Shown: positions 1-64,000 of the stretch, one piece after another
How positions within the stretch are numbered: the stretch's first letter is position 1
Layout: every line of letters begins with the position of its first letter
Assembly: GCF_944390845.1 (NCBI RefSeq)
Contig: NZ_CALXRM010000008.1
Span: 1 to 64,000 of the forward strand
Direction: 5' to 3'
DNA: 64,000 nucleotides
Source of the DNA: an uncultured Brachyspira sp.
Lineage (GTDB): Bacteria > Spirochaetota > Brachyspiria > Brachyspirales > Brachyspiraceae
Position numbers and translations under genes: made by a program
The notes under the pieces: model-generated
Database searches by the model: none
Told to the model about the DNA's origin: nothing
Seen by the model: the letters and a program-made list of their open reading frames with translations, nothing else

Positions 1-70
1 GCGGCAAAAAAGTTGATAATATTACATAATGTGCAGTAGTCGGCAAAATGAAATCGTTTCAGTATATACT
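1..70 (+). repeat. Right end of outward-promoter repeat (copy A1, type-2 tail)
   Basis: This is the tail end of a + oriented copy that begins left of the window. It matches 36380-36453 and, inverted, 58899-58975. The end reads outward as TCGGCA (40-45), 17 bp, TATATA (63-68). The AGTATATACT palindrome at 61-70 is shared with copy A2, which lies tail-to-tail with it. Confidence 0.85.
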
Positions 71-330
71 GAAAATTGTTAAGTTTGTCAACCGATGCAC
101 TTTATGTAAATTTTATATACTTTTTTGTCGCACACGCTCTGCGGACTTCGTCAAAGTAGCAAAAAACGCAATTTCTAGAATTTTATATTTGAAAAATACT
201 TATTAAATATAGGATATAACCTAAATTTATATTAAAAATGCAGTCTTTCGTGAAGCGTATCCTCGATAAACTCGGATACGCTACGTGAAAGTGCAATTAC
301 AAAATTAGTACTAAATCATACTAAATTATG
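61..330 (-). repeat. Outward-promoter repeat, copy A2 (truncated)
   Basis: This inverted copy starts at the shared AGTATATACT. On the minus strand its end is a TTGACA-like box (complement of 86-91), 17 bp, then TATATA (63-68). It holds the family core, including a hairpin of type ATCC-TCGATAAACTC-GGAT near 259-277. The expected left end of the family is missing, and similarity fades near 330. The stretch 331-406 shows nothing recognisable. Confidence 0.8.
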
Positions 331-406
331 TTTTGATATATTAACTTTTTGTAAGAGTATTTAATCTTCATGAATTATTAAGCATAATAATAAAAAACTA
401 AATTGC

Positions 407-434
407 TTGACAAAATAATACTTTGCTTTATATT
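407..434 (+). promoter_or_regulatory. Sigma70-type promoter of the TPR gene
   Basis: TTGACA at 407-412, a 16 bp spacer and TATATT at 429-434 lie about 40 bp before the ATG at 474. A ribosome binding site AAGGA at 463-467 follows. Confidence 0.6.
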
Positions 435-473
435 TTTTACAGTTAGGTAAATAATAAAGGATAAGGAAATACA

Positions 474-1748
474 ATGTCATACTTTGAAGAAGGTGTAAAA
501 TTATTTAGAGAAGGCCAATATAAAAATTCAATAGAATTATTGAATAAAGCTTTAGAAGAAGATTCTAATAATTCAGAAATATATAATTATTTAGGACTTT
601 CTAAGCAGGCTTTAGGATTTTTTGAAGAAGCTATAAAGGATTATGATAAAGCCATTGAAATAGATGAAAACTATTCAGAACTTTATTATAACAGAGCTAA
701 TTGTAAATGTAATTTAGGATATTATGAAGAAGCTATAAAAGATTATGACAAGACAATAGAATTAGTACCAACTCATTCAAAGGCTTATGATGACAGAGGA
801 TTCGCTAAAGGTAATTTAGGATATTATGAAGAAGCTATAAAGGATATTGATAAATCTATTATTTTAGATAGTAATAATATTGATGCATACAGCGACAGGG
901 CATTTATAAAACTTATTTCAAAAAAATATATTGAGGCAATAGAAGATTATAAAAAAGTATTAGAATTAGATGACACAGATATATACGCTTATAATGGAAT
1001 AGGTGATGCAAAAAGAAGTATGGGATTGTATGAAGAAGCTATTAATTATTATAATAAAGTTTTAGAAATCTCGCCAGCTAATAGTGCTTATGCCTACAAT
1101 AATAGAGGTGCATGCAAAAATGGATTAAAGCTTTATAATGAAGCTATAATTGATTTAAACAAAGCCATAGAAATATATGATGAATATACTGATGCCTATA
1201 ATAATAGAGGAATATCAAAATATAATTTAGGTTTGTATAAAGAAGCTATTGAGGATTTTAATAAAGCTATAGAACTTTCTCCTCAATATTTTTATGCTTA
1301 TAATAATAGAGGCAATGCTGAAAGCAGCTTGGAATTATATAAAGAAGCTATAAAGGATTTTGATATGGCTGTAAGTATAGAACCTTCTTATGTTGAAGCG
1401 TATTATAATAGAGCTGTGGCAAAAAATAATATGGAATTGCATGAAGAAGCTATAAAAGATTATGATAAGGTTATAGAATTTGATAATCATCATATAGATG
1501 CTTATTATAATAAAGCACTTTCTTATTATTATTTATCAAACTATCAGGAATCTATAAAGAATTATGATAAAGTTATAGAGCTTAGTCCAAATTCTGCTGA
1601 TGCTTATAATAACAGAGGATTTGTTAAATATGTTATAGGCAAATATGAAGAAGCTATAAAAGATTATGATAAGGCTATAGAAATAGATCCTAATTATACT
1701 AAAGCTCAATTAAATAAAGAAGAAGCAATAAAAAAAATTAATCATTAA
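474..1748 (+). CDS. Tetratricopeptide repeat protein, about 12 TPR units
   Basis: This 424-residue protein is almost entirely tandem 34-residue TPR motifs, recognisable by the recurring AYNNRG, LG-YEEAI-DY and KAIEI pattern from the first residues to the end. TPR arrays form right-handed superhelices that bind partner proteins; no catalytic domain is present, so a scaffold role is the only safe inference. There is no signal peptide or membrane segment, so it is probably cytosolic. The ATG at 474 is supported by AAGGA 6 bp upstream. It is monocistronic: its own promoter lies upstream and the next gene has another promoter. Highly repeated TPR genes of this kind are typical of Brachyspira. The partner is unknown. 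Confidence 0.9.
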   Translation: MSYFEEGVKLFREGQYKNSIELLNKALEEDSNNSEIYNYLGLSKQALGFFEEAIKDYDKAIEIDENYSELYYNRANCKCNLGYYEEAIKDYDKTIELVPTHSKAYDDRGFAKGNLGYYEEAIKDIDKSIILDSNNIDAYSDRAFIKLISKKYIEAIEDYKKVLELDDTDIYAYNGIGDAKRSMGLYEEAINYYNKVLEISPANSAYAYNNRGACKNGLKLYNEAIIDLNKAIEIYDEYTDAYNNRGISKYNLGLYKEAIEDFNKAIELSPQYFYAYNNRGNAESSLELYKEAIKDFDMAVSIEPSYVEAYYNRAVAKNNMELHEEAIKDYDKVIEFDNHHIDAYYNKALSYYYLSNYQESIKNYDKVIELSPNSADAYNNRGFVKYVIGKYEEAIKDYDKAIEIDPNYTKAQLNKEEAIKKINH

Positions 1749-1798
1749 TAATTGTGAAATTATGAGATTTTTTTATTGTAAATTAAATAATGTTTATT

Positions 1799-1826
1799 TT
1801 GACAAAAATATTTTATAATGTATAAT
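1799..1826 (+). promoter_or_regulatory. Consensus promoter of the HEAT-like/ATPase operon
   Basis: TTGACA at 1799-1804, a 16 bp spacer and TATAAT at 1821-1826 make a perfect match to both sigma70 boxes. The predicted transcript starts near 1833, leaving a leader of about 38 nt with AAAGGAAG before the ATG at 1871. Confidence 0.75.
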
Positions 1827-1870
1827 TTATTAGAAGAATATTTTTATTTTGTTCTCTAAAGGAAGAAACT

Positions 1871-2065
1871 ATGAAAGAAATTTTAGCACTTTTAGAAGAT
1901 GAAGATGCTGAAAAAAGATTAGAGGCTCTTGATGAGTTGGCAAAAAATGTAGATAATTCCGATAAAACAGTTGTAATTAAAGCATTGAAGCCGCATATAT
2001 TAGATTGGGACGAAAATGTTAGACTTAGAGTGGCTCAAGTATTAAAATTGTATACAGGACAATAA
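1871..2065 (+). CDS. Small HEAT-repeat-like protein
   Basis: This 64-residue acidic helical protein has the sequence character of one or two HEAT repeats: LLEDEDAEKRLEALDELAK, then VVIKALKPHILDWDENVRLRVAQVLKLY. The alternation resembles PBS-lyase/HEAT units that mediate protein contacts. It has a consensus promoter and a good ribosome binding site. It lies 2 bp before the ParA/MinD-like ATPase, so the two are almost certainly cotranscribed and perhaps translationally coupled, suggesting that it binds or modulates that ATPase. This functional link is inference; the protein has no catalytic motif. Confidence 0.8.
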   Translation: MKEILALLEDEDAEKRLEALDELAKNVDNSDKTVVIKALKPHILDWDENVRLRVAQVLKLYTGQ

Positions 2066-2067
2066 TT

Positions 2068-2868
2068 ATGGGAAGAATAATATCTTTTTCTAGCGGTAAA
2101 GGTGGTGCGGGCAAAACTTTATGTTCAGTTAATTTTTCTGCAGAACTAGCTTCTAGGGGATATAAGGTCTTAGTATTTGATATAGATATTAACTGTTCTA
2201 ATGTTTTTATCTTATTACATGTTAAACCGCAATCCAAATTACAGGAATATTTTGAAGGTACTTTAACATTAAAAGATTGTGTTATAAGAAGTGAATACGG
2301 CATAGATGTTATAAGTGCCGGTGTTAATATACAAAGATTTGTTCAATTTGAAAATGATTTCAATTTATCTAATTTGGCAAAAGATTTGAAAGTGTTAGCA
2401 GAAGAATATGATTATGTTATTATAGACTATGCAGCAGGCATAACACAGCCTATGATGCGTTTCTATGAAATGTCTGATGATATAATATTAGTGGCAAATC
2501 CAGAAATAACAGCCCTTACAGATCTTTACAGACTTATGAAAATGATCTATGTTAATAATATGACAGATAAAATGTATTTAATAGTTAATAAAGTAAAAAA
2601 CATAGATTGGGCTATCAATTTATATAGGGAAGTTAAAAAAGTAACATCAAAATTTTCTCTTGATATTAATTTAGTACTTTTAGGACCGGTTTTATTTGAT
2701 GAAGAAAAAGTAATGATATCAGTACAAAAAAGAACTCCTATTATAATACTTTATCCTAAAACTCCTATAAAGGGTGGTTTTTCATTAGCAGTTACCAGAT
2801 ATTTATATGACATAGGTGTTATGAAAGATGAAAATGCAAGAGAAAAAACATTCTCAGACTTCTTCTAA
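2068..2868 (+). CDS. ParA/MinD superfamily ATPase, FlhG-like
   Basis: This 266-residue deviant Walker A ATPase has SSGKGGAGKT near residues 7-16, an acidic strand DIDINCSNV near 38, and VIIDYAAGITQPMMRFYEMSDDI near 117-139. The IIDYAAGI element followed by VANPEITALTDLYRL is characteristic of the FlhG/YlxH/MinD2 branch, which acts with a partner GTPase or regulator to set the number and position of flagella or other polar structures. The usual C-terminal amphipathic helix is not clear. It lacks the ParB, parS or minC neighbours of plasmid or septum systems. Its only close partner is the HEAT-like protein 2 bp upstream. Subfamily assignment is moderately sure. Confidence 0.85.
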   Translation: MGRIISFSSGKGGAGKTLCSVNFSAELASRGYKVLVFDIDINCSNVFILLHVKPQSKLQEYFEGTLTLKDCVIRSEYGIDVISAGVNIQRFVQFENDFNLSNLAKDLKVLAEEYDYVIIDYAAGITQPMMRFYEMSDDIILVANPEITALTDLYRLMKMIYVNNMTDKMYLIVNKVKNIDWAINLYREVKKVTSKFSLDINLVLLGPVLFDEEKVMISVQKRTPIIILYPKTPIKGGFSLAVTRYLYDIGVMKDENAREKTFSDFF

Positions 2869-2933
2869 TTTATTTGCATTGAATATCCTTTTTTTCTTAT
2901 TAAAAAATATTCTTAAAAGGGTATTGTTTTTAA

Positions 2934-2961
2934 TTGACAAATATTTAAATATTGGTAAAAT
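2934..2961 (+). promoter_or_regulatory. Promoter of the cytidylate-kinase-like gene
   Basis: TTGACA at 2934-2939, a 16 bp spacer and TAAAAT at 2956-2961. GTGAGG at 2967-2972 is the ribosome binding site, 7 bp before the ATG at 2980. The predicted leader is therefore only about 12 nt. Confidence 0.6.
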
Positions 2962-2979
2962 TATAAGTGAGGTATAACT

Positions 2980-3603
2980 ATGAGTAAAAATATCATTATA
3001 ACTATTAGCAGAGAATTTGGAAGCGGCGGAAGATATATAGGGGAGATGGTTGCTAGAAAATTGGATATACCTTTTTATGATAAAGCCATAATAGAAATGG
3101 CCTCAGATAAAACAGGTTTTTCTCCAGACTATATTAAAGAAAATGAACAAAAATTGACAGGTGCTTCTTTATTTAATTTTGCCATAACAGGTTCTTATGC
3201 CGGAAATATGGTGTTTGGTAATGGTGAATCTTTACAAGATACTATGTTTTTTGCTCAAAGTAATGTTATTAAAGAAGTGGCTTCAAAACATTCTTGCGTT
3301 ATAGTTGGAAGATGTGCTAACCATGTTTTGGAAGGAATGGATAACTGTGTAAATATATTTATTTATTCAGATATGGAAAGCAAAATCAAACGTGCAGTTA
3401 ATGAATATAAATTGGATAGTTCTAATATTGAAAAAATTCTTAAAGACAGGGATAAATTAAGATCCAAACATTATAATTATTATACAGGTAAGAATTGGGG
3501 AGATGCTAGAAATTATCATGCTTGTTTAAATAGCGATTTTATAGGCATTGATAATACTATAGATATAATAGAAAAAATAGCAAAGGCTAAACTTGATAGT
3601 TAA
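2980..3603 (+). CDS. Cytidylate kinase-like family protein
   Basis: This 207-residue P-loop kinase of the Cmk-like (AAA cytidylate kinase, PF13189-type) family opens with IIITISREFGSGGRYIGEMVARKL, where the nucleotide loop is GSGGRYIG rather than a classic GxxGxGKT. YDKAIIEMASDKTGFSPDYIKENE follows, then VIVGRCANHVL near residues 107-117, the RD---R basic lid, and HYNYYTGKNWGDARNYHACLNSDFIGID near the end. Family members are found alone in many anaerobes and their substrate is not established; ordinary Cmk is a different protein, so assignment to CMP phosphorylation would be unsafe. It lies 8 bp before the PHP hydrolase and is probably cotranscribed with it. Confidence 0.85.
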   Translation: MSKNIIITISREFGSGGRYIGEMVARKLDIPFYDKAIIEMASDKTGFSPDYIKENEQKLTGASLFNFAITGSYAGNMVFGNGESLQDTMFFAQSNVIKEVASKHSCVIVGRCANHVLEGMDNCVNIFIYSDMESKIKRAVNEYKLDSSNIEKILKDRDKLRSKHYNYYTGKNWGDARNYHACLNSDFIGIDNTIDIIEKIAKAKLDS

Positions 3604-3611
3604 GGATTATT

Positions 3612-4319
3612 ATGAAAATAATAGCTGACTTACATACTCATACATTAGTGAGTGAACATGCATACAGCACAGTTAATGAAATGGTGCAATCAGCTAAAGA
3701 AAAAGGCTTTTTGGTTTTAGCTATAACAGATCATGGACCTGCTGCTAGTGATGGTGCTAAGTCAGTTCATTTTAAAGCTATGCATAATTTACCTAATCAT
3801 ATTAATGGTATAAGACTTCTTAGAGGTTGTGAAGCAAATATAATAGATTATAGCGGAAAATTAGATTTAAGTGCTAATGTGCTTAATTATTTAGATTTTG
3901 TTATAGCTTCTTATCATGAAGATGCTATACAGCCTCTTACTGTAAAAGACCATACTAATGGATATGCTGAAGTTGTTAAGAATGCTGATGTTGATTGTTT
4001 GGGACATGTTGGAAATCCAAAATTTTCATTTGATATCGAATATATAGTCAAATTGTGTAAAGAATATAATAAACTTATAGAAATTAATTCATCATCTTTT
4101 AAAGTAAGACCTGGAAGCGGCCCTGTATGCAAAGAGGTTGCCTTGGCTTGTAAAAAATATGAAACTACTATTGTGGTAACTTCTGATGCTCATTCTATGT
4201 ATAAAGTTGGTGATCATAAAGATTCTATAGATTTATTAGAGTCTATTAATTTTCCTGATAAACTTATACTTAATGCAGATTATGACAGATTGATGGATTA
4301 TCTTAATATAGAAAAATAG
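3612..4319 (+). CDS. PHP-domain metal-dependent phosphoesterase, YcdX-like
   Basis: This 235-residue single-domain PHP protein carries the four metal-binding motifs: DLHTHT at residues 6-11, TDHGP near 41-45, an E in RGCEANI near 76, HEDAIQPL near 102, LGHVGNP near 130, and TSDAHS near 192-197. This ordering fits the YcdX/histidinol-phosphatase-like trinuclear zinc hydrolases, which cleave phosphoesters. There is no polymerase or other fused domain. It follows the kinase-like gene by 8 bp. The natural substrate cannot be read from the sequence; histidinol phosphate is possible, but no his genes are nearby. Confidence 0.9.
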   Translation: MKIIADLHTHTLVSEHAYSTVNEMVQSAKEKGFLVLAITDHGPAASDGAKSVHFKAMHNLPNHINGIRLLRGCEANIIDYSGKLDLSANVLNYLDFVIASYHEDAIQPLTVKDHTNGYAEVVKNADVDCLGHVGNPKFSFDIEYIVKLCKEYNKLIEINSSSFKVRPGSGPVCKEVALACKKYETTIVVTSDAHSMYKVGDHKDSIDLLESINFPDKLILNADYDRLMDYLNIEK

Positions 4320-4520
4320 TAATATTTTATCTCATTAATGTATAATATAAAAAAATTATTTTATTAATATTTTATATATGTAAAAATATATGGTTTTATA
4401 ATTAATAATATAATAATTTTATTATTGTTATATATTTTTATTAAATATGTAATTATTGTATTGTTTTATCTAATAAAATTACTATAATTATAAATGGTTA
4501 ATATTTAAAGCTGGTGTTTT

Positions 4521-5761
4521 ATGTTTGATGTCATTATTAAAAATATAGGTTCATTAATAACTGCTCAAGGTAGCAATAGTTTATCCGGTAAGAATCAAGG
4601 CAAAGTTCAGGTTTATAACGATGTTTCTATAGGTATAAAAAATGGATTAATAGAATATATTGGAGAAAATCCAACAGAAAAGGCTAAAAAACAGTTAATG
4701 CTAATGGTGCCTTAGTAACTCCTGGTTTAATAGATTGCCATACACATTTTGTATATGGCGGTTCACGTGAGGAAGAAATGTATAATATCATTACTGGTCA
4801 TATGAGCTATTCTGAAATAATAAAATCAGGATATGGAATACTTTCAACAGTAAATGATACTAGAGAACAGACAGAAAATACTCTTTATAAAAAATCAATA
4901 CCTATATTAGATAGTATGTTAAGACATGGTACTACAACTGTAGAGGGTAAAAGCGGTTATGGATTAACATTGAAAGATGAAATAAAGATACTAAATGTTA
5001 TGAAAAAATTGAATGATAATCATAAGATTAGTATAGTATCTACATTTATGGGCGGACATGTAATTCCAAATGAATATAAAAATGATAGGGCTGCTTATAT
5101 AGATTTAATATGTAATGAAATGATACCTGAAATATCAAGGTTATGACTTGCTGAGTTTTGTGATGTATTTTGTGAGGATTGCGGACTTAATATGGAGGAA
5201 ACAGATATAGTATTAACAGCGGCTCAAAAATACAATATGGGTATAAAAATTCACTCAGATCAGTTGGAAACTAGCGGAGGTTCCTATTTAGCAGCTAGAT
5301 TTAATGCTATAAGTGCTGAACATTTGATTATGGCAGATGATATGTCTATACAAACAATAAAAAAACAGGGTGTAATAGCTGTGTTATTGCCTAATGCTTC
5401 TTTTTATTTGGGAATGCCTTATGCTAGAGCTAGATATATGGTTGAATGCGGTATACCTATTGCAATAGCAACAGATTATAATCCAGGTTCCAGTCCAACT
5501 TTAAATATGCAGTTTATTATGAAATTAGCATATATAATATACAGATTAAACCCAGAGGAAATATTGAATGCAGTAACTATTAATGCTGCTTGTGCTCTTA
5601 ATAGGGGAAAGGAAATAGGAACTATTGAAATTGGTAAAAAGGCTGATATTGTAGTGTGGAATTCAAAGAGTCTTCATTTCTTGCTTTATACTTTGGATAA
5701 TAATTTGTGTAATATGGTTTTTAAATCAGGAGAGTTGGTTTACAGCAAATCAGAAGTCTAA
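4521..5761 (+). pseudogene. hutI: Imidazolonepropionase, disrupted by one frameshift and one in-frame stop
   Basis: Read through its lesions this encodes a full-length HutI of about 413 residues, the amidohydrolase that converts imidazolonepropionate to formiminoglutamate in histidine breakdown. The metal site CHTHFVYGGSREEE is intact, as are TTTVEGKSGYGL, FMGGHVIPNEY, KIHSDQLETSGGS and AIATDYNPGSSP. Frame is lost at the six-A run 4686-4691; one extra A restores AKKTVNANGALVTPG. A TGA at 5144-5146 then interrupts the reading between EISRL and LAEFCDVFCED. The gene stands alone here, with no hutH, hutU or formiminotransferase beside it. It may be a true pseudogene. Two separate lesions make a single sequencing error an insufficient explanation. 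Confidence 0.85.
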
Positions 5762-5851
5762 GTAAAATTATATTAAATTAATTTACATTTAATCTGTATA
5801 ATATTTCTTTATATAGTATTATTAATAAGGGTATAAAAATATTATTTGTAC

Positions 5852-5880
5852 TTGACAATTTACTTTTATTTGATTATATT
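5852..5880 (+). promoter_or_regulatory. Promoter of the 5949-9142 gene pair
   Basis: TTGACA at 5852-5857, a 17 bp spacer and TATATT at 5875-5880. The leader is about 60 nt. GAAGGGAG at 5923-5930 lies unusually far (18 bp) from the ATG at 5949. Confidence 0.6.
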
Positions 5881-5948
5881 ATATAAATATACGTATATAT
5901 CTCTGTACGTTTTTAGATTTATGAAGGGAGAATTATATATTAAATATA

Positions 5949-6929
5949 ATGGAAGAAGAATTATTTTCTAGGAAGGAGTCTGTTAAGGATATTTTCAATG
6001 TTATTGAAAATAAATTAAAAAGAGGCTTATTTAATGAATCTATGGAAGATTTTGACAGAATTATGTCTATGGATTTTGAAAGTCCTAATTTATATGAAAA
6101 TATATCCTGCGTTAAGTTTTGGATTAACAGACTTGATAAATTTAAAAGTGTAGAGAGAAATTGCGTAGAATATTGTAAACTTTTGGATTCTACATATAAG
6201 AAATTCAGTATTTTTGTAGTGAGTAAGTCTTATGATGAGAATCTGGTAGCAATTAACGCTATACATTATTATGTCTATAATAAAACTATAGAACTAATAA
6301 TGGAAAGAAACACTGATGATATTGAAAGCACGGAGGAACTGCATTTACTTTCTAATGCTTTTATAGAGTTAAAGGATTATTCTAGAGCATTAAAATCTTA
6401 TGAATATTTAAATACAATAGAGCCTTATAATTCAAAGACACTAAGCTTTATTGCTATGCTTTATAATATATTAGGCGATGAAAAAAAGTGTAAATTGTAT
6501 ATAAGAGAGGCATTATTCTATGATCCTTTAAGTATAGAATTTGAAAATATTAGCTTAGAAGTATTGAGAGAGATTAGAGACATTATAATAAAAAGAGGTG
6601 TTCATAATAATAGTCAAGAAGAAATAATACTTTGGATGAGTGCTTATGGTGAGCTTATGAATATACTAGATGTTAAAAGGCCTTTGAATGAAAGAGAGGA
6701 ATTTGATTTAAGAAAAAGGATATCTAGATTAGAAGCTGACTATAGAAAGCTAAAGTTAAGAGAAATTACTGCTCCTAAACTTTTGGCTTCTTATGCATTT
6801 TTGACAACATATCTTATTATGAGGCAAAATGATTCAGATGTTGAAGAAGTGAAGGTATGGGGCAGAAAAATGGCTATGATAGACAAGGACTTGCTACAAT
6901 ACTATATAAAAATATTAGATAAGGAGTGA
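5949..6929 (+). CDS. TPR-like helical protein of unknown function
   Basis: This 326-residue protein is predominantly helical. Residues about 130-210 (LHLLSNAFIELKDYSRALKSYEYLNTIEPYNSKTL) form two TPR-like hairpins, and the C-terminal half is charged and probably coiled (REEFDLRKRISRLEADYRKLKLREI). No catalytic motif, signal peptide or membrane segment is seen. The stop codon overlaps the region just ahead of the next gene: the ribosome binding site AAGGAG of that gene covers the last codons, so the two are cotranscribed and coupled. I do not recognise a specific family. The start is uncertain because the best purine-rich site lies 18 bp upstream, but no other start codon is available before an in-frame TGA at 5922. 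Confidence 0.75.
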   Translation: MEEELFSRKESVKDIFNVIENKLKRGLFNESMEDFDRIMSMDFESPNLYENISCVKFWINRLDKFKSVERNCVEYCKLLDSTYKKFSIFVVSKSYDENLVAINAIHYYVYNKTIELIMERNTDDIESTEELHLLSNAFIELKDYSRALKSYEYLNTIEPYNSKTLSFIAMLYNILGDEKKCKLYIREALFYDPLSIEFENISLEVLREIRDIIIKRGVHNNSQEEIILWMSAYGELMNILDVKRPLNEREEFDLRKRISRLEADYRKLKLREITAPKLLASYAFLTTYLIMRQNDSDVEEVKVWGRKMAMIDKDLLQYYIKILDKE

Positions 6930-6934
6930 TAACT

Positions 6935-9142
6935 ATGTCAGAAGCTCTACAAAAATTGGAAAATATATTCTCAGAAGAAACATTTACTAGAAAGCCATTA
7001 CTTAATTATACAACTAAATATTTTTTTGATTTAGCTGCTGTAATTAATGAAATAAATGATACTAATGATATAAATGCTGCTATAGAAACTGCTAAATTAC
7101 AATTAGATAAAAATTCCAGTCATATATCAGCATTATATGCTAATGGACTTTTGCATTTAAAAATACAAAATTATACAGACGGCAGTTTAGATAAACTTTT
7201 AGGTATTTTTAAAAATGCTAAGAAGTGGAATATTGTTGAATTTATTGCACAGAAAATTTTAGATGAATATTATGAATGCGATTATGCTTTAAGATATTTG
7301 GCTAATTATTATCAAAGCACTAACAGAGAAGCAGAAGCTTTAGAAATTTGGGAAAGACTTATACGTTTTGATGTTTCAAATCCGGAACTTCCTGAAAAGA
7401 TAGCTCATACCAAAGAAATGGCTGGAGATATTAATAGTGCTGTACATTATTATAAAATTGCTTTTGAAAGAAATCTTTTAAGAAAGAGAAGCAATGCTGA
7501 AAGCGATATAAAAAAAGTATTGCAGTATGAACCTGACAACTATAATTATTTATTAAAACATGAAAATGCTTTAAAGGCATTGGTTGATTCTAATATAATG
7601 ATAGATGTTTGGAAAATCATATTCTTCTATTATTTAGAAAATAATAGATATAATGAAGCTTTAAAAACTATAAAGAATTTGCTTAATTATGAACAAGATA
7701 TAGTAGCTCAAAATAATAAAAAAGCTAAATTCTTTAGACACAGGCTTGTAGACGTTTATAAAGCATTATATCCTAATCATACGCTTTTTGAAAAAATAGA
7801 AGAAATATCTTTAATAACTAATGTTAATAAAAAACCTAAAGAATGTATAGAAATATTTGAAAAATACATACAATATGATGTTGATAAATATGTTATTCAT
7901 AGAAATTTCGGAGTAGGTAAAATTAAAGCTATTGATATAGATTCATTAATGATAAAATTTGTATCTCAGGAAGATGTTAGAAAAATGACATTTGATATGG
8001 CTATACAATCTCTTTCTACTTTGCCTAGCGATGATATAAATGTTTATAAAGCATATAGATTAAATGAGATAAAGAAAATAGCAGAAGAAAATCCTACAGA
8101 ACTTTTAACTATCATATTAAAGTATAAAAAAACTATTACAACAAAAGATTTGAAGCAGGAACTTACTTCTCAGCCAGCTGTAGTTGTTCCAGAGGCTTCT
8201 TATACTAAATGGTTGGAAACTGCTAAAAAATCTGTTAGGGCATCTACTACTGTTAAATTAGATAAAAATACTTTCCTTTATAATGAAGAAGCTGAAACTT
8301 ATGATGCTGAATGTTTATCTAAATTTAATAATACAGATGATTTCTTTGAAAGATATCAAATATATATGGAATATTTAACTTATACTCCTAATTTGAATTC
8401 TGATGAAGCTAGAGAAATGAATGATTACTTTGTTAAAATTTCTAAAGACAAGAAATCACCTAATGATGCTAGAATAGTAAGTACTATATATTTAAGAAGT
8501 CAGTCTGATTATGATAAAGATATACCAGTTCTTGCAGATATAGTTAAGGATATAGATGATTACACTCATGTTTATGAGATATTGCCTTCTTCTAACTATA
8601 GAGAGAAATTTATTAAAGCTATTTGGGACGGAAGAAAAGATGATTATTACAATATAATATTAAAGATATTGTATTCTTCTCAAGTAAAAAATACTTATCT
8701 CATAGTAAACAAATTATTTGCTGACGGCAAAGTTGATTTATTGGCAAAAACTATAGATGATATTTTCCTTCATTATAGAGAATATCCTGATGCATTCGTA
8801 TATTTTGCTCAGAAGATATTAGATGGTGAATATTATGATGATATAGAAGGCGATATTAAGATAAATAAAAATTCTCTTATGATAGGTTTATTGAGTATTA
8901 TGCCTCACTTATCAAAAATGGTTGATAAAAAAGAAACTTCTGCTCAGGCCAGAAAGCTTTTGAAGGTTGTATATGATTTAGTATTTGATAAGGCTTATTT
9001 GCTTAAATTTATAGAAAATGAGTCTGAAGAAGATGTTAAAATTATATTCAGCGAATTCCAAAAATTAGTAAACTTAGAACAGCATTATAAAACAGATATA
9101 ATATCAGCTGTTATTAAACGTTTCCCAGATTGGAAAATATAA
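6935..9142 (+). CDS. Large TPR-like protein resembling the N-terminal extension of spirochaetal GreA
   Basis: This protein of 735 residues starts at ATG 6935; an in-frame GTG at 6926 exists, but AAGGAG at 6921-6926 is ideally placed (8 bp) for the ATG. The first 300 residues are TPR-like pairs (RYLANYYQSTNREAEALEIWERLI). A short region near residues 310-350 (YVIHRNFGVGKIKAIDIDSLMIKF) looks like a small beta barrel of CarD/Tudor type. As I recall, large GreA proteins of Treponema and Borrelia have such an N-terminal module before the true GreA coiled coil. Here no GreA coiled-coil or C-terminal FKBP-like domain follows. A role near RNA polymerase is thus only an inference. Cotranscribed with the TPR gene upstream. 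Confidence 0.7.
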   Translation: MSEALQKLENIFSEETFTRKPLLNYTTKYFFDLAAVINEINDTNDINAAIETAKLQLDKNSSHISALYANGLLHLKIQNYTDGSLDKLLGIFKNAKKWNIVEFIAQKILDEYYECDYALRYLANYYQSTNREAEALEIWERLIRFDVSNPELPEKIAHTKEMAGDINSAVHYYKIAFERNLLRKRSNAESDIKKVLQYEPDNYNYLLKHENALKALVDSNIMIDVWKIIFFYYLENNRYNEALKTIKNLLNYEQDIVAQNNKKAKFFRHRLVDVYKALYPNHTLFEKIEEISLITNVNKKPKECIEIFEKYIQYDVDKYVIHRNFGVGKIKAIDIDSLMIKFVSQEDVRKMTFDMAIQSLSTLPSDDINVYKAYRLNEIKKIAEENPTELLTIILKYKKTITTKDLKQELTSQPAVVVPEASYTKWLETAKKSVRASTTVKLDKNTFLYNEEAETYDAECLSKFNNTDDFFERYQIYMEYLTYTPNLNSDEAREMNDYFVKISKDKKSPNDARIVSTIYLRSQSDYDKDIPVLADIVKDIDDYTHVYEILPSSNYREKFIKAIWDGRKDDYYNIILKILYSSQVKNTYLIVNKLFADGKVDLLAKTIDDIFLHYREYPDAFVYFAQKILDGEYYDDIEGDIKINKNSLMIGLLSIMPHLSKMVDKKETSAQARKLLKVVYDLVFDKAYLLKFIENESEEDVKIIFSEFQKLVNLEQHYKTDIISAVIKRFPDWKI

Positions 9143-9163
9143 TTCTGTCATATAAAAATATAT

Positions 9164-9200
9164 AAAGGGTTTTACTGTAAAGTGAAGCCCTTTTATTATA
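9164..9200. terminator. Bidirectional hairpin terminator
   Basis: AAAGGGTTTTACT (9164-9176) pairs with AGTGAAGCCCTTT (9181-9193) through two G-U pairs, with a GTAA tetraloop and a T-rich flank. It lies between the + strand TPR-like gene and the - strand ecfT gene and can serve both. Confidence 0.75.
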
Positions 9201-9936
9201 TCTTTATATTTTCTAAAACTTTTATAAAATTTAATCTTATTAATATAATAAATACTAAAAATATAATACTAAATAATATATACATAATATCTTTTATTTT
9301 TATGAATGATTCATATAATCTTGTTTTTTTATAAGGTGCACTATATCCTCTTACTTCCATAGCTACAGCAGTTTTTACTGATGATTGTATAGCTAAAATA
9401 ACTATTGGTATAAAAAGATTTGCTATATTAGATATTTTTTCACCTAATGACATTAATTTATAATCTAATCCTCTAGCTTTTTGAGCCTTTCTTATTCTTA
9501 CAGCTTCATCTTTAATAAGGGGTATAAATTTTAAAGATAATGCTATTATGATACTTATACTTTCTATTGGGATTTTCAAATATTTTAAAGGATAGAATAT
9601 TTTTTCAATGACAAAACCTATATCCATTATATCCATAGAAGATAATGTAACTGCTGCCAATATAATTATTCCGAATAGTCTGAAAGTTGTATTTGCTATG
9701 TATCCTATATCTCTGCCTATAAGAAAATAGTTGATAAGTATAATTGACAATAATAACCATATAGAAGCTAAAAATATTTTTAATATATTTTTTATATTTA
9801 CACCTATAATAATTACATGTATAAATATTGCCGCAGCACAAAATATAGTTTGATTAATATTATTCATCACTATTAACGATACAGCAAGGAATAGTGTTGA
9901 TAAGAAAATTGTTCTTGGATCAAATTTTTTAGTCAT
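9196..9936 (-). CDS. ecfT: ECF transporter transmembrane component T
   Basis: This 246-residue membrane protein has about five or six hydrophobic segments. Between the last two it carries the two coupling helices with the A-R-G signatures of EcfT/CbiQ: RKAQKARGLDY near residue 150 and AMEVRGYSAPYKKT near 192. EcfT couples ATP hydrolysis by the EcfA pair to tilting of a substrate-binding S protein in the cytoplasmic membrane. The gene follows ecfA2 by 12 bp in the order ecfA1-ecfA2-ecfT, the usual order of the shared energising module. An S component lies about 2.2 kb upstream in the same direction. Confidence 0.92.
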   Translation of the reverse strand: MTKKFDPRTIFLSTLFLAVSLIVMNNINQTIFCAAAIFIHVIIIGVNIKNILKIFLASIWLLLSIILINYFLIGRDIGYIANTTFRLFGIIILAAVTLSSMDIMDIGFVIEKIFYPLKYLKIPIESISIIIALSLKFIPLIKDEAVRIRKAQKARGLDYKLMSLGEKISNIANLFIPIVILAIQSSVKTAVAMEVRGYSAPYKKTRLYESFIKIKDIMYILFSIIFLVFIILIRLNFIKVLENIKI

Positions 9937-9948
9937 GATTATACTCTT

Positions 9949-10782
9949 TTAATAAAATAATTTTTGTATTAATTCATTTGAATTGGATACTTCATCAATA
10001 TTTTTAATTCCTAATTTTTTTAATTCTTCTATATATTTATAAATTTCCGGTTCTATTAAGTTATATTCTTCTAATACTTTTTTTGAGAATAATAAATCTT
10101 TTGGTTTTCCTGATATATATTTTTTATTTTTATTTATGATGAAAACATTATCACCAAATTCTATAATATCATCTAGTATATGAGAAGATTGTATAATTGT
10201 AATTTTAGAGTTTTTATTTAATTCTTTTATAGTTTTCATAAATATATTTTTACTTTCAAAATCAAGACCTGCTGTAGGTTCATCTAAGAATAATATTTTT
10301 GGAGAAGTTATTATTATAGAAGCCAATGCTATAGTTCTTTTTTGACCTCCGCTTATTTCAAAAGGAGAAGCTTTTAATATTTTTTTATCTATATTTAATA
10401 TCTCCAAAGTTTCTTTTAATTTTTTAGTTATTTCTTTACTGTCTAATTTATTTCTTTTTAGATTAAAAACTATTTCTTCTCTTACTGTATTATTAAAGAA
10501 TTGTTTATCAGTGTATTGAAGCATTATACCAGATGATTGTCTGAACTCTTTTAAATTATTTTTATTGTCTAATGTTTTACCGTCAAATAATATTTCACCG
10601 GATATTTTTTTTATAAGAAGACATATAGTTTCAAGAAGTGTAGATTTACCGCTTCCTGATACTCCGGCTAAAAAATGAAATTTACCGCTTTCAAAATCGG
10701 CATTTAAATTTTCTATGATTATATTTTTTTCTTTTTTATTTATTATGTATCCGGCAGTTAAATTTTTTAAAGATATTTCCAT
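9949..10782 (-). CDS. ecfA2: ECF transporter ATPase, second subunit
   Basis: This 277-residue ABC ATPase has Walker A GVSGSGKST near residues 40-48, the Q-loop QYTDKQFF near 92, the ABC signature ISGGQKR near 146, and Walker B ILFLDEPTAGLD near 163-174, followed by an H-loop in SSHILDD. The ECF-type specific C-terminal region is present. It overlaps ecfA1 by 16 bp (10767-10782), indicating translational coupling and equal expression, as expected for the A1-A2 heterodimer. Acts at the inner face of the cytoplasmic membrane with EcfT. Confidence 0.92.
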   Translation of the reverse strand: MEISLKNLTAGYIINKKEKNIIIENLNADFESGKFHFLAGVSGSGKSTLLETICLLIKKISGEILFDGKTLDNKNNLKEFRQSSGIMLQYTDKQFFNNTVREEIVFNLKRNKLDSKEITKKLKETLEILNIDKKILKASPFEISGGQKRTIALASIIITSPKILFLDEPTAGLDFESKNIFMKTIKELNKNSKITIIQSSHILDDIIEFGDNVFIINKNKKYISGKPKDLLFSKKVLEEYNLIEPEIYKYIEELKKLGIKNIDEVSNSNELIQKLFY

Positions 10783-11597
10783 ATATTTTCACAAACCTTT
10801 TTATAATCAAAAATGTATTCATCTATTAATATATTTTTCTTTTTATATAATTCATAAGCTAATTGAAAATTGATAGGCATATTAAGCTTATGAAATTCAT
10901 CATTTTTTATTAAAGCATTTACAAATTCATTTGCAGAACCATTAAAAGATACAGCACCGTTATCCATAAATACAACCTCATTACAATATTCTATTTCATT
11001 TATATGATGCGTAACTATTATTATAGCTGTACCCATTGAATGTATTTTATTAAGAACTTCAATTACTTTCATTCTATTTTCAGCATCAAGCATAGAAGTT
11101 GGTTCATCTAATACTAGAATTTTTGGATTTAATACAAGAGATGAAGCTATACAAAGTCTTTGTTTTTCTCCGCCTGATAATGAATGCACTTTATCTTTTC
11201 TTTTATTTGATAAGCCAACTATTTCTAAAACTTCGTCTATTTTTTTATTCATTTCTTTGCTTGGCACAGAATAGTTTTCCATAGCAAATGCAATATCAAG
11301 TTCTATAGTATCAGCAACTATTTGATCGTCAGGATTTTGAAATACTAAACTAGCTATTTTATATATTTCGGATGTATTTTCATTTATATCCATATCAAAT
11401 ATTTTTATTTTACCTTTATTTGCTTTTTCTATTGCGAACATAAGTTTTATTAATGTAGATTTTCCGCTTCCATTTTTTCCAAGCAATGCTAAATAACTAT
11501 TTTCATTTATTGTTAGATTAAGATTTTCTATAAAATTATTATCATCATCTTGAATATAAGAAAAGCAAACATTTTCAAATTCAACAGCTTTATTCAT
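10767..11597 (-). CDS. ecfA1: ECF transporter ATPase, first subunit
   Basis: This 276-residue ABC ATPase starts at ATG 11597, chosen because AGGA lies 9 bp upstream and the upstream-extended reading MIYNRNFI has no such site. It shows Walker A GKNGSGKST near residues 42-50, the Q-loop FQNPDDQIVADTI near 84-96 (QNPDDQ is typical of EcfA), signature HSLSGGEKQR, and Walker B KILVLDEPTSMLD. It is followed by ecfA2 and ecfT. A hairpin terminator lies just upstream (11621-11667), so this energising trio may be transcribed partly separately from the S-component gene. Confidence 0.92.
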   Translation of the reverse strand: MNKAVEFENVCFSYIQDDDNNFIENLNLTINENSYLALLGKNGSGKSTLIKLMFAIEKANKGKIKIFDMDINENTSEIYKIASLVFQNPDDQIVADTIELDIAFAMENYSVPSKEMNKKIDEVLEIVGLSNKRKDKVHSLSGGEKQRLCIASSLVLNPKILVLDEPTSMLDAENRMKVIEVLNKIHSMGTAIIIVTHHINEIEYCNEVVFMDNGAVSFNGSANEFVNALIKNDEFHKLNMPINFQLAYELYKKKNILIDEYIFDYKKVCENIWKYL

Positions 11598-11620
11598 TAT
11601 AAAGTTCCTATTATAAATCA

Positions 11621-11667
11621 AAAAAATATTAGGGCTTTAAAAAAATAAAACCCTAATATTTTTTTAT
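11621..11667 (-). terminator. Terminator between the TudS-like gene and ecfA1
   Basis: On the minus strand AATATTAGGG (complement of 11651-11660) pairs with CCCTAATATT (complement of 11625-11634) around a 16-nt loop, followed by a T-run. Placed inside the ECF gene set, it would lower expression of the ecfA1-A2-T module relative to the S-component pair. Confidence 0.65.
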
Positions 11668-11672
11668 TGAAA

Positions 11673-12188
11673 TTATTTTAAATAATCATCAACATCATAA
11701 AACGGTATATCTATATTATTTTCTTTTAGAATAGATTTAAATATTTCCATAAATATACCGCTTTCATTAATCATTTTTACTCTTGATATTATATCTTCTT
11801 TATCTTTGTATATTCCAATTTCACCTTCCCAATCAGCAGAGCAGGTTAAGTTAACTCCGCAGCTTGGACTTCCTGCTATTCCATATACTCCAATTATCTC
11901 GTAACCATTATCAATATATTCTTTAATTATATTAACAAATGAATTAAGAGTTTCTATTGTATATTTTTTATATCCGCAATTACAGAATTGTTCTTTTACA
12001 TGTCCCCATCTTTTTAATCCGTAACATTCAGTTTCGGGACAAGGCAATTGTAATATTCCTATATTATCTTCAAATAATTTTTTCACAAAAGGAAGAAATA
12101 CATTCATATCTTTGTATTCTCCTTTTACAACAGCATTTTGATTTAATATGCAATGAGATAATATAGCTATTCTTTTAGATCTCTTCAT
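11673..12188 (-). CDS. TudS-related putative desulfidase (CD3072-type)
   Basis: This 171-residue protein has spaced cysteines: LSHCILNQNA near residue 12, LPCPETECYG near 49-55, FCNCGYKKY near 69, and GIAGSPSCGVNLTC near 105-118. The pattern is that of the TudS/DUF523-like family, in which three cysteines hold a 4Fe-4S cluster that removes sulfur from thiouracil-like compounds. In Clostridioides a related pair (CD3072 with S component CD3073) is adjacent, as here. The start overlaps the end of the S-component gene by 14 bp, so the two are coupled. The substrate, perhaps a sulfur-bearing nucleobase or a vitamin precursor brought in by the S protein, is inference. Confidence 0.8.
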   Translation of the reverse strand: MKRSKRIAILSHCILNQNAVVKGEYKDMNVFLPFVKKLFEDNIGILQLPCPETECYGLKRWGHVKEQFCNCGYKKYTIETLNSFVNIIKEYIDNGYEIIGVYGIAGSPSCGVNLTCSADWEGEIGIYKDKEDIISRVKMINESGIFMEIFKSILKENNIDIPFYDVDDYLK

Positions 12189-12795
12189 TTTCTAAACTCT
12201 CTTTAGATGATTTTTCCATCTTTTGAGCTAAAAGTTTTTTATTTGTAGTTATTTTTGATAATAAAGAATTTGGTATTCTTAAAATTATAATGTATGCTAT
12301 TATACAAGATAAAGGCTTATCTATAATATTAGATATTATTCTAGGTATGAATGCAGAAGTAAATATTTTCTGACCGCTTTGAATCAAGAATCCTGTCATA
12401 ATATCCATTGTTCCTCCAGCTAAACCTCCGTATAATATTACTGTTATAGGAGTTCCAACCAAAGGAGCAGCAACAGCAAGTATTACACCTGTTATAATAG
12501 CAATGTGAATTTTGAATCCAAATTTAACAGATATAAATCCAACTATTATACCTATCATCATATTAACTATGGCATAAGGCAATTCAGCAGGATTGTTTAA
12601 CATAGAAGTTATTAAATTTGTAACAAATCCAGTGATAGCACCATAAAGAGGTCCTAATACTGCACCGCTTAGTACTGTACCCATTACATCAAAAAATACG
12701 AATGGGATTTTCAAATGTGATGCTATAAATGATAGCACTATATTCAAAGCTACACCTATAGCACAAAAACTTAATGAATATGCTTTTGTTTTCAT
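12175..12795 (-). CDS. ECF transporter substrate-binding S component (CD3073-type)
   Basis: This 206-residue protein has about six hydrophobic helices, beginning AYSLSFCAIGVALNIVLSFI and continuing with VMGTVLSGAVLGPLYGAITGFVTNLITSM, the glycine-rich segment typical of S components. A charged tail follows IILRIPNSLL. It binds an unknown small ligand in the membrane and docks on EcfT with EcfA1/A2. The start ATG at 12795 has AGGATAA 6 bp upstream. The paired desulfidase-like gene overlaps its 3' end. The leader is about 205 nt long if the predicted promoter at 13006-13034 is used, long enough for a regulatory RNA. Confidence 0.85.
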   Translation of the reverse strand: MKTKAYSLSFCAIGVALNIVLSFIASHLKIPFVFFDVMGTVLSGAVLGPLYGAITGFVTNLITSMLNNPAELPYAIVNMMIGIIVGFISVKFGFKIHIAIITGVILAVAAPLVGTPITVILYGGLAGGTMDIMTGFLIQSGQKIFTSAFIPRIISNIIDKPLSCIIAYIIILRIPNSLLSKITTNKKLLAQKMEKSSKESLENEEI

Positions 12796-13005
12796 GTTAT
12801 TTATCCTTTATTTTTAAAAAATTAAAATACTAATTAATGATATTCAATAGAAAGAATATAGATATTGTTTTTTATATAGACAACCTGCCTATGGTAATTA
12901 TATTAACTGAGGAAAGTGGTATTGATTAATGAAATGCATATTTTGTGATAATGATAAAATATTCATAATAATTAATACCCTTATTGACTAATTTTTTCGA
13001 TATAG
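12796..13005 (-). promoter_or_regulatory. Long leader of the S-component gene with a possible pseudoknot
   Basis: The stretch between the S-component and aminotransferase genes holds a minus-strand leader. Within it, ATAG (complement of 12889-12892) and CTAT (complement of 12876-12879) close a 9-nt loop GCAGGTTGT. An A-rich linker follows, and then ACAA (complement of 12865-12868), which can pair with TTGT of the loop. This H-type pseudoknot recalls preQ1-I RNAs in layout only; conserved ligand-site bases are not convincing. Confidence 0.25.
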
Positions 13006-13034
13006 ATAATATAATTTAGGTAATAAAAAGTCAA
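13006..13034 (-). promoter_or_regulatory. Promoter for the S-component/TudS-like genes
   Basis: On the minus strand TTGACT (complement of 13029-13034), a 17 bp spacer and TATTAT (complement of 13006-13011). The predicted start is near 13000, giving a 5' leader of about 205 nt. Confidence 0.5.
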
Positions 13035-13120
13035 TAGTTTATAAAAAAATTGTAAAGTATTATAGCATTATTATGAATAGTAGTGTATAATACATTCAAA
13101 TTTTTTAAATGGATAGGATT

Positions 13121-14308
13121 ATGAAATTAAGATTATCAAAAAGAGCATTACAAGAAGATTTTCAGGGCAGTTTTGTAAAAGCTATTTTAGAGGTAGCAGC
13201 AAAAGGTAATTTGATATCATTTGCAGGAGGATTGCCTAATCCAACATCTTTCCCAGTTGAGGAATTAAAGGCTGCATCTATTAAAGTACTAGAAACAAAA
13301 GGTACTTATGCTTTGCAGTATAATAGTGCAGAAGGTTATAAGCCATTAAGAGAGTTCATTGCTAACAGGTATAAAAAGCAAGGTGTTAATGTTACTGCAG
13401 ATGATATTCTCATTACTAATGGTTCTCAGCAAGCTTTGGATATTATTTCTTCATGTCTGTTAGATCCTGGCGATACAGTTCTAGTTGAAGATCCTTCATA
13501 TTTAGCAGCATTACAGTCATTTCATTTATATAATCCTAGTATTAAAACTATTGATTTGAACGAAGATGGTGTTAATATAGAACAATTAAAAGAATCTATG
13601 AGTAAATATGATCATAAATTCTTCTATGCAGTTCCTAACTTTCAAAACCCAACAGGAATAACTTATACTAATGCTATTAGAGAAAAAATGGCAGAAATTA
13701 TGAAAGGTAAGGATACATTCTTTGTTGAAGATAACCCTTATGGAGAATTAAGATTTAAAGGCGAGCATCAAAAATCTTTATATACATACTTGGGAGAACA
13801 GGCTATACTTTTAGGTACATTCTCAAAAACAGTTGCTCCTGGACTTAGAATAGGTTGGATTGCTTGTTCTGTTAAAGAGTTAATGCAGAAGATGACAGAA
13901 TATAAACAGCTTATAGATATGCATACAAGCACATTTGCTCAAGTTGTTGTTAGTCAGTATTTTGAAGATAATGATTATGATGCACATATAAAGAAAATTA
14001 TAGACTTATACGGCAGACAATGCGGTTATATGTTGGAAGCTATGGATAAATATTTCCCAGATGATATGCATTGGACTCACCCAGAAGGCGGTATGTTTGT
14101 ATGGGTTACTTTACCAAAAGGAATAGATGCTGTTGAATTCTATAAAAAAGCTGCTGATGAAGGTGTTGCAGTTGTACCTGGTGAGCCTTTCTATGAAGCT
14201 AAAAGAGGTTTGGGTACTTTAAGATTAAATTATACTAATTCTAAACCTGAAGATATTGATAAAGGTATTTCTATACTAGCGAAAGTTATACAGGAAATGC
14301 GTAAATAA
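13121..14308 (+). CDS. PLP-dependent aminotransferase, LysN/MocR-related class I/II
   Basis: This protein has 395 residues from ATG 13121 (399 from ATG 13109, which has no ribosome binding site). It opens with an AAKGNLISFAGGLPNPTSFP segment typical of the 2-aminoadipate aminotransferase/aromatic aminotransferase branch, then NGSQQALDI near 107, AVPNFQNPTGITY near 172, and GTFSKTVAPGLRIGW, whose lysine (near residue 230) binds PLP. The Arg of RLNYTN near 371 binds the substrate carboxylate. The family transaminates aromatic, branched or dicarboxylic amino acids with 2-oxoglutarate; which one cannot be decided here. The gene is monocistronic with a terminator. Confidence 0.88.
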   Translation: MKLRLSKRALQEDFQGSFVKAILEVAAKGNLISFAGGLPNPTSFPVEELKAASIKVLETKGTYALQYNSAEGYKPLREFIANRYKKQGVNVTADDILITNGSQQALDIISSCLLDPGDTVLVEDPSYLAALQSFHLYNPSIKTIDLNEDGVNIEQLKESMSKYDHKFFYAVPNFQNPTGITYTNAIREKMAEIMKGKDTFFVEDNPYGELRFKGEHQKSLYTYLGEQAILLGTFSKTVAPGLRIGWIACSVKELMQKMTEYKQLIDMHTSTFAQVVVSQYFEDNDYDAHIKKIIDLYGRQCGYMLEAMDKYFPDDMHWTHPEGGMFVWVTLPKGIDAVEFYKKAADEGVAVVPGEPFYEAKRGLGTLRLNYTNSKPEDIDKGISILAKVIQEMRK

Positions 14309-14333
14309 AATAACAATATAACAAAAATATTAT

Positions 14334-14368
14334 AAGCAGCTTATAAAAAATAGGCTGCTTTTTTATTT
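14334..14368 (+). terminator. Terminator of the aminotransferase gene
   Basis: AAGCAGC (14334-14340) pairs with GCTGCTT (14354-14360), extended by TTAT/ATAG, and is followed by a T-run. The first repeat copy begins 4 bp downstream. Confidence 0.75.
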
Positions 14369-14371
14369 TTT

Positions 14372-14730
14372 AGTATATACCTAAACAAATATACTTTGTC
14401 AAAAATAAATTTATGTTTTGGTTTTATATCTGGGGCTTTGCCCACCGCTCTGCGTGCTTACGCAATACCCCAGTTATTTTGCGACCGAAGGAAGTACTGT
14501 AAGTATTACCACAAAGAAGCTTATATCCTCGATAAACTCGGATACGCTTCGCGAAAGGCTACATTTCGACTTAAATTTAGTAATTTATCTTACAAGTAAG
14601 ACATAATTAGTATGATTTAATACTAATTTTATATTTGCACTTTTTGGTTCTTTGACGAAGTCAGCAGAGCGTATGCGGCGGGAAAAAGAACAACAAAAAA
14701 TTGACAAAGTTAAAAATTTTTAGTATATAC
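14372..14730 (+). repeat. Outward-promoter repeat, copy B1 (complete)
   Basis: This is a full copy of 359 bp. The left end reads to the left as TTGACA (complement of 14397-14402), 17 bp, TATATA (14374-14379). The right end reads to the right as TTGACA (14701-14706), 17 bp, TATATA (14724-14729). The interior has GC-rich palindromes such as CTGGGG...CCCCAG, ATCCTCGATAAACTCGGAT and the GACGAAGTC/GCAGAGCGT block. There is no transposase. Confidence 0.88.
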
Positions 14731-14760
14731 CTAAACAACTATATTTTGTAAAAAATAAAA
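14722..14760 (+). repeat. Solo left end of a further repeat copy (B2)
   Basis: Directly after copy B1 and sharing its AGTATATAC, a second left end begins: TATATA, 17 bp, TGTAAA (14747-14752). The rest of the copy is lost. From 14761 to 14932 nothing beyond AT-rich spacer is seen. Confidence 0.75.
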
Positions 14761-14932
14761 TTATAGTTGTTTTTGGTATTTAGTACTTGAGTATTTATGT
14801 ATGACTAATAAACTTCTTTTATGTATGACATGCGTTTAGAACAATGAAAAATAATAAAATTTTAAGTATAATATTATTGAAAATACATTAAAAACTTATA
14901 TGTATTTCTTATTATCCTATAATTTATAACAC

Positions 14933-14960
14933 TTGAAAAAATATTAATAGCCTATATAAT
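14933..14960 (+). promoter_or_regulatory. Promoter of ftsY
   Basis: TTGAAA at 14933-14938, a 16 bp spacer and TATAAT at 14955-14960. GGAG at 14984-14987 precedes the ATG at 14998. Confidence 0.6.
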
Positions 14961-14997
14961 ATTTCAAACAATTTTTTTAAATCGGAGAATTTTATAA

Positions 14998-15969
14998 ATG
15001 CAATCAACAATGCCATATATGAATATTATAATAGCTGCTTGTGCGGTTATTATTGTTTTAGTTTTATTAATTGTAGTTTTGAAAAAAAAATCTAAGAAGC
15101 CTAAAGTATCTTTAACAAGCTCTAAAAGCAAATTTTCTTTATCATCATTATTTAATACTTCATCAATCAATGATGAGTTTTTTGCAAGTTTAGAAAGCAC
15201 ATTGATAACGGCTGATGCAGGTGTAGAAACAACAAAAGATATAATTTCAAAATTAAGAGAAGTAGTAGAAAAAGAAAATATTAAAGATCCAGCAGAAGCT
15301 AAAAAACATTTAAGAGAAATTTTAAAATCTAAATTCATATCTAAAAAAATAGAATTAAAAGATAAAAATATATTATTTATAGTAGGAGTTAATGGGGTAG
15401 GTAAGACAACTTCAATAGCTAAACTAGCTAATATATTAAAACAAGATCATAAAGTTATATTAGCTGCCGCAGACACATTCAGAGCAGCAGCTATAGAACA
15501 ATTAGAAGAATGGGCTAATAGACTTTCCGTTACTATAGTTAAGGGACAGCAAGCTGGAGACCCTGCTAGTGTATTATTCTCAGCATTAGATAAGGCTAAA
15601 GCAACAAATGCTGATGTAGTTATAGTTGATACTGCCGGAAGATTCCATAATCAGGAAAATTTGGTAAGACAGCTTGAAAAAATGAAAAAGATAGCTACAG
15701 AAAGATTTACAGAGTTTAATTTTATTCCAATATTAGTATTAGATGCCAATGTAGGACATAATGGTATAGAACAGGCAAAAGTATTTACTAATGCTTTAGA
15801 TATACAAGGAGCTATAGTCTCAAAATTAGATAGTACAGCTAAAGGCGGTGTTGCAATAAGTGTAGCTCATTATTTATCACTTCCTATATATTACGGCGGA
15901 TTTGGTGAAAAGGTTGATGATTTTAGAGAATTTGATATAGATAATTTCATTGATTCTATATTACAATAA
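14998..15969 (+). CDS. ftsY: Signal recognition particle receptor FtsY
   Basis: This 323-residue protein has an N-terminal transmembrane helix (residues about 8-28, IIIAACAVIIVLVLLIVVL) followed by a basic stretch and the SRP GTPase NG domain. Diagnostic motifs are GVNGVGKTTSIAKLA near 131-145, DTFRAAAIEQL near 161, DTAGRFHNQENLV near 213, and SKLDSTAKGGVAIS near 279. FtsY brings ribosomes bound by SRP to the Sec translocon. The long acidic A domain of E. coli FtsY is replaced by a true membrane anchor, as in other short forms. It lies 24 bp before aroA on the same strand. Confidence 0.95.
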   Translation: MQSTMPYMNIIIAACAVIIVLVLLIVVLKKKSKKPKVSLTSSKSKFSLSSLFNTSSINDEFFASLESTLITADAGVETTKDIISKLREVVEKENIKDPAEAKKHLREILKSKFISKKIELKDKNILFIVGVNGVGKTTSIAKLANILKQDHKVILAAADTFRAAAIEQLEEWANRLSVTIVKGQQAGDPASVLFSALDKAKATNADVVIVDTAGRFHNQENLVRQLEKMKKIATERFTEFNFIPILVLDANVGHNGIEQAKVFTNALDIQGAIVSKLDSTAKGGVAISVAHYLSLPIYYGGFGEKVDDFREFDIDNFIDSILQ

Positions 15970-15993
15970 ATAATAATTATTTTGGAGTTATAT

Positions 15994-17256
15994 ATGTCTT
16001 TAACCGTTAAACCATCTGATATTTTTGGCTCTGTTTATATTCAAATAAGTAAAAGTGATGCTCATAGGGCTTTGATAGCATCTTCTTTAGCAAAAGAGCC
16101 AAGTATTATAAAGCCTTGGATTGATAATGTTGGTGTTGATATAGAAGTTACTAAGGAAGCTATATCAAATTTTGCAGATTTAGAGGTATTTGATGATGGT
16201 TTGAAGGTTACTCCAAAATCTGAATATGAAAAAGAATTAACCATAGATGTTAAAGAATCAGGAACAAGTTTAAGGCTTTTAATTCCAATAGTGTCAGCAT
16301 TAGGTATAGATTGTACTTTTATAGGTTCTAAGAAATTATTTTCAAGACCTATGGATATTTATAAAAATATTTGGAAAGAGCAGGGATTAAAATTTAGCAT
16401 ATCAAAAAGTTCTTTAAAAGTTTCAGGTCAATTAAAAAGCGGAGATTTTAAAATAAATGGTAATGTAAGCAGTCAGTTTGTAAGCGGTCTTTTATTTGCT
16501 TTGCCTTTATTGAATGGAAATTCTAAAATTATTATAGATGGTGAGCTTCAATCTGCACCTTATGTTATGATGACTTTAAAAACTCTTAGATCTGCTAATA
16601 TAGAAATTTCTAAGAAAGACATTAATATTATAGAAGTTTATGGGGATCAGGAATATTCTCCTATTGATTATGAAATAGAATCTGATTGGTCTCATGCGGC
16701 ATTTTTTGCTGCAGCTGGGGCTTTAGGAGGAGAAGTTACTTTGTATGGACTTAATAAGTATTCTATTCAAGGAGATAGAGAGATACTTAATATATTAAAG
16801 TTTATGGGTGCTTCTATTGTATACAATGAAGATAATTCCATAACAATTAAGAAAAATGCCAGACTTAATGCTTTAGATATTGATGTTGGAAATATACCTG
16901 ATTTGGCACCTATTATTGTAACTTTAGCATGTACTGCCAAAGGTACAACAAAATTATATAATGCATCAAGATTAAGATATAAAGAAAGCGACAGAATCAA
17001 TGACCTTAAAGACAGTTTCAGCCGAATAGGTGCTAAGATAAAAGTTACTAAAGATGAGATTTTCGTAGAAGGTGTTGAAAAATTAAAAGGCGGAAAAACT
17101 ACATCTCATAATGATCATAGAATAGCTATGGCACTTTCTGTGGCTTCTATAGTGTCAAATGATAGTATTATTATAGATGATGCTGAATCTATAAATAAAT
17201 CATCTTTCAGCTTTATAGAACAATTTAGAAGTATTGGTGCCAATATAGCATTATAA
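15994..17256 (+). CDS. aroA: 3-phosphoshikimate 1-carboxyvinyltransferase (EPSP synthase)
   Basis: This 420-residue enzyme of the shikimate pathway transfers enolpyruvyl from PEP to shikimate 3-phosphate. Start ATG 15994 is chosen because GGAG at 15984-15987 lies 6 bp upstream; a TTG at 15982 overlaps that site. Family motifs include QISKSDAHRALIAS near residues 12-25, KESGTSLRLLIP near 86-97, SSQFVSGLLFALPL near 163-176, SDWSHAAFFAAAG near 228, and LRYKESDRI near 325-333. HNDHRIAMALS is near 372. It is not beside other aro genes here. Its last 6 bp overlap the convergent binding-protein gene. Confidence 0.93.
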   Translation: MSLTVKPSDIFGSVYIQISKSDAHRALIASSLAKEPSIIKPWIDNVGVDIEVTKEAISNFADLEVFDDGLKVTPKSEYEKELTIDVKESGTSLRLLIPIVSALGIDCTFIGSKKLFSRPMDIYKNIWKEQGLKFSISKSSLKVSGQLKSGDFKINGNVSSQFVSGLLFALPLLNGNSKIIIDGELQSAPYVMMTLKTLRSANIEISKKDINIIEVYGDQEYSPIDYEIESDWSHAAFFAAAGALGGEVTLYGLNKYSIQGDREILNILKFMGASIVYNEDNSITIKKNARLNALDIDVGNIPDLAPIIVTLACTAKGTTKLYNASRLRYKESDRINDLKDSFSRIGAKIKVTKDEIFVEGVEKLKGGKTTSHNDHRIAMALSVASIVSNDSIIIDDAESINKSSFSFIEQFRSIGANIAL

Positions 17257-18285
17257 ATTATCTAATGCATCTTTAAGCATTTCTACTTCTATATAGTTAG
17301 TTACAGGAACATCATTTTTTGCAAGTTCCGAGTATAGGAATATTTTTTGCTGTTTTTCATACCATTTAAATAAGTCGCCAGATTGATATGCTTCTTCTAA
17401 GTTTGATGATGTAAGCCATATAGCAGAATCTACTTCTGTTTTTACAGATTCTATATCATTATCAGTAAGTTTTGATACTAATGCTACTGTTTCATATAAA
17501 TTGTCTTTTCTATAATCCATAGCTTTAAGTATTGCTCTTGTAAATTTTTCTACAGTTTCAGGGTGTCTTTGTATATAATTAGAAGTTGATATAAAACTGC
17601 TTGTTAATATTATGTCATTACTGTAATGGGTAATGTTTGTAAGTATTTTATAATCATTTGGAATTGCAGTAAAAATTTCGCTTGTATATGGCTCCCAAGT
17701 AGAGATAGCATCAACTTTTTTATTTATAAGTAAATTAGCAAGATTTGTTATATTGGCATTTATTAAATTAATATCTTTAGATGATAAATTGGCATTAGTT
17801 AAAGCTATATATAACATAGCTTCACCTGAAGTACCGAAGTGAGTTGCTACAGTTTTTCCTTTTAAATCTTCTATAGAATTAATATTTGCCCATTTAGTAG
17901 TCATTATTGTTTCGCCTTTACTTATAGCATTCGGTATTAATATTTGTGCTTTTCCATCTATAATTAAATTATGGGCAGTATGACCTATATAAGCAAAATC
18001 AAGTTCTCCAGCAACCATGGATATAATAGCAGCATGACCATTAAAAAATTTAAATAGTTCTACATCTAAATTTTCCTCTTCAAAATATCCTTTTTCTTTT
18101 GCTATAGCTACGGCTGAAGCACCTGCAAATTCAGCTAAATATCCTACATTTATTTTTATTGGTTTAGCAGTATTTTCATTTTCTGCATTAATTTCTTTAT
18201 TTTCTTTTGAGTTATTATTTTGATTGTTATTGCATGATATTCCTATTACTGCTAACAAAATAAAGAGGAGTATTAGTTGTTTCAT
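17251..18285 (-). CDS. ABC transporter substrate-binding lipoprotein, NitT/TauA/SsuA family
   Basis: This is a 344-residue lipoprotein. The chosen ATG at 18285 gives a proper signal peptide MKQLILLFILLAVIGISC with the lipid-modified Cys at residue 18; a longer reading would bury it. The mature protein has the periplasmic binding fold: NVGYLAEFAGASAVAIAKEKGYFEEENLDVELF, then MVAGELDFAYIG, and KGKTVATHFGTSGEAML. The family binds sulfonates, nitrate, taurine, or thiamine precursors. No ATPase or permease gene is next to it, so it either works with distant partners or is an orphan. Convergent overlap with aroA by 6 bp. Confidence 0.88.
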   Translation of the reverse strand: MKQLILLFILLAVIGISCNNNQNNNSKENKEINAENENTAKPIKINVGYLAEFAGASAVAIAKEKGYFEEENLDVELFKFFNGHAAIISMVAGELDFAYIGHTAHNLIIDGKAQILIPNAISKGETIMTTKWANINSIEDLKGKTVATHFGTSGEAMLYIALTNANLSSKDINLINANITNLANLLINKKVDAISTWEPYTSEIFTAIPNDYKILTNITHYSNDIILTSSFISTSNYIQRHPETVEKFTRAILKAMDYRKDNLYETVALVSKLTDNDIESVKTEVDSAIWLTSSNLEEAYQSGDLFKWYEKQQKIFLYSELAKNDVPVTNYIEVEMLKDALDNL

Positions 18286-18509
18286 ATATGGATCCATTTT
18301 TTTAAATTTACAAAAATATCTGAATAATATTTTCATAATTATATATCATTACATCATATAAATATAAAAATATAATATATTATATATAACTCAATATTAT
18401 ATATTTTTGTAATAAAAAATATATATTTATGATAAGAAAAATAGTTTTTCTTAATTATAAAATATTCATTATAAATAGATGTAATTTTATATAAGTTGTT
18501 AAAATTAGA

Positions 18510-19232
18510 TTAAACTTTGAAATATTTTTTCTTATTTCTAAATTTTAATCTTACAACTCTAAATAAAGCCTCAGCTATAATATTTTTAGACATTTTTGAT
18601 TGTCCGCTTCTTCTTTCATAAAATATTATAGGTTCTTCTTTTACTTTATATCCATTACTTTCAAAAGAATAATTCATTTCTATTTGGAAAGAATATCCGG
18701 CAGAAAGTATATAGTCAAAGTTCATATTTTTTAAAACAGATACTCTGAAGCATTTAAATCCTCCAGTAATATCCATTATTTTAGAACCCAATATAAATGA
18801 AGCATATCTATTTCCATAATATGATAAAAAAAGTCTTCTTAAAGGCCAATTTACAACACTTATACCATTACAATATCTTGAACCTATTACCAGATCAAGT
18901 TTTTCTTCTTCCATTTTCTCTATAAATTTAATTACGAAATTTGGATCATGAGAGAAATCAGCGTCCATTTCAATAACATAATCCGGATTATATTGAAATG
19001 AATGTTTAAATCCTGCTATATATGCTGGTCCTAATCCTTCTTTTTTTTCTCTTTTAAATAAATGAACCCTGTCATTATTTAAATACTTTTCAACTATAGA
19101 AGCCGTTCCATCAGGACTATTATCATCTACAACTAGAATTTCTATATATGTTGGTAAATTTAAGACAGTATTTATCATTTTTTCTATATTGTCTTTTTCA
19201 TTATACGTTGGTATAATTATAATAGCTTTCAT
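18510..19232 (-). CDS. Polyprenol monophosphomannose synthase-like GT2 glycosyltransferase
   Basis: This 240-residue GT2 enzyme begins IIIPTYNEKDNIEKMINTVL, with VVDDNSPDGTASI (UDP/GDP-sugar site) near residues 35-47 and EMDADFSHDP near 89-98, the DxD-type metal site. GSRYCNGISVVNWPLRR then DITGGFKCFR near 158 follow, matching dolichol/polyprenol phosphate mannose synthases (DPM1-like, cytosolic single-domain form without membrane helices). It would load a sugar on a lipid carrier for outer glycan assembly. The ATG overlaps the stop of the DUF4132 gene by 4 bp, so both are cotranscribed. Confidence 0.88.
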   Translation of the reverse strand: MKAIIIIPTYNEKDNIEKMINTVLNLPTYIEILVVDDNSPDGTASIVEKYLNNDRVHLFKREKKEGLGPAYIAGFKHSFQYNPDYVIEMDADFSHDPNFVIKFIEKMEEEKLDLVIGSRYCNGISVVNWPLRRLFLSYYGNRYASFILGSKIMDITGGFKCFRVSVLKNMNFDYILSAGYSFQIEMNYSFESNGYKVKEEPIIFYERRSGQSKMSKNIIAEALFRVVRLKFRNKKKYFKV

Positions 19233-21937
19233 TTATCCGTTTCCCTTCTATTTCTCTTTTGTATAGTATCTATTTTTTTAGTTTTATTTGAATTCTTTTT
19301 TATATGGCTATCTATATTAAACATTATATAATGTACATATCTTATATTTGTAGATGTCGGATCTATAATATTTTTATAAGAGAATATTTCATCAGAATCT
19401 ACAGTATAGAATACTATATCTCCGAATAATATTATGTCATTATCTTCTATGGCACTATCCATACCTATTAAATTAATTTTTACCCCTATTGATATTGAAG
19501 TATCTATGATTTTATATCCTACAATATAAGAATTTTCATAATCTAATTCCATATCAAGGGTATCAATTAAGTTTTTAAATGTTTTTATTTTTACTTCTTT
19601 ATTTCTATATTTCACTATTATGTTTTCTTTTATATCGCCTTCTTCAAAAGTAAATGTAATATACTGCATCTGATTGAAAGGCTGTTTTATTTTTAATTCT
19701 GCAATTAATGCTTTTGCTTTTTCTACATCTTCTTTTGACATTTCTATAGGACTTGCCAATGATAATACATATTGTTTATTTAATTTATAACTTTCATTAT
19801 CTAATGTATAAAAAGATTTGTCTTTTCTGCTGTATTTTATATGATGTAGTATTTTATTATTTTTGTTGTATACAGTCCATATAAACATATCAGCCAATAA
19901 ATTCATTATGTAATTTTCAGCAAATATTTCAAACCATTCATCTGTTGTCCATCTTTTGCCTGTCATTAACGCTTTATATAATCTGCTTATTTGGAATTTA
20001 TTAGCCATTTTTATATGACTTTTCATACTAGAAAATTCATATAAAAGATTTTTATCTAAATCATGATATTTATCTAATTTTGTTATAGTTTTATTAGTGT
20101 TATTATCTAATATTTGTTTAATATTTAATTGTTCATCTATAGTAATTATAAAGGAATGATTATCATCTTTTAATATCTTATTTCCGTCTAAATCTATACC
20201 AAAATTAGGTATTATTTTATCACTTAATTTATCTTCAGATATATTTAATCTTTTTGCGGCAGATTTAAATGCCAATTTTGATGTATTTTTTATTTGGAAA
20301 TATTTGAAATTATTTGATATATAATCAATTACTATTAAAGAGTAAAGACTACCATTAGATGCTAATGCCGATATAGCATAATTAGCAAGTGATATCCTTC
20401 CGGAATCGCACCATTCTCTTACTTTATATACAATGATGTCTATTTTATACTCATTTTCATATACTAAATAAGGTATCATTACATATTTATAAGATGTATC
20501 AGCACCTTCAAAAATCCATCTATCAAATACATTTTTTATGACATTTATAAAAGAAGTAAAATCAAAATATGAAATAATCTTATCTAAATCTCTTATTTTT
20601 GTAGGAGATTTTAATCTTGAGTATTCCATATATATATATTTTATAACTATTATTGGTATATTTTGATTAGTGTCTTTACTAACAATACCATATAATAGTG
20701 ATTCATCTATACATAAAAGGTTTTTTTCAAATTTTTTATTATAATTTTTATTAACAAAATTAACTAAACTATTAATATCTTTGAATCCGGAATTGATAAT
20801 TTTTTTATTTTTCCATTTTTTTAATATATCTCTGGCTAAATTACTGTCTAAATTTTTGAGATATTCATAAGATTCTTTTTTCTTTCTATTAATTATTTTT
20901 ATTACAGATCTTCTTATATTTTTTGATTTATTATCAAGTAATGCACATAATACTTTGCTGGAATTAAAGTTTATTTCCTTACTGTATAGCTCATTTAAAA
21001 ATGGTATAAAATTTTTGCTGTTTTTAGTTATTTTTTTCACAAAATTTTTATTATGAAATAAGCTTTCAAAAAATTCGCTGTTATTTTTAATAAGAGAATA
21101 GAAAAAATTATTAAATTCTTTATTTTTTATTTGAACAGCAAATGAATCATAATAAGATATTCTATCATTATAGGAATAGAAGAATATATATGATATGATT
21201 ATATCTGATAAAGTAATATCAAGACCATTTAAATAATCTAAACTTTCCTGATATGTTATATTAAATCCTTCTTTTCTAACTAATATTAAATATATTAATG
21301 CTTTATAATTATTAGTTTTTAATACTATATTTAGTAATTTTTGTGCTTTTTTAGAATATTCAGCTAATAAAAGTATATAATATATTCTATAATTTGTCAG
21401 CATAGATTTTTTTATAAATTCAATATCATTACTATTTGGAGCTTTTTTTAAGTTATATGGAGCATAAGGTTTCAAAGCACTGAAATATCCAAATGCTGAC
21501 TTTTTAACATGGAATTTTTTGATTAATTCATATCTTTTATCATCTTCGTATATAATGTCATCATTTATTACTGTAACACTATTGGGTGTTCCTAAATGCT
21601 CTACAATATTATATTTTGAATAGTATGAATCATATATTTTTTGAAGAAGATGATCTATTTTTTTTTCAGCTATTTTTAGATTAACTTTTTCATCATTGTT
21701 TTTTAGTAAAATAGCAGTTAATATTAAATATATTCCGCAGTTATTACTTTTTTCTAATTTTGAATATAATGTATAAAAATACTCTTTATCTTTATTGTAA
21801 GTGTAATTAGCTTCCCGTAAGAAATCTAAGGCATATATATCATTTTCTACTATGCCTCTATTGATAACACATATCTCTTTTTCTAAGTTATAGCCTTCAT
21901 ATCTTCTGCTAAACAAAGTACTATTAAATTTTTCCAT
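19229..21937 (-). CDS. DUF4132-domain protein
   Basis: This 902-residue protein is rich in Asn, Lys and Ile. The C-terminal third carries the DUF4132 (MolR-like) pattern: LMTGKRWTTDEWFEIF, then NYIMNLLADMFIWTVY, then LNKQYVLSLASPIEMSKEDV and IKQPFNQMQY, the IKQPFNQ being the usual landmark. The N-terminal two thirds are helical and probably repeat-like (HEAT/ARM style). DUF4132 proteins often accompany WGR or MolR systems; their biochemical activity is not established. No signal peptide. The gene ends in a 4-bp overlap with the polyprenol sugar transferase, an unusual pairing. Confidence 0.8.
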   Translation of the reverse strand: MEKFNSTLFSRRYEGYNLEKEICVINRGIVENDIYALDFLREANYTYNKDKEYFYTLYSKLEKSNNCGIYLILTAILLKNNDEKVNLKIAEKKIDHLLQKIYDSYYSKYNIVEHLGTPNSVTVINDDIIYEDDKRYELIKKFHVKKSAFGYFSALKPYAPYNLKKAPNSNDIEFIKKSMLTNYRIYYILLLAEYSKKAQKLLNIVLKTNNYKALIYLILVRKEGFNITYQESLDYLNGLDITLSDIIISYIFFYSYNDRISYYDSFAVQIKNKEFNNFFYSLIKNNSEFFESLFHNKNFVKKITKNSKNFIPFLNELYSKEINFNSSKVLCALLDNKSKNIRRSVIKIINRKKKESYEYLKNLDSNLARDILKKWKNKKIINSGFKDINSLVNFVNKNYNKKFEKNLLCIDESLLYGIVSKDTNQNIPIIVIKYIYMEYSRLKSPTKIRDLDKIISYFDFTSFINVIKNVFDRWIFEGADTSYKYVMIPYLVYENEYKIDIIVYKVREWCDSGRISLANYAISALASNGSLYSLIVIDYISNNFKYFQIKNTSKLAFKSAAKRLNISEDKLSDKIIPNFGIDLDGNKILKDDNHSFIITIDEQLNIKQILDNNTNKTITKLDKYHDLDKNLLYEFSSMKSHIKMANKFQISRLYKALMTGKRWTTDEWFEIFAENYIMNLLADMFIWTVYNKNNKILHHIKYSRKDKSFYTLDNESYKLNKQYVLSLASPIEMSKEDVEKAKALIAELKIKQPFNQMQYITFTFEEGDIKENIIVKYRNKEVKIKTFKNLIDTLDMELDYENSYIVGYKIIDTSISIGVKINLIGMDSAIEDNDIILFGDIVFYTVDSDEIFSYKNIIDPTSTNIRYVHYIMFNIDSHIKKNSNKTKKIDTIQKRNRRETDK

Positions 21938-22013
21938 AAAAAACTCTTTTCATAATTAGCTAAACTACTCATATTATACTATTTTTCAGATAAAAAATAA
22001 ATACTATATTTAT

Positions 22014-23042
22014 TTATAAATTCTTTATAGCTAATTGTCCGCAGCCAGCTAAAATTTCTTGTCCTTGTTTAAATCTTTCTACTACTTCAATTCCATTATC
22101 TTTTAGTATGGATTTAAATCTTAGTATAATATCTTTATTAGGTCGCTGCAACTCTGGAGCATGTTCAACAGGATTCATAGGTATTACATTTACTTTGAAA
22201 GGGAATTCTTTTTTTAAATTTACCAGTCTGTAAGCATCATTAACTGAATCATTGAGATCTTTTATAAGAACCCATTCAAAAGTTATCATTCTTTTACCAT
22301 TTCTGCTATATCTTTTTAGCACAGCCATAAGGTTTTCTATAGGATATCTTTTGTTAATAGGCATTATTTTATCTCTTACATCATTTTTTAATGAATGTAA
22401 AGAAACAGCTAATCTGCAGTCTAAATCCCTTTCTATTAATTGTTTTATTCCAACAACCTCCCCAGAAGTTGATATAGTAATATGTCTTATACCTAAATTA
22501 AATCCTTTAAAAGAATTAATTGTTTCTATTGCTTTAAAAAGGTTTTTTGTATTAGCTAAAGGCTCTCCCATACCCATAAAAACAATAGAATTTACCTTTT
22601 TTGTAACCGCTCTCATCAAAATAAACTCTGCTAATATCTCATCAGCAGTAAGATTGCGTGATAATCCCATATTTCCTGTAGCACAAAAAGCACAGCCATA
22701 TCCGCATCCTACTTGAGATGATAGGCAAAAAGTTACTCTGTCTTTTTTATTTAAAATAACAGATTCTATTTTTTTCTTATCATATAATGAAATTAATAAT
22801 TTTTGTGTTCCATATTCATCTTCAGATATAGTTTCTATTTTAGAATTATGTATAAAATAGTTTTCATCTAATAAAGTACGTAAATTTTTTGGTATATTGC
22901 TCATATCATCAAAAGTTATGGCGTATTTTTTATAAATCCAATTAAGTACTTGAGATGCATGGAATTTTGGAAAGTTATTTTCCTCACAGAATTTAGATAA
23001 TTCCTCTTCTGAAACATTCATTATAGATATTTTTTTTGACAT
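22014..23042 (-). CDS. rlmN: 23S rRNA (adenine2503-C2)-methyltransferase RlmN
   Basis: This 342-residue radical SAM enzyme methylates A2503 of 23S rRNA, and often A37 of some tRNAs, improving decoding. The 4Fe-4S triad is in CGYGCAFCATGNMGLSRN near residues 113-130. VFMGMGEPLAN near 153-163 binds SAM. The essential methyl-carrying cysteine is in LAGCGQLA near 333. The N-terminal accessory domain is intact. SD AGGA precedes the ATG. Monocistronic. Confidence 0.95.
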   Translation of the reverse strand: MSKKISIMNVSEEELSKFCEENNFPKFHASQVLNWIYKKYAITFDDMSNIPKNLRTLLDENYFIHNSKIETISEDEYGTQKLLISLYDKKKIESVILNKKDRVTFCLSSQVGCGYGCAFCATGNMGLSRNLTADEILAEFILMRAVTKKVNSIVFMGMGEPLANTKNLFKAIETINSFKGFNLGIRHITISTSGEVVGIKQLIERDLDCRLAVSLHSLKNDVRDKIMPINKRYPIENLMAVLKRYSRNGKRMITFEWVLIKDLNDSVNDAYRLVNLKKEFPFKVNVIPMNPVEHAPELQRPNKDIILRFKSILKDNGIEVVERFKQGQEILAGCGQLAIKNL

Positions 23043-23109
23043 ATTTTCCTGTTAAATTATCAATTTATTAATTATTTTACTTATAACCTATAAGCTAAAA
23101 TTAAACTCC

Positions 23110-23349
23110 TCAGCAGCTTTTCTTAGGTGTAGAATCGCTATTGCTAGGAGCAGAAGAACCGCTGTTTTTAGCTTTATAATCATTTACATAGAATCCTTTA
23201 CCTTTAAATATAATACCGCTATTTAAAGATATCATTCTTTTAGCTTCACTGCCGCATTCTGGACAGGTAGCTTTAGCTTCTGCAGTTATTGATTGGAATT
23301 CTTCGAATTCTTTACCGCAGTTTTCGCATTTATATTCATAAGTTGGCAT
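23110..23349 (-). CDS. FmdB-family zinc ribbon protein
   Basis: This protein has 79 residues from ATG 23349; GAGG 6 bp upstream and the family's invariant beginning MPTYEYKCENCGKEFEEFQS fix this start, while a longer reading to 23445 would add a non-conserved tail. Four cysteines (CENCGKEF...CPECGSEAK) form a zinc ribbon. The family, also called regulatory protein FmdB, is widespread and its function is not established. The C-terminal tail is Ser/Pro/Lys rich and ends with a lone Cys, as in many members. Confidence 0.88.
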   Translation of the reverse strand: MPTYEYKCENCGKEFEEFQSITAEAKATCPECGSEAKRMISLNSGIIFKGKGFYVNDYKAKNSGSSAPSNSDSTPKKSC

Positions 23350-23483
23350 GTTTTTTCCTCTTTTGTTTGTTTTGAAAATTATTAAATAATAATTTTTTAA
23401 TATAATATAATTTAATAGTATATTATTTAAATTGCAATCTGTCAAGTATATTTATTACCAGATTATTGTGGTAATATTTTTTG

Positions 23484-23511
23484 TTGACAAATGAATTGAC
23501 TATTTTATACT
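23484..23511 (+). promoter_or_regulatory. Promoter of the PTS EIIC operon
   Basis: TTGACA at 23484-23489, a 16 bp spacer and TATACT at 23506-23511. AAGGA precedes the ATG at 23540. No catabolite operator was recognised. Confidence 0.65.
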
Positions 23512-23539
23512 TGCCCGAAAATATAAAGTAAGGATACAT

Positions 23540-24982
23540 ATGAAACAATTTGTTGAAAAATTTTTAATGGATACTGTGGTAAAATTATCTCATAATAAGT
23601 ATATTAGTGCAGTAAAAGAGGGTGTAATATCGGTTATTGGTATTACAATAGTAGGAAGTTTCTTCCTTCTTATAGCTTATCCTCCAGTTCCAAATTCTTG
23701 GTTTGAAACTATTGGTCTTTTTAAATGGATAGCAGCAAATAGAGACATAATATTGATGCCTTTTCAGGCTACTATGAGTATTATATCTATATTTGTTATT
23801 ATAGGAACAGCTTATCACCTATCAAGAAATTTAGAATTACCAACAATACCAATTATATTAATTTCTTTGATAGCATTCTTTATGACTTTAGACTGGACTA
23901 AAGCATTTGAATCAGTATCATTTTCTACTGTTGTAGTTACAAATGAAAATCAGGCAGCTTTAATGGAGCTTTTGAAATTAGATTCACTCCCTAATATAGG
24001 AGATACATTAAGCATTACTTCAAATCCATTAAGTTCTTTAGGTATGATAATTCCTATGGATAATATGGGAAGTAAAGGAATGTTTGTAGGATTTTTATGT
24101 GTTATAGTGGTATGTCTTATATTTAATTTCTTCAAAAAGAAAAATTTAACTATAAAAATGCCGGACGGAGTTCCAGAAGGTGTAATAAGATCTTTTGAAG
24201 CTTTAATTCCTTTATTGGTTATAGTATCATTATTTGAATTATTACATTTAATACCAGCTTTATTCCCAAATCAATTTCCTTCCGGAATCATAGATTTACA
24301 TGTAATATTACAAAAATTATTCTTCTGGCTACCTATTATAATAAATAGCTTACCTGGTGCATTAATAATGGTATTTTTTATATGTTTATTATGGAGCTTG
24401 GGTATTCATGGAAGTTCTATAGTAGAAGCATTTACTATGCCTATATTATTACAGCTTTTTGAAGCTAATGCACAGGCATATATAAATGGTGAAACTATAC
24501 CTTATATATTAACAAATCAATTCTATTATGCATTTGTTTGGATAGGCGGGGGCGGCGGTACTTTAGGCCTTGTTATATTAATGGCTTTTGTAGCACGTTC
24601 AAAGTATATGAAAGTTTTAGGAAAATCATCTTTGGCACCTTGTTTGTTTAATATTAATGAACCTATAGTATTTGGAACACCTATAGTATTAAACCCTTAT
24701 TTAATTGTTCCATATATTGCTGGTCCTATGGTGTGCGTAATAACTTCATATATTGCTACAAAACTTGGACTTGTGGCACAAACTGTTGCTGTTGTTCCTT
24801 GGACATTCCCAGCACCTTTATATGCTTATTTTGCAACTGGCGGGGATTGGAAATCAATAATATTGGTTTTAATTAACTTAGCAATTTTAACTGCTATATA
24901 TTTTCCATTTTTAATAGCTTATGATAAAAAACTTTTATTAGAAGAAGCAGAAGAAAATGGAGAAAATAGCGAAACTAAATAA
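23540..24982 (+). CDS. PTS lactose/cellobiose-type EIIC permease
   Basis: This 480-residue membrane protein of the Lac/Cel glucose superfamily PTS imports and phosphorylates a beta-linked disaccharide. About ten hydrophobic segments are seen. SVFGxPIVLNPY-type signatures appear near residue 375 (LFNINEPIVFGTPIVLNPYL), the conserved NEPxxFGxP loop of EIIC-Cel. No EIIA or EIIB gene is linked here, so it must borrow them, possibly from the 38.5-44.6 kb cluster. It is followed 17 bp later by a TIM-barrel protein gene and then a ROK regulator, which suggests one catabolic unit. The substrate is not evident. Confidence 0.9.
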   Translation: MKQFVEKFLMDTVVKLSHNKYISAVKEGVISVIGITIVGSFFLLIAYPPVPNSWFETIGLFKWIAANRDIILMPFQATMSIISIFVIIGTAYHLSRNLELPTIPIILISLIAFFMTLDWTKAFESVSFSTVVVTNENQAALMELLKLDSLPNIGDTLSITSNPLSSLGMIIPMDNMGSKGMFVGFLCVIVVCLIFNFFKKKNLTIKMPDGVPEGVIRSFEALIPLLVIVSLFELLHLIPALFPNQFPSGIIDLHVILQKLFFWLPIIINSLPGALIMVFFICLLWSLGIHGSSIVEAFTMPILLQLFEANAQAYINGETIPYILTNQFYYAFVWIGGGGGTLGLVILMAFVARSKYMKVLGKSSLAPCLFNINEPIVFGTPIVLNPYLIVPYIAGPMVCVITSYIATKLGLVAQTVAVVPWTFPAPLYAYFATGGDWKSIILVLINLAILTAIYFPFLIAYDKKLLLEEAEENGENSETK

Positions 24983-24999
24983 AATAAAAGGGGATTTAT

Positions 25000-25947
25000 A
25001 TGGGTAAAAGAATTTTTGAATTAAGTTTAGAAGATGTATTAAATATGAATGCTTCTTTACTAAAAGAAATTATTAAAAAATCTGAAGGAAGATCTGTTAT
25101 GTCTGAGGTATGCTGCGGTCATCAGCCTTTAATAGATTCTGTTAGTAATGCTGAAGCTGCTGCTGCTTTTGGAGCGGATTTAATAACTTTAAATTTATTT
25201 GATATGAATAAGCCTTTTGTTTGGGGACTATATAAAGAAAATCCTGATTCTTCAGAACAAACTTGGCTGTCTGCAAGATTAAAAGGTTTAGTTAATGAAA
25301 TGAATAAAAACAATGATAATGTTGTTAGAGATTTAAAAAAAGTTACAGGAAGATTAATAGGTGTAAATTTAGAGCCGGTACCAGAAGATAGTAATTATAA
25401 TCCTGGTTTTAGAGCTTCAAAAGAAAACTATGAAAAACTTCTTAAATATGGTTTTGATTATGTTGTTCTTACTGGAAACCCAAATACAGGCGTTACAATA
25501 GAAAATATAGCAAAAGCTGCTAAAGAATTAAAAACTGTTTGCGGTGATAAAATTCTTATTATTGCTGGAAAAATGCATGGAGCAGGCGGCGATAATGTAT
25601 ATTCTATGGAAGAACTTGATAATATGGTTAAAGCTGGTGCTGATGTTGTTATGGTTGGTGCACCTTCAACACTTCCAGGATATACTGTTGATTTTGTTCA
25701 TGAGCAAATAAAAAGAATACATAGTTTTGGAGCTTTAGCAAAAACAGCTATAGGAACTTCTCAGGAAGGTGCTGATGTTAATACTATCAGAGAAATGACT
25801 TTATGGTCAAAAATGGCAGGTGCTGATATTGTACATATTGGTGATGCTGCTTATTCTGGTATGGCATTGCCTGAAAATATCATGGCTATGTCTATTGCTC
25901 TTAGAGGTATAAGACATACTTACAGAAGAATGGTTTATAGAAAATAA
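25000..25947 (+). CDS. PTS-associated TIM-barrel protein of unknown function
   Basis: This 315-residue protein has alternating strands and helices of a TIM barrel: SEVCCGHQPLIDSVSNAEAAAAFGADLITLNLFD, then RLIGVNLEPVPE, YVVLTGNPNTGVT, ILIIAGKMHGAGGDN, ADVVMVGAPSTLPG and IGTSQEGADV. Similar proteins accompany PTS cellobiose permeases in firmicutes and are often annotated only as haloacid-dehalogenase-like or as a DUF; no HAD motif DxDxT is present here, so I do not use that name. Conserved GNPNTG and His-Gly in KMHGAGG suggest a phosphate-binding active site. It lies 17 bp after the EIIC gene, so a role in processing the imported phospho-sugar is plausible but unproved. Confidence 0.75.
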   Translation: MGKRIFELSLEDVLNMNASLLKEIIKKSEGRSVMSEVCCGHQPLIDSVSNAEAAAAFGADLITLNLFDMNKPFVWGLYKENPDSSEQTWLSARLKGLVNEMNKNNDNVVRDLKKVTGRLIGVNLEPVPEDSNYNPGFRASKENYEKLLKYGFDYVVLTGNPNTGVTIENIAKAAKELKTVCGDKILIIAGKMHGAGGDNVYSMEELDNMVKAGADVVMVGAPSTLPGYTVDFVHEQIKRIHSFGALAKTAIGTSQEGADVNTIREMTLWSKMAGADIVHIGDAAYSGMALPENIMAMSIALRGIRHTYRRMVYRK

Positions 25948-25977
25948 TTCATTATAGTTTTTTAATAATCTAAATAG

Positions 25978-26018
25978 TTGAAGCCGTATAAATATTATTT
26001 TATATGGCTTCAATTGTT
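25978..26018 (+). terminator. Terminator of the EIIC/TIM-barrel operon
   Basis: TTGAAGCCGTATA (25978-25990) pairs with TATATGGCTTCAA (26001-26013) with one G-U pair, followed by TTGTTTTT. This separates the operon from the ROK gene. Confidence 0.8.
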
Positions 26019-26103
26019 TTTAAGTTATATTTATCATTTATATATTTGTGTTTTTAATATATTGATATATACTCTAATTTATAATAATGCGATATGAGAA
26101 ATT

Positions 26104-27213
26104 ATGATACATAAAAAAAGTAATAATATAGACGTAAAAAAAATTAATAAGAATATTTTATATAAATGTATTTTAAAAAACGGAAAAGTTTCTAAGCATG
26201 ATATATCAATAGATTTAAATATGAGTATGCCTACTATACTTCAAAATATAAAAGAACTTTTTGATGATGATTTGATAAAAGAAGTTGGAGAGTTTGAATC
26301 AAGCGGAGGAAGAAAGGCAAAGGCTATATCTATAAATGAAAATGCTAAATATTCTTTAGGAATAGATATTACTAATAATCATATAAGTTTAGTTTTAGTT
26401 AATTTACTTGGCAATATTGTTAATAGTGTAAGATTAAAAAAACATTTTAATTTTTCAGAAAAATATTTATTATGGTTTAAAGATTCTATTAATGAATTTA
26501 TAAATGATTTTGAGTTTGAAAGAATTTTAGGTGCCGGAGTATCCATACCGGGAATAATAGATAAATCAGGGCAATATATTACATCTTCTTATGTTCTTGG
26601 AATCAATAATATAGAATGTTCTTCTTTCAGTAATTTTATACCATTTAATTCTATATTTATAAATGATGCTAATGCTGCTGGTTTTGCTGAAGCGAAATAT
26701 ATTGATAATAATGCAGTTTATTTATCTTTAAGCGATAGTGTCGGAGGAGCAATAATTCTATCAGATAATATTTATATGGGGGATAATGTTAGGGCAGGGG
26801 AGTTTGGGCATGTTACAATAGTTCCAGATGGTAAAAAATGTTATTGCGGAAAAATAGGCTGTTTTGATTCCTATTGTAATGCCTCTTTGCTTTCAGATTT
26901 AACAGACGGTAAATTGAATTTATTTTTTGAAAGATTAGATAATGGTGAATTTTTAGATGTATGGAAAAATTATTTAAATTATTTAGCTATAATGGTGAAT
27001 AATTTAAGAATGTCATTCGATTGCGATATTATTATAGGCGGATATGTGGGAAGTTATTTTCAGAAATATATTGATGATTTAAAAAAATTAGTTTCAAAGT
27101 TAAATACATTTGAAAATAATGCTGATTATATAAAGGTATGCAGGCATAATTTTGAGGTATCGGCTATTGGAGCTTCTTTAAAGCATATTTATGATTTTAT
27201 AGATGGAATATAA
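26104..27213 (+). CDS. ROK-family transcriptional regulator
   Basis: This 369-residue protein has an N-terminal winged HTH (ILKNGKVSKHDISIDLNMSMPTILQNIKELF, residues about 21-55) fused to an ROK sugar-kinase-like domain. It keeps LGIDITNNHISLVLVN, GAGVSIPGIID, NDANAAGFAEA and the zinc motif CYCGKIGCFDSYC near residues 248-260. NagC/XylR-type members repress carbohydrate genes and release DNA on binding their sugar. Position next to the PTS EIIC operon suggests that it controls it. The ROK kinase phosphate loop is imperfect, so it is probably a regulator without catalysis. The repeat copy C1 starts 10 bp after its stop codon. Confidence 0.88.
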   Translation: MIHKKSNNIDVKKINKNILYKCILKNGKVSKHDISIDLNMSMPTILQNIKELFDDDLIKEVGEFESSGGRKAKAISINENAKYSLGIDITNNHISLVLVNLLGNIVNSVRLKKHFNFSEKYLLWFKDSINEFINDFEFERILGAGVSIPGIIDKSGQYITSSYVLGINNIECSSFSNFIPFNSIFINDANAAGFAEAKYIDNNAVYLSLSDSVGGAIILSDNIYMGDNVRAGEFGHVTIVPDGKKCYCGKIGCFDSYCNASLLSDLTDGKLNLFFERLDNGEFLDVWKNYLNYLAIMVNNLRMSFDCDIIIGGYVGSYFQKYIDDLKKLVSKLNTFENNADYIKVCRHNFEVSAIGASLKHIYDFIDGI

Positions 27214-27222
27214 TAATTTTTT

Positions 27223-27588
27223 AGTATATACCTAAACAACTATATTTTGTCAAAATAATTTTTTTAATTTAAAATATTTTTAGGGCTTTGCCCACCGCTC
27301 TGCGTGCTTACGCAGAACCCCAGTTCTTTTACGACCGAAGGAAGTACTGTAAGTATTGGTATAAAAGAACCTATATCCTCGACAGGCTCGGATACGCTTC
27401 GCGAAGAGCTGCATTTTTGACCTAAAACTAGGGTATTACACTATATTTAATATATTCTTAAAATATAAAGTTCTAGCAATTGCGTTTTTTGCTACTTTGA
27501 CGAAGTCCGCAGAGCGTGTGCGGCAAAAAAGTAGATAAATTTACATAAAGTGCATCGGTTGACAAACTTAAAAATTTTCAGTATATAC
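27223..27588 (+). repeat. Outward-promoter repeat, copy C1
   Basis: Left end: TATATA 27225-27230, 17 bp, TGTCAA 27248-27253 (promoter reading left). Right end: TTGACA 27559-27564, 17 bp, TATATA 27582-27587 (reading right). The interior is another variant of the core, with the CCGAAGGAAGTACTGTAAG and CTCGACAGGCTCGGAT palindromic blocks. This copy begins 10 bp after the ROK gene stop. Confidence 0.88.
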
Positions 27589-27858
27589 CTAAACAACCAT
27601 ATTTTGTCAAAAATAATTTTTTAAATTTTAAATATCTGTAGGCTTTGCCGCATACCCCCACTTCTTTTGCCGACGCTCTGCGTGCCTTTGGCAAGGTGTA
27701 CTTAAATTAATAATCTATCTTACTGTAAAATAATTTTAGTATGATTTAACACTAATTTTATACTTGCAGTTTTTGGTTCTTTGACGAAGTCAGCAGAGTG
27801 TACGCGGTGGGAAAAAGTTGACTAAAAAAATGACAAACTTAAAAATTTTCAGTATGTA
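27580..27858 (+). repeat. Outward-promoter repeat, copy C2 (tandem)
   Basis: It starts in the AGTATATAC shared with copy C1; TATATA 27582-27587, 17 bp, TGTCAA 27605-27610 reads left. The right end is degenerate: ATGACA 27830-27835, 17 bp, TATGTA 27853-27858. The true promoter of the dehydrogenase gene (27899-27926) follows 40 bp later. Confidence 0.85.
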
Positions 27859-27898
27859 ATAAAATTATTATTATATATTATTTAATATAAATTAAGTA

Positions 27899-27926
27899 TT
27901 GACAATATGTATAGAGATAGTATAAT
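27899..27926 (+). promoter_or_regulatory. Promoter of the sorbitol-type dehydrogenase
   Basis: TTGACA 27899-27904, a 16 bp spacer, TATAAT 27921-27926: perfect hexamers. TAGGAG at 27969-27974 is the ribosome binding site, 7 bp before the ATG at 27982. Confidence 0.75.
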
Positions 27927-27981
27927 TACTTTTATAAAATACTTTTATAAAAGTATATTTATTATTTATAGGAGTTTTATT

Positions 27982-29013
27982 ATGAAAGTTGCTGTGATGA
28001 CAGATATTAAAAAAATACAATTTATAGAAGCTGATAAACCTAAACCAAAAGACGATGAAGTTTTAGTAAAACTTGAGTATGTAGGAGTATGCGGTTCAGA
28101 TTTGCATTATTATGAACATGGAGCTATAGGAGATTATATTGTTAAGCCTCCATTTGTATTGGGACATGAATGCAGCGGTACAATTGTTGAGATAGGAAGC
28201 AAAGTTAAACATTTAAAAGTAGGTGATAGGGTAGCATTAGAACCTGGAAAAACTTGCGGTGAATGTGAGTTTTGCAAAACTGGAAGATATAATTTATGTC
28301 CTGATGTTATATTCTTTGCTACACCTCCTGTTAATGGAGTTTTTCAAGAATATGTTACTCACCCAGAATCATTATCATTTAAATTGCCTGAAAAATTATC
28401 ATCTATGGAAGGAGCTTTAATAGAGCCTTTAGCTGTTGGAATGCATGCCGCAAGACAAGGCGATGCTAAAATAGGAGATGTTGCTTTTGTTACTGGGGCA
28501 GGCTGTATAGGTTTATGTTCAATGCTTTCTTTAAAAGCTTCAGGAGTTTCTAAAGTTTATGTTATAGATGTTGTTAAAAAACGTCTTGATAAAGCATTAG
28601 AATTAGGAGCAAACGGTGTTATAGATGCTTCGAAAGAAGATGCTGTTAAAAGAGCATTAGAATTAACTCAAGGAAAAGGAAGCGATATAACAATAGAAAC
28701 TGCAGGTACAGAAATTACAACTAATCAGGCTATAGAATTTGCTAAGAAAGGTTCTGTTATAGTTTTAGTAGGATACAGTAAAACAGGAAAAGTTAATATG
28801 AATCTTAGCATGGCTTTGGATAAGGAATTAACTTTCAAAACGGTATTTAGATATAGACATTTATTTCCATTATTGATTGATGCTGTAGAAAATGGAAGTA
28901 TTAATATAAAAGATATAGTTACAAATATTTATGATTTCAAAGATTTACAGGAAGCTTTGGATAATAGTGTTAATGATAAAGCTAATATAGTAAAAACTGT
29001 AATAAAAATGTAA
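27982..29013 (+). CDS. Zinc-dependent sorbitol/xylitol-type dehydrogenase
   Basis: This 343-residue medium-chain dehydrogenase starts at ATG 27982, where the ribosome binding site is. The catalytic zinc ligands are Cys in EYVGVCGSDLHYYEHG and the GHE in FVLGHECSG. The structural zinc cluster GKTCGECEFCKTGRYNLC follows. The NAD site is GAGCIGLCSML near residues 172-182 with VIDVVKKRL, whose Asp predicts NAD rather than NADP. The family oxidises polyols such as sorbitol or xylitol to ketoses. It is monocistronic with a strong promoter and terminator. The substrate polyol is not decided. Confidence 0.9.
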   Translation: MKVAVMTDIKKIQFIEADKPKPKDDEVLVKLEYVGVCGSDLHYYEHGAIGDYIVKPPFVLGHECSGTIVEIGSKVKHLKVGDRVALEPGKTCGECEFCKTGRYNLCPDVIFFATPPVNGVFQEYVTHPESLSFKLPEKLSSMEGALIEPLAVGMHAARQGDAKIGDVAFVTGAGCIGLCSMLSLKASGVSKVYVIDVVKKRLDKALELGANGVIDASKEDAVKRALELTQGKGSDITIETAGTEITTNQAIEFAKKGSVIVLVGYSKTGKVNMNLSMALDKELTFKTVFRYRHLFPLLIDAVENGSINIKDIVTNIYDFKDLQEALDNSVNDKANIVKTVIKM

Positions 29014-29027
29014 TAATGATTTTTTAT

Positions 29028-29072
29028 AAAGCAGGTGTAAATAATAAATTAATTTATGCCTGCTTTTTATTT
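29028..29072. terminator. Bidirectional terminator between the dehydrogenase and recN
   Basis: AAAGCAGGTGTAAAT (29028-29042) pairs with the downstream ATTTATGCCTGCTTT via two G-U pairs, and a T-run follows. It lies between convergent genes and can act on both. Confidence 0.75.
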
Positions 29073-30785
29073 TCTTGCTTTTTTAGTGCTTTCTAATAAT
29101 TCTTCAGCATGTTTAAGGCTTGCTTCTGTTATTTCTTTTCCTGTTATCATTCTGGCAATTTCATTTACACGCATAGAATTATCAAGTTCTTCAATTGTAG
29201 AAGTAACAATATCTTCACCTTCATTTTTTGTTACTTTGAAATGATTATTAGCATATATTGCAATTTGTGCTAAGTGAGTAATACTTAATACTTGTTTTCT
29301 TTTTGAAAGAGCAGATATTTTCTCTCCTATAACTTCAGCAATTCTTCCGCCTACACCTACATCTATCTCATCAAAAACACAAGTTTCACAGTAATCACCA
29401 ATAGATAGTACATTTTTTAATGAAAGCATTATTCTTGATATTTCACCGCCTGATGCAATTTTTCTAAGAGGCTGATATATGCTTTGTTTATTTGGTGCTA
29501 TTATGAATTCTATATTATCTATACCAGTGGCATTAGCTTTTATATTAGAACCGTCAATATTTAATATTCCTTCATCATCTTCATCTAAAGTTATTTCAAT
29601 ATCAAATTTTGTAGATGACATTCCAAGATCATTCATTTCGCTTTCTATTGCTTTTATGAATTCTTCTTTTCTATTATGTCTTATATCCGATATTTCTTTT
29701 GCCAACATAGAAGTTTCTTTTCTCAATGTTTCTATATCTTTTCTTAGATTTTCAATATCTTCCTCTGAGAAATTAAGAGAATCTAATTTTTCTCTTGCTT
29801 CTTTGGCATAGGAGATAATATCTTTAATATTAGAACCATATTTTTTCTTTAGATTATTTATAAAGAAAAGTCTTTCATTAAGTGATTGTAATTCTTCAGG
29901 ATCAAATTTCGTTCTTGATCTTATTTCACTTAATACTACTTTTATATCTTCAAGATTTAAAGTGATTCCTTCTACTTGAGAAGCTATATCTGAAAGTCTG
30001 CTGTCATATTTTGATACTGATTGTAATGCTGAAATACTTCTCATCAATTTTGTATAAGCTCCGGATTCGCTTCCGAATATATCTTTATTTATAGAAGAAA
30101 GAGATGAAGCTATGCTTTCAGCATTTGACATCATAGTAATATCATTCTTTATATCTTCATCTTCATTTGGTTTTAATTTTGCTTTTTCTATTTCATCTAT
30201 TGCATATTCTAAAAATGATTTTTCTTTTAATATAGTATTTTTATTTTGAGATATTTCATTATATTGTTTTATTAGTTTTGTTAGTTTATAATAATGATTT
30301 TTATAATTTTCTAGTTTTTCGTCTATATTTAAATAACTGTCATAAAAATTCAAATGATTTGCAGGATTGAAAAGTGATTGATGTTCATGCTGTCCATGAA
30401 TATCAACTATTAAATCTCCAAGTTCTTTTAATTCAGCAACTTTTACACCGGTATTATTTATAAATGATTTACTTTTTCCGTCTCTTGTTATTTCTCTTTT
30501 TATAGTTAATTCATCACTGCCAAGTTCTATATTCCATTCTTTTAATTTATTTTTTACTATATCATAAGATGACTGAAGCTGAAAATTTCCAGTAACAATA
30601 AGTCTATCGCCATTAGGGCCTACCATTCTAGTAGATCCTTTTTCTCCTGTAATTAATTCTAAGGCACTAATTATAATACTTTTTCCAGCACCAGTTTCCC
30701 CAGTAAGTACATTGAAGCCTTTACTGAAGTTTATTTTTAATTTATCTATTAAAACGAAATTTCTTATTTCAAGATATTTAAGCAT
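29067..30785 (-). CDS. recN: DNA repair protein RecN
   Basis: This 572-residue SMC-like protein is full length for RecN. Walker A GETGAGKSIII lies near residues 30-40, a central coiled coil spans about 160-380, and the C-terminal half has the signature LRKIASGGEISRIMLSL and Walker B TCVFDEIDVGVGGRIAEVIG. RecN holds broken DNA ends for recombination repair. Its ATG overlaps the stop of nadK by one base (TAATG, read on the minus strand), a classic coupled arrangement. Confidence 0.95.
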   Translation of the reverse strand: MLKYLEIRNFVLIDKLKINFSKGFNVLTGETGAGKSIIISALELITGEKGSTRMVGPNGDRLIVTGNFQLQSSYDIVKNKLKEWNIELGSDELTIKREITRDGKSKSFINNTGVKVAELKELGDLIVDIHGQHEHQSLFNPANHLNFYDSYLNIDEKLENYKNHYYKLTKLIKQYNEISQNKNTILKEKSFLEYAIDEIEKAKLKPNEDEDIKNDITMMSNAESIASSLSSINKDIFGSESGAYTKLMRSISALQSVSKYDSRLSDIASQVEGITLNLEDIKVVLSEIRSRTKFDPEELQSLNERLFFINNLKKKYGSNIKDIISYAKEAREKLDSLNFSEEDIENLRKDIETLRKETSMLAKEISDIRHNRKEEFIKAIESEMNDLGMSSTKFDIEITLDEDDEGILNIDGSNIKANATGIDNIEFIIAPNKQSIYQPLRKIASGGEISRIMLSLKNVLSIGDYCETCVFDEIDVGVGGRIAEVIGEKISALSKRKQVLSITHLAQIAIYANNHFKVTKNEGEDIVTSTIEELDNSMRVNEIARMITGKEITEASLKHAEELLESTKKARK

Positions 30786-31654
30786 TATCTACCCCAATTG
30801 AGTTTATTGCGAAGTATGTCATAAAATAGTCTGTTTGCACTTTGGAATATATAGCAGCTTTTATTGCTTATTTTTGCTTTTATTTTGTCATGATTTTTGA
30901 ATTGGCATATATCATAACCGTCTATAGTTACCATGGCTTTAAGTGATTTTTCTGTCAATTCTAATTCTATAGTATCATCTTTAGGAATTACAAGCGGTCT
31001 GAATGTTAATGAATGCGGTGCTATAGGAACAAAAGATATAGCATCAATATTTGGTGATAATATAGGGCCTCCTGCACTTAAAGCATAAGCAGTTGATCCT
31101 GTAGGTGTAGCTATTACCACTCCGTCGCCTACTATTGATGATATTAATTTACCGGATATTATAATATTTATATATATAGCTCGGCCGTCGCATTTGCTTA
31201 AAACTAATTCATTTACTGCAAGGTATTCTTTTGATGTATTTTTTTCGGTTGAATAAATATTGACAGATAATAAAGTTCTGTTTTCTATTTCATATAGAGT
31301 TTTTTTACCTTCACAATATTCTTCTAATATTAAGTATGCTTCTTCAGGAGGAATTTCTGAAATGAAACCTAATGTACCATTATATATAGGTAAAACAGAT
31401 ATATCATATTTTATAGCTATTTTTAAAGCTGATAATAAAGTTCCGTCGCCGCCTATAGATATAAGCATAGATACATCTTTTAATTCTTTTGTAGCTTTTT
31501 TTATATTTATGTAAGAGGATATGTCATAGTATATTATGATAGCTTCTATATCATATTTTTTTAATATTTTATCAATATGTTTTAGAATACAAGCAGGATC
31601 CCCTCTTAATGTATTAACTATAATTCCTATTTGTTTTTTAGTATTATTATTCAT
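30785..31654 (-). CDS. nadK: NAD kinase
   Basis: This 289-residue enzyme phosphorylates NAD to NADP. Motifs: SIGGDGTLLSALK (GGDGT, residues about 64-76), LAVNELVLSK near 143, and TPTGSTAYALSAGGPIL near 182-198. It is translationally coupled to recN by a stop/start overlap. A promoter with TTGATA, 17 bp, TATAAT lies on the minus strand at 31690-31718, followed by a leader of about 35 nt with a weak ribosome binding site. Confidence 0.93.
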   Translation of the reverse strand: MNNNTKKQIGIIVNTLRGDPACILKHIDKILKKYDIEAIIIYYDISSYINIKKATKELKDVSMLISIGGDGTLLSALKIAIKYDISVLPIYNGTLGFISEIPPEEAYLILEEYCEGKKTLYEIENRTLLSVNIYSTEKNTSKEYLAVNELVLSKCDGRAIYINIIISGKLISSIVGDGVVIATPTGSTAYALSAGGPILSPNIDAISFVPIAPHSLTFRPLVIPKDDTIELELTEKSLKAMVTIDGYDICQFKNHDKIKAKISNKSCYIFQSANRLFYDILRNKLNWGR

Positions 31655-31689
31655 ACGATTAAATTAAAACTTCAAAAATAATTGACTTG

Positions 31690-31718
31690 ATTATATCAAA
31701 CAGTCATTAATATATCAA
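31690..31718 (-). promoter_or_regulatory. Promoter of nadK-recN
   Basis: Minus strand: TTGATA (complement of 31713-31718), 17 bp, TATAAT (complement of 31690-31695). It is divergent from and closely placed beside the plsC promoter (31727-31754). Confidence 0.6.
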
Positions 31719-31726
31719 GTTATATA

Positions 31727-31754
31727 TTGATAATTTTTTATTTTTATGTAAACT
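31727..31754 (+). promoter_or_regulatory. Promoter of plsC, implying a leaderless transcript
   Basis: TTGATA 31727-31732, a 16 bp spacer, TAAACT 31749-31754. The predicted start falls at or just before the ATG at 31762, and no Shine-Dalgarno sequence precedes it. Confidence 0.4.
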
Positions 31755-31761
31755 ATATAGT

Positions 31762-32496
31762 ATGATTATATTTAGTTTAATTTATTTTTTATTAAGTGTT
31801 ATTTATACTTTGATATGCGTCATTATAGCATTTCCTGTTTATCCGTTTATTAGAATATTCAGTAAGAGAAAAGCTAGATATTATGTACATACTATGGCAA
31901 AATTTTGGGGCAGAGGATTAATGAAAATGGCTTTTATTTCATTTAAAGTAGAAGGAAAAGAAAATTATGATCCTAATAAAACATATATACTCACTCCAAA
32001 TCATCAAAGTGCATTTGATATATTTGCATGTTTTAGTATATTTAAAAAGTCTTATGCTTTTGTATCCAAAGATACTTATGGAAAGGTACCTTTAATAGGG
32101 GCCGGTATGTCTCTTGCAAATTATATTTTTGTAAAAAGGGGTACAGTTGGTGCTGTTAAATCTATAGATGATATGGAAGACAGATTAAAAAATAATACCA
32201 GTGTTGTTATATATCCTGAAGGTACAAGAAGTGAAACTGGTGAAATAAAAAAGCCTAAAAGAGGTATATTAAAAATAACTGAAAGATGTCCTGATGTAGA
32301 AGTATTGCCTGTTGTCATATATGGAACAAGAAGCATTATGAAAGCAAGAACAATGACAATACATCCTTTCAAAAAAATTAAAGTTAGATTTTTAAAACCT
32401 TTCTATTTTAAAGATATAGAAGGTGATGATAATGCAAAATTAGATTATTGGTATAAAATTATGACTGATAATTATAATGATTTAAAGAATAAATAA
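31762..32496 (+). CDS. plsC: 1-acyl-sn-glycerol-3-phosphate acyltransferase
   Basis: This 244-residue acyltransferase makes phosphatidic acid. An N-terminal membrane helix (residues 1-30) is followed by block I TPNHQSAFDIF (NHxxxxD, residues about 79-89), block II with KDTYGKVPLIGAGM and FVKRGTVG, block III YPEGTRSETGEIK near 154-166, and block IV VLPVVIYGTR. It acts at the inner face of the cytoplasmic membrane. No ribosome binding site precedes the ATG, and the promoter is so close that the mRNA may be leaderless. No other lipid gene is adjacent. Confidence 0.93.
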   Translation: MIIFSLIYFLLSVIYTLICVIIAFPVYPFIRIFSKRKARYYVHTMAKFWGRGLMKMAFISFKVEGKENYDPNKTYILTPNHQSAFDIFACFSIFKKSYAFVSKDTYGKVPLIGAGMSLANYIFVKRGTVGAVKSIDDMEDRLKNNTSVVIYPEGTRSETGEIKKPKRGILKITERCPDVEVLPVVIYGTRSIMKARTMTIHPFKKIKVRFLKPFYFKDIEGDDNAKLDYWYKIMTDNYNDLKNK

Positions 32497-32637
32497 TATT
32501 TTTAGTTTAAATACCAATATCTGAAATTATATTTCTTTTATATATTTATTAACAATAATAATAGTAAATTCTTTTGTATTTGCATTAAGATTATAAATAG
32601 ATTATAATTTTTAAATAGTTTTAAGGATTATTTTATA

Positions 32638-33069
32638 ATGAAGATTAGTTCAAGGTTTACAATAGCAGTTCATACTTTATTATGCATATTAGAATTCGAA
32701 GACAAAAAAATTACATCAAATCTTATATCTAATAGTGTAAATGTTAATCCGGTTATTATAAGAAATATATTAATACAATTACAAAAAGCAGATATTATTA
32801 CTGTTAAAAGAGGAACAGGCGGAATTTCTTTAAATAGAAAAATAGAAAATATTACATTATTAGATATATTTAATGCAGTTGAAAGTTTAGATGATAATAA
32901 GCTTTTCAGTTTTCATGAAAATCCAAATAAAAAATGTCCTGTAGGAAATAATATCAATAATATATTACAGCCTAAATTGGATAATGTTCAAAATGTTATG
33001 GAAAAAGAACTTCAAAAAACTACTTTGAAAGATATATATAAAAATTTGAAAAATATTATATCAGAATGA
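32638..33069 (+). CDS. Rrf2-family transcriptional regulator (YwnA-like)
   Basis: This 143-residue winged-helix repressor has the Rrf2 pattern SSRFTIAVHTLLCILEFEDKKITSNLIS, VNPVIIRNILIQLQKADIITVKRGTGGISLNRK, and NITLLDIFNAVE. It has only one cysteine in the effector region (KKCPVGNNI), not the three of iron-sulfur IscR/NsrR types, and CPVG is typical of the YwnA branch, often linked to redox or electrophile response. The target is not evident from the neighbours. A good ribosome binding site AAGGA is 10 bp ahead. Confidence 0.88.
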   Translation: MKISSRFTIAVHTLLCILEFEDKKITSNLISNSVNVNPVIIRNILIQLQKADIITVKRGTGGISLNRKIENITLLDIFNAVESLDDNKLFSFHENPNKKCPVGNNINNILQPKLDNVQNVMEKELQKTTLKDIYKNLKNIISE

Positions 33070-33106
33070 TTGATTAAAAAATTATATAAATTGATTTATT
33101 AATTAA

Positions 33107-33134
33107 TTGACATAATACATTTATTTAGTATAAT
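33107..33134 (+). promoter_or_regulatory. Consensus promoter giving a leaderless transcript
   Basis: TTGACA 33107-33112, 16 bp, TATAAT 33129-33134. The predicted start at 33141-33142 coincides with the ATG at 33142. No Shine-Dalgarno sequence is present. Confidence 0.7.
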
Positions 33135-33141
33135 TTAGTCT

Positions 33142-33426
33142 ATGAATAAATATATTTTAATACATAAGTTAGTTAATGCCTCAATATTTATGCTATTTCC
33201 TATAGCAGCTTGTTATATACTTAGCCATAATGAATTAAAGGCAGGAGTATATGGAACTGTTTTTTGGATAATAAATATAATAGAAATATTATTATTTATT
33301 TCTTTTATTATTGTATCTTTAAAATGCGAATGGGGTACTAGGAAACAGCATGCTATTGTAAAGGCAGGAATTTCAGCATTAATATACATTATTATAATAG
33401 TAATAACTATTATAAGTATAGTTTAA
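33142..33426 (+). CDS. Small three-helix membrane protein, unknown
   Basis: This 94-residue protein has hydrophobic segments at about residues 9-28, 38-60 and 72-93 with short polar loops, of which EWGTRKQHAIV is the most charged. No family recognised. It is a single gene with a perfect promoter and, by prediction, leaderless mRNA, followed closely by a methyltransferase with its own ribosome binding site. It may be an integral inner membrane protein. Function unknown. Confidence 0.7.
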   Translation: MNKYILIHKLVNASIFMLFPIAACYILSHNELKAGVYGTVFWIINIIEILLFISFIIVSLKCEWGTRKQHAIVKAGISALIYIIIIVITIISIV

Positions 33427-33457
33427 TTATAATTGTTAATTTATTTAAGAGGATATT

Positions 33458-34180
33458 ATGGGATTATTTGATTTCTTTGATAAAAAAGATGTTAATGGAG
33501 AAGATAAATATATAAAATGGCTTAAGAAAAATGCAGGCGAAAGAATGGATGCTAATAGAAAGGAATTGTTTAAGCCTGATAGATGTGATTTCCATTTAGA
33601 CAGATATGAATTTGCTTCTAAGTATTTGAAAGAGAATAATAAAGTATTAGATGTAGCTAGCGGTACTGGATACGGTGCTTTCAATATGAAATCCAAAATA
33701 AACAGTATTGATATAACAGGTGTAGAATTAGATGAAATGGCAGTAGAATATGCTAATTTCACATACGGCAATAAAGCCGGCATAAAATATTTACAAGGAA
33801 GCATATTAAATCTTCCTTTTGAAGATAAAACATTTGATGTTGTTACTTCATTTGAAACTATAGAACATGTTGAAGATGATAAAGGTCAGGTAAAAGAAGT
33901 TCTTAGAGTATTAAAAGACGGCGGACTTTATATTGTTTCTACTCCTAATGCTTGGAGTGAGCATTTATTTGGAAAGACTAAATATCATGTTAGAGATTAT
34001 AATTATGAACAAATTACTTCTTTGCTTAGCGATTATTGTGATATTTTAGAATGTTATAATCAAAATAGCGGAAGTGTTACTCCATTTAATCATAAGCAAA
34101 AACGCGGTATTGTAAAGACAAATGAGGATAATAAAAAATTAGCAGAATGTTTTATATTGGTTTGTAAAAAACGTTCTTAA
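33458..34180 (+). CDS. Class I SAM-dependent methyltransferase
   Basis: This 240-residue protein has a Rossmann methyltransferase domain: motif I KVLDVASGTGYGAF near residues 64-77, motif II DITGVELDEMAVEYA near 87, and post-I motifs YLQGSILNLPFEDKTFDVVTSFETIEHVED near 111-140. It resembles UbiE/BioC-type methyltransferases in this core but has no acceptor-specific feature I can name. The N-terminal 50 residues (DANRKELFKPDRCDFHLDRYEFAS) are basic and may bind the acceptor. GAGGATA is the ribosome binding site. It is followed 15 bp later by waaA, so it may modify cell envelope glycans or lipids; this is inference. Confidence 0.83.
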   Translation: MGLFDFFDKKDVNGEDKYIKWLKKNAGERMDANRKELFKPDRCDFHLDRYEFASKYLKENNKVLDVASGTGYGAFNMKSKINSIDITGVELDEMAVEYANFTYGNKAGIKYLQGSILNLPFEDKTFDVVTSFETIEHVEDDKGQVKEVLRVLKDGGLYIVSTPNAWSEHLFGKTKYHVRDYNYEQITSLLSDYCDILECYNQNSGSVTPFNHKQKRGIVKTNEDNKKLAECFILVCKKRS

Positions 34181-34195
34181 AATTAGGATTTTACA

Positions 34196-35455
34196 GTGTT
34201 GATAATATATACTATTTATGTATTTTTAATGTATTTATTTTATCCATTAATATTTTTGGTGTTTTCAATTCTAATGTTATTTAATAAACCTATTAGAAAA
34301 GGTTCTTTATCGAGATTAGGTTTTATATATCCTAAAGAGAATAACAAAAATGCAGTTTGGATACATGCTGTAAGTGTTGGTGAAATAGTTGCAGTCAAAG
34401 AAATAGTATTTACATTAATAGACAAGGGATATAATGTTTATTTATCAACAACTACAGTTGGCGGATACGATATAGCAAGAAAAAATTATGGTGATAAGGT
34501 AGAATTATTCTATCTTACATTAGATTATCCGCATATGATTAATAAGCTTATCAATTTAATTTCTCCAGAATATGTAATGATAGCAGAAATAGAAATATGG
34601 CCTACTTTAATATACATGCTTCATAAAAAACTTATACCATTATATATGATTAATGGAAGAATAGGAAAAAAGGAATTAAAAGGATATAAAAATTTCCAAT
34701 TCTTTTTCAAGCCATATTTTAATATGTATACTAAAATTCTAGCTCAAAGCAGCATAGATAAAGAAAATATGATCACAATAGGTATGCCTGAATCTCTTAT
34801 CACAGTTACAGGTAATTTAAAATATGACATGAATTATTATGCTGATGAGAAAAAGATAGATGAGTTGGAAAATACAATACCTGTTAATAAATTTATAATA
34901 ACTGCCGGAAGTACACATGCAGGAGAGGAAGAGTTAATATTAAAAGCGATTAATTCTCTTGATTTGAAAGATAAAGTATATATAGTTATAGTTCCTAGAG
35001 ATATTAATAGGGGAGAAGATATACAGAAACAAGCAGAAAAGTTAGGATATGATTTGCCTCTTTATACAGATTATGAAAAGTCTTCAGAAGATGGTATTAT
35101 TATAAATACTATAGGTGAATTGTTAAATTGGTATAAACTTTCTGATTTGGTTATAATGGGCGGTACTTTTATGGGTACTATGGGCGGACATAATATATTA
35201 GAAGCTATTTATTTTAAGAAACCTGTTATACTTGGAAAATATATGTATAATTTTATTGAAATTTATGAGTATATGAAAGAAGCGGTAGTTACATGTTATG
35301 ATAAAGATAAATTAGCAGATTCTATAAAAGAACTTTATGACAATGAAGAATTAAGAAATTCATTGGCTGAAAAGGGATATAATTTATTAATACAGAATAA
35401 TGGTGCTTCTAAAAGAACTATTGCAATTATAAATAAATATCAAGGAATAGTTTAA
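34196..35455 (+). CDS. waaA: 3-deoxy-D-manno-octulosonic acid (Kdo) transferase
   Basis: This 419-residue glycosyltransferase adds Kdo to lipid A precursor. It starts with GTG at 34196, supported by AGGA 7 bp upstream. An N-terminal membrane anchor (residues 1-25) precedes the GT30 N domain AVWIHAVSVGEIVAVKEIV (VHAVSVGE hallmark), and the C domain has TAGSTHAGEEELIL near residue 240, IMGGTFMGTMGGHNILEA near 320, and KKPVILGKYMYNF. It implies a Kdo-containing lipooligosaccharide, as expected of an outer membrane spirochaete of this group. It follows the methyltransferase by 15 bp. Confidence 0.93.
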   Translation: MLIIYTIYVFLMYLFYPLIFLVFSILMLFNKPIRKGSLSRLGFIYPKENNKNAVWIHAVSVGEIVAVKEIVFTLIDKGYNVYLSTTTVGGYDIARKNYGDKVELFYLTLDYPHMINKLINLISPEYVMIAEIEIWPTLIYMLHKKLIPLYMINGRIGKKELKGYKNFQFFFKPYFNMYTKILAQSSIDKENMITIGMPESLITVTGNLKYDMNYYADEKKIDELENTIPVNKFIITAGSTHAGEEELILKAINSLDLKDKVYIVIVPRDINRGEDIQKQAEKLGYDLPLYTDYEKSSEDGIIINTIGELLNWYKLSDLVIMGGTFMGTMGGHNILEAIYFKKPVILGKYMYNFIEIYEYMKEAVVTCYDKDKLADSIKELYDNEELRNSLAEKGYNLLIQNNGASKRTIAIINKYQGIV

Positions 35456-35464
35456 AATTATATA

Positions 35465-35493
35465 TTGACTTTTATATTAAATATTGTTATACT
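35465..35493 (+). promoter_or_regulatory. Strong promoter without a recognised gene
   Basis: TTGACT 35465-35470, 17 bp, TATACT 35488-35493, lying 10 bp after the waaA stop. The sequence up to the hairpin at 35795 has no convincing gene (see the small RNA candidate). Confidence 0.55.
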
Positions 35494-35499
35494 GCTAAT

Positions 35500-35825
35500 G
35501 GGTTTATGAAAGTTAGTAAGATGAATTTAACAATATTTTTCTTAGAAAATTCCTTTTCTATATTACATAATTTTTCACAATATAAAATCCTTATAAAATT
35601 AATCTCAAAAATTTTCTTTGAAAGATTCTTTAAGTCATTAATATTTTACTTGTATATTCATACAAAACTTAATTGTTATATATTATAATAATTTTGTAGA
35701 AAATAGTATAGTCTGTAAAATAGACTGTAAATTCATAATTGACTAAATAAAGAATAAGCCATACATTTACGAAAAGTTTTATAACAAACTTATGGGGATA
35801 TATATTCGTATATATCCCTATTTTT
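35500..35825 (+). ncRNA. Candidate small RNA transcript between waaA and repeat D1
   Basis: A good promoter (35465-35493) and a clean intrinsic terminator (35795-35825) bound about 325 bp. A second promoter-like TTGACT 35739-35744, 17 bp, TACATT 35762-35767 could give a 50-nt form. Hairpin AGTCT/AGACT near 35709-35725. The only reading is a 60-residue stretch from 35506 without a ribosome binding site. No known RNA family recognised. Confidence 0.35.
35795..35825 (+). terminator. Intrinsic terminator with a TTCG tetraloop
   Basis: GGGATATATA (35795-35804) and TATATATCCC (35809-35818) pair perfectly around a TTCG loop, followed by TATTTTT. It is 340 bp from the nearest upstream gene, so it probably ends a short untranslated transcript. 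Confidence 0.8.
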
Positions 35826-35826
35826 A

Positions 35827-36183
35827 TATATACATAAACAACTATATTTTGTCAGAAATAATTTTTTTGAATTTTAAATATCTGCAGGGCTTTGCCATTG
35901 CGAATCACGCAGAGTGCAGTCCCCAGTTCTTTTACGACCGAAGGAAATACTGTAAGTATTGCCACAAAGAAGCTTATATCCTCGATAAACTCGGATACGC
36001 TTCGCGAAAGGCTGCATTTCGACTTAAATTTAGTAATTTATCTTATATGTAAAACATAATTAGTATGATTTAATACTAATTTTATATTTGCACTTTTGGG
36101 TTCTTTGACGAAGTCCGCAGAGCGTATGCGGCGGGAAAAAGAACAACAAAAAATTGACAAACTTAAAAATTCTTAGTATATAC
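35827..36183 (+). repeat. Outward-promoter repeat, copy D1
   Basis: Left end: TATATA 35827-35832, 17 bp, TGTCAG 35850-35855 (complement CTGACA), reading left. Right end: TTGACA 36154-36159, 17 bp, TATATA 36177-36182, reading right. The core is very close to copy B1, including TCGATAAACTCGGATACGCT and the GACGAAGTCCGCAGAGCG block. Confidence 0.88.
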
Positions 36184-36453
36184 CTAAACAACTATATTTT
36201 GTCAAAAATAAATTTATATTTTTGTTTTTATATCTGGGGCTTTGCCCCATACCCCAGTTCTTTTATTGGTATAAAAGAACCAAAAAAACTGCATTTTTAG
36301 TCTAAATCTAGGTTATACCATACATTTAATACATATATTTTTAATATAAAGTTCTAGCAATTGCGTTTTTTGCAACTTTTTTGTGCGGTAAAAAAGTTGA
36401 TAATATTACATAATGTGCAGTAGTCGGCAAAATGAAATCGTTTCAGTATATAC
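36175..36453 (+). repeat. Outward-promoter repeat, copy D2 (tandem, type-2 tail)
   Basis: Shares AGTATATAC at 36175-36183 with copy D1. Left end: TATATA 36177-36182, 17 bp, TGTCAA 36200-36205. Right end: TCGGCA 36424-36429, 17 bp, TATATA 36447-36452. It contains a GGGGC-TTT-GCCCC hairpin near 36236. Its last base overlaps the folC stop codon. Confidence 0.88.
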
Positions 36454-37745
36454 TATTTTTTGTATATGCTTATAAATTCACTTGCTGTGTATAATGAGCC
36501 TATTACAAGTAATGGCTTATTTATTGATTTGATATTCTCAATTGCCTCTTTAAAATCTGGTATATGTTTTACATTGTCATTATCTTTTAAATATTCATAA
36601 GTTTTATAACTGTCTGTTTCTTTATAAGATATATTATCAGGCGAGCTTAATATTATAATAGAATCATGCTGTTTTAAAACATTAGCCATACCTTTTATGT
36701 CTTTCTGACTCAATGGGGCAAACAGTATTACTATATTATCATACCATTTATATATAGTTTCTAATACTCTTTCCAATGATTGAGCATTATGAGCACCATC
36801 AACTATTATATCAGGATTTTTTTGAATGAATGATAGTCTTGCATTTATATGGAAATCTTTCAATGAATTAATAGCTTTATTTATATTTTTTTCTGTGCAG
36901 TTATTATCATTTTTTAAAAGTATTGTTAATGCTTTGAAAGATAAAGAAATGTTTTCAGCTTGATGTTCTCCTAAAAGGGTAGTGGAAAAATTATATTCTT
37001 TACCATTATCTTTATAAACGAATTCTAGTTTTTCATTGCTGTTTAATATTATGTCAGCATCAAAATCTTTTTTGAATACATATAATTTACATTCATTTTC
37101 ATTTGATATATTTTTTATTATTTTGATAGAATTTTCTTCCTGATAAGCTGATATTACTGTTGAATTTGGTTTTATAATGCCTGCCTTTTGTTCTGTTATT
37201 TCTTCTATAGTGTATCCTAATATTTCCATATGATCATAAGAAATAGAAGTTAATATACTTATACAAGAATCAACTATATTAGTACAGTCGAGTTTTCCTC
37301 CTATTCCAACCTCAATACAAGCGTAATCCACGCTTTTTATATAAAAATAGTATAAACCTATTATTGTAAATATTTCAAATACTGTGATATTGCTGTATAT
37401 TTTATTGCTTTCAATAATATTTTTAATTTTCTTAGTGATATTAATGAAATCTTCTTCACTAATCCATTCACCGTTTATTGATATTCTTTCTCTTTCATTA
37501 ATTATATGCGGAGATGTAAATGCTCCTGCTTTGTATCCTATAGATGAAAGCATTTTTGATAATGTTAATGTAGTAGAGCCTTTACCTTTAGTTCCTGTTA
37601 TATGTATAACTTTGAATGTTTGTTTATATCCTAAAACTTTTAATATTTCTTTTACATTATTTATATGATTTAAATTCTTTTTATGTAATGTCTTTTTTCC
37701 CATAAATGAGTATATATAGTCTAATGTTTCATTAAAGTTTTCCAT
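36453..37745 (-). CDS. folC: Folylpolyglutamate synthase/dihydrofolate synthase
   Basis: This 430-residue Mur-ligase-like enzyme adds glutamate to folates. Motifs: VIHITGTKGKGSTTLTLSKM near residues 46-65 (P-loop), FTSPHIINERERISING near 77-93, VEVGIGGKLDCTNI near 140 and TSISYDHMEILGYTIEEI, and the C-terminal DGAHNAQSL near 292. Whether both synthase activities are present is not decided by sequence. Its stop is abutted by the repeat D2. No other folate gene is adjacent. Confidence 0.93.
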   Translation of the reverse strand: MENFNETLDYIYSFMGKKTLHKKNLNHINNVKEILKVLGYKQTFKVIHITGTKGKGSTTLTLSKMLSSIGYKAGAFTSPHIINERERISINGEWISEEDFINITKKIKNIIESNKIYSNITVFEIFTIIGLYYFYIKSVDYACIEVGIGGKLDCTNIVDSCISILTSISYDHMEILGYTIEEITEQKAGIIKPNSTVISAYQEENSIKIIKNISNENECKLYVFKKDFDADIILNSNEKLEFVYKDNGKEYNFSTTLLGEHQAENISLSFKALTILLKNDNNCTEKNINKAINSLKDFHINARLSFIQKNPDIIVDGAHNAQSLERVLETIYKWYDNIVILFAPLSQKDIKGMANVLKQHDSIIILSSPDNISYKETDSYKTYEYLKDNDNVKHIPDFKEAIENIKSINKPLLVIGSLYTASEFISIYKK

Positions 37746-37921
37746 TGTTATTTCCAGTAATTATTATCAAGCTGAAAAAATAGAATATCACATTTTGAAA
37801 AAGACCGCAAGATAATAAGATATAGATTTTTCATAATTGGTAATTTTATCAATATTTTTACATAAAATTTACAATTAAAATAATATTTGTGTTATATGTA
37901 TTATTATATGGTTAAAAACTA

Positions 37922-37990
37922 GTAAAAATGTAAAAATAATGTAAAATTATTGTAAAATAATATTGCCAAAAACTTACAATTTAGTATAAT
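37922..37990 (+). promoter_or_regulatory. Promoter with phased A-tracts ahead of the PepSY-like gene
   Basis: TTGCCA 37963-37968, 16 bp, TATAAT 37985-37990. Just upstream GTAAAA recurs at 37922, 37930, 37941 and 37952, spaced 8, 11 and 11 bp, so the last three lie on one DNA face. They could be a curved UP-like element or a repeated operator. Confidence 0.5.
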
Positions 37991-38032
37991 ATAATTGTAA
38001 AGATAATTTACATACCCAATGGGAGGGACATT

Positions 38033-38410
38033 ATGACTAATACATTAAACCTTTTTATAAAAATAACACCTAGTAAATTGCCTGAAAACGCAAAAAGATT
38101 CATAGAATGCTATTTTGGTAAAGTTAAAATAGTATATATTGATAAAATAAAAGATGAATATGAAGTGAAATTATCAAATGGAACTTATATTAATTTTGAT
38201 AAAAATGGAGATTGGAATTATATAATTAGTGATGATATGATAAAAGAAAATGTACTTCCAAGAAATATAGCTAATAAAGTAAAATCCATAATGAAAAGAT
38301 ATAATAATGCTAGTATATTTGAAATAAATAAAAGAATAAATTTCTATAGAATAAAATTAACTAATTCATTAGAACTATGCATAAGCCATAAAGGAGATTT
38401 ATTAGCATGA
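38033..38410 (+). CDS. PepSY-like domain protein, cytosolic form
   Basis: This 125-residue protein has two PepSY-like/BLIP-type repeats: LPENAKRFIECYFGKVKIVYIDKI with YEVKLSNGTYINFDKNGDW, then VLPRNIANKVKSIMKRY, ASIFEINKRINFYRIKLTNSLELCISHKGD. Such domains (putative beta-lactamase-inhibitor-like, PepSY-like) usually carry a signal peptide in Gram-negatives, but none is evident here. GGAGG, 6 bp before the ATG, is one of the strongest ribosome binding sites in the window. It ends at a terminator shared with the convergent EIIA gene. Function unknown. Confidence 0.8.
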   Translation: MTNTLNLFIKITPSKLPENAKRFIECYFGKVKIVYIDKIKDEYEVKLSNGTYINFDKNGDWNYIISDDMIKENVLPRNIANKVKSIMKRYNNASIFEINKRINFYRIKLTNSLELCISHKGDLLA

Positions 38411-38440
38411 AATTAAATATTTATATTATAAAAAATAATA

Positions 38441-38474
38441 GGGACTTAAATATTTAATTTAAGTCCCTTTTTTT
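38441..38474. terminator. Bidirectional terminator between the PepSY-like gene and EIIA
   Basis: GGGACTTAAAT (38441-38451) and ATTTAAGTCCC (38457-38467) form a perfect 11-bp stem with a 5-nt loop and T-run. It lies between convergent genes. Confidence 0.85.
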
Positions 38475-38501
38475 ATTGAATAGAATGGCTTAAAAGCAAG
38501 A

Positions 38502-38831
38502 TTATTTATTATGATTTATTTCTAATAAACTTATCATTTCTTTTATTAGATTTTTTTCGCTCATAGCAGTCATTAAATGGTCTTGTGCATGAACGAATAA
38601 CATAGTAATTTCTATTTTCTCACCATCTGCTTCCCTAGTTATTAAATTAGTTTGGAACTCATGAGATTTTAACATTATTTCATCAGCTTCTTTAATTTTT
38701 TCAGCTGCTTCTTCGAATTTTTTTTCTTTAGCAAGTCTTAAAGCCTCATAAGCTAAACTTTTACTTTCTCCTGCTAAACTAATAATAGGAAATACATTTT
38801 CTTCCATAAATTTTTCTTGTTCTTCAGTCAT
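38502..38831 (-). CDS. PTS lactose/cellobiose EIIA
   Basis: This 109-residue trimeric EIIA-Lac/Cel protein has the phosphorylation site TMLFVHAQDHLMTAM near residues 77-91, the first His (about 81) being the phospho-acceptor. It accepts phosphate from HPr and passes it to EIIB. It is the last gene of the six-gene minus-strand beta-glycoside operon, 20 bp after the GH4 gene. AGGAG precedes the ATG. Confidence 0.93.
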   Translation of the reverse strand: MTEEQEKFMEENVFPIISLAGESKSLAYEALRLAKEKKFEEAAEKIKEADEIMLKSHEFQTNLITREADGEKIEITMLFVHAQDHLMTAMSEKNLIKEMISLLEINHNK

Positions 38832-38851
38832 ATTTAATCTCCTAATATAAA

Positions 38852-40183
38852 TTATTTATTTTTATAAAATTGTGGTAAATATTCTTTATTTTGTTTGATT
38901 ATTTCATCAAGTACAGTTTTAGCAACTCTTCCGCTTACAACTAATGGATTAACTGTTAATGCTTGAAGTGCTTTACCATAATCTCCATGAACAGCTGCTT
39001 CTACTGTTAATTGTTCAAAGTTTTTCATAAGCTGTAATAATCCTCTTACTTCAATAGGGAATGGCTTTTGCTTATGAGGTTTTAATTCATCTTTATAAAC
39101 ATTAACAGTAATTTCAACAGCACAGTCATCTGGCAAACAATCTATAGTACCGTTATTTCTTGTAGATATTATCATTTCAGTACCGGCATTGTTGTATAAT
39201 GAACTTATAAGCTCACATGCAGAATCAGAATAATATTTTCCGCCTCTGTTATCTAATTCCTTAGGCTTAGTGTTCAAATCTGGATTTTTATATATTTCAA
39301 ATAATTTTTTCTCTATATCTTTTACTTGTTCTCCTCTAGTACCTTTACCATCTCTAAATTCTGCCAATTCTTCTCTTAGCATTTCATCTGTAAGATAGTA
39401 GTATCTATGATAAGGACAAGGTATCATTTTAGTATCAAGTACTTGTTCTTTTATCCAAGCTATTTCAGTATTGATATTAGCAGGACCGTTTTCAAAACCA
39501 TCTAAATATTTTTCTAAAACTTCCTGAGTTCTATCAACACCTTTATGTATTACTTCTCTTCCCCATAAGAAGTGATTTACTCCTCCGGCAACGAAAGTAA
39601 TTTCTTCATCAGGAACATTCAATATTTCTGCTACACTTTTTTTCATGTTTACAGGAACATTACAAAGGCCTATCATTTTTATTTCTGGGTGATATTTCAA
39701 AACTGCTTCTGTAACTATTCCAGATGGATTAGTAAAGTTTATAAGATAAGCATTTGGAGCTAATTCTTTTATATCTTTACAAATATCAAATATTACAGGT
39801 ATAGTTCTTAATGCTTTAGCAAATCCGCCAGCACCATTAGTTTCCTGACCTATCATGCCGTAGCTTAAAGGTATTCTTTCATCTCTTATTCTAGCATCTA
39901 ATAAACCAACTCTTAACTGAGTAGTTACAAAGCTGGCATCTTTTATAGCTTCTCTTCTATCTAAAGTTGTGAAGATTTTGAATTTATCTTTTAATCCCGC
40001 TTTTTCTATCATTCTCCTTGAAAGATTTCCTACTATTTCCAATCTTTCTTTTGAAGGTTCTATATCAACAAGCCAAAGTTCATCTACTGGCAATTTGTCG
40101 TATCTCTTTATAAATCCTTCTATAATTTCAGGAGTATATGAAGAAGCTCCTCCAATAGTAGCTATTTTTAATTTATTTGACAT
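38852..40183 (-). CDS. 6-phospho-beta-glucosidase, GH4 family
   Basis: This 443-residue NAD- and Mn-dependent glycosidase opens with KIATIGGASSYTPEIIEGF (dinucleotide site), has ETNGAGGFAKALRTIP near residue 115, the metal ligand Cys in MIGLCNVPVN near 171, and FVAGGVNHFLWGR near 197. GH4 enzymes cleave phospho-disaccharides by an oxidation-elimination route unlike GH1. It lies between the GH1 gene (29 bp upstream) and the EIIA gene. Having both GH4 and GH1 enzymes in one PTS operon suggests use of more than one phospho-glycoside. GGAGG gives strong translation. Confidence 0.92.
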   Translation of the reverse strand: MSNKLKIATIGGASSYTPEIIEGFIKRYDKLPVDELWLVDIEPSKERLEIVGNLSRRMIEKAGLKDKFKIFTTLDRREAIKDASFVTTQLRVGLLDARIRDERIPLSYGMIGQETNGAGGFAKALRTIPVIFDICKDIKELAPNAYLINFTNPSGIVTEAVLKYHPEIKMIGLCNVPVNMKKSVAEILNVPDEEITFVAGGVNHFLWGREVIHKGVDRTQEVLEKYLDGFENGPANINTEIAWIKEQVLDTKMIPCPYHRYYYLTDEMLREELAEFRDGKGTRGEQVKDIEKKLFEIYKNPDLNTKPKELDNRGGKYYSDSACELISSLYNNAGTEMIISTRNNGTIDCLPDDCAVEITVNVYKDELKPHKQKPFPIEVRGLLQLMKNFEQLTVEAAVHGDYGKALQALTVNPLVVSGRVAKTVLDEIIKQNKEYLPQFYKNK

Positions 40184-40211
40184 ATTTATACCTCCAATGA
40201 TTTATTAAAAA

Positions 40212-41597
40212 TTAAGCTTCAAAGCCTTTATTTTTTACAAGTTCTTTAAACCAATGTCCTGATTTCTTTATTGTTTTTTTACCGCTTTCTAAATCGCAGC
40301 GAATAAATCCATATCTATTTTTATATGAATTAAGCCAAGACCAGCAGTCTATAGGTGTCCACATTAAATATCCAAGACAATTAGAACCTTCTTCTATGCC
40401 TTTATGAAGCCATTTTAAATGTTCTGTTACAAACTCTATTCTGTAATCATCTTCTACTACGCCGTCTTTTATAAATCTTTCTTCATTTTCAACGCCCATT
40501 CCATTTTCTGTTATGAGCCATCTCATATTAGAATAATTATTTTGTATATTTTTAGCTATATCATAAATACCTTTGTAGTATATTTCCCAGCCTCTGTATG
40601 GATTCATAAGTCTGTTAGGCATTTCATAAGGTTCAAAGAAATTTTCAGGCATTAAAGTATCTGATTCAAATTTAGTTTCTCTTGCTTTAACTCTTCTAGG
40701 CTGATAATAATTTATTCCAAGTAAAGTTATTGTATTTTCTTTTAATATTTCTTTGTCGCCTTCCTCACATATAGGAGTAAGATCATTTTCTTTTACGAAT
40801 TTTACTAAATCTTCTGGGAATTCTCCTTTAGCAGCAGGATCTAAGAAACTTCTATTAAATAATAAATCGCATATATGTGAAGCTTTTAAATCTTCTTCAT
40901 TGTTTTCATCTCTAGGATAAGAAGGAGTTAAATTTAATATAATTCCTATATCTCCAGTTTTTCCAGATTCTTTAAATGCTTTTACAGCTTTTGCACTAGC
41001 TAAGTTCATGTTATAAACTACTTGAGCTGCTCTTTTAAATGATACTACTTCAGGATAATGGAATTTATATAAATATCCGCCTTCAGCAACAACTATAGGC
41101 TCATTGAATGTAAACCATTTTTTTACTTTATCACCATATAGTTCAAACATTTTTGCAGCATATTTAGCATATAATTCTACAACTTCTCTGTTTTCAAAGC
41201 CGCCTATTTCTTGAAGTTTTAAAGGCATATCAAAATGGTATAAGCACATTATAGGTTCTATATCATTTTTTATAAGTTCATCTATAACATTGCCGTAAAA
41301 CTCAACTGCTTTTTCATCTAATTCTAAAGTTTTGAAATCTTTTACTATTCTGCTCCATTGTATTGAAGTTCTCAAAACATTATGACCAGTTTCTTTTATT
41401 AATTTTATATCTTCTTTATAATCTCTAAAGAAATTAGATGTATATACAGGGCCTACTTGATTATGGAATTTCTCTGGTGCTATTTCAAACCAATAATCCC
41501 ATATACTTTTATTAGCTTTATCATAGAAACCTTCGCTTTGAGGTCCTGATGTAGAGCTTCCAAATAAAAAATTGTCTTTAAACTTATATTGTTTCAT
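40212..41597 (-). CDS. GH1 phospho-beta-glycosidase
   Basis: This 461-residue GH1 enzyme has acid/base Glu in WFTFNEPIV near residue 166 and nucleophile Glu in RWLITENGMG near 364. The N terminus FLFGSSTSGPQSEG has the unusual FGSSTSGPQSEG. The phosphate-binding loop reads CWSWLNSYKNRYGF. The Ser-Trp start resembles LacG-type 6-phospho-beta-galactosidases rather than BglA, but the usual Lys two residues before the Tyr is Asn here. So the enzyme is phospho-specific by context, while the exact sugar is open. Operon position between EIIC and GH4. Confidence 0.88.
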   Translation of the reverse strand: MKQYKFKDNFLFGSSTSGPQSEGFYDKANKSIWDYWFEIAPEKFHNQVGPVYTSNFFRDYKEDIKLIKETGHNVLRTSIQWSRIVKDFKTLELDEKAVEFYGNVIDELIKNDIEPIMCLYHFDMPLKLQEIGGFENREVVELYAKYAAKMFELYGDKVKKWFTFNEPIVVAEGGYLYKFHYPEVVSFKRAAQVVYNMNLASAKAVKAFKESGKTGDIGIILNLTPSYPRDENNEEDLKASHICDLLFNRSFLDPAAKGEFPEDLVKFVKENDLTPICEEGDKEILKENTITLLGINYYQPRRVKARETKFESDTLMPENFFEPYEMPNRLMNPYRGWEIYYKGIYDIAKNIQNNYSNMRWLITENGMGVENEERFIKDGVVEDDYRIEFVTEHLKWLHKGIEEGSNCLGYLMWTPIDCWSWLNSYKNRYGFIRCDLESGKKTIKKSGHWFKELVKNKGFEA

Positions 41598-41617
41598 ATT
41601 ATAAAAACCTCATTAAT

Positions 41618-42955
41618 TTATTTATTATTTGCTTCTTCTCTTTCCAAAGATATTTCATAAGCTTTTAAGAAAGGTATATATACTAAATAAGAAGTAAATA
41701 TTAATACCAAACTTAATATCATAGAGCCAAAATTAAAATTAGTAGCAAGTAAAGCACCTAAAGGACCTGGTGTTGTCCAAGGAACAGATGCTACAATATG
41801 ACCTATAATATTTAATTTTGTCAATATAAATGCTACTGATGCATTAATGATTGGAACAAATATGAAAGGTATCATTAAAACAGGGTTCATTACTACAGGT
41901 GTTCCAAACATTATAGGTTCATTTATATTAAATATTGCAGGTACAATAGATATTTTTCCAATAGATTTAATATGTTCATTTTTACTTCTTACCATAGCTA
42001 TTGCTAATCCTAATGTAGTACCAACACCGCCCATCAAAGCATAACAGTCAAAGAAACTTCCAGCCCAAACTTTTGTAATAGCTTCTCCTGCTTGTAATGC
42101 TGTTTGATTTACAGCTATATTATATGCTGTAATTGATGATACTATAGCACCTAATATGTTAGTACCATGTAAACCAGCAAACCATAATAAATGTATAAGG
42201 AATAGTATTAATATTACTGAAGGTAAAGAGTCAGAAGCATGTAATAATGGTTCAAATATTTTCATAACTAAATCAGGAACCATTATCAAGAAATTCTTTT
42301 GTATTATTAAGTTTATAGCTTGGAATAATACTGTTACAACAAAAACTGGTATTATCAATTCAAAAGATTTTGCTATTGCTGGAGGTACAGAATCAGGTAA
42401 AGTTATAATCATTTTTTTATGTACCAATACCTTGAATATTTCTATGGATATTATACTGAATATAATGGCTACAAACAATCCTTTTGAGTCCATATATCTA
42501 GCATCCATAGCAAGTATTGAAGTATCAGCATTTACTAAAAAAGATTTTGCTACTGATTCTATTATAGTAACGTATTCTACTTTTGCAGATACTATTAAAA
42601 AACTATATAATGATAAAAATCCGCCTGTTACAGAATTAAGCTGATAATGTCCTGATAATGAATAACCTATACCGTAAGCTACAAATAGTGCCATTATACC
42701 CATACTAACATAAAAAGGCTGTATTAAGTCATTTTTAAAGGCAGCCATTAAATTAGTATACCATTCCATATACAAAAATGTATTTTTATCTGTAAGTGGT
42801 AAGTTAAAAATAAGAAGTATAAAGGAACCCACTATTGCAAAAGGCATTGAAAACACAAAACCATCTCTAATTGCATTTAAATATCTGTTGCTTGCCACTT
42901 TAGAAGCTATTGGCAAAACCTTATTTTCTATGATAGCCATTAATTTATCATTCAT
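41618..42955 (-). CDS. PTS lactose/cellobiose EIIC permease of the beta-glycoside operon
   Basis: This 445-residue membrane protein is homologous to the EIIC at 23540 (both have LFNINEP or IFNINEPIMFGTPVVMNP). It has about ten hydrophobic segments. The signature NINEPIMFGTPVV lies near residue 350, and LLWFAGLHGTNILGAI near 262 holds conserved His and Gly residues of the EIIC-Lac/Cel substrate site. It transports a beta-disaccharide while phosphorylation is done by EIIB and EIIA of the same operon. It follows the MupG-like gene after a terminator-bearing gap of 124 bp. Confidence 0.92.
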   Translation of the reverse strand: MNDKLMAIIENKVLPIASKVASNRYLNAIRDGFVFSMPFAIVGSFILLIFNLPLTDKNTFLYMEWYTNLMAAFKNDLIQPFYVSMGIMALFVAYGIGYSLSGHYQLNSVTGGFLSLYSFLIVSAKVEYVTIIESVAKSFLVNADTSILAMDARYMDSKGLFVAIIFSIISIEIFKVLVHKKMIITLPDSVPPAIAKSFELIIPVFVVTVLFQAINLIIQKNFLIMVPDLVMKIFEPLLHASDSLPSVILILFLIHLLWFAGLHGTNILGAIVSSITAYNIAVNQTALQAGEAITKVWAGSFFDCYALMGGVGTTLGLAIAMVRSKNEHIKSIGKISIVPAIFNINEPIMFGTPVVMNPVLMIPFIFVPIINASVAFILTKLNIIGHIVASVPWTTPGPLGALLATNFNFGSMILSLVLIFTSYLVYIPFLKAYEISLEREEANNK

Positions 42956-43013
42956 GATTTACTCTCCATAATTAAATTGTTATATATATTTTTTTATTTT
43001 TTTAATAATTAAA

Positions 43014-43052
43014 ACATCTTGCAATATAAAGAAATTAGGGATTGCAAGATGT
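43014..43052 (-). terminator. Intra-operon terminator after the MupG-like gene
   Basis: Minus strand: ACATCTTGCAA (complement of 43042-43052) and TTGCAAGATGT (complement of 43014-43024) form an 11-bp stem, followed by a T-rich run. It lies between the MupG-like and EIIC genes and would partly separate EIIB plus MupG-like from the rest. Confidence 0.7.
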
Positions 43053-43079
43053 AATTTTGTATATTTGATTTAAGTGAAA

Positions 43080-44162
43080 TTATTCTGTAATTTTAAATCT
43101 TTGGGACATGCTTATATAATCTAATAAGAATAAATATTTTTCTTCAATTTTACCTACAATATTTGTTCTTCCAGTATTTTTCATATCTTTTAATGCTATT
43201 TGCAATTCTCCAGCATAAGTACCATATTCTGAAGAATCTATAAGTATATCTCCCCTTTTAATGTCTGTAATAGGATTAAATATTTTAAAGTTATTTCCTT
43301 TATATTTTACTCTAGGATTTGATGATCTGATAAAATATGAACTAGCATCGGCTCTGTTTTGATGAAGTTCTTCAAGGATAATTTTTCTTTCTATTTCTGG
43401 GATATTATCTACTAATTTAGCTTTTAATGTTATTAATCTTTTATCTAAACTTTGAAGCTTTTTAAAAGATTCTTCATTAGCATAGCAGTTAGCGATAAAT
43501 ACAGCATCAACACCCAAGAAGAATAATTCCATAGCTTGTAATTCTATAGGAAGATTTCTATGTTCTTCTAAAGTACATATACCATCATCTACAGGCCAAG
43601 GTCCGAAAGTTGCTTCTTTGGCATTAACAAAAGCTGATGATTTTATTGAATGTTTTTTAAAACGGTTCATACTTTCAATAAATAGCTTTTTGTCTAATCC
43701 GCTGTATGCATGAGGATAAAAATTGTAACAACCTATTAAATTTTCTCTGTTAGGATAATAATTCATTATAGTATCTATATATGAAGTAGAGTTGCTCATA
43801 TTTAGTTCTATTTTTAAATTATAATCATTATAAGTCATTAAACTTTCTTCATTGCCGCTGAATCCTAAATCTAATCTTATTCCCCAAGCTCCTAATTTAT
43901 AAAAGAATTCTAAATTATCATAAGATATATCTAAATGTTTAAACACAGCTGGAGATATATCTAAAGTTGTGTATATACCTCTGTCTTTAGCATAATTTAT
44001 TATAGTAGAAAATTCTTTAATAATATCTTCTTTAGAATGTTCTACTGATAATAAGCACATAAAACATCTAGTAAAACCGTATTTAGAAGCTAAATCCACA
44101 TAAGCTTTGTTATCTTCCATTTTTGAATGAAATGGATAAATAGAAATACCTAATTCTCTCAT
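43080..44162 (-). CDS. MupG-like TIM-barrel protein (DUF871 family)
   Basis: This 360-residue protein matches DUF871/MupG: start RELGISIYPFHSKMEDNKAYVDLASKYGFTRCFMCLLS, then TTLDISPAVFKHL, WGIRLDLGFSGNEE, CYNFYPHAYSGLD, and a C-terminal cyclophilin-like domain ending IVGKIEEKYLFLLDYISM. In Staphylococcus MupG cleaves MurNAc-6-phosphate-GlcNAc; other members sit in cellobiose-type operons without MurQ, as here, and their substrate is open. It lies between EIIB (75 bp) and EIIC. Confidence 0.85.
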   Translation of the reverse strand: MRELGISIYPFHSKMEDNKAYVDLASKYGFTRCFMCLLSVEHSKEDIIKEFSTIINYAKDRGIYTTLDISPAVFKHLDISYDNLEFFYKLGAWGIRLDLGFSGNEESLMTYNDYNLKIELNMSNSTSYIDTIMNYYPNRENLIGCYNFYPHAYSGLDKKLFIESMNRFKKHSIKSSAFVNAKEATFGPWPVDDGICTLEEHRNLPIELQAMELFFLGVDAVFIANCYANEESFKKLQSLDKRLITLKAKLVDNIPEIERKIILEELHQNRADASSYFIRSSNPRVKYKGNNFKIFNPITDIKRGDILIDSSEYGTYAGELQIALKDMKNTGRTNIVGKIEEKYLFLLDYISMSQRFKITE

Positions 44163-44236
44163 AAATAATTAATCCTATTACAATTTATTTTAATCCTATA
44201 AATATTTATCTTTTGTATTGTTTGATTGCTGTTTTA

Positions 44237-44545
44237 TTATTCTACTTTTAAACTTAAAGCGAAATCTAATATTTTTTCACCGTTCATAGTACCATAATCT
44301 TTGAAGTCTATAACATCTAATGGTTTATTTTTTTCTTTAGCTTTTGCTTGGAATTCTGCTTTTTGGAATTTAACTTGTGGTCCAAGTAAGAATACATCAT
44401 AACTGTCTAATAATTCATAAAATCTAGCAGTGCTTACAGCTTCAATTTCTGCTTCTATATTCTTTTTTGCAGCTGCTTCTTTCATTTTTTTTACAACCAT
44501 GCTAGTAGACATGCCTGCTGAACATAATAATAAAATTTTTGTCAT
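44237..44545 (-). CDS. PTS lactose/cellobiose EIIB
   Basis: This 102-residue EIIB starts at ATG 44545, where GAGG lies 7 bp upstream; a longer reading to 44605 is not conserved. The phospho-Cys is in MTKILLLCSAGMSTSMVV (Cys8). DVFLLGPQVKFQKAEF near residue 50 is the usual docking surface. First gene of the six-gene operon and divergent from the PRD regulator, which probably controls it. Confidence 0.92.
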   Translation of the reverse strand: MTKILLLCSAGMSTSMVVKKMKEAAAKKNIEAEIEAVSTARFYELLDSYDVFLLGPQVKFQKAEFQAKAKEKNKPLDVIDFKDYGTMNGEKILDFALSLKVE

Positions 44546-44642
44546 ATTAAACCTCTCTAGTTTTATTTTATGATAGTAGATTACCATTTTTTTATAATAA
44601 CTCAAACGTTAAAAGTTCTATATTAATCTGGTAGTTTTTTGT

Positions 44643-44670
44643 TTGATTATGGCGTTAAATGGTGTATAAT
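44643..44670 (+). promoter_or_regulatory. Promoter of the PRD regulator, leaderless
   Basis: TTGATT 44643-44648, a 16 bp spacer, TATAAT 44665-44670. The predicted start is at 44677-44678, the ATG. No Shine-Dalgarno sequence precedes it. Confidence 0.6.
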
Positions 44671-44677
44671 ATATAGT

Positions 44678-46561
44678 ATGAAAAGTAAATATGTTAAAGA
44701 AATATTATCTATATTATCAGCTAATTCCTATATAACAGCTGAAAGATTGGCAAAAGAGCTTAATGTTAGTGAAAAAACAATAAGAATAAAAATTCATGAA
44801 TTAAATAATGAGTTTGAAAAAACTGGAATAAAAATAGTATCCAAGCCAAGATATGGATATATATTATTATGCGATGATAATAAAGATATTAAAGCCATTA
44901 ACTTTAATTCTAATATGGTAAATGATTTTGAATATAGAGTAAAATATATTTTTGAATATTTAATAAACAATGATGAATATATTAAATCTGATACTTTAAG
45001 CGAAGCACTTGATATATCAAAAACTACTTTAACTAATACCCTAAAACTTATAGAAGATAATATTAAATATTATAATATAAAAATAGAAAGAAGACCTAAT
45101 TACGGCATCAAATTAATAGGAACCGAATTTGATATTAGAAATTGTATTATAGACTACTATTTAAAACAGCAAATAGATGATGAAATATATAAAAATAAAT
45201 TGGTAGAGAATGTAATTATTAATTTTATTAAAGATAATGATATTAAATTATCCGAAATCAATTTAGAAAATTTTATACAATATATATCAGTTTCAGCAGA
45301 AAGAATAAAAAATAATAGAGTAATTAATTCATATAATGAAGATGTGCTTAAAGATATAAAAGATGAAGAATTGGAGTTGGCAAAGAAATTAGCTGCAATA
45401 TTAGAAAAAGAAATATGTATAAAATTTAATGATACGGAAGTAATATTTGTAGCAATACATATAGCTTCAAAGAGTTTATTAATATCTTCTGATAATCCTA
45501 ATTTTATAATACAAAATAAATTAGATAATATAGTTCATGAAATGCTTGATTTAGTATTTAATAATTTAAAAATAGATTTAAGAAATAATCTTAATTTAAG
45601 ACTTTTACTGAATCACCACATGATACCATTCGATATAAGAATAAGATATAATGTATTGCAAAAAAATCCTATGCTTTGCGATATAAAAAGTAATTACGGA
45701 TTAGCTTATTTGATAGCTTCCGAGGCTAATACAGTTTTGAAAAGTTATTATAAAAAAGAAATACCAGATGATGAAATAGGGTATTTAGCTTTGTTATTTC
45801 AAATAGCATTAGAAGAAAATAATGATCATAAAAGTAAAATCAATATTCTTATAGTTTGCGGCAGCGGTAAGACTACTTCAAAATTACTTATGTATAAATA
45901 TAAAAAGGAATTTGGTGAATATATAGATAATATTTATACAACCGATTTAATAATGCTTAAAGATTTCGATTTTTCAAAGATAAATTATATATTCTCAACA
46001 GTTCCAATAGCATTTAAAGTTCCTGTTCCTATTGTACAGATAGGTCTTTTCTTGGAAACTAATGATATTATAAATGTTAAAAATGCTTTGGAATTATCAA
46101 AGAATGATTTCTTACATGATTATTATAATGAAGATTTATTCTCACTAAATATTCAAGGCAATACAAGAGATGAAATAATAAAAAATATATGTATTGATAT
46201 AAAAAAATATATAGATATACCGGATAATTTTTATGATTCAGTTATGAAAAGGGAATATTTATCAGAAACAGATTTTGGAAACTTAGTTGCAATTCCGCAT
46301 CCATTCGATATTTTAACTGATAAAACTTTTGTATATGTTGCTGTATTGGATAAGCCTATTGTATGGTATAAAAATAATGTTCAGGTTGTGTTTTTAATTT
46401 CTATATCAAACAATAAAGATGATAATTTGAAAAAATTTTATCAGTATACGGTGGACTTTTTATTAAATGAAAATACTGTTATGAAATTGATAGAAAATAA
46501 AACTTTTGATAATTTGATGTATTTATTGAAAAATAATAATAGTGAGGGGGTAGTGTTATGA
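44678..46561 (+). CDS. PRD-containing transcriptional activator, LicR/BglG-type
   Basis: This 627-residue protein has two HTH domains (about residues 1-60 and 80-155), PRD1 (about 165-265), PRD2 (about 285-390), a GatB-like EIIB domain with VCGSGKTTS near 397, and a C-terminal EIIA domain with the conserved AIPHPF near 538. It is the PTS-responsive DNA-binding activator type (LicR/MtlR), not an RNA-binding antiterminator. In each PRD one of the two usual phospho-His appears replaced: PRD1 has FIQYISVSAERIKNN (Tyr for His) but keeps VAIHIASKS, and PRD2 keeps LNHHMIP but has YLALLFQIALE (Leu for His). Start ATG 44678 is favoured by the promoter position. Cotranscribed with HPr. Confidence 0.88.
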   Translation: MKSKYVKEILSILSANSYITAERLAKELNVSEKTIRIKIHELNNEFEKTGIKIVSKPRYGYILLCDDNKDIKAINFNSNMVNDFEYRVKYIFEYLINNDEYIKSDTLSEALDISKTTLTNTLKLIEDNIKYYNIKIERRPNYGIKLIGTEFDIRNCIIDYYLKQQIDDEIYKNKLVENVIINFIKDNDIKLSEINLENFIQYISVSAERIKNNRVINSYNEDVLKDIKDEELELAKKLAAILEKEICIKFNDTEVIFVAIHIASKSLLISSDNPNFIIQNKLDNIVHEMLDLVFNNLKIDLRNNLNLRLLLNHHMIPFDIRIRYNVLQKNPMLCDIKSNYGLAYLIASEANTVLKSYYKKEIPDDEIGYLALLFQIALEENNDHKSKINILIVCGSGKTTSKLLMYKYKKEFGEYIDNIYTTDLIMLKDFDFSKINYIFSTVPIAFKVPVPIVQIGLFLETNDIINVKNALELSKNDFLHDYYNEDLFSLNIQGNTRDEIIKNICIDIKKYIDIPDNFYDSVMKREYLSETDFGNLVAIPHPFDILTDKTFVYVAVLDKPIVWYKNNVQVVFLISISNNKDDNLKKFYQYTVDFLLNENTVMKLIENKTFDNLMYLLKNNNSEGVVL

Positions 46562-46824
46562 CAGATTTTAATTATATTATAAATAATACAAATAATATAC
46601 ATGCCAGACCTTTGAGCGATCTTGCTAAAATAGCAAAGGATAGCCAATGCGAAGTTACTATCATTAAAGGAAATAATTCAAAAGATATAAAAAAGATTAT
46701 AGGAATTATGCAGCTTAATTTGAAAGTAGGCGATGAGGTTTATGTAACTATAAAGGGCAGTGATGAAATTTTAGAACAAAAAGCAAAAGAGAATATATAT
46801 AATTTCTTTAAATTAAATTTTTAA
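46558..46824 (+). CDS. HPr-like phosphocarrier, Ser46 replaced by Lys
   Basis: This 88-residue HPr has the active His15 in NNIHARPLSD and correct length. At the position of the regulatory Ser46 it has Lys (DIKKIIGIMQL where SIMGVMSL is usual), so HPr kinase control is unlikely. The ATG overlaps the stop of the regulator by 4 bp (ATGA) and a purine-rich GAGGGGG precedes it. It may be a dedicated HPr for this sugar locus, feeding the regulator and EIIA. Possibly an additional paralogue of the general ptsH. Confidence 0.9.
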   Translation: MTDFNYIINNTNNIHARPLSDLAKIAKDSQCEVTIIKGNNSKDIKKIIGIMQLNLKVGDEVYVTIKGSDEILEQKAKENIYNFFKLNF

Positions 46825-46885
46825 TTATGATTCATCAAAAATTGTTATTATAAAAAATATTAAGTTTATTAGAAATTAAATTTTT

Positions 46886-47184
46886 AGTATATACTTAAAA
46901 TTTTAGAGTTTGTCAATTGATACACTTTATATAAATGTTATCTACTTTTTTGCTGCACAAAAAAGTTTTTATCCTTCGGATACGCTACGCAAAAAACACA
47001 ATTATTAGAACTTTATATTTTAAAAATACTTATTAATATAGGATATATCCTAAATTTAGACCATAAATGCAGGCTTTTTGGTTCTTTGTGCCAACAAAAG
47101 AACTGGGGGAGTGGGGGCAAAGCCACCACAAACAATAAAATTAAAAAAACTAAAATTGACAAAATATAGTTGTTTAGGTATATA
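46886..47184 (-). repeat. Outward-promoter repeat, copy E
   Basis: Inverted copy of 299 bp. Left end: TATATA 46888-46893, 17 bp, TGTCAA 46911-46916 (reading left). Right end: TTGACA 47156-47161, 17 bp, TATATA 47179-47184 (reading right). The whole intergenic stretch 46825-47194 is otherwise AT-rich spacer. Confidence 0.88.
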
Positions 47185-47194
47185 ATATTAACTC

Positions 47195-48154
47195 TTATTC
47201 AAAAGGTTTATCCTTTGTAAAATCAGGTAAATAATTTTCTGAGCTTTCCATTTCCTGAACTAATAAATTTTCAAATCCTAAGTCAAGAGCATAATCTACT
47301 AAATCATCATATTCTTTTTTGCTTAATTTCCTATTAATAGATTCAAAATCACAAGCTTTAAACTTTGGATTATATTGAGACATTAATGATATTGTAGTGT
47401 TTAAGAAACCTCTTTCTTTTAATTCTATTAACACATCATAGGAATCTGATTCATTATTAGGCAGTATTAAATGCCTTATTATTATTCCGCTTTGAGCAAT
47501 TCCTTCGTTATTAAGAACTAAATCTCCAACTTGTTTCTTCATTATTTCTATTGCATTTATGGCTACATTAAAATAATTTTCTGCTTTGGAATATTTTACT
47601 GCTTTATCATCAAAAACATATTTTAAATCAGGCAAATATATATCAACAATACCATCTAAACAATCCAATAATTCTTTTGTATCATATCCGTTGGTATTGT
47701 ATACTATAGGTAAATTGAGTCCTTTTTCTAAAGCTATTTTTAATCCTTTCAAAGCTGGATATATAACATGAGTTGCACTTACAAAATTAATATTTTTTGC
47801 TCCTTGTCTTTCTAAATCCAAAAAATATTCAGCTAAAGTTTCAATATCTATTACTTCTCCAACTCCGTCAGAACTTATTTGATGATTCTGACAAAATACG
47901 CAGCCTAAATTACAGCTTGAAAAAAATACTGTTCCGCTTCCTCCATCACCTACAAGCATAGGTTCTTCTCCGAAATGTAAAGTATGAGAAGCTACTTTTA
48001 TATGATCAGTATCTTCAAATATTTTACATCTTCCTATTTTATTATTATTCCTATTTACATTGCATATATGTCCGCAGCATATACAGTTATCATATAGAAG
48101 TTTTGCTTTTTCTATTGCTTTATCTATTGTTTTTAAATGTTTTTGATTATACAA
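47195..48154 (-). CDS. PflX-like radical SAM protein (COG1313-type)
   Basis: This 319-residue protein has an N-terminal Cys set (CICCGHICNVNRNNNKIGRC) and the radical SAM motif FFSSCNLGCVFCQNHQISSDG near residues 77-97 (CxxxCxxC). HVIYPALKGLKIALE, VYNTNGYDTKELLDCLDGIVDIYLPDLKY and IIRHLILPNN follow as in pyruvate formate-lyase activating enzyme relatives (PflX, COG1313). Such enzymes make glycyl or peptidyl radicals or act in unknown modifications; the partner is not next to it. The stop is 10 bp from repeat E. Confidence 0.88.
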   Translation of the reverse strand: MYNQKHLKTIDKAIEKAKLLYDNCICCGHICNVNRNNNKIGRCKIFEDTDHIKVASHTLHFGEEPMLVGDGGSGTVFFSSCNLGCVFCQNHQISSDGVGEVIDIETLAEYFLDLERQGAKNINFVSATHVIYPALKGLKIALEKGLNLPIVYNTNGYDTKELLDCLDGIVDIYLPDLKYVFDDKAVKYSKAENYFNVAINAIEIMKKQVGDLVLNNEGIAQSGIIIRHLILPNNESDSYDVLIELKERGFLNTTISLMSQYNPKFKACDFESINRKLSKKEYDDLVDYALDLGFENLLVQEMESSENYLPDFTKDKPFE

Positions 48155-48257
48155 AATTTATTCCGTTTTTATTGTTTTTTAGTTTTCTGTATTTATGAAA
48201 CTAATGAAAGTATTATACTAAAATTATATTTGTTTGTCAAAATAAAAATTGATGTAT

Positions 48258-48676
48258 AGTATATACTGAAAATTTTTAAGTTTGTCAATTTTTTTATTGT
48301 TCTTTTTCCCGCCGCATACGCTCTGAGGACTTTGCCAAAGTAGCTATATCCTCGACAAGCTCGGATACGCTTTGCGAAAGTGCAAGGTATAAAATTGGTA
48401 CTAAATCATACTAAAGTTGTCTTACATGTAATATAATTTATTAAATTAAAGCCCAATATAGCCTTTCGCCAAAGGCGGGCTGTGCCTGCTTCTTTGTGGC
48501 AATACCACCCTAAAGGACTTCCTTCGGTCGCAGGCACTCCTTTCAGTCGCAAAAGAAGTGGGGTGCTACGAAGTACGCAGAGCTGCACTCTGTGTGCTTA
48601 GCAGTGGGCAAAGCCCTGCAGATATTTAAAATTAAAAAAAATTATTTCTGACAAAGTATATTTGTTTAGGTATATA
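48258..48676 (-). repeat. Outward-promoter repeat, copy F (long variant)
   Basis: Inverted copy of 419 bp. Left end: TATATA 48260-48265, 17 bp, TGTCAA 48283-48288 (reading left). Right end: CTGACA 48648-48653, 17 bp, TATATA 48671-48676 (reading right), 74 bp before the lipoprotein ATG. The core has extra blocks (GCGAAAG, CGAAGGAAGTCC variants). The interval 48155-48257 is AT-rich spacer. Confidence 0.87.
48648..48676 (+). promoter_or_regulatory. Element-borne promoter candidate for the lipoprotein gene
   Basis: The right end of repeat F reads CTGACA, 17 bp, TATATA directly toward the lipoprotein ATG at 48751. Transcription from near 48683 would give a 68-nt leader with GAGGG as ribosome binding site. 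No better promoter is seen between the repeat and the gene. Confidence 0.4.
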
Positions 48677-48750
48677 AGTTTTTTTATAATTGAATTTTTT
48701 ATAATTTTAATTTATGATACAAAAATAACAATACATACAGAGGGTACTAT

Positions 48751-50691
48751 ATGAAAAATGTTATTTTTATAATTGCAGCATTTATTTTAATGACAGCTGT
48801 AATTTTATGCGGAGGCGGAAACAAAGAAGCAAATCAATTAGAACAAAATACTAACTCTCAAATTTCATCATACAATCAAAAAATAGAAACTAAAAAAGAA
48901 TTCTTTGATATGAAATATGTTTATAAAGGTGTTAGAGCAGATAAAACTAAATTTGATGAAGAACTTAAAAATGCAAGAGAAAATAATGAATATGCAAAAA
49001 GAAATTTTGATTTTCTTAATAGGAAATTTGCAAATGATGATGAAAGAAAAAAATATTCTATAGAGTTTATATCAAATGTTAATTATGATCCATTTATTGA
49101 AATATTCAGCAGTTGGGATATGTACAATGAAGATTTTACAGATTATTATGTCGATGAATATTTATATGTTGATCAAAATTTAGCATTAAAAAAAGCGAGA
49201 GAAGAATTATTAAAATTAAATAAAAAAGATGCTGAAGTTTATTTAGCTTTATTCTTATCTCATTTTGCTTGTGATTCATTTTATTATTTTGAAGAAGAAA
49301 AAAAGTATTTAACAGAATGGAAAAAAGCAGGCGGAACTAATATATCTATGATGATAGAAAAGTATGATGATGATAATGCTTACAGCAATAAAATGAAATT
49401 AGTTGATTATATAATAGAAGCTCCAGATTCTTTAAGGGCAGAAAAATTAGTTATTGATGCCTATAATAATGGTTTTTATAAATATATTGTAAAAAATACT
49501 GGCTATATAGATTTATTTAATGAAAATAATTATTCTTTAACTTCAGTTGTAGAAGAAGGTACAGCTAGTGTAGCTTCATTAAATATAGTACCAGAAATAA
49601 TCAATACAAATATAATTAACAAATATATAAGAACTTATATAAAAAATAGGGTAACAGATGATAGTATAAATGAGTATTTAGCATATTATGAAAATTATTA
49701 TAATCTTGATACATATAATGCCTATAATGGCTGGAACAATCTTAATTTACTTGAGTTTAAAAAGAATACATTTTTAATTGAAAGCACTATGAACGGACTG
49801 GTAAATATACATTATTATAATACTGAGTTTATAAAAGATAATTTATATGCTTCATTTGAAGAGATAAAAAATTATAATTTTAGACTTGGAGATATAAATA
49901 ATATAGAATCTGCCAAAATTAATTTAATTTCTACAAATGATTTGAAAGATTATACTAAAGACTCTAAATTTATAAGTTTTGGTAAATTTAATGAAGAAGA
50001 ATATTCAGATTATGTAAGAGAAGCAATGTATTCGCGTTGGTCTTTGCATTATCCATCTTTCTTCTTATGCGATATCGATAATGACGGCAAAGAAGAATTA
50101 ATGGTTTCAAGCGAGTATCACTATACAGGAGGAAGAGGCGGTGTAGTACATTATACTTTACTTTTGAAAGATAATTTGGAAATAGATTTTGATTCAGAAA
50201 TAGGGCAGCTTATCAATAATAATGATTTTCAAAATTTAGAATGTATTCAAAAAATATATACTGAAGATGGTAAAAATAAAATATTTTTGTTAAATGAAAT
50301 TGCTAATGAGGCTTTGGATATATTTATTGATAATAATAAAATAAATAATGCTGAAGTTTTTAATTATATTACATATAGTTATCAGCCCAAATTGGAATGG
50401 AAAGGAAGTATACTTGATGGAGTACCTGAAGGAGCTTTAAAAACTGATGCGAGCTTTGATATGTCTAAGGCCGAAAATGCATCAGATAAAGCAATCGTGT
50501 CAGACAGAACTTTGAGAATGGCTGATAAACTTATAAGCGATGCATATTTTGCTAAAAAGTCTACTTTAGATAAACAAGGTCAGGAAGATTTATTGGAACA
50601 AAGAAGATCAGAAATCAAAACTATTCAGGAAGCAAAAGGCGATATTAAAACAATAGAAGCTGAAATGCTTAAGATTTTAGGTATACAATAA
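48751..50691 (+). CDS. Lipoprotein with a degenerate LprI-like C-terminal domain
   Basis: This 646-residue predicted lipoprotein has signal peptide MKNVIFIIAAFILMTAVILC with Cys20 in lipobox VILC. Residues about 440-470 hold DIDNDGKEELMVSSEYHYTGG, an FG-GAP/EF-hand-like calcium loop. Residues about 565-630 (TDASFDMSKAENASDKAIVSDRTLR...LLEQRRSE) match the LprI/DUF1311 lysozyme-inhibitor-like pattern FDCAKA...AICSD...LDR, but both cysteines are Met and Val here. The rest is not recognised. Envelope-located, function unknown. GAGGG gives a fair ribosome binding site; its promoter may be the end of repeat F. Confidence 0.75.
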   Translation: MKNVIFIIAAFILMTAVILCGGGNKEANQLEQNTNSQISSYNQKIETKKEFFDMKYVYKGVRADKTKFDEELKNARENNEYAKRNFDFLNRKFANDDERKKYSIEFISNVNYDPFIEIFSSWDMYNEDFTDYYVDEYLYVDQNLALKKAREELLKLNKKDAEVYLALFLSHFACDSFYYFEEEKKYLTEWKKAGGTNISMMIEKYDDDNAYSNKMKLVDYIIEAPDSLRAEKLVIDAYNNGFYKYIVKNTGYIDLFNENNYSLTSVVEEGTASVASLNIVPEIINTNIINKYIRTYIKNRVTDDSINEYLAYYENYYNLDTYNAYNGWNNLNLLEFKKNTFLIESTMNGLVNIHYYNTEFIKDNLYASFEEIKNYNFRLGDINNIESAKINLISTNDLKDYTKDSKFISFGKFNEEEYSDYVREAMYSRWSLHYPSFFLCDIDNDGKEELMVSSEYHYTGGRGGVVHYTLLLKDNLEIDFDSEIGQLINNNDFQNLECIQKIYTEDGKNKIFLLNEIANEALDIFIDNNKINNAEVFNYITYSYQPKLEWKGSILDGVPEGALKTDASFDMSKAENASDKAIVSDRTLRMADKLISDAYFAKKSTLDKQGQEDLLEQRRSEIKTIQEAKGDIKTIEAEMLKILGIQ

Positions 50692-50766
50692 TTTTTATAA
50701 GAAATATATTTAATAAAAAGTGTATACATAAAATGCATGCACTTTTTATTATTGAATATATAAATT

Positions 50767-51798
50767 TTAAATATAATTAAGTTTTCCATAAGTGATTTTT
50801 TTATGCAAACTAATAGCCTCTGAATCTGTAAGATGGGCTACATAATCTTTTACTAATTCTTCATCACTATTATATGGAATATCAGCTTTTTTAAATAAAG
50901 TATCTTCCAATATAATTTCTTTATGTTTTAGTAAGTATTCAAATATTGTAGATATAATTCTATTAACTCTTTCTACATCTTCAAGTATAGCTTTGCTTTC
51001 ATATACTTTTTTGAACATAAAAGCTCTTAAATCATTAATGGCTTTCAATACTTTTTTATCAATATCTATTTCCATTTTTTCCATACTGGCTTCTATAACA
51101 GCCATAATCATAGTGTCGGCTCTTTCACCATAAGTGCTTCCAAGTACATTAGTAATATCTTTTGGTATATCATCATATTGTAAAAGACCGTATCTAATAG
51201 CATCATCAACATCATGATTAGCATAAGCTATAGTGTCGGATATCCTTACAATCATACCTTCATTAGTGCAAGGTCCAGAAGAATCTGCAATTAATTTTCC
51301 AGTTTTACCTTTTGTATGCTTAATGATTCCATCTCTGACTTCAAAACTTAAATTAAGTCCTTTGCCTTTTTCTAAATGTTCCACTACTCTTAAAGAATGT
51401 GAAGAATGATGAAAACCTTTGAAATATTTTGATATAGCTTTTTCTCCTGCATGTCCGAATGGTGAATGTCCCAAATCATGACCAAATGCAATGGCCTCTG
51501 TCAAATCTTCATTTAGTCTTAATGCTCTTGCTATACTTCTGGCTATTTGCATAACTTCAAGAGTATGAGTTAATCTTGTTCTGAAATCTCCTACGGAAAG
51601 CATTATAACCTGAGCCTTATCTTTAAGACGCCTGAAATATTCACTATGTACTATTCTATCTCTGTCTTGCATATAAATTGTTCTTATATCATCTTTTTCT
51701 CTAGGGTATACTGTTCCTTTACTTTCAGATGAAAATGCAGCTGCCGGAGATAAAAAATCTTTTTCTCTGGTTTCTATATCAAGTCTTATAGTTCTCAA
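50767..51798 (-). CDS. dgt: dGTP triphosphohydrolase-like HD protein
   Basis: This 343-residue HD enzyme has RDRDRIVHSEYFRRLKDKAQV near residues 46-64 and the His-Asp pairs in RTRLTHTLEVMQIARSIARAL and AIAFGHDLGHSPFGHAGE near 103-120, typical of deoxyguanosinetriphosphate triphosphohydrolase-like proteins. It cuts dNTPs to the nucleoside and triphosphate. It starts with TTG at 51798; GGAAG lies 6 bp ahead and no better codon fits. Monocistronic. Confidence 0.9.
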   Translation of the reverse strand: MRTIRLDIETREKDFLSPAAAFSSESKGTVYPREKDDIRTIYMQDRDRIVHSEYFRRLKDKAQVIMLSVGDFRTRLTHTLEVMQIARSIARALRLNEDLTEAIAFGHDLGHSPFGHAGEKAISKYFKGFHHSSHSLRVVEHLEKGKGLNLSFEVRDGIIKHTKGKTGKLIADSSGPCTNEGMIVRISDTIAYANHDVDDAIRYGLLQYDDIPKDITNVLGSTYGERADTMIMAVIEASMEKMEIDIDKKVLKAINDLRAFMFKKVYESKAILEDVERVNRIISTIFEYLLKHKEIILEDTLFKKADIPYNSDEELVKDYVAHLTDSEAISLHKKITYGKLNYI

Positions 51799-51924
51799 AA
51801 TATCTTCCTTTATATTATTTGTATTAAAGTTATAGTATTCTAATAATTATGTAATAATAAATCAATTAACAAAAAATTACAATTATAATAATAATTTATA
51901 GTTATATATTACATATTTTTATAA

Positions 51925-53750
51925 TTATTCAACGGTAACACTTTTAGCTAAATTTCTTGGTTTATCAACATTGCATCCTCTAATTACAGATGTATGATAA
52001 GCTAATAATTGCAATGCTACTATGGAAACTATAGGCATAAACATATCTTCAACTTTTGGTAAATAAACTATTTTTTTATATGAATCTTTATCTATATCAA
52101 TACCTTCTTTTACAAATAGTAAAACATTAGCACCTCTTGTTATTACCTCTTTTGTATTGCTTATCATCTTGCTTAATATCTTTTCCTGTATTGCCAATGC
52201 TATTACAGGAGTATTATCTGTGATAAGAGATATAGCACCATGTTTGAGTTCGCCTCCTGCATAAGCCTCGCAATGAATATAGCTTATCTCTTTCATTTTT
52301 AAAGCTCCTTCCATTACCTGATAATAATCTAAATCTCTGCCTATAAAGAATATGCTGTTAGCTTCTTTATAATCATAGCATAGTGATTTTATTTCATCAT
52401 TCATAGTGAGAACTTTATTTACAGAATCTATTGTATTAAGTAAATTTTTTATTAGAGTTTTTATATAATCATTATCTTTAATATTTCTTGCAGATAAGAT
52501 TTTAAAAGTTATTAAATACATTATAGCCATTTGTACAGAATAAGCCTTTGTAGAAGCAACAGAGATTTCAGGGCCTGCATAAGTATATATAACATAATCA
52601 GCATTTCTAGCTATAGAAGAACTATTAACATTTACTATAGCTAAAGTTTTGTATCCTCTTTCTTTAACTAAATTTAAAGCAGCTAAAGTATCAGCAGTTT
52701 CTCCGGATTGTAATATGAATATTGAAAGAGTCTTTTCTGTAAGTATTGGGTTTTTATATCTGAATTCTGAAGCTATTTCGCATTCTACAGGTATTCTGCA
52801 ATTATCTTCTATGAGTCTTTTTCCTATCATAGCGGCATGCATAGCAGTACCGCATCCTATTATATAAACCCTGTCAAAGAATGTCCAAAAACTTTCATCT
52901 TCGATTCCGTCTCTTGAAAAATCAGGAATACCATGTACTATTCTAGGTTCTATTGTATCAAGAAGAGCTTTAGGCTGTTCATTAATCTCTTTAAGCATAA
53001 AATGTTCATATCCGCATTTCTCAGCCTGTTCTACAGTCCAATTTGCTTCTAGTACTTCATAATCTTTTTCTTTTAAATTTTTATCATATATAGTTATTTT
53101 ATTTTTTTCTAAAACTGCTATATTTCCGTCATCTATTAAAATATATTTATTTGTATATTTTAATATTGCCGGTATATCTGAAGCTAATAAATTTTCATTT
53201 TCACCTAAAGCAGCTATCAAAGGAGCAGATTTTCTAACGGCATATAATTTATTAATATCATCTTTAAAAATTATAGCGAATGCATAAGAACCTTCTATAA
53301 TATCTAAAGCCTTTTTTATAGCAGTTAAAGGATCACCTTCATATAATGAATCTATTAAATTAGCTGCTGCTTCAGTATCTGTTTCTGATAGGAATTTATA
53401 TCCTTTTTTTATCAAATCATTTTTTATATCTTTATAATTTTCTATAATTCCGTTATGTACCAATGTAAGCCTTTCTGTAAAATGAGGGTGAGCATTGATA
53501 TCGGAAGGAGCTCCATGAGTAGCCCATCTTGTATGACCTATGCCTATATTTGATTCTATGTTTTTTCATTTTTTAATATGTTTTTTAAATTTTCAAGTTT
53601 TCCTTCAGATTTAAATGTAATAATATCATTTCTTGAATCAACAATAGATATTCCAGCAGAATCGTATCCTCTATATTCTAAAGAAGATAATCCCTGCATT
53701 AATATATCTGATGCATTATTATTACCTATATATCCAACTATTCCACACAT
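51925..53750 (-). pseudogene. glmS: Glucosamine-6-phosphate synthase, frameshifted near the N terminus
   Basis: Full-length GlmS of about 609 residues if one A is added. N terminus MCGIVGYIGNN with the Cys nucleophile is at 53750. Frame is lost at the T-run 53561-53566 (six A on the coding strand): seven A would read through EKN into IESNIGIGHTRWATHGAPSD and LVHNGIIENYKD. The glutaminase and both SIS isomerase domains (FILQSGETADTLAAL, SVASTKAYSVQ) and C-terminal LAKSVTVE are intact. GlmS makes GlcN-6-P for peptidoglycan and LPS and is normally essential, so this is more likely a sequence error than a true loss, though slippage is possible. Confidence 0.85.
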
Positions 53751-53980
53751 AAATTAAAAAGTCCTTAAATAAAATTTTATCAAAAAATATAATTAAAAAA
53801 ATCAGTTTTTTAATAATTTAAAATGATAAATAAAAAAGCTAAAAAGTCAATACTGTTTGAAGTAATACTGTAGATGATGTGCTTTACAAAAATGGTCATT
53901 TATTATAGAATTATGTTAATTAAATTTTTTATTATTACGACACTATAATATGGAAATTTATAATTAAGCAGGTCATCATC

Positions 53981-56104
53981 ATGAAAACTATTAATTTAAT
54001 ATTAGGAAATCATAACCATCAGCCAGTAGGTAATTTTGACTTTGTATTTGAAAGCACATATCAAAAAGCTTATAAGCCTTTTTTGGATATATTAGCAAAA
54101 TATAAAGATATCAAATTTAATTTTCACTATACAGGCTGTCTTTTAGAATGGATAGAAAAAAATCACCCAGAACATATAGAGGCTTTGAAAAAATTATCAG
54201 ATGAAAAAAGAATAGAATTTCAAAGCGGCGGTTTTTATGAACCTATAATGCCTTCTATACCAGATAAAGATAAAGATATACAAATAGACAGATTAAATAA
54301 ATATATATACAGCAGATTTAATTGTGTGCCTCAAGGTGCTTGGATAGCTGAAAGAGTTTGGGAACCTACATTAGTTAAAAATTTAGCTATGAATGGACTT
54401 AAATATTTAATGTTAGACGATTCACAGTTTTTAACTACAGGTATAGACACTAAAAATATGTTTGGTTATTTCATTACTGATAATGAAAATTATAAATTAA
54501 ATATATTCCCAATATCTCAGGAACTTCGTTATTTAATACCTTTCAGAGATGTAGAGAAATCTATCGAATATTTAAAGTCAATAGCTACAGAGGAAGGCGA
54601 TAGGGTAGTAGTACTTCATGATGATGGTGAGAAATATGGAGATTGGCCTGGTACTCAAAAATGGGTTTATGAAGATAAATGGCTTGAGAAATTCTTTGAA
54701 GCTTTAACTAAAGAAAAGGATACTATTATTACTACTACATACAGTGAATATATGGAAAAATATCCTCCTGTATCAAAAATATATATACCTACAGGTTCTT
54801 ATGAAGAAATGCTTACTTGGGTTTTGCCTGCTGAAATACAAGATGAATTCCATAGAAAACAAGAAGAATTGAAGAAATCAGAAGAAAATGAAATTATTAC
54901 TAGATTTATGAGAGGCGGTTTCTGGAGAAATTATTTCACTAAATATACAGAAAGCAACAGAATGAATAAAAGAATGCTTTTTGTTTCTAATATGATAGGG
55001 GAGATTACAGAATCTAATTATAAAGATAAAGAAGAAGCATTAAATTATTTATTAAAAGGTCAGTGTAATTGTCCTTATTGGCATGGTACTTTTGGAGGAC
55101 TTTATTTAAATAATTTAAGACATGCTACTTATGCTAATTTAATCAAAGCTACATCTATATCATTAGAAAAAGTATACGGCAGAGAATATTTCTTAAGCCA
55201 TCATTTAGATTTTGATATGGACGGCAGAGAAGAAGTTATAATTTCATGTGAAAGATCTGCTATTATTTTCCATAGATTAAGCGGTTCTATTATAGAATGG
55301 GATTTAAAAAAGGATACTCCTATTAATTTAATAGACTGTTTAAAAAGAAGAGAAGAAGCATATCATATAGCTGCTATGAGAAATGCTGCTAATGAAGATA
55401 ATAATGACAGCGAGCATGTATCAATACATGAAATAGCTAAAAAAGTTGATGAGAAAATAGCTAAATATTTGGTATTCGATAAGAACGAAAAAGTATTTGC
55501 TGTTGATCACTTCTTGAATAAAATTCCTACTGCTGAAGAATTCCAGTTAATGAAATATGAAGAAGATGCTGATTTTTATAAGTCTTATTATAATGTAGTA
55601 GAAAATTTAATAAATAAAGATTATGCTACTATTTCTTATGATAAGGTTTCTAAAGTTAATGGCAAAGATATTTATTTGATGAAAAGATATGTAATAGATA
55701 AAGACGGTACATTCACTCTTGAATCTATTATACAAAATAAATCTAATGAAGATGCAGAATTTGTATATGCATTAGAAAATAATATAACATTGCTTGCAGG
55801 ACAGGAACCGGACAGATATTATATAGGAGATGATAAGAAAATATCTTCTAATCTTTGCGAAGCTTCTGAATATAAAGGCAAATCTATTGGTATGGTTGAT
55901 GAAGGATATGTAAAAGTAAAAGTATCTCTTGAAGCAAATGAAGAAACTACATTCTTATATATGCCTAATTATACTATATCAGATGCTGTTGATAAACTTG
56001 AAATGAATTATCAAAATTCTACTATAGTTTGCTGTAAGAAAATAAATTTGAAACCTGGTGAGAAAGTTCAATATAAAATAAAAGTAACTGCTAAAGATAT
56101 TTGA
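53981..56104 (+). CDS. Glycoside hydrolase family 57, alpha-amylase/4-alpha-glucanotransferase-like
   Basis: This 707-residue GH57 protein opens INLILGNHNHQPVGNFDFVFE, then FQSGGFYEPIMPSIPDKDK, GAWIAERVWEPTLVKNL with the nucleophile Glu, LMLDDSQF near residue 145, and VVLHDDGEKYGDWPGT near 209-224 with the acid Asp (by analogy to the Thermococcus 4-alpha-glucanotransferase). The C-terminal half is beta-rich (DUF1925/1926-type). The likely role is glycogen or maltodextrin processing in the cytosol; there is no signal peptide. It is cotranscribed with the BioD-like gene (18 bp), a pairing without an obvious pathway link. Confidence 0.88.
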   Translation: MKTINLILGNHNHQPVGNFDFVFESTYQKAYKPFLDILAKYKDIKFNFHYTGCLLEWIEKNHPEHIEALKKLSDEKRIEFQSGGFYEPIMPSIPDKDKDIQIDRLNKYIYSRFNCVPQGAWIAERVWEPTLVKNLAMNGLKYLMLDDSQFLTTGIDTKNMFGYFITDNENYKLNIFPISQELRYLIPFRDVEKSIEYLKSIATEEGDRVVVLHDDGEKYGDWPGTQKWVYEDKWLEKFFEALTKEKDTIITTTYSEYMEKYPPVSKIYIPTGSYEEMLTWVLPAEIQDEFHRKQEELKKSEENEIITRFMRGGFWRNYFTKYTESNRMNKRMLFVSNMIGEITESNYKDKEEALNYLLKGQCNCPYWHGTFGGLYLNNLRHATYANLIKATSISLEKVYGREYFLSHHLDFDMDGREEVIISCERSAIIFHRLSGSIIEWDLKKDTPINLIDCLKRREEAYHIAAMRNAANEDNNDSEHVSIHEIAKKVDEKIAKYLVFDKNEKVFAVDHFLNKIPTAEEFQLMKYEEDADFYKSYYNVVENLINKDYATISYDKVSKVNGKDIYLMKRYVIDKDGTFTLESIIQNKSNEDAEFVYALENNITLLAGQEPDRYYIGDDKKISSNLCEASEYKGKSIGMVDEGYVKVKVSLEANEETTFLYMPNYTISDAVDKLEMNYQNSTIVCCKKINLKPGEKVQYKIKVTAKDI

Positions 56105-56122
56105 TTTTAAGGGTAGTGTTTA

Positions 56123-56788
56123 ATGAAACTGTTTTGTGTAATATCAGATAAAAATTATGTTGGTAAAACTTATATATCTTCTCATATAGTATCATCATTA
56201 AAATTGTTTGATAAAAGTGTATGCTACTATAAGCCATTTGTTATGGGAGTACGCGACAATAAATTATTTGACACTGAATATATAAGAAATACCACTAATT
56301 TAAAAGCATCAGAAATATTTGTTTCTTATGCTACTAATGGAAGTATTTCACCGCTTCATAGTATTAACACAAAAATAGATGAAAGAGATATTACTGATTT
56401 AATATACGAAAATAATGATATTTATGATTATATGGTATTTGAATCATTATGCCTATATGAACCTATAAAAGAGAATTATAATTTTATGGATTTAATATTG
56501 GATATAGAAAAAGAAAATGAAATTCATATAATACCAGTTGTAGAGTATGATTCAAATGTTATACATTCTTCTTTAGAGCAGGTGGAGTTATTTCATACAA
56601 GAGGATTCAAAGTACCATTCATAATTATAAATGTGAAGAAAGATATATTTGTATCAGAATCTGTTATAGAGTATATCAGAAGTCAGGTTAATCCTATAAA
56701 GGTGCATATAACAGAATTTGATAATATGGCAGAGAATAAAAAAATAGATAGTATAAAATATCCTGAAATTATTAAGGATTTATTTTAA
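56123..56788 (+). CDS. BioD-like P-loop protein, divergent
   Basis: This 221-residue protein has the order of dethiobiotin synthase: SDKNYVGKTYISSHIVSSL near residues 8-26 (usual GTDTDVGKT is altered but VGKT kept), CYYKPFVMGVRD near 34, and YMVFESLCLYEP near 108 where VEGAGG is usual. The VEGAGG motif is not kept, so the biotin activity is doubtful; other BioD-like ATPases (Pta N-terminal, CobQ-like) are alternatives. It follows the GH57 gene by 18 bp and a terminator follows. No bio genes are near. Confidence 0.7.
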   Translation: MKLFCVISDKNYVGKTYISSHIVSSLKLFDKSVCYYKPFVMGVRDNKLFDTEYIRNTTNLKASEIFVSYATNGSISPLHSINTKIDERDITDLIYENNDIYDYMVFESLCLYEPIKENYNFMDLILDIEKENEIHIIPVVEYDSNVIHSSLEQVELFHTRGFKVPFIIINVKKDIFVSESVIEYIRSQVNPIKVHITEFDNMAENKKIDSIKYPEIIKDLF

Positions 56789-56812
56789 TTATTTAAGTTA
56801 GTTAAAAATGAA

Positions 56813-56846
56813 ATAGGCTGATAAGAAATTATCAGCCTATTTTTTA
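56813..56846. terminator. Perfect GAAA-loop terminator
   Basis: ATAGGCTGATAA (56813-56824) and TTATCAGCCTAT (56829-56840) pair perfectly around GAAA, followed by TTTTTA. It ends GH57/BioD-like and, on the other strand, pgi. Confidence 0.88.
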
Positions 56847-56864
56847 TTGTTATTTATAATTTTA

Positions 56865-58196
56865 TTATTTTTCTAATCTAGCTCTTAAAGTTTTACCCAT
56901 TTCTTCGTAGCCTTTTTTACCAAGCATAGCAAACATATTTTTCTTGTATGCTTCTACACCAGGCTGATCGAATGGATTAACTCCAAGCATGTGACCAGAT
57001 ATACCGCAAGCCTTTTCAAAGAAATATAAAAGCTCTCCGATAGTGAATGGAGTGATTTTATCTATATCTAATATGATATTTGGAACTCCTCCATCAACAT
57101 GGGCAAGAACTGTAGCTTCTAATGCAGATTTATTTATTTCATGTAAAGTTTTTCCATCTAAATAATTTAATCCGTCTAAATCAGAATCTTCTTTTTTCAT
57201 TGTTAAGTCAATATCTTCTTTATCAACTCTTATAACAGTTTCAAATAATCCTCTTTTACCGTCTTGTATGAATTGACCTAAAGAGTGTAAGTCAGTAGAG
57301 AAATCAACAGAAGCAGGGAATATACCTTTTTTATCTTTACCTTCGCTTTCACCGTATAATTGTTTCCACCATTCAGATATGTAGTGCATTCTAGGTATAT
57401 AGTTAACCATTATTTCTGTGCTGTAGCCTTTAGCATAAAGAGCATTTCTAAGCATAGCATATAGCATAGAAGGATTTTTCTTATAATCCATTTCTTTAGT
57501 TATTTTTGCCATAGAATCGAATCCTTTAACGAATTCTTCTATATTGATTCCAGCAACAGCTATAGGTATAAGTCCTACAGGAGTAAGAACTGAATATCTT
57601 CCGCCAACATCATCAGGTATTACAAAAGTTCTATATTTATTTTCTGTAGATAAAGTTTTTAAAGCACCTTTAGCTTTATCTGTAGTAGCTATTATTCTTT
57701 TAGCAGCTCCGTCTTTACCGTATCTTTTTTCAGCATATTCTTTTAACATTCTGAAAGCTATAGCTGGCTCAGTTGTAGTACCGCTTTTTGATATAACATT
57801 AATATAGAAATCTTTTCCTTCTAAATAGTCCAATAAATGTTTGAAATACTCTCCGTTCATATTATGACCGGCATATATAACTTGGGTATTTCCTTTTTTT
57901 GCTTGAGAGAAAGGATTTAAAAATGATTCAATAACTGCTTTACCGCCTAAATATGATCCGCCTATACCAACAGATACTAACACTTCAGCATTTTCTCTTA
58001 TTTCTTTAGCCAATTCATCAATTTCTTTAACCATTTTTAAAGCTTCAGTTGGTAAATTAACCCAGCCTAAAAAATCATTGCCGGCACCTTTTTGATTTTC
58101 AAGAAGTTCATTGGCATATTTAGCATGTTCTGCAAGATATTCCAATTCATGTTCTTGTAAAAATCCTAATACATTTTTATAATTTATTGATAGCAT
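56865..58196 (-). CDS. pgi: Glucose-6-phosphate isomerase
   Basis: This 443-residue phosphohexose isomerase is of the short bacterial type. Motifs: VSVGIGGSYLGGKAVIESF near residues 71-89, INVISKSGTTTEPAIAFR near 133-150, RYSVLTPVGLIP (Arg of active site) near 203, and SLGQFIQDGKRGLFETVI near 306, with the catalytic Glu and His regions conserved. Links phospho-sugar uptake here to glycolysis. Monocistronic. Confidence 0.95.
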   Translation of the reverse strand: MLSINYKNVLGFLQEHELEYLAEHAKYANELLENQKGAGNDFLGWVNLPTEALKMVKEIDELAKEIRENAEVLVSVGIGGSYLGGKAVIESFLNPFSQAKKGNTQVIYAGHNMNGEYFKHLLDYLEGKDFYINVISKSGTTTEPAIAFRMLKEYAEKRYGKDGAAKRIIATTDKAKGALKTLSTENKYRTFVIPDDVGGRYSVLTPVGLIPIAVAGINIEEFVKGFDSMAKITKEMDYKKNPSMLYAMLRNALYAKGYSTEIMVNYIPRMHYISEWWKQLYGESEGKDKKGIFPASVDFSTDLHSLGQFIQDGKRGLFETVIRVDKEDIDLTMKKEDSDLDGLNYLDGKTLHEINKSALEATVLAHVDGGVPNIILDIDKITPFTIGELLYFFEKACGISGHMLGVNPFDQPGVEAYKKNMFAMLGKKGYEEMGKTLRARLEK

Positions 58197-58297
58197 TTAA
58201 TAACTCCATCATTTTATTTTACGTGATAAATTATACTATAATAATACCGAAAAATAAAGTGAAATAATTTAAAAATAAATAGCAGGAAAATAAATAA

Positions 58298-58816
58298 ATG
58301 ATTTTATCAGGGCTTGAAATAGAAAAAAATTTAGGTAAAGATATTATAATAGAACCATTCAATAGAAAACAATTAAATTCAAATAGTTATAATGTAAAAC
58401 TTCATAATAAACTTTTAGTATATAAAGATAAAGTATTAGATATGAAAAAGCCTAATGAGGCAGAAGAAATAATAATACCTGAATCGGGATATGAATTAAA
58501 ACCTAATGAATTATATTTAGGAAGAACTTTAGAATATACAAGTACAAAGAGATTTGTACCTATGATAGAGGGACGTTCTTCTATAGGAAGGCTTGGAATA
58601 TTTATTCATATTACTGCAGGTTTCGGAGATGTTGGATTTGCTGGTTATTGGACTTTAGAAATTTTCTGCATCAAACCTATAATTATATATCCGAATGTAG
58701 AAATAGCCCAACTTTATTATCATACTATAGACGGGGAATATGAAGAGTATACAAGTACAAAATATCAAAATAATACCGATGTCCAGCCTAGTATGCTTTA
58801 TAAAGATTTCAAGTAA
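58298..58816 (+). CDS. dcd: dCTP deaminase
   Basis: This 172-residue deaminase makes dUTP from dCTP for thymidylate supply. The family signature is MIEGRSSIGRLGIFIHITAGFGDVGFAGYWTLEIFC near residues 89-124, with the catalytic Glu in WTLE and the Arg-Ser-Ser loop. The N terminus LSGLEIEKNLGKDIIIEPF and NSNSYNVKLHNKLLVY match Dcd. Whether it also has dUTPase activity cannot be said. AGGA is 11 bp ahead of the ATG. Followed by repeat G. Confidence 0.93.
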   Translation: MILSGLEIEKNLGKDIIIEPFNRKQLNSNSYNVKLHNKLLVYKDKVLDMKKPNEAEEIIIPESGYELKPNELYLGRTLEYTSTKRFVPMIEGRSSIGRLGIFIHITAGFGDVGFAGYWTLEIFCIKPIIIYPNVEIAQLYYHTIDGEYEEYTSTKYQNNTDVQPSMLYKDFK

Positions 58817-58898
58817 TTTAGTATTTGTATTAATTTTTTTAATTAATACTTTTATATTATAAATAATCCATTTCAATTTTTACATTTGAAATATATTT

Positions 58899-59234
58899 GG
58901 TATATACTGAAACAATTTCATTTTGCCGACTACTGACATTATGTAATATTATCAACTTTTTTGCCGCACACGCTCTGCGGACTTCGTCAAAGTTGCTGCC
59001 TACAGCACGCAGAGCGAAAAACGCAATTACTAGAACTTTATATTAAAAATATATGTATTAAATGTAGAGTATAACCTAGATTTAGACTAAAAATGCAGTT
59101 TTTTTGGTTCTTTTATACCAATACTTACAGTACTTCCTTCGGTCGTAAAAGAACTGGGGGTTCGGGGGCTAGTCCCCGAAAATAATAACAATATAAAAAA
59201 TAAAATTGGCAAAATGTAGCTGTTTAGGTATATA
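58899..59234 (-). repeat. Outward-promoter repeat, copy G (type-2 tail)
   Basis: Inverted copy of 336 bp. Left end: TATATA 58901-58906, 17 bp, TGCCGA 58924-58929 (complement TCGGCA), reading left. Right end: TTGGCA 59206-59211, 17 bp, TATATA 59229-59234, reading right. The core has a GGGGGCTAGTCCCC hairpin and the CCTTCGGTCG block. The interval 58817-58898 is AT-rich spacer. Confidence 0.88.
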
Positions 59235-59268
59235 TTAATATATTTTTAAACTATTCGTTTATAAAAGA

Positions 59269-59592
59269 TTAAATGAATACTAAAAGTAAATTAGATATTC
59301 CGCTTTCAGAAATTCCTATCATAGAATGCACAGAATGAGCTCTTACTCTTATGATATCGCCTTCTTCTAAATCAACGATTTCTTCTTCTACTATATATCT
59401 TACTTTACCGCTTAATACTATTACCATTTCTTCAGAAGGGTGCTCATGATATGGTATAAGCTGATTAGATTTTTGTGCAATAGCATATACTGTGTAGCCT
59501 TTATCTGATAAAGTTTCTATTAATCTTTCATCATCTTTTACACAGTCAAATTCTCTTTCAGTTGTTGATTTGTAATAGTATTGTTCAGTCAT
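59269..59592 (-). CDS. Single-domain cupin protein
   Basis: This 107-residue cupin starts at ATG 59592; GAGGTG 6 bp upstream supports this over a longer hydrophobic reading to 59661. The cupin motif 1 is LIPYHEHPSEEMVIVLSGKVRY (metal ligands HxH and E), and motif 2 DIIRVRAHSVHSM. Such small cupins bind a metal and often a small organic ligand; no specific function can be named. Not part of an operon. The stretch 59593-59907 is AT-rich; it holds only the promoter region of this gene and a weak hairpin (59842-59862) beyond mutS. Confidence 0.8.
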   Translation of the reverse strand: MTEQYYYKSTTEREFDCVKDDERLIETLSDKGYTVYAIAQKSNQLIPYHEHPSEEMVIVLSGKVRYIVEEEIVDLEEGDIIRVRAHSVHSMIGISESGISNLLLVFI

Positions 59593-59907
59593 GATACACC
59601 TCATTATGGATAGTATAATTTCGGCTAATAACATTATAAAATTGAATTTATATAAGAACAATTATTGATTATATATTTATATATACTGTTTATATAAACT
59701 ATGAAGTTATATTTTGTACTTTTATGATAAATAAATTAAAATTATTTTATTCTTTATAGATATATTATAAAGTTTTTTGATTTATATATTATTAATTTAA
59801 TTTGTATTTATATTTCTTCTACAATATATATTTTATTCTAAAAAGTTAAACAGTATAACTTTATATTTGTTTGTATATGAGATATTAATAACTTTAACAA
59901 TTAAATA

Positions 59908-62571
59908 TTATAATGATTTTTTCCATTTATTAATTAAGTTTAAAGCATCAATAGGGGTGATATTGTTTATATCTAAATCTTTTATTTCTCTTTCTATTTC
60001 GCTTTCTTTTTCTATGATTTTAGGTTCTTCATAAAGAGGAAGTATATCTTTTGATTTTTGAGTATTTAATTCTATATTTTCCACCTGAACACTTGCATCA
60101 GCTTCTAATCGTTTTAATATTTCTGTAGCTCTTTTTATAACTTTATTAGGAGCACCGGCTATTTTTGCAGCATATATACCATAACTAGATTTAGCTGCTC
60201 CTTCGGTAACTTTTTTCATAAAAATGATTTCATCTTTGTATTCTTCAACTAATACCTTGTAGTTTTTAACGCCTTCTAAATCTTCAAGCATAGTAAGTTC
60301 ATGGTAATGTGTAGCGAATAAAGTTTTAGCTTTTTTATTTTCTTCATGAACTAAATATTCAACTATAGCCCAAGCAATAGAAAGTCCGTCATAAGTTGAA
60401 GTTCCTCTGCCTATTTCGTCCATTATAACAAGACTCTTATCCGTACAATGATTTAAAATATATGCTGTTTCATTCATCTCCACTAAGAATGTACTTTCTC
60501 CTCTTGCTATATTATCGCTAGCACCAACGCGTGTAAATATACGGTCAACTATAGAAATTTTTGCACTTGATGCAGGAACGAATGAACCTATTTGAGCAAG
60601 CAATACTATTAAAGCTGTTTGTCTTAAATATGTACTTTTACCGCTCATATTTGGGCCAGTAATTATAAGCATATGTTCATTTTTATTATCCAAATATGTA
60701 TCATTAGGAATGAAGCTTTCTGTTTTTAGATTAACTTCTACGACTGGGTGTCTTCCGTCTTTTATATCTATTATACCGTCATCTGTTATTATAGGTTTTA
60801 TATAATTATCTTCTTTAGCTAAACAAGCAAGAGAAGAATAAACATCTATTATAGAAATTACTCTTGCCATTTTTAATATTGAGTTTAAATATTCATTAGT
60901 TTTATTTCTTACTTCAATAAATATATTGTATTCTAATGCATAACTTTTTTCATTAGCTTCATTTATAATAGTTTCATATTCCATTAATTTGCTTGTGGTA
61001 TATCTTTCGCTTCCTATTAATGTTTGTCTTTTTATAAAATCGCTTGGCACTGAAGAAACATTTGATTTTGTTACCTCTACATAATAACCTATAACATTAT
61101 TGTATCTTATTTTAAGATTATTTATTCCGGTATCTTGTTTATAATTATGTTCAAGCTCTGCTATCCAAGACCTTCCTTCTCTTCTAGCTTCATTATATTT
61201 TTTTAATGTTTCATCGTAATCATCTTTTATAATGTCGCCTTCATTTATAACAACTTTTGGATCTTCTAATATCGCACGCTCTATTAAATCAGTTATTATT
61301 TTTATATCATTAACTTCTTCAAAGTTTACATCTTCAAAATTATTCATTGCAAGTTCTGTTACAACTTCAAGAGAACCTACTAAAAATCTTTTTAATGATA
61401 CTAATTCTTTTGGATTAATTCTTCCTAATGCTAATTTTGATGCAAGTCTTTCTATATCTCCAATATCCTGAAGCAAATCTCTTATTTTATACATAAACTT
61501 TTGATTTTTATAGAAAAACTCTACATTATTAAGTCTTTTATTTATTTCTTCTATATTTAATAATGGTTCTACGATTATTCTTTTTAAATATCTTGCTCCC
61601 ATAGAAGTTTTTGTTCTGTCTATGGTATCAAACAATGTCATTTTATTATTATCATTTCTTATAGTTTCTAATATTTCCAAACTTGCTATTGTGGCATAAT
61701 CCAAAGTCATTGAATCTCTTCTATTATATAGTTTAATATTTGAAATATGCTCAAGAGAAGTTTTTGAAAGTTCCTGTATATAAAATATAGTTGATCCTAA
61801 TAATGATATTAAAAGAGGCTTTTCTTCTATACCGAAACTTTTTAATGACACTGTTTTAAAATGATTTGTTAAAGTTTTGTATGCATAAGAATATTCTGCA
61901 GTATAATTTGGAGTAGTGCTGTAGAATACATTATTAAATTTATTTTGAATTTCTTTTATAATAATGCTTTCAGAAACTGATTCTATAGTCATGATCTCTT
62001 TAGGAGAGAATCTTATAATTTCTTCTGTAAGTTCATTGATAATTTCTTTTACAGCTTCATTTTGATTTTCTAAATTAGAATTTATTTCTGTGGCATAAAG
62101 TTCGCCTGTAGAAATATCGCATATAGATAATGCTGCATTTTTTTCGCTTTTTGACACTATTACAGAAGCTAAATAATTATTGCTTTTTGATTCAAGGTAT
62201 TTATTTTCTGAAATTGTACCAGGAGTTATAACCTGAGTAACCTCTCTTTTTACTATACCTTTTGCAAGTTTTGGGTCTTCCATTTGATCGCATATAGCAA
62301 TCTTCATTCCTGATTTAACTAATCTTGATAAATAATTATCTATAGCATGATAAGGAACTCCTGCCATAGGAACATTAGCTCTCTTTGTAAGTGTAAGACC
62401 CAATATATCGGATACTATTTTGGCATCATCAAAAAATACTTCGTAGAAATCTCCCATTCTAAAAAGAAGTATACTGTCACTATATTTATCTTTTATTTCT
62501 TTGTACTGTCTCATCATAGGAGTGAGTTTTTGATTTTCTTCTTTTTCGCTTCCAAAAAATGTTTCCTGCAT
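59908..62571 (-). CDS. mutS: DNA mismatch repair protein MutS
   Basis: This 887-residue protein is full length for MutS. The mismatch-reading FYE is in LFRMGDFYEVFFDDA near residues 36-50 (domain I), with the connector and lever domains following. The ATPase has Walker A TGPNMSGKSTYLRQTA near 637 and Walker B LVIMDEIGRGTSTYDGLS near 710, and the HTH dimer region is near 810. It recognises mismatches and recruits MutL. The gene stands alone here; mutL is not in the window. A small gap of 68 bp separates it from the membrane protein gene upstream. Confidence 0.95.
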   Translation of the reverse strand: MQETFFGSEKEENQKLTPMMRQYKEIKDKYSDSILLFRMGDFYEVFFDDAKIVSDILGLTLTKRANVPMAGVPYHAIDNYLSRLVKSGMKIAICDQMEDPKLAKGIVKREVTQVITPGTISENKYLESKSNNYLASVIVSKSEKNAALSICDISTGELYATEINSNLENQNEAVKEIINELTEEIIRFSPKEIMTIESVSESIIIKEIQNKFNNVFYSTTPNYTAEYSYAYKTLTNHFKTVSLKSFGIEEKPLLISLLGSTIFYIQELSKTSLEHISNIKLYNRRDSMTLDYATIASLEILETIRNDNNKMTLFDTIDRTKTSMGARYLKRIIVEPLLNIEEINKRLNNVEFFYKNQKFMYKIRDLLQDIGDIERLASKLALGRINPKELVSLKRFLVGSLEVVTELAMNNFEDVNFEEVNDIKIITDLIERAILEDPKVVINEGDIIKDDYDETLKKYNEARREGRSWIAELEHNYKQDTGINNLKIRYNNVIGYYVEVTKSNVSSVPSDFIKRQTLIGSERYTTSKLMEYETIINEANEKSYALEYNIFIEVRNKTNEYLNSILKMARVISIIDVYSSLACLAKEDNYIKPIITDDGIIDIKDGRHPVVEVNLKTESFIPNDTYLDNKNEHMLIITGPNMSGKSTYLRQTALIVLLAQIGSFVPASSAKISIVDRIFTRVGASDNIARGESTFLVEMNETAYILNHCTDKSLVIMDEIGRGTSTYDGLSIAWAIVEYLVHEENKKAKTLFATHYHELTMLEDLEGVKNYKVLVEEYKDEIIFMKKVTEGAAKSSYGIYAAKIAGAPNKVIKRATEILKRLEADASVQVENIELNTQKSKDILPLYEEPKIIEKESEIEREIKDLDINNITPIDALNLINKWKKSL

Positions 62572-62639
62572 ATAGTTATCCGTTTATAAATTTTTTGATT
62601 AGTATAATATATTTTTGTTCTTTAATCAAATTTTTAATT

Positions 62640-63485
62640 TTATAAATATGAATACGCTTTTATATAATGGGCTAATAAAATAGAAATTATAAATGACAAT
62701 AATATTATTATAAAAGTAGAAACAAATATTTTTATTGTGAATGTAAAGAAAATTGCTATTATAATAGAAGATATTATTAAAGATAAAATAAAAGATATTA
62801 TATAAGCAGAATTTACAAATATAAACCTGCTCCAAGGATTCATAAACTTCGATGACATTATATTAAAAACTGATAGTATTGCAGATGATAATAATGAGTT
62901 TGATATACTCAATAAAATAATAATGTATTTAGATTCATAAAATAAATATAATGATATAAAAACTGATGCATATACAAATGATATTAATAATATATTTGAA
63001 ATGCATTTAATGTTAAAGAGATGTTTGTCTTCGTTTATAAAAAGTTTTTCTAGTATAAAATATACTGTATTAGCTAATATTATAGAGATAAAATTCATAA
63101 TGGGCAGAAGTGCATATCTAAATACTACTGCTTTATTAAAAACAATTTTTGTAATCAATATATATAAGATTAATGATATAACAAAACCAATAAAAGAGAA
63201 TATAGTTTTATTTTTTATTTCTTTCTTGTAATTTTTGAAAATATTAGTATAAACTGTACGGGAATTGATAAACATAAATACTGAAAAAAAGCTAAATAAA
63301 TACACTGCATTGAATGTTATTAAATTAAAATGGTTTATATTTAGTAATGCTGTTAAATTTATTAAAGCTGATATTAAAGAGATGATTAAATTAACTCTTC
63401 CTTTATATTGATATATTGGAGATGCATATTTGTTCATAATATTATTATATACCTTTTTGTCAAAATTAAATACTAGAATATTCAT
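62640..63485 (-). CDS. Multi-pass membrane protein, unknown
   Basis: This 281-residue, very hydrophobic protein has about eight predicted transmembrane helices (for example NLIISLISALINLTALLN, IFSFIGFVISLILYILITKIV, IIIAIFFTFTIKIFVSTFIIILL). A short cytosolic N terminus precedes. No conserved motif was recognised. No Shine-Dalgarno sequence is visible before the ATG, and TATATT lies 6 bp ahead, so the mRNA may be leaderless. Divergent from the nuclease gene at 63562. Confidence 0.7.
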   Translation of the reverse strand: MNILVFNFDKKVYNNIMNKYASPIYQYKGRVNLIISLISALINLTALLNINHFNLITFNAVYLFSFFSVFMFINSRTVYTNIFKNYKKEIKNKTIFSFIGFVISLILYILITKIVFNKAVVFRYALLPIMNFISIILANTVYFILEKLFINEDKHLFNIKCISNILLISFVYASVFISLYLFYESKYIIILLSISNSLLSSAILSVFNIMSSKFMNPWSRFIFVNSAYIISFILSLIISSIIIAIFFTFTIKIFVSTFIIILLSFIISILLAHYIKAYSYL

Positions 63486-63527
63486 AAACTAAATATATTT
63501 TGTTAATATATATTTAATTGATACTAT

Positions 63528-63555
63528 TTGACAAAGAATAAAAATTCATTATAAT
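63528..63555 (+). promoter_or_regulatory. Consensus promoter of the Rpn-type gene, leaderless
   Basis: TTGACA 63528-63533, 16 bp, TATAAT 63550-63555. The predicted start coincides with the ATG at 63562, with no Shine-Dalgarno sequence. Confidence 0.7.
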
Positions 63556-63561
63556 AATTTT

Positions 63562-64000
63562 ATGGAATTGAGATTAAATAATAATTTTAATGTTTTAAAT
63601 GATTACTTTGTGAGATATCTTTTCTCTGATAAAGGCAGTGAGGCAATATTATTAGATTTTATTAATTCAATAATGCTTGATTCTGGTATGAAGACTTTTA
63701 GATCTGTAGAAATATTAACTCCTTTCAATTATAAAGAAAACTATGAGGATAAAGAAACTATTGCAGATGTAAAATGCATTACACAAAACGGAACAGTTGT
63801 TATTATAGAAATACAATTACAAGGTAATTCAAGATTTCCAGAAAGAATATTATATTATTGGGCTTCTAATTATAGTAAACTTTTGAAACAAGGTGAAAAA
63901 TATGATGCTCTAACTCCAGTAATTAGTATAAATTTACTTAACTTTAATTTAGATGATAATGATTCTATACATTCTTGTTATATGATTTATGACACCAATA
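63562..64000 (+). CDS. Rpn/PD-(D/E)XK nuclease-family protein, partial (runs off the window)
   Basis: The first 146 residues of a longer protein are present. MELRLNNNFNVLNDYFVRYLF starts the family pattern, ADVKC near residue 69 and VVIIEIQLQ near 80 form the D...ExQ core, and PERILYYWASNYSKLLKQGEKYDALTPVISI follows, as in Rpn recombination-promoting nuclease/putative transposase proteins (PF12784-type). The C terminus lies outside the window, so integrity cannot be judged. Many such genes exist in Brachyspira genomes, often in several copies. Confidence 0.85.
   Translation, partial: MELRLNNNFNVLNDYFVRYLFSDKGSEAILLDFINSIMLDSGMKTFRSVEILTPFNYKENYEDKETIADVKCITQNGTVVIIEIQLQGNSRFPERILYYWASNYSKLLKQGEKYDALTPVISINLLNFNLDDNDSIHSCYMIYDTN

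Follow-up and report, generated by a model that had tools for sequence, protein, structure and literature searches.

Positions 27559-27610 of the window (the whole 64,000-nucleotide stretch of DNA from an uncultured Brachyspira sp. that was analyzed) hold TTGACA, 17 bp, TATATA, 17 bp, and TGTCAA, and the locus raises the question of whether such a block serves as a promoter on both strands or has some other origin. The window belongs to contig C8 of a draft genome, G000, of 3.43 Mb in 133 contigs. A first-pass annotation had listed this block, a second one at 36154-36205, and versions with weaker outer boxes at 14701-14752 and 40-91. A pattern search of the window returned exact matches at the first 2 sites, 1 mismatch at 14701-14752 (TTTACA on the minus strand), and 2 mismatches at 40-91 (TCGGCA on the left). 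When up to 3 mismatches were allowed, the window had 8 matches compared to 0.19 expected from shuffles, and 0 of 100 shuffles reached 8. The genome-wide count of junctions that the annotation had called for came to 41 exact sites, 72 with at most 1 mismatch, and 106 with at most 2, compared to 0 for the reversed-pattern control. At least 1 junction site (at most 1 mismatch) was present in 21 of 26 Brachyspira genomes. We interpret the blocks as junctions of 2 MITE copies with IS630-type ends, made by insertion at TA into existing ends, and assign this reading a probability of roughly 0.88.

The half-pattern TATATACNNAAAN9TTTGTCAA, searched with at most 1 mismatch, identified 475 ends in G000 (control, 0), from which the copy number is roughly 240. 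We paired 63 copies from the ends in the window and in 40 further loci; these were 128-566 bp long, most of them 210-430 bp, and their terminal inverted repeats, about 29 bp long, were imperfect and of 2 end types, A and B. In 51 of the 63, the two ends differ, one being A (CTAAACAACTATATTTTGTCAA) and the other B (TGAAAATTTTTAAGTTTGTCAA or a near match). A minority of copies have an E-type end (TGAAACGATTTCATTTTGCCGA), the outer box of which is thereby TCGGCA. The element is short, is present in high copy number, has terminal inverted repeats but no transposase coding capacity, and duplicates a TA target site in 3 filled/empty pairs; by the defining features tested, it is a MITE with IS630-type ends. 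The features of the window are collected in the table below. At the 14701-14752 junction, the right partner is a degenerate remnant with an A-end on either side, from 14724 to about 14781 (about 58 bp). The copy at 48264-48672 is the window's only element between divergent genes, and both of its outward promoter-like ends face gene starts. The window also holds an ORF for a TPR-repeat protein (474-1748) with ten direct repeats of a period of about 102 bp at 569-1719. An Rfam scan and a tRNA scan gave no matches, nor did a ROK protein scan of the genome contigs.

Table. MITE copies, junctions, and a promoter-like site in the window; for MITE copies, strand refers to the B-to-A direction of the autonomous IS.
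Positions	Strand	Feature	Basis
40..91	.	Junction of E-type end (TCGGCA) and B-type end; left element extends past window	
14378..14725	-	MITE copy (TAC...GTA), A-end left, B-end right	Element borders/chains
14701..14752	.	Junction of B-end and A-end, one outer box TTTACA	Pattern match
27229..27583	-	MITE copy, A-end left, B-end right	
27559..27610	.	Junction of B-end of 27229-27583 and A-end of 27586-27854, common TA 27584-27585	
27586..27854	-	MITE copy, A-end left and B-end right, the outer end reading ATGACA-17-TATGTA	
27899..27926	+	TTGACA-16-TATAAT, 12/12 sigma-70 match, beyond array	Promoter scan
35831..36178	-	MITE copy, A-end left, B-end right	
36154..36205	.	Exact junction with common TA 36179-36180; flanking genes kdtA and folC are convergent	
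36181..36448	-	MITE copy with A-end at left and E-type end at right; TCGGCA is not a good -35	
46892..47180	+	Single MITE copy, flanking genes convergent	
48264..48672	+	Single MITE copy, flanking genes divergent	
58905..59230	+	Single MITE copy with E-type end at left and A-end at right, flanking genes convergent	

Three filled/empty pairs between species (L083/L084, L079/L088, and L021/L022) place the insertion at a TA that is duplicated. The filled site L083 reads AATTTAGTA-TA-[TAC...GTA]-TA-ATAAAG, and the empty site L084 reads AATTTAGTATAATAAAG; in L021, the array downstream of folC in G022 is filled, and it was compared with G009 and G007. The element is thus TAC...GTA and the TA is duplicated on insertion; therefore, a junction is GTA]TA[TAC, 2 elements with one TA in common. 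The claim that touching copies have one AGTATATAC in common was correct, the common part being, more exactly, the central TA of GTA-TA-TAC. The overlap of elements at junctions is exactly six bases, TATATA. That the symmetry is built by joining repeats was also supported, with each half similar to a sigma-70 promoter directed out of its own element. At the folC array (35827-36452), the flanks at 35790-35830 and 36449-36475 carry an extra near-repeat, CTATTTTT(A/T), that the TA model leaves unexplained. A 9-bp target duplication derived from these flanks was rejected, being absent at other arrays and at odds with the TA given by the 3 filled/empty pairs.

The outer flanks of 87 solo ends gave a target half-site of T-T-A-R-T-A next to the duplicated TA, for a preferred full target of about TTARTA-TA-TAYTAA. 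The element tip, TACTAAAA, has the best possible score for this half-site. In a sample of intergenic TA sites, half of the element borders outscored all but 15 of 6,508 others, a score partly inflated by training on these same flanks, some of which may themselves be remnants of old elements. Strict filtering for remnants kept 35 of the 87 flanks, and the core T-A-A-T-A persisted. The preferred target resembles the element's own tip (TA-TACTAAAA), and the edge of an existing copy should therefore be a prime target. A second copy arriving at that edge would use the single TA and produce GTA-TA-TAC, which would automatically superpose 2 outward TTGACA-17-TATATA halves. The MITEs would be moved by an IS630-type transposase, and the junctions would be made by target preference rather than selection.

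A candidate source of that transposase was found in another genome of the genus. The profile PF13358 (DDE_3, IS630-type transposases) gave one match in the genus, in G015 (40.5 bits, cut-off 28.6), within an IS of 1,060 bp with a B-end and an A-end as its exact borders; its transposase gene is decayed, with stop codons inside. In a Pfam scan, translated pieces of the decayed transposase gave nothing beyond weak HTH matches, and no relative of its N-terminus was found in viral contigs. The PF13358 profile search of G000 gave 0 matches. However, "no transposase in G000" was rejected: a search with the G015 IS identified ends in G000 that extend past the terminal repeat into the transposase gene, and wherever the length of the contig is known (C2, C13, C83, C115, and C129) their positions coincide exactly with contig ends; on several other contigs, further ones lie at base 1 or a few bases from it. 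Because IS ends stand at so many contig ends, the IS is probably present in G000 as many near-identical copies that were collapsed or left unplaced in the assembly. No intact transposase gene was recovered, the sole full-length IS being the decayed one and the ends alone being assembled in G000. The MITE and an IS630-family element have ends in common, as seen in the decayed G015 IS with its DDE_3 match and in the G000 fragments.

Eighteen IS A-end fragments of G000 matched the IS of a different species, G024, at 97-100% identity. By comparison, DNA identity to the folC genes of other species is about 80%, and the IS has therefore probably spread horizontally between species in recent times. 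IS ends of such identity stand at the contig ends of C14, C39, C41, C72, C100, and others in G000. The window's own contig terminates in a junction of a MITE B-end and an IS A-end (G000:C8:69359-69436), which suggests that this contig broke at the IS. In L121 (G000:C83, 1-60), the A-end TTGACA contains TGA, the stop codon of the transposase gene, so that in the IS this box would also be under coding constraint. A comparable pair is RUP of Streptococcus pneumoniae with IS630-Spn1, a MITE with ends that match an IS630-family element and with TA insertion (PMC2229807). RUP differs in being 107 bp long with short inverted repeats and in having no promoter motifs reported, and joined copies are not described in that paper.

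The junctions could have a role in transposition itself. An A-end that abuts the B-end of an autonomous IS would read into the transposase gene and raise transposition, in the manner of the P-junc promoter of IS30. The start codon of the IS is 57 bp inward from its B-end, A-end to B-end is the commonest junction order, and IS copies do take part in junctions in G000 (C83, C115, and C129). IS30 targets sites adjacent to its own inverted repeats and forms orientation-specific IRL-IRR junctions with a strong P-junc promoter at the joint (PMC9333248). However, the intact-looking IS ends at the joints read so far are A-ends rather than B-ends, and 3 IS B-ends (C2, C46, and C79) are next to either ordinary DNA or MITE interior. 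Moreover, reading through TATATA provides no T at -7; in the 2 exact junctions, only TATACT at a 19-bp spacing would supply one, and solely for a reading that leaves the A-end. IS30 also has a transposase of a different family, whereas the Brachyspira element is a TA-type MITE that tolerates inverted joints and has each -35/-10-like pair at one end, not split between 2 ends. We consider a transposase promoter at the junctions rather unlikely.

The annotation's interpretation stood in part. Both outward halves are sigma-70-like, but a two-way promoter of the known symmetric -10 type was not supported. The symmetric bidirectional promoters of Escherichia and Salmonella also have an AT-rich, self-complementary -10 region common to both strands, in which -11A and -7T are reciprocally paired (A-N-N-N-T) and start sites are 18 bp apart (PMC10268837); the Brachyspira TATATA, in contrast, has A at -7 both ways, and that pairing is absent. 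A promoter scanner that requires T at -7 did not list the block at 27559-27610. The argument for real symmetric promoters under selection, with polymerase binding the common TATATA either way, is that consensus -35 boxes stand at the optimal 17-bp spacing in both directions at 41 exact sites and that TTGACA and TATAAT-like boxes occur upstream of genes in G000. Several lines of evidence count against it. Upstream of genes outside elements, after a TTGACA-like box, TATAAT was found 13 times in sense and 5 in antisense orientation and TATATA only 2 and 0 times, although these numbers are small. Conservation is not concentrated at the hexamers: end columns that the search pattern did not fix show about the same conservation, and the terminal inverted repeat is conserved over its whole length, which is as expected of a transposon end. 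Junctions lacking one outer box, named beforehand in the first-pass annotation as an outcome that would speak against it, do exist in the form of E-type ends with TCGGCA in place of TTGACA. The one-sided TTGACA-17-TATATA is present at single element ends and not at junctions alone; among solo ends, TATATA at a 17-bp spacing was found in 72 of 87 and T at the last position in only 3 of 87. Two-way promoter activity of the junctions is thus unproven and not favored, and selected promoters of this kind seem very unlikely to us, although weak transcription from the ends may be compatible with the evidence. For the dehydrogenase ORF at 27907-29013, the 12/12 site beyond the array is a better candidate promoter than the junction; the start codon of this ORF is probably further in.

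The distribution of the elements bears on the same question. Both neighbors were known for 45 arrays, which lay between convergent genes in 24 cases, co-oriented genes in 18, and divergent genes in 3, compared to 20%, 51%, and 29%, respectively, of the window's free intergenic DNA (p 7e-7 for the convergent excess). Elements therefore avoid divergent intergenic regions and favor convergent ones, which counts against selected two-way promoters. This excess raises another scenario, in which the elements, lying between convergent genes, would function in RNA as terminators or 3'-end sequences and their ends would be transposition signals alone; one terminator-like hairpin does lie inside the 27229-27583 copy. 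However, the same distribution would follow from selection against insertions near gene starts together with a T-rich target, and the internal sequences vary (about 64% pairwise identity). An RNA 3'-end role accordingly appears improbable.

Returning to insertion into existing ends, the adjacent copies in 13 sampled pairs were 60% identical on average compared to 64% for random pairs. Neighbors no more alike than random copies indicate that the junctions formed by serial, independent insertion. Tandem duplication or recombination of one copy would account for the dominance of head-to-tail order but is contradicted by these 13 pairs, by end types and lengths that often differ, and by inverted pairs (L041 and L069), and we rejected it as having hardly any likelihood. 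Head-to-tail order was found in 39 of 50 junctions in G000 (p 9e-5) and in 35 of 39 in other species (p 3e-7). A symmetric target is insufficient for this orientation bias, and something more is needed; loss of long inverted repeats or pairs, or an orientation rule like that of IS30, could explain it.

Promoter likeness would then be a property of single ends, which would be weak outward promoters at most and would occasionally be completed to consensus by the landing site. The Correia elements of Neisseria (CREE/NEMIS) are likewise short TA-inserting repeats with terminal inverted repeats and hundreds of copies, and their ends carry a -35 together with an incomplete -10, to which the landing site adds the rest (the 'Black' promoter; PMC2649163, PMC2229807). 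They are unrelated in sequence and shorter (about 69-157 bp, compared to mostly 210-430 bp), whereas most ends of the Brachyspira element complete only to TATATA and very many of its copies are joined end to end. The Correia-type arrangement, with a -35 in the element end and a -10 completed by the landing site, was found in Brachyspira. In L083, a TATAAT that L084 has in unbroken form is split by the insertion, which places TTGACA 17 bp upstream of it, giving TTGACA-17-TATAAT. In L125 (G000:C83, 427-463), an A-end insertion gives the same TTGACA-17-TATAAT (12/12) directly before the ATG of ORF 442-1350, which we take to encode an Rpn/PD-(D/E)XK-type protein. Downstream sequence similar to that at L125 also follows the element in L083. 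These sequences hint at a broader scenario in which both TATA-like boxes and the MITE's own ends serve as landing sites, so that the ends double as target. The terminal repeat would supply a consensus -35 at exactly 17 bp from the box used for landing; insertion into a native -10 could then leave the downstream gene with a working promoter, and repeated landing on its own ends would build chains with promoter-like joints on both strands. We offer this as a tentative proposal that is more doubtful than probable.

We found no description of this element in Brachyspira in the literature searched, which covered few of the subscription journals. One Brachyspira genome carries hundreds of its ends, and most genomes of the genus have its joints. 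The element helps to account for the breaks at repeats in short-read assemblies of Brachyspira genomes. It also provides a clear case of a transposon whose target is like its own tip, leading to joined copies and promoter-like symmetry without selection for symmetry. Finally, it offers a specific place to ask whether a promoter split by insertion can take its new -35 from the inserted end.
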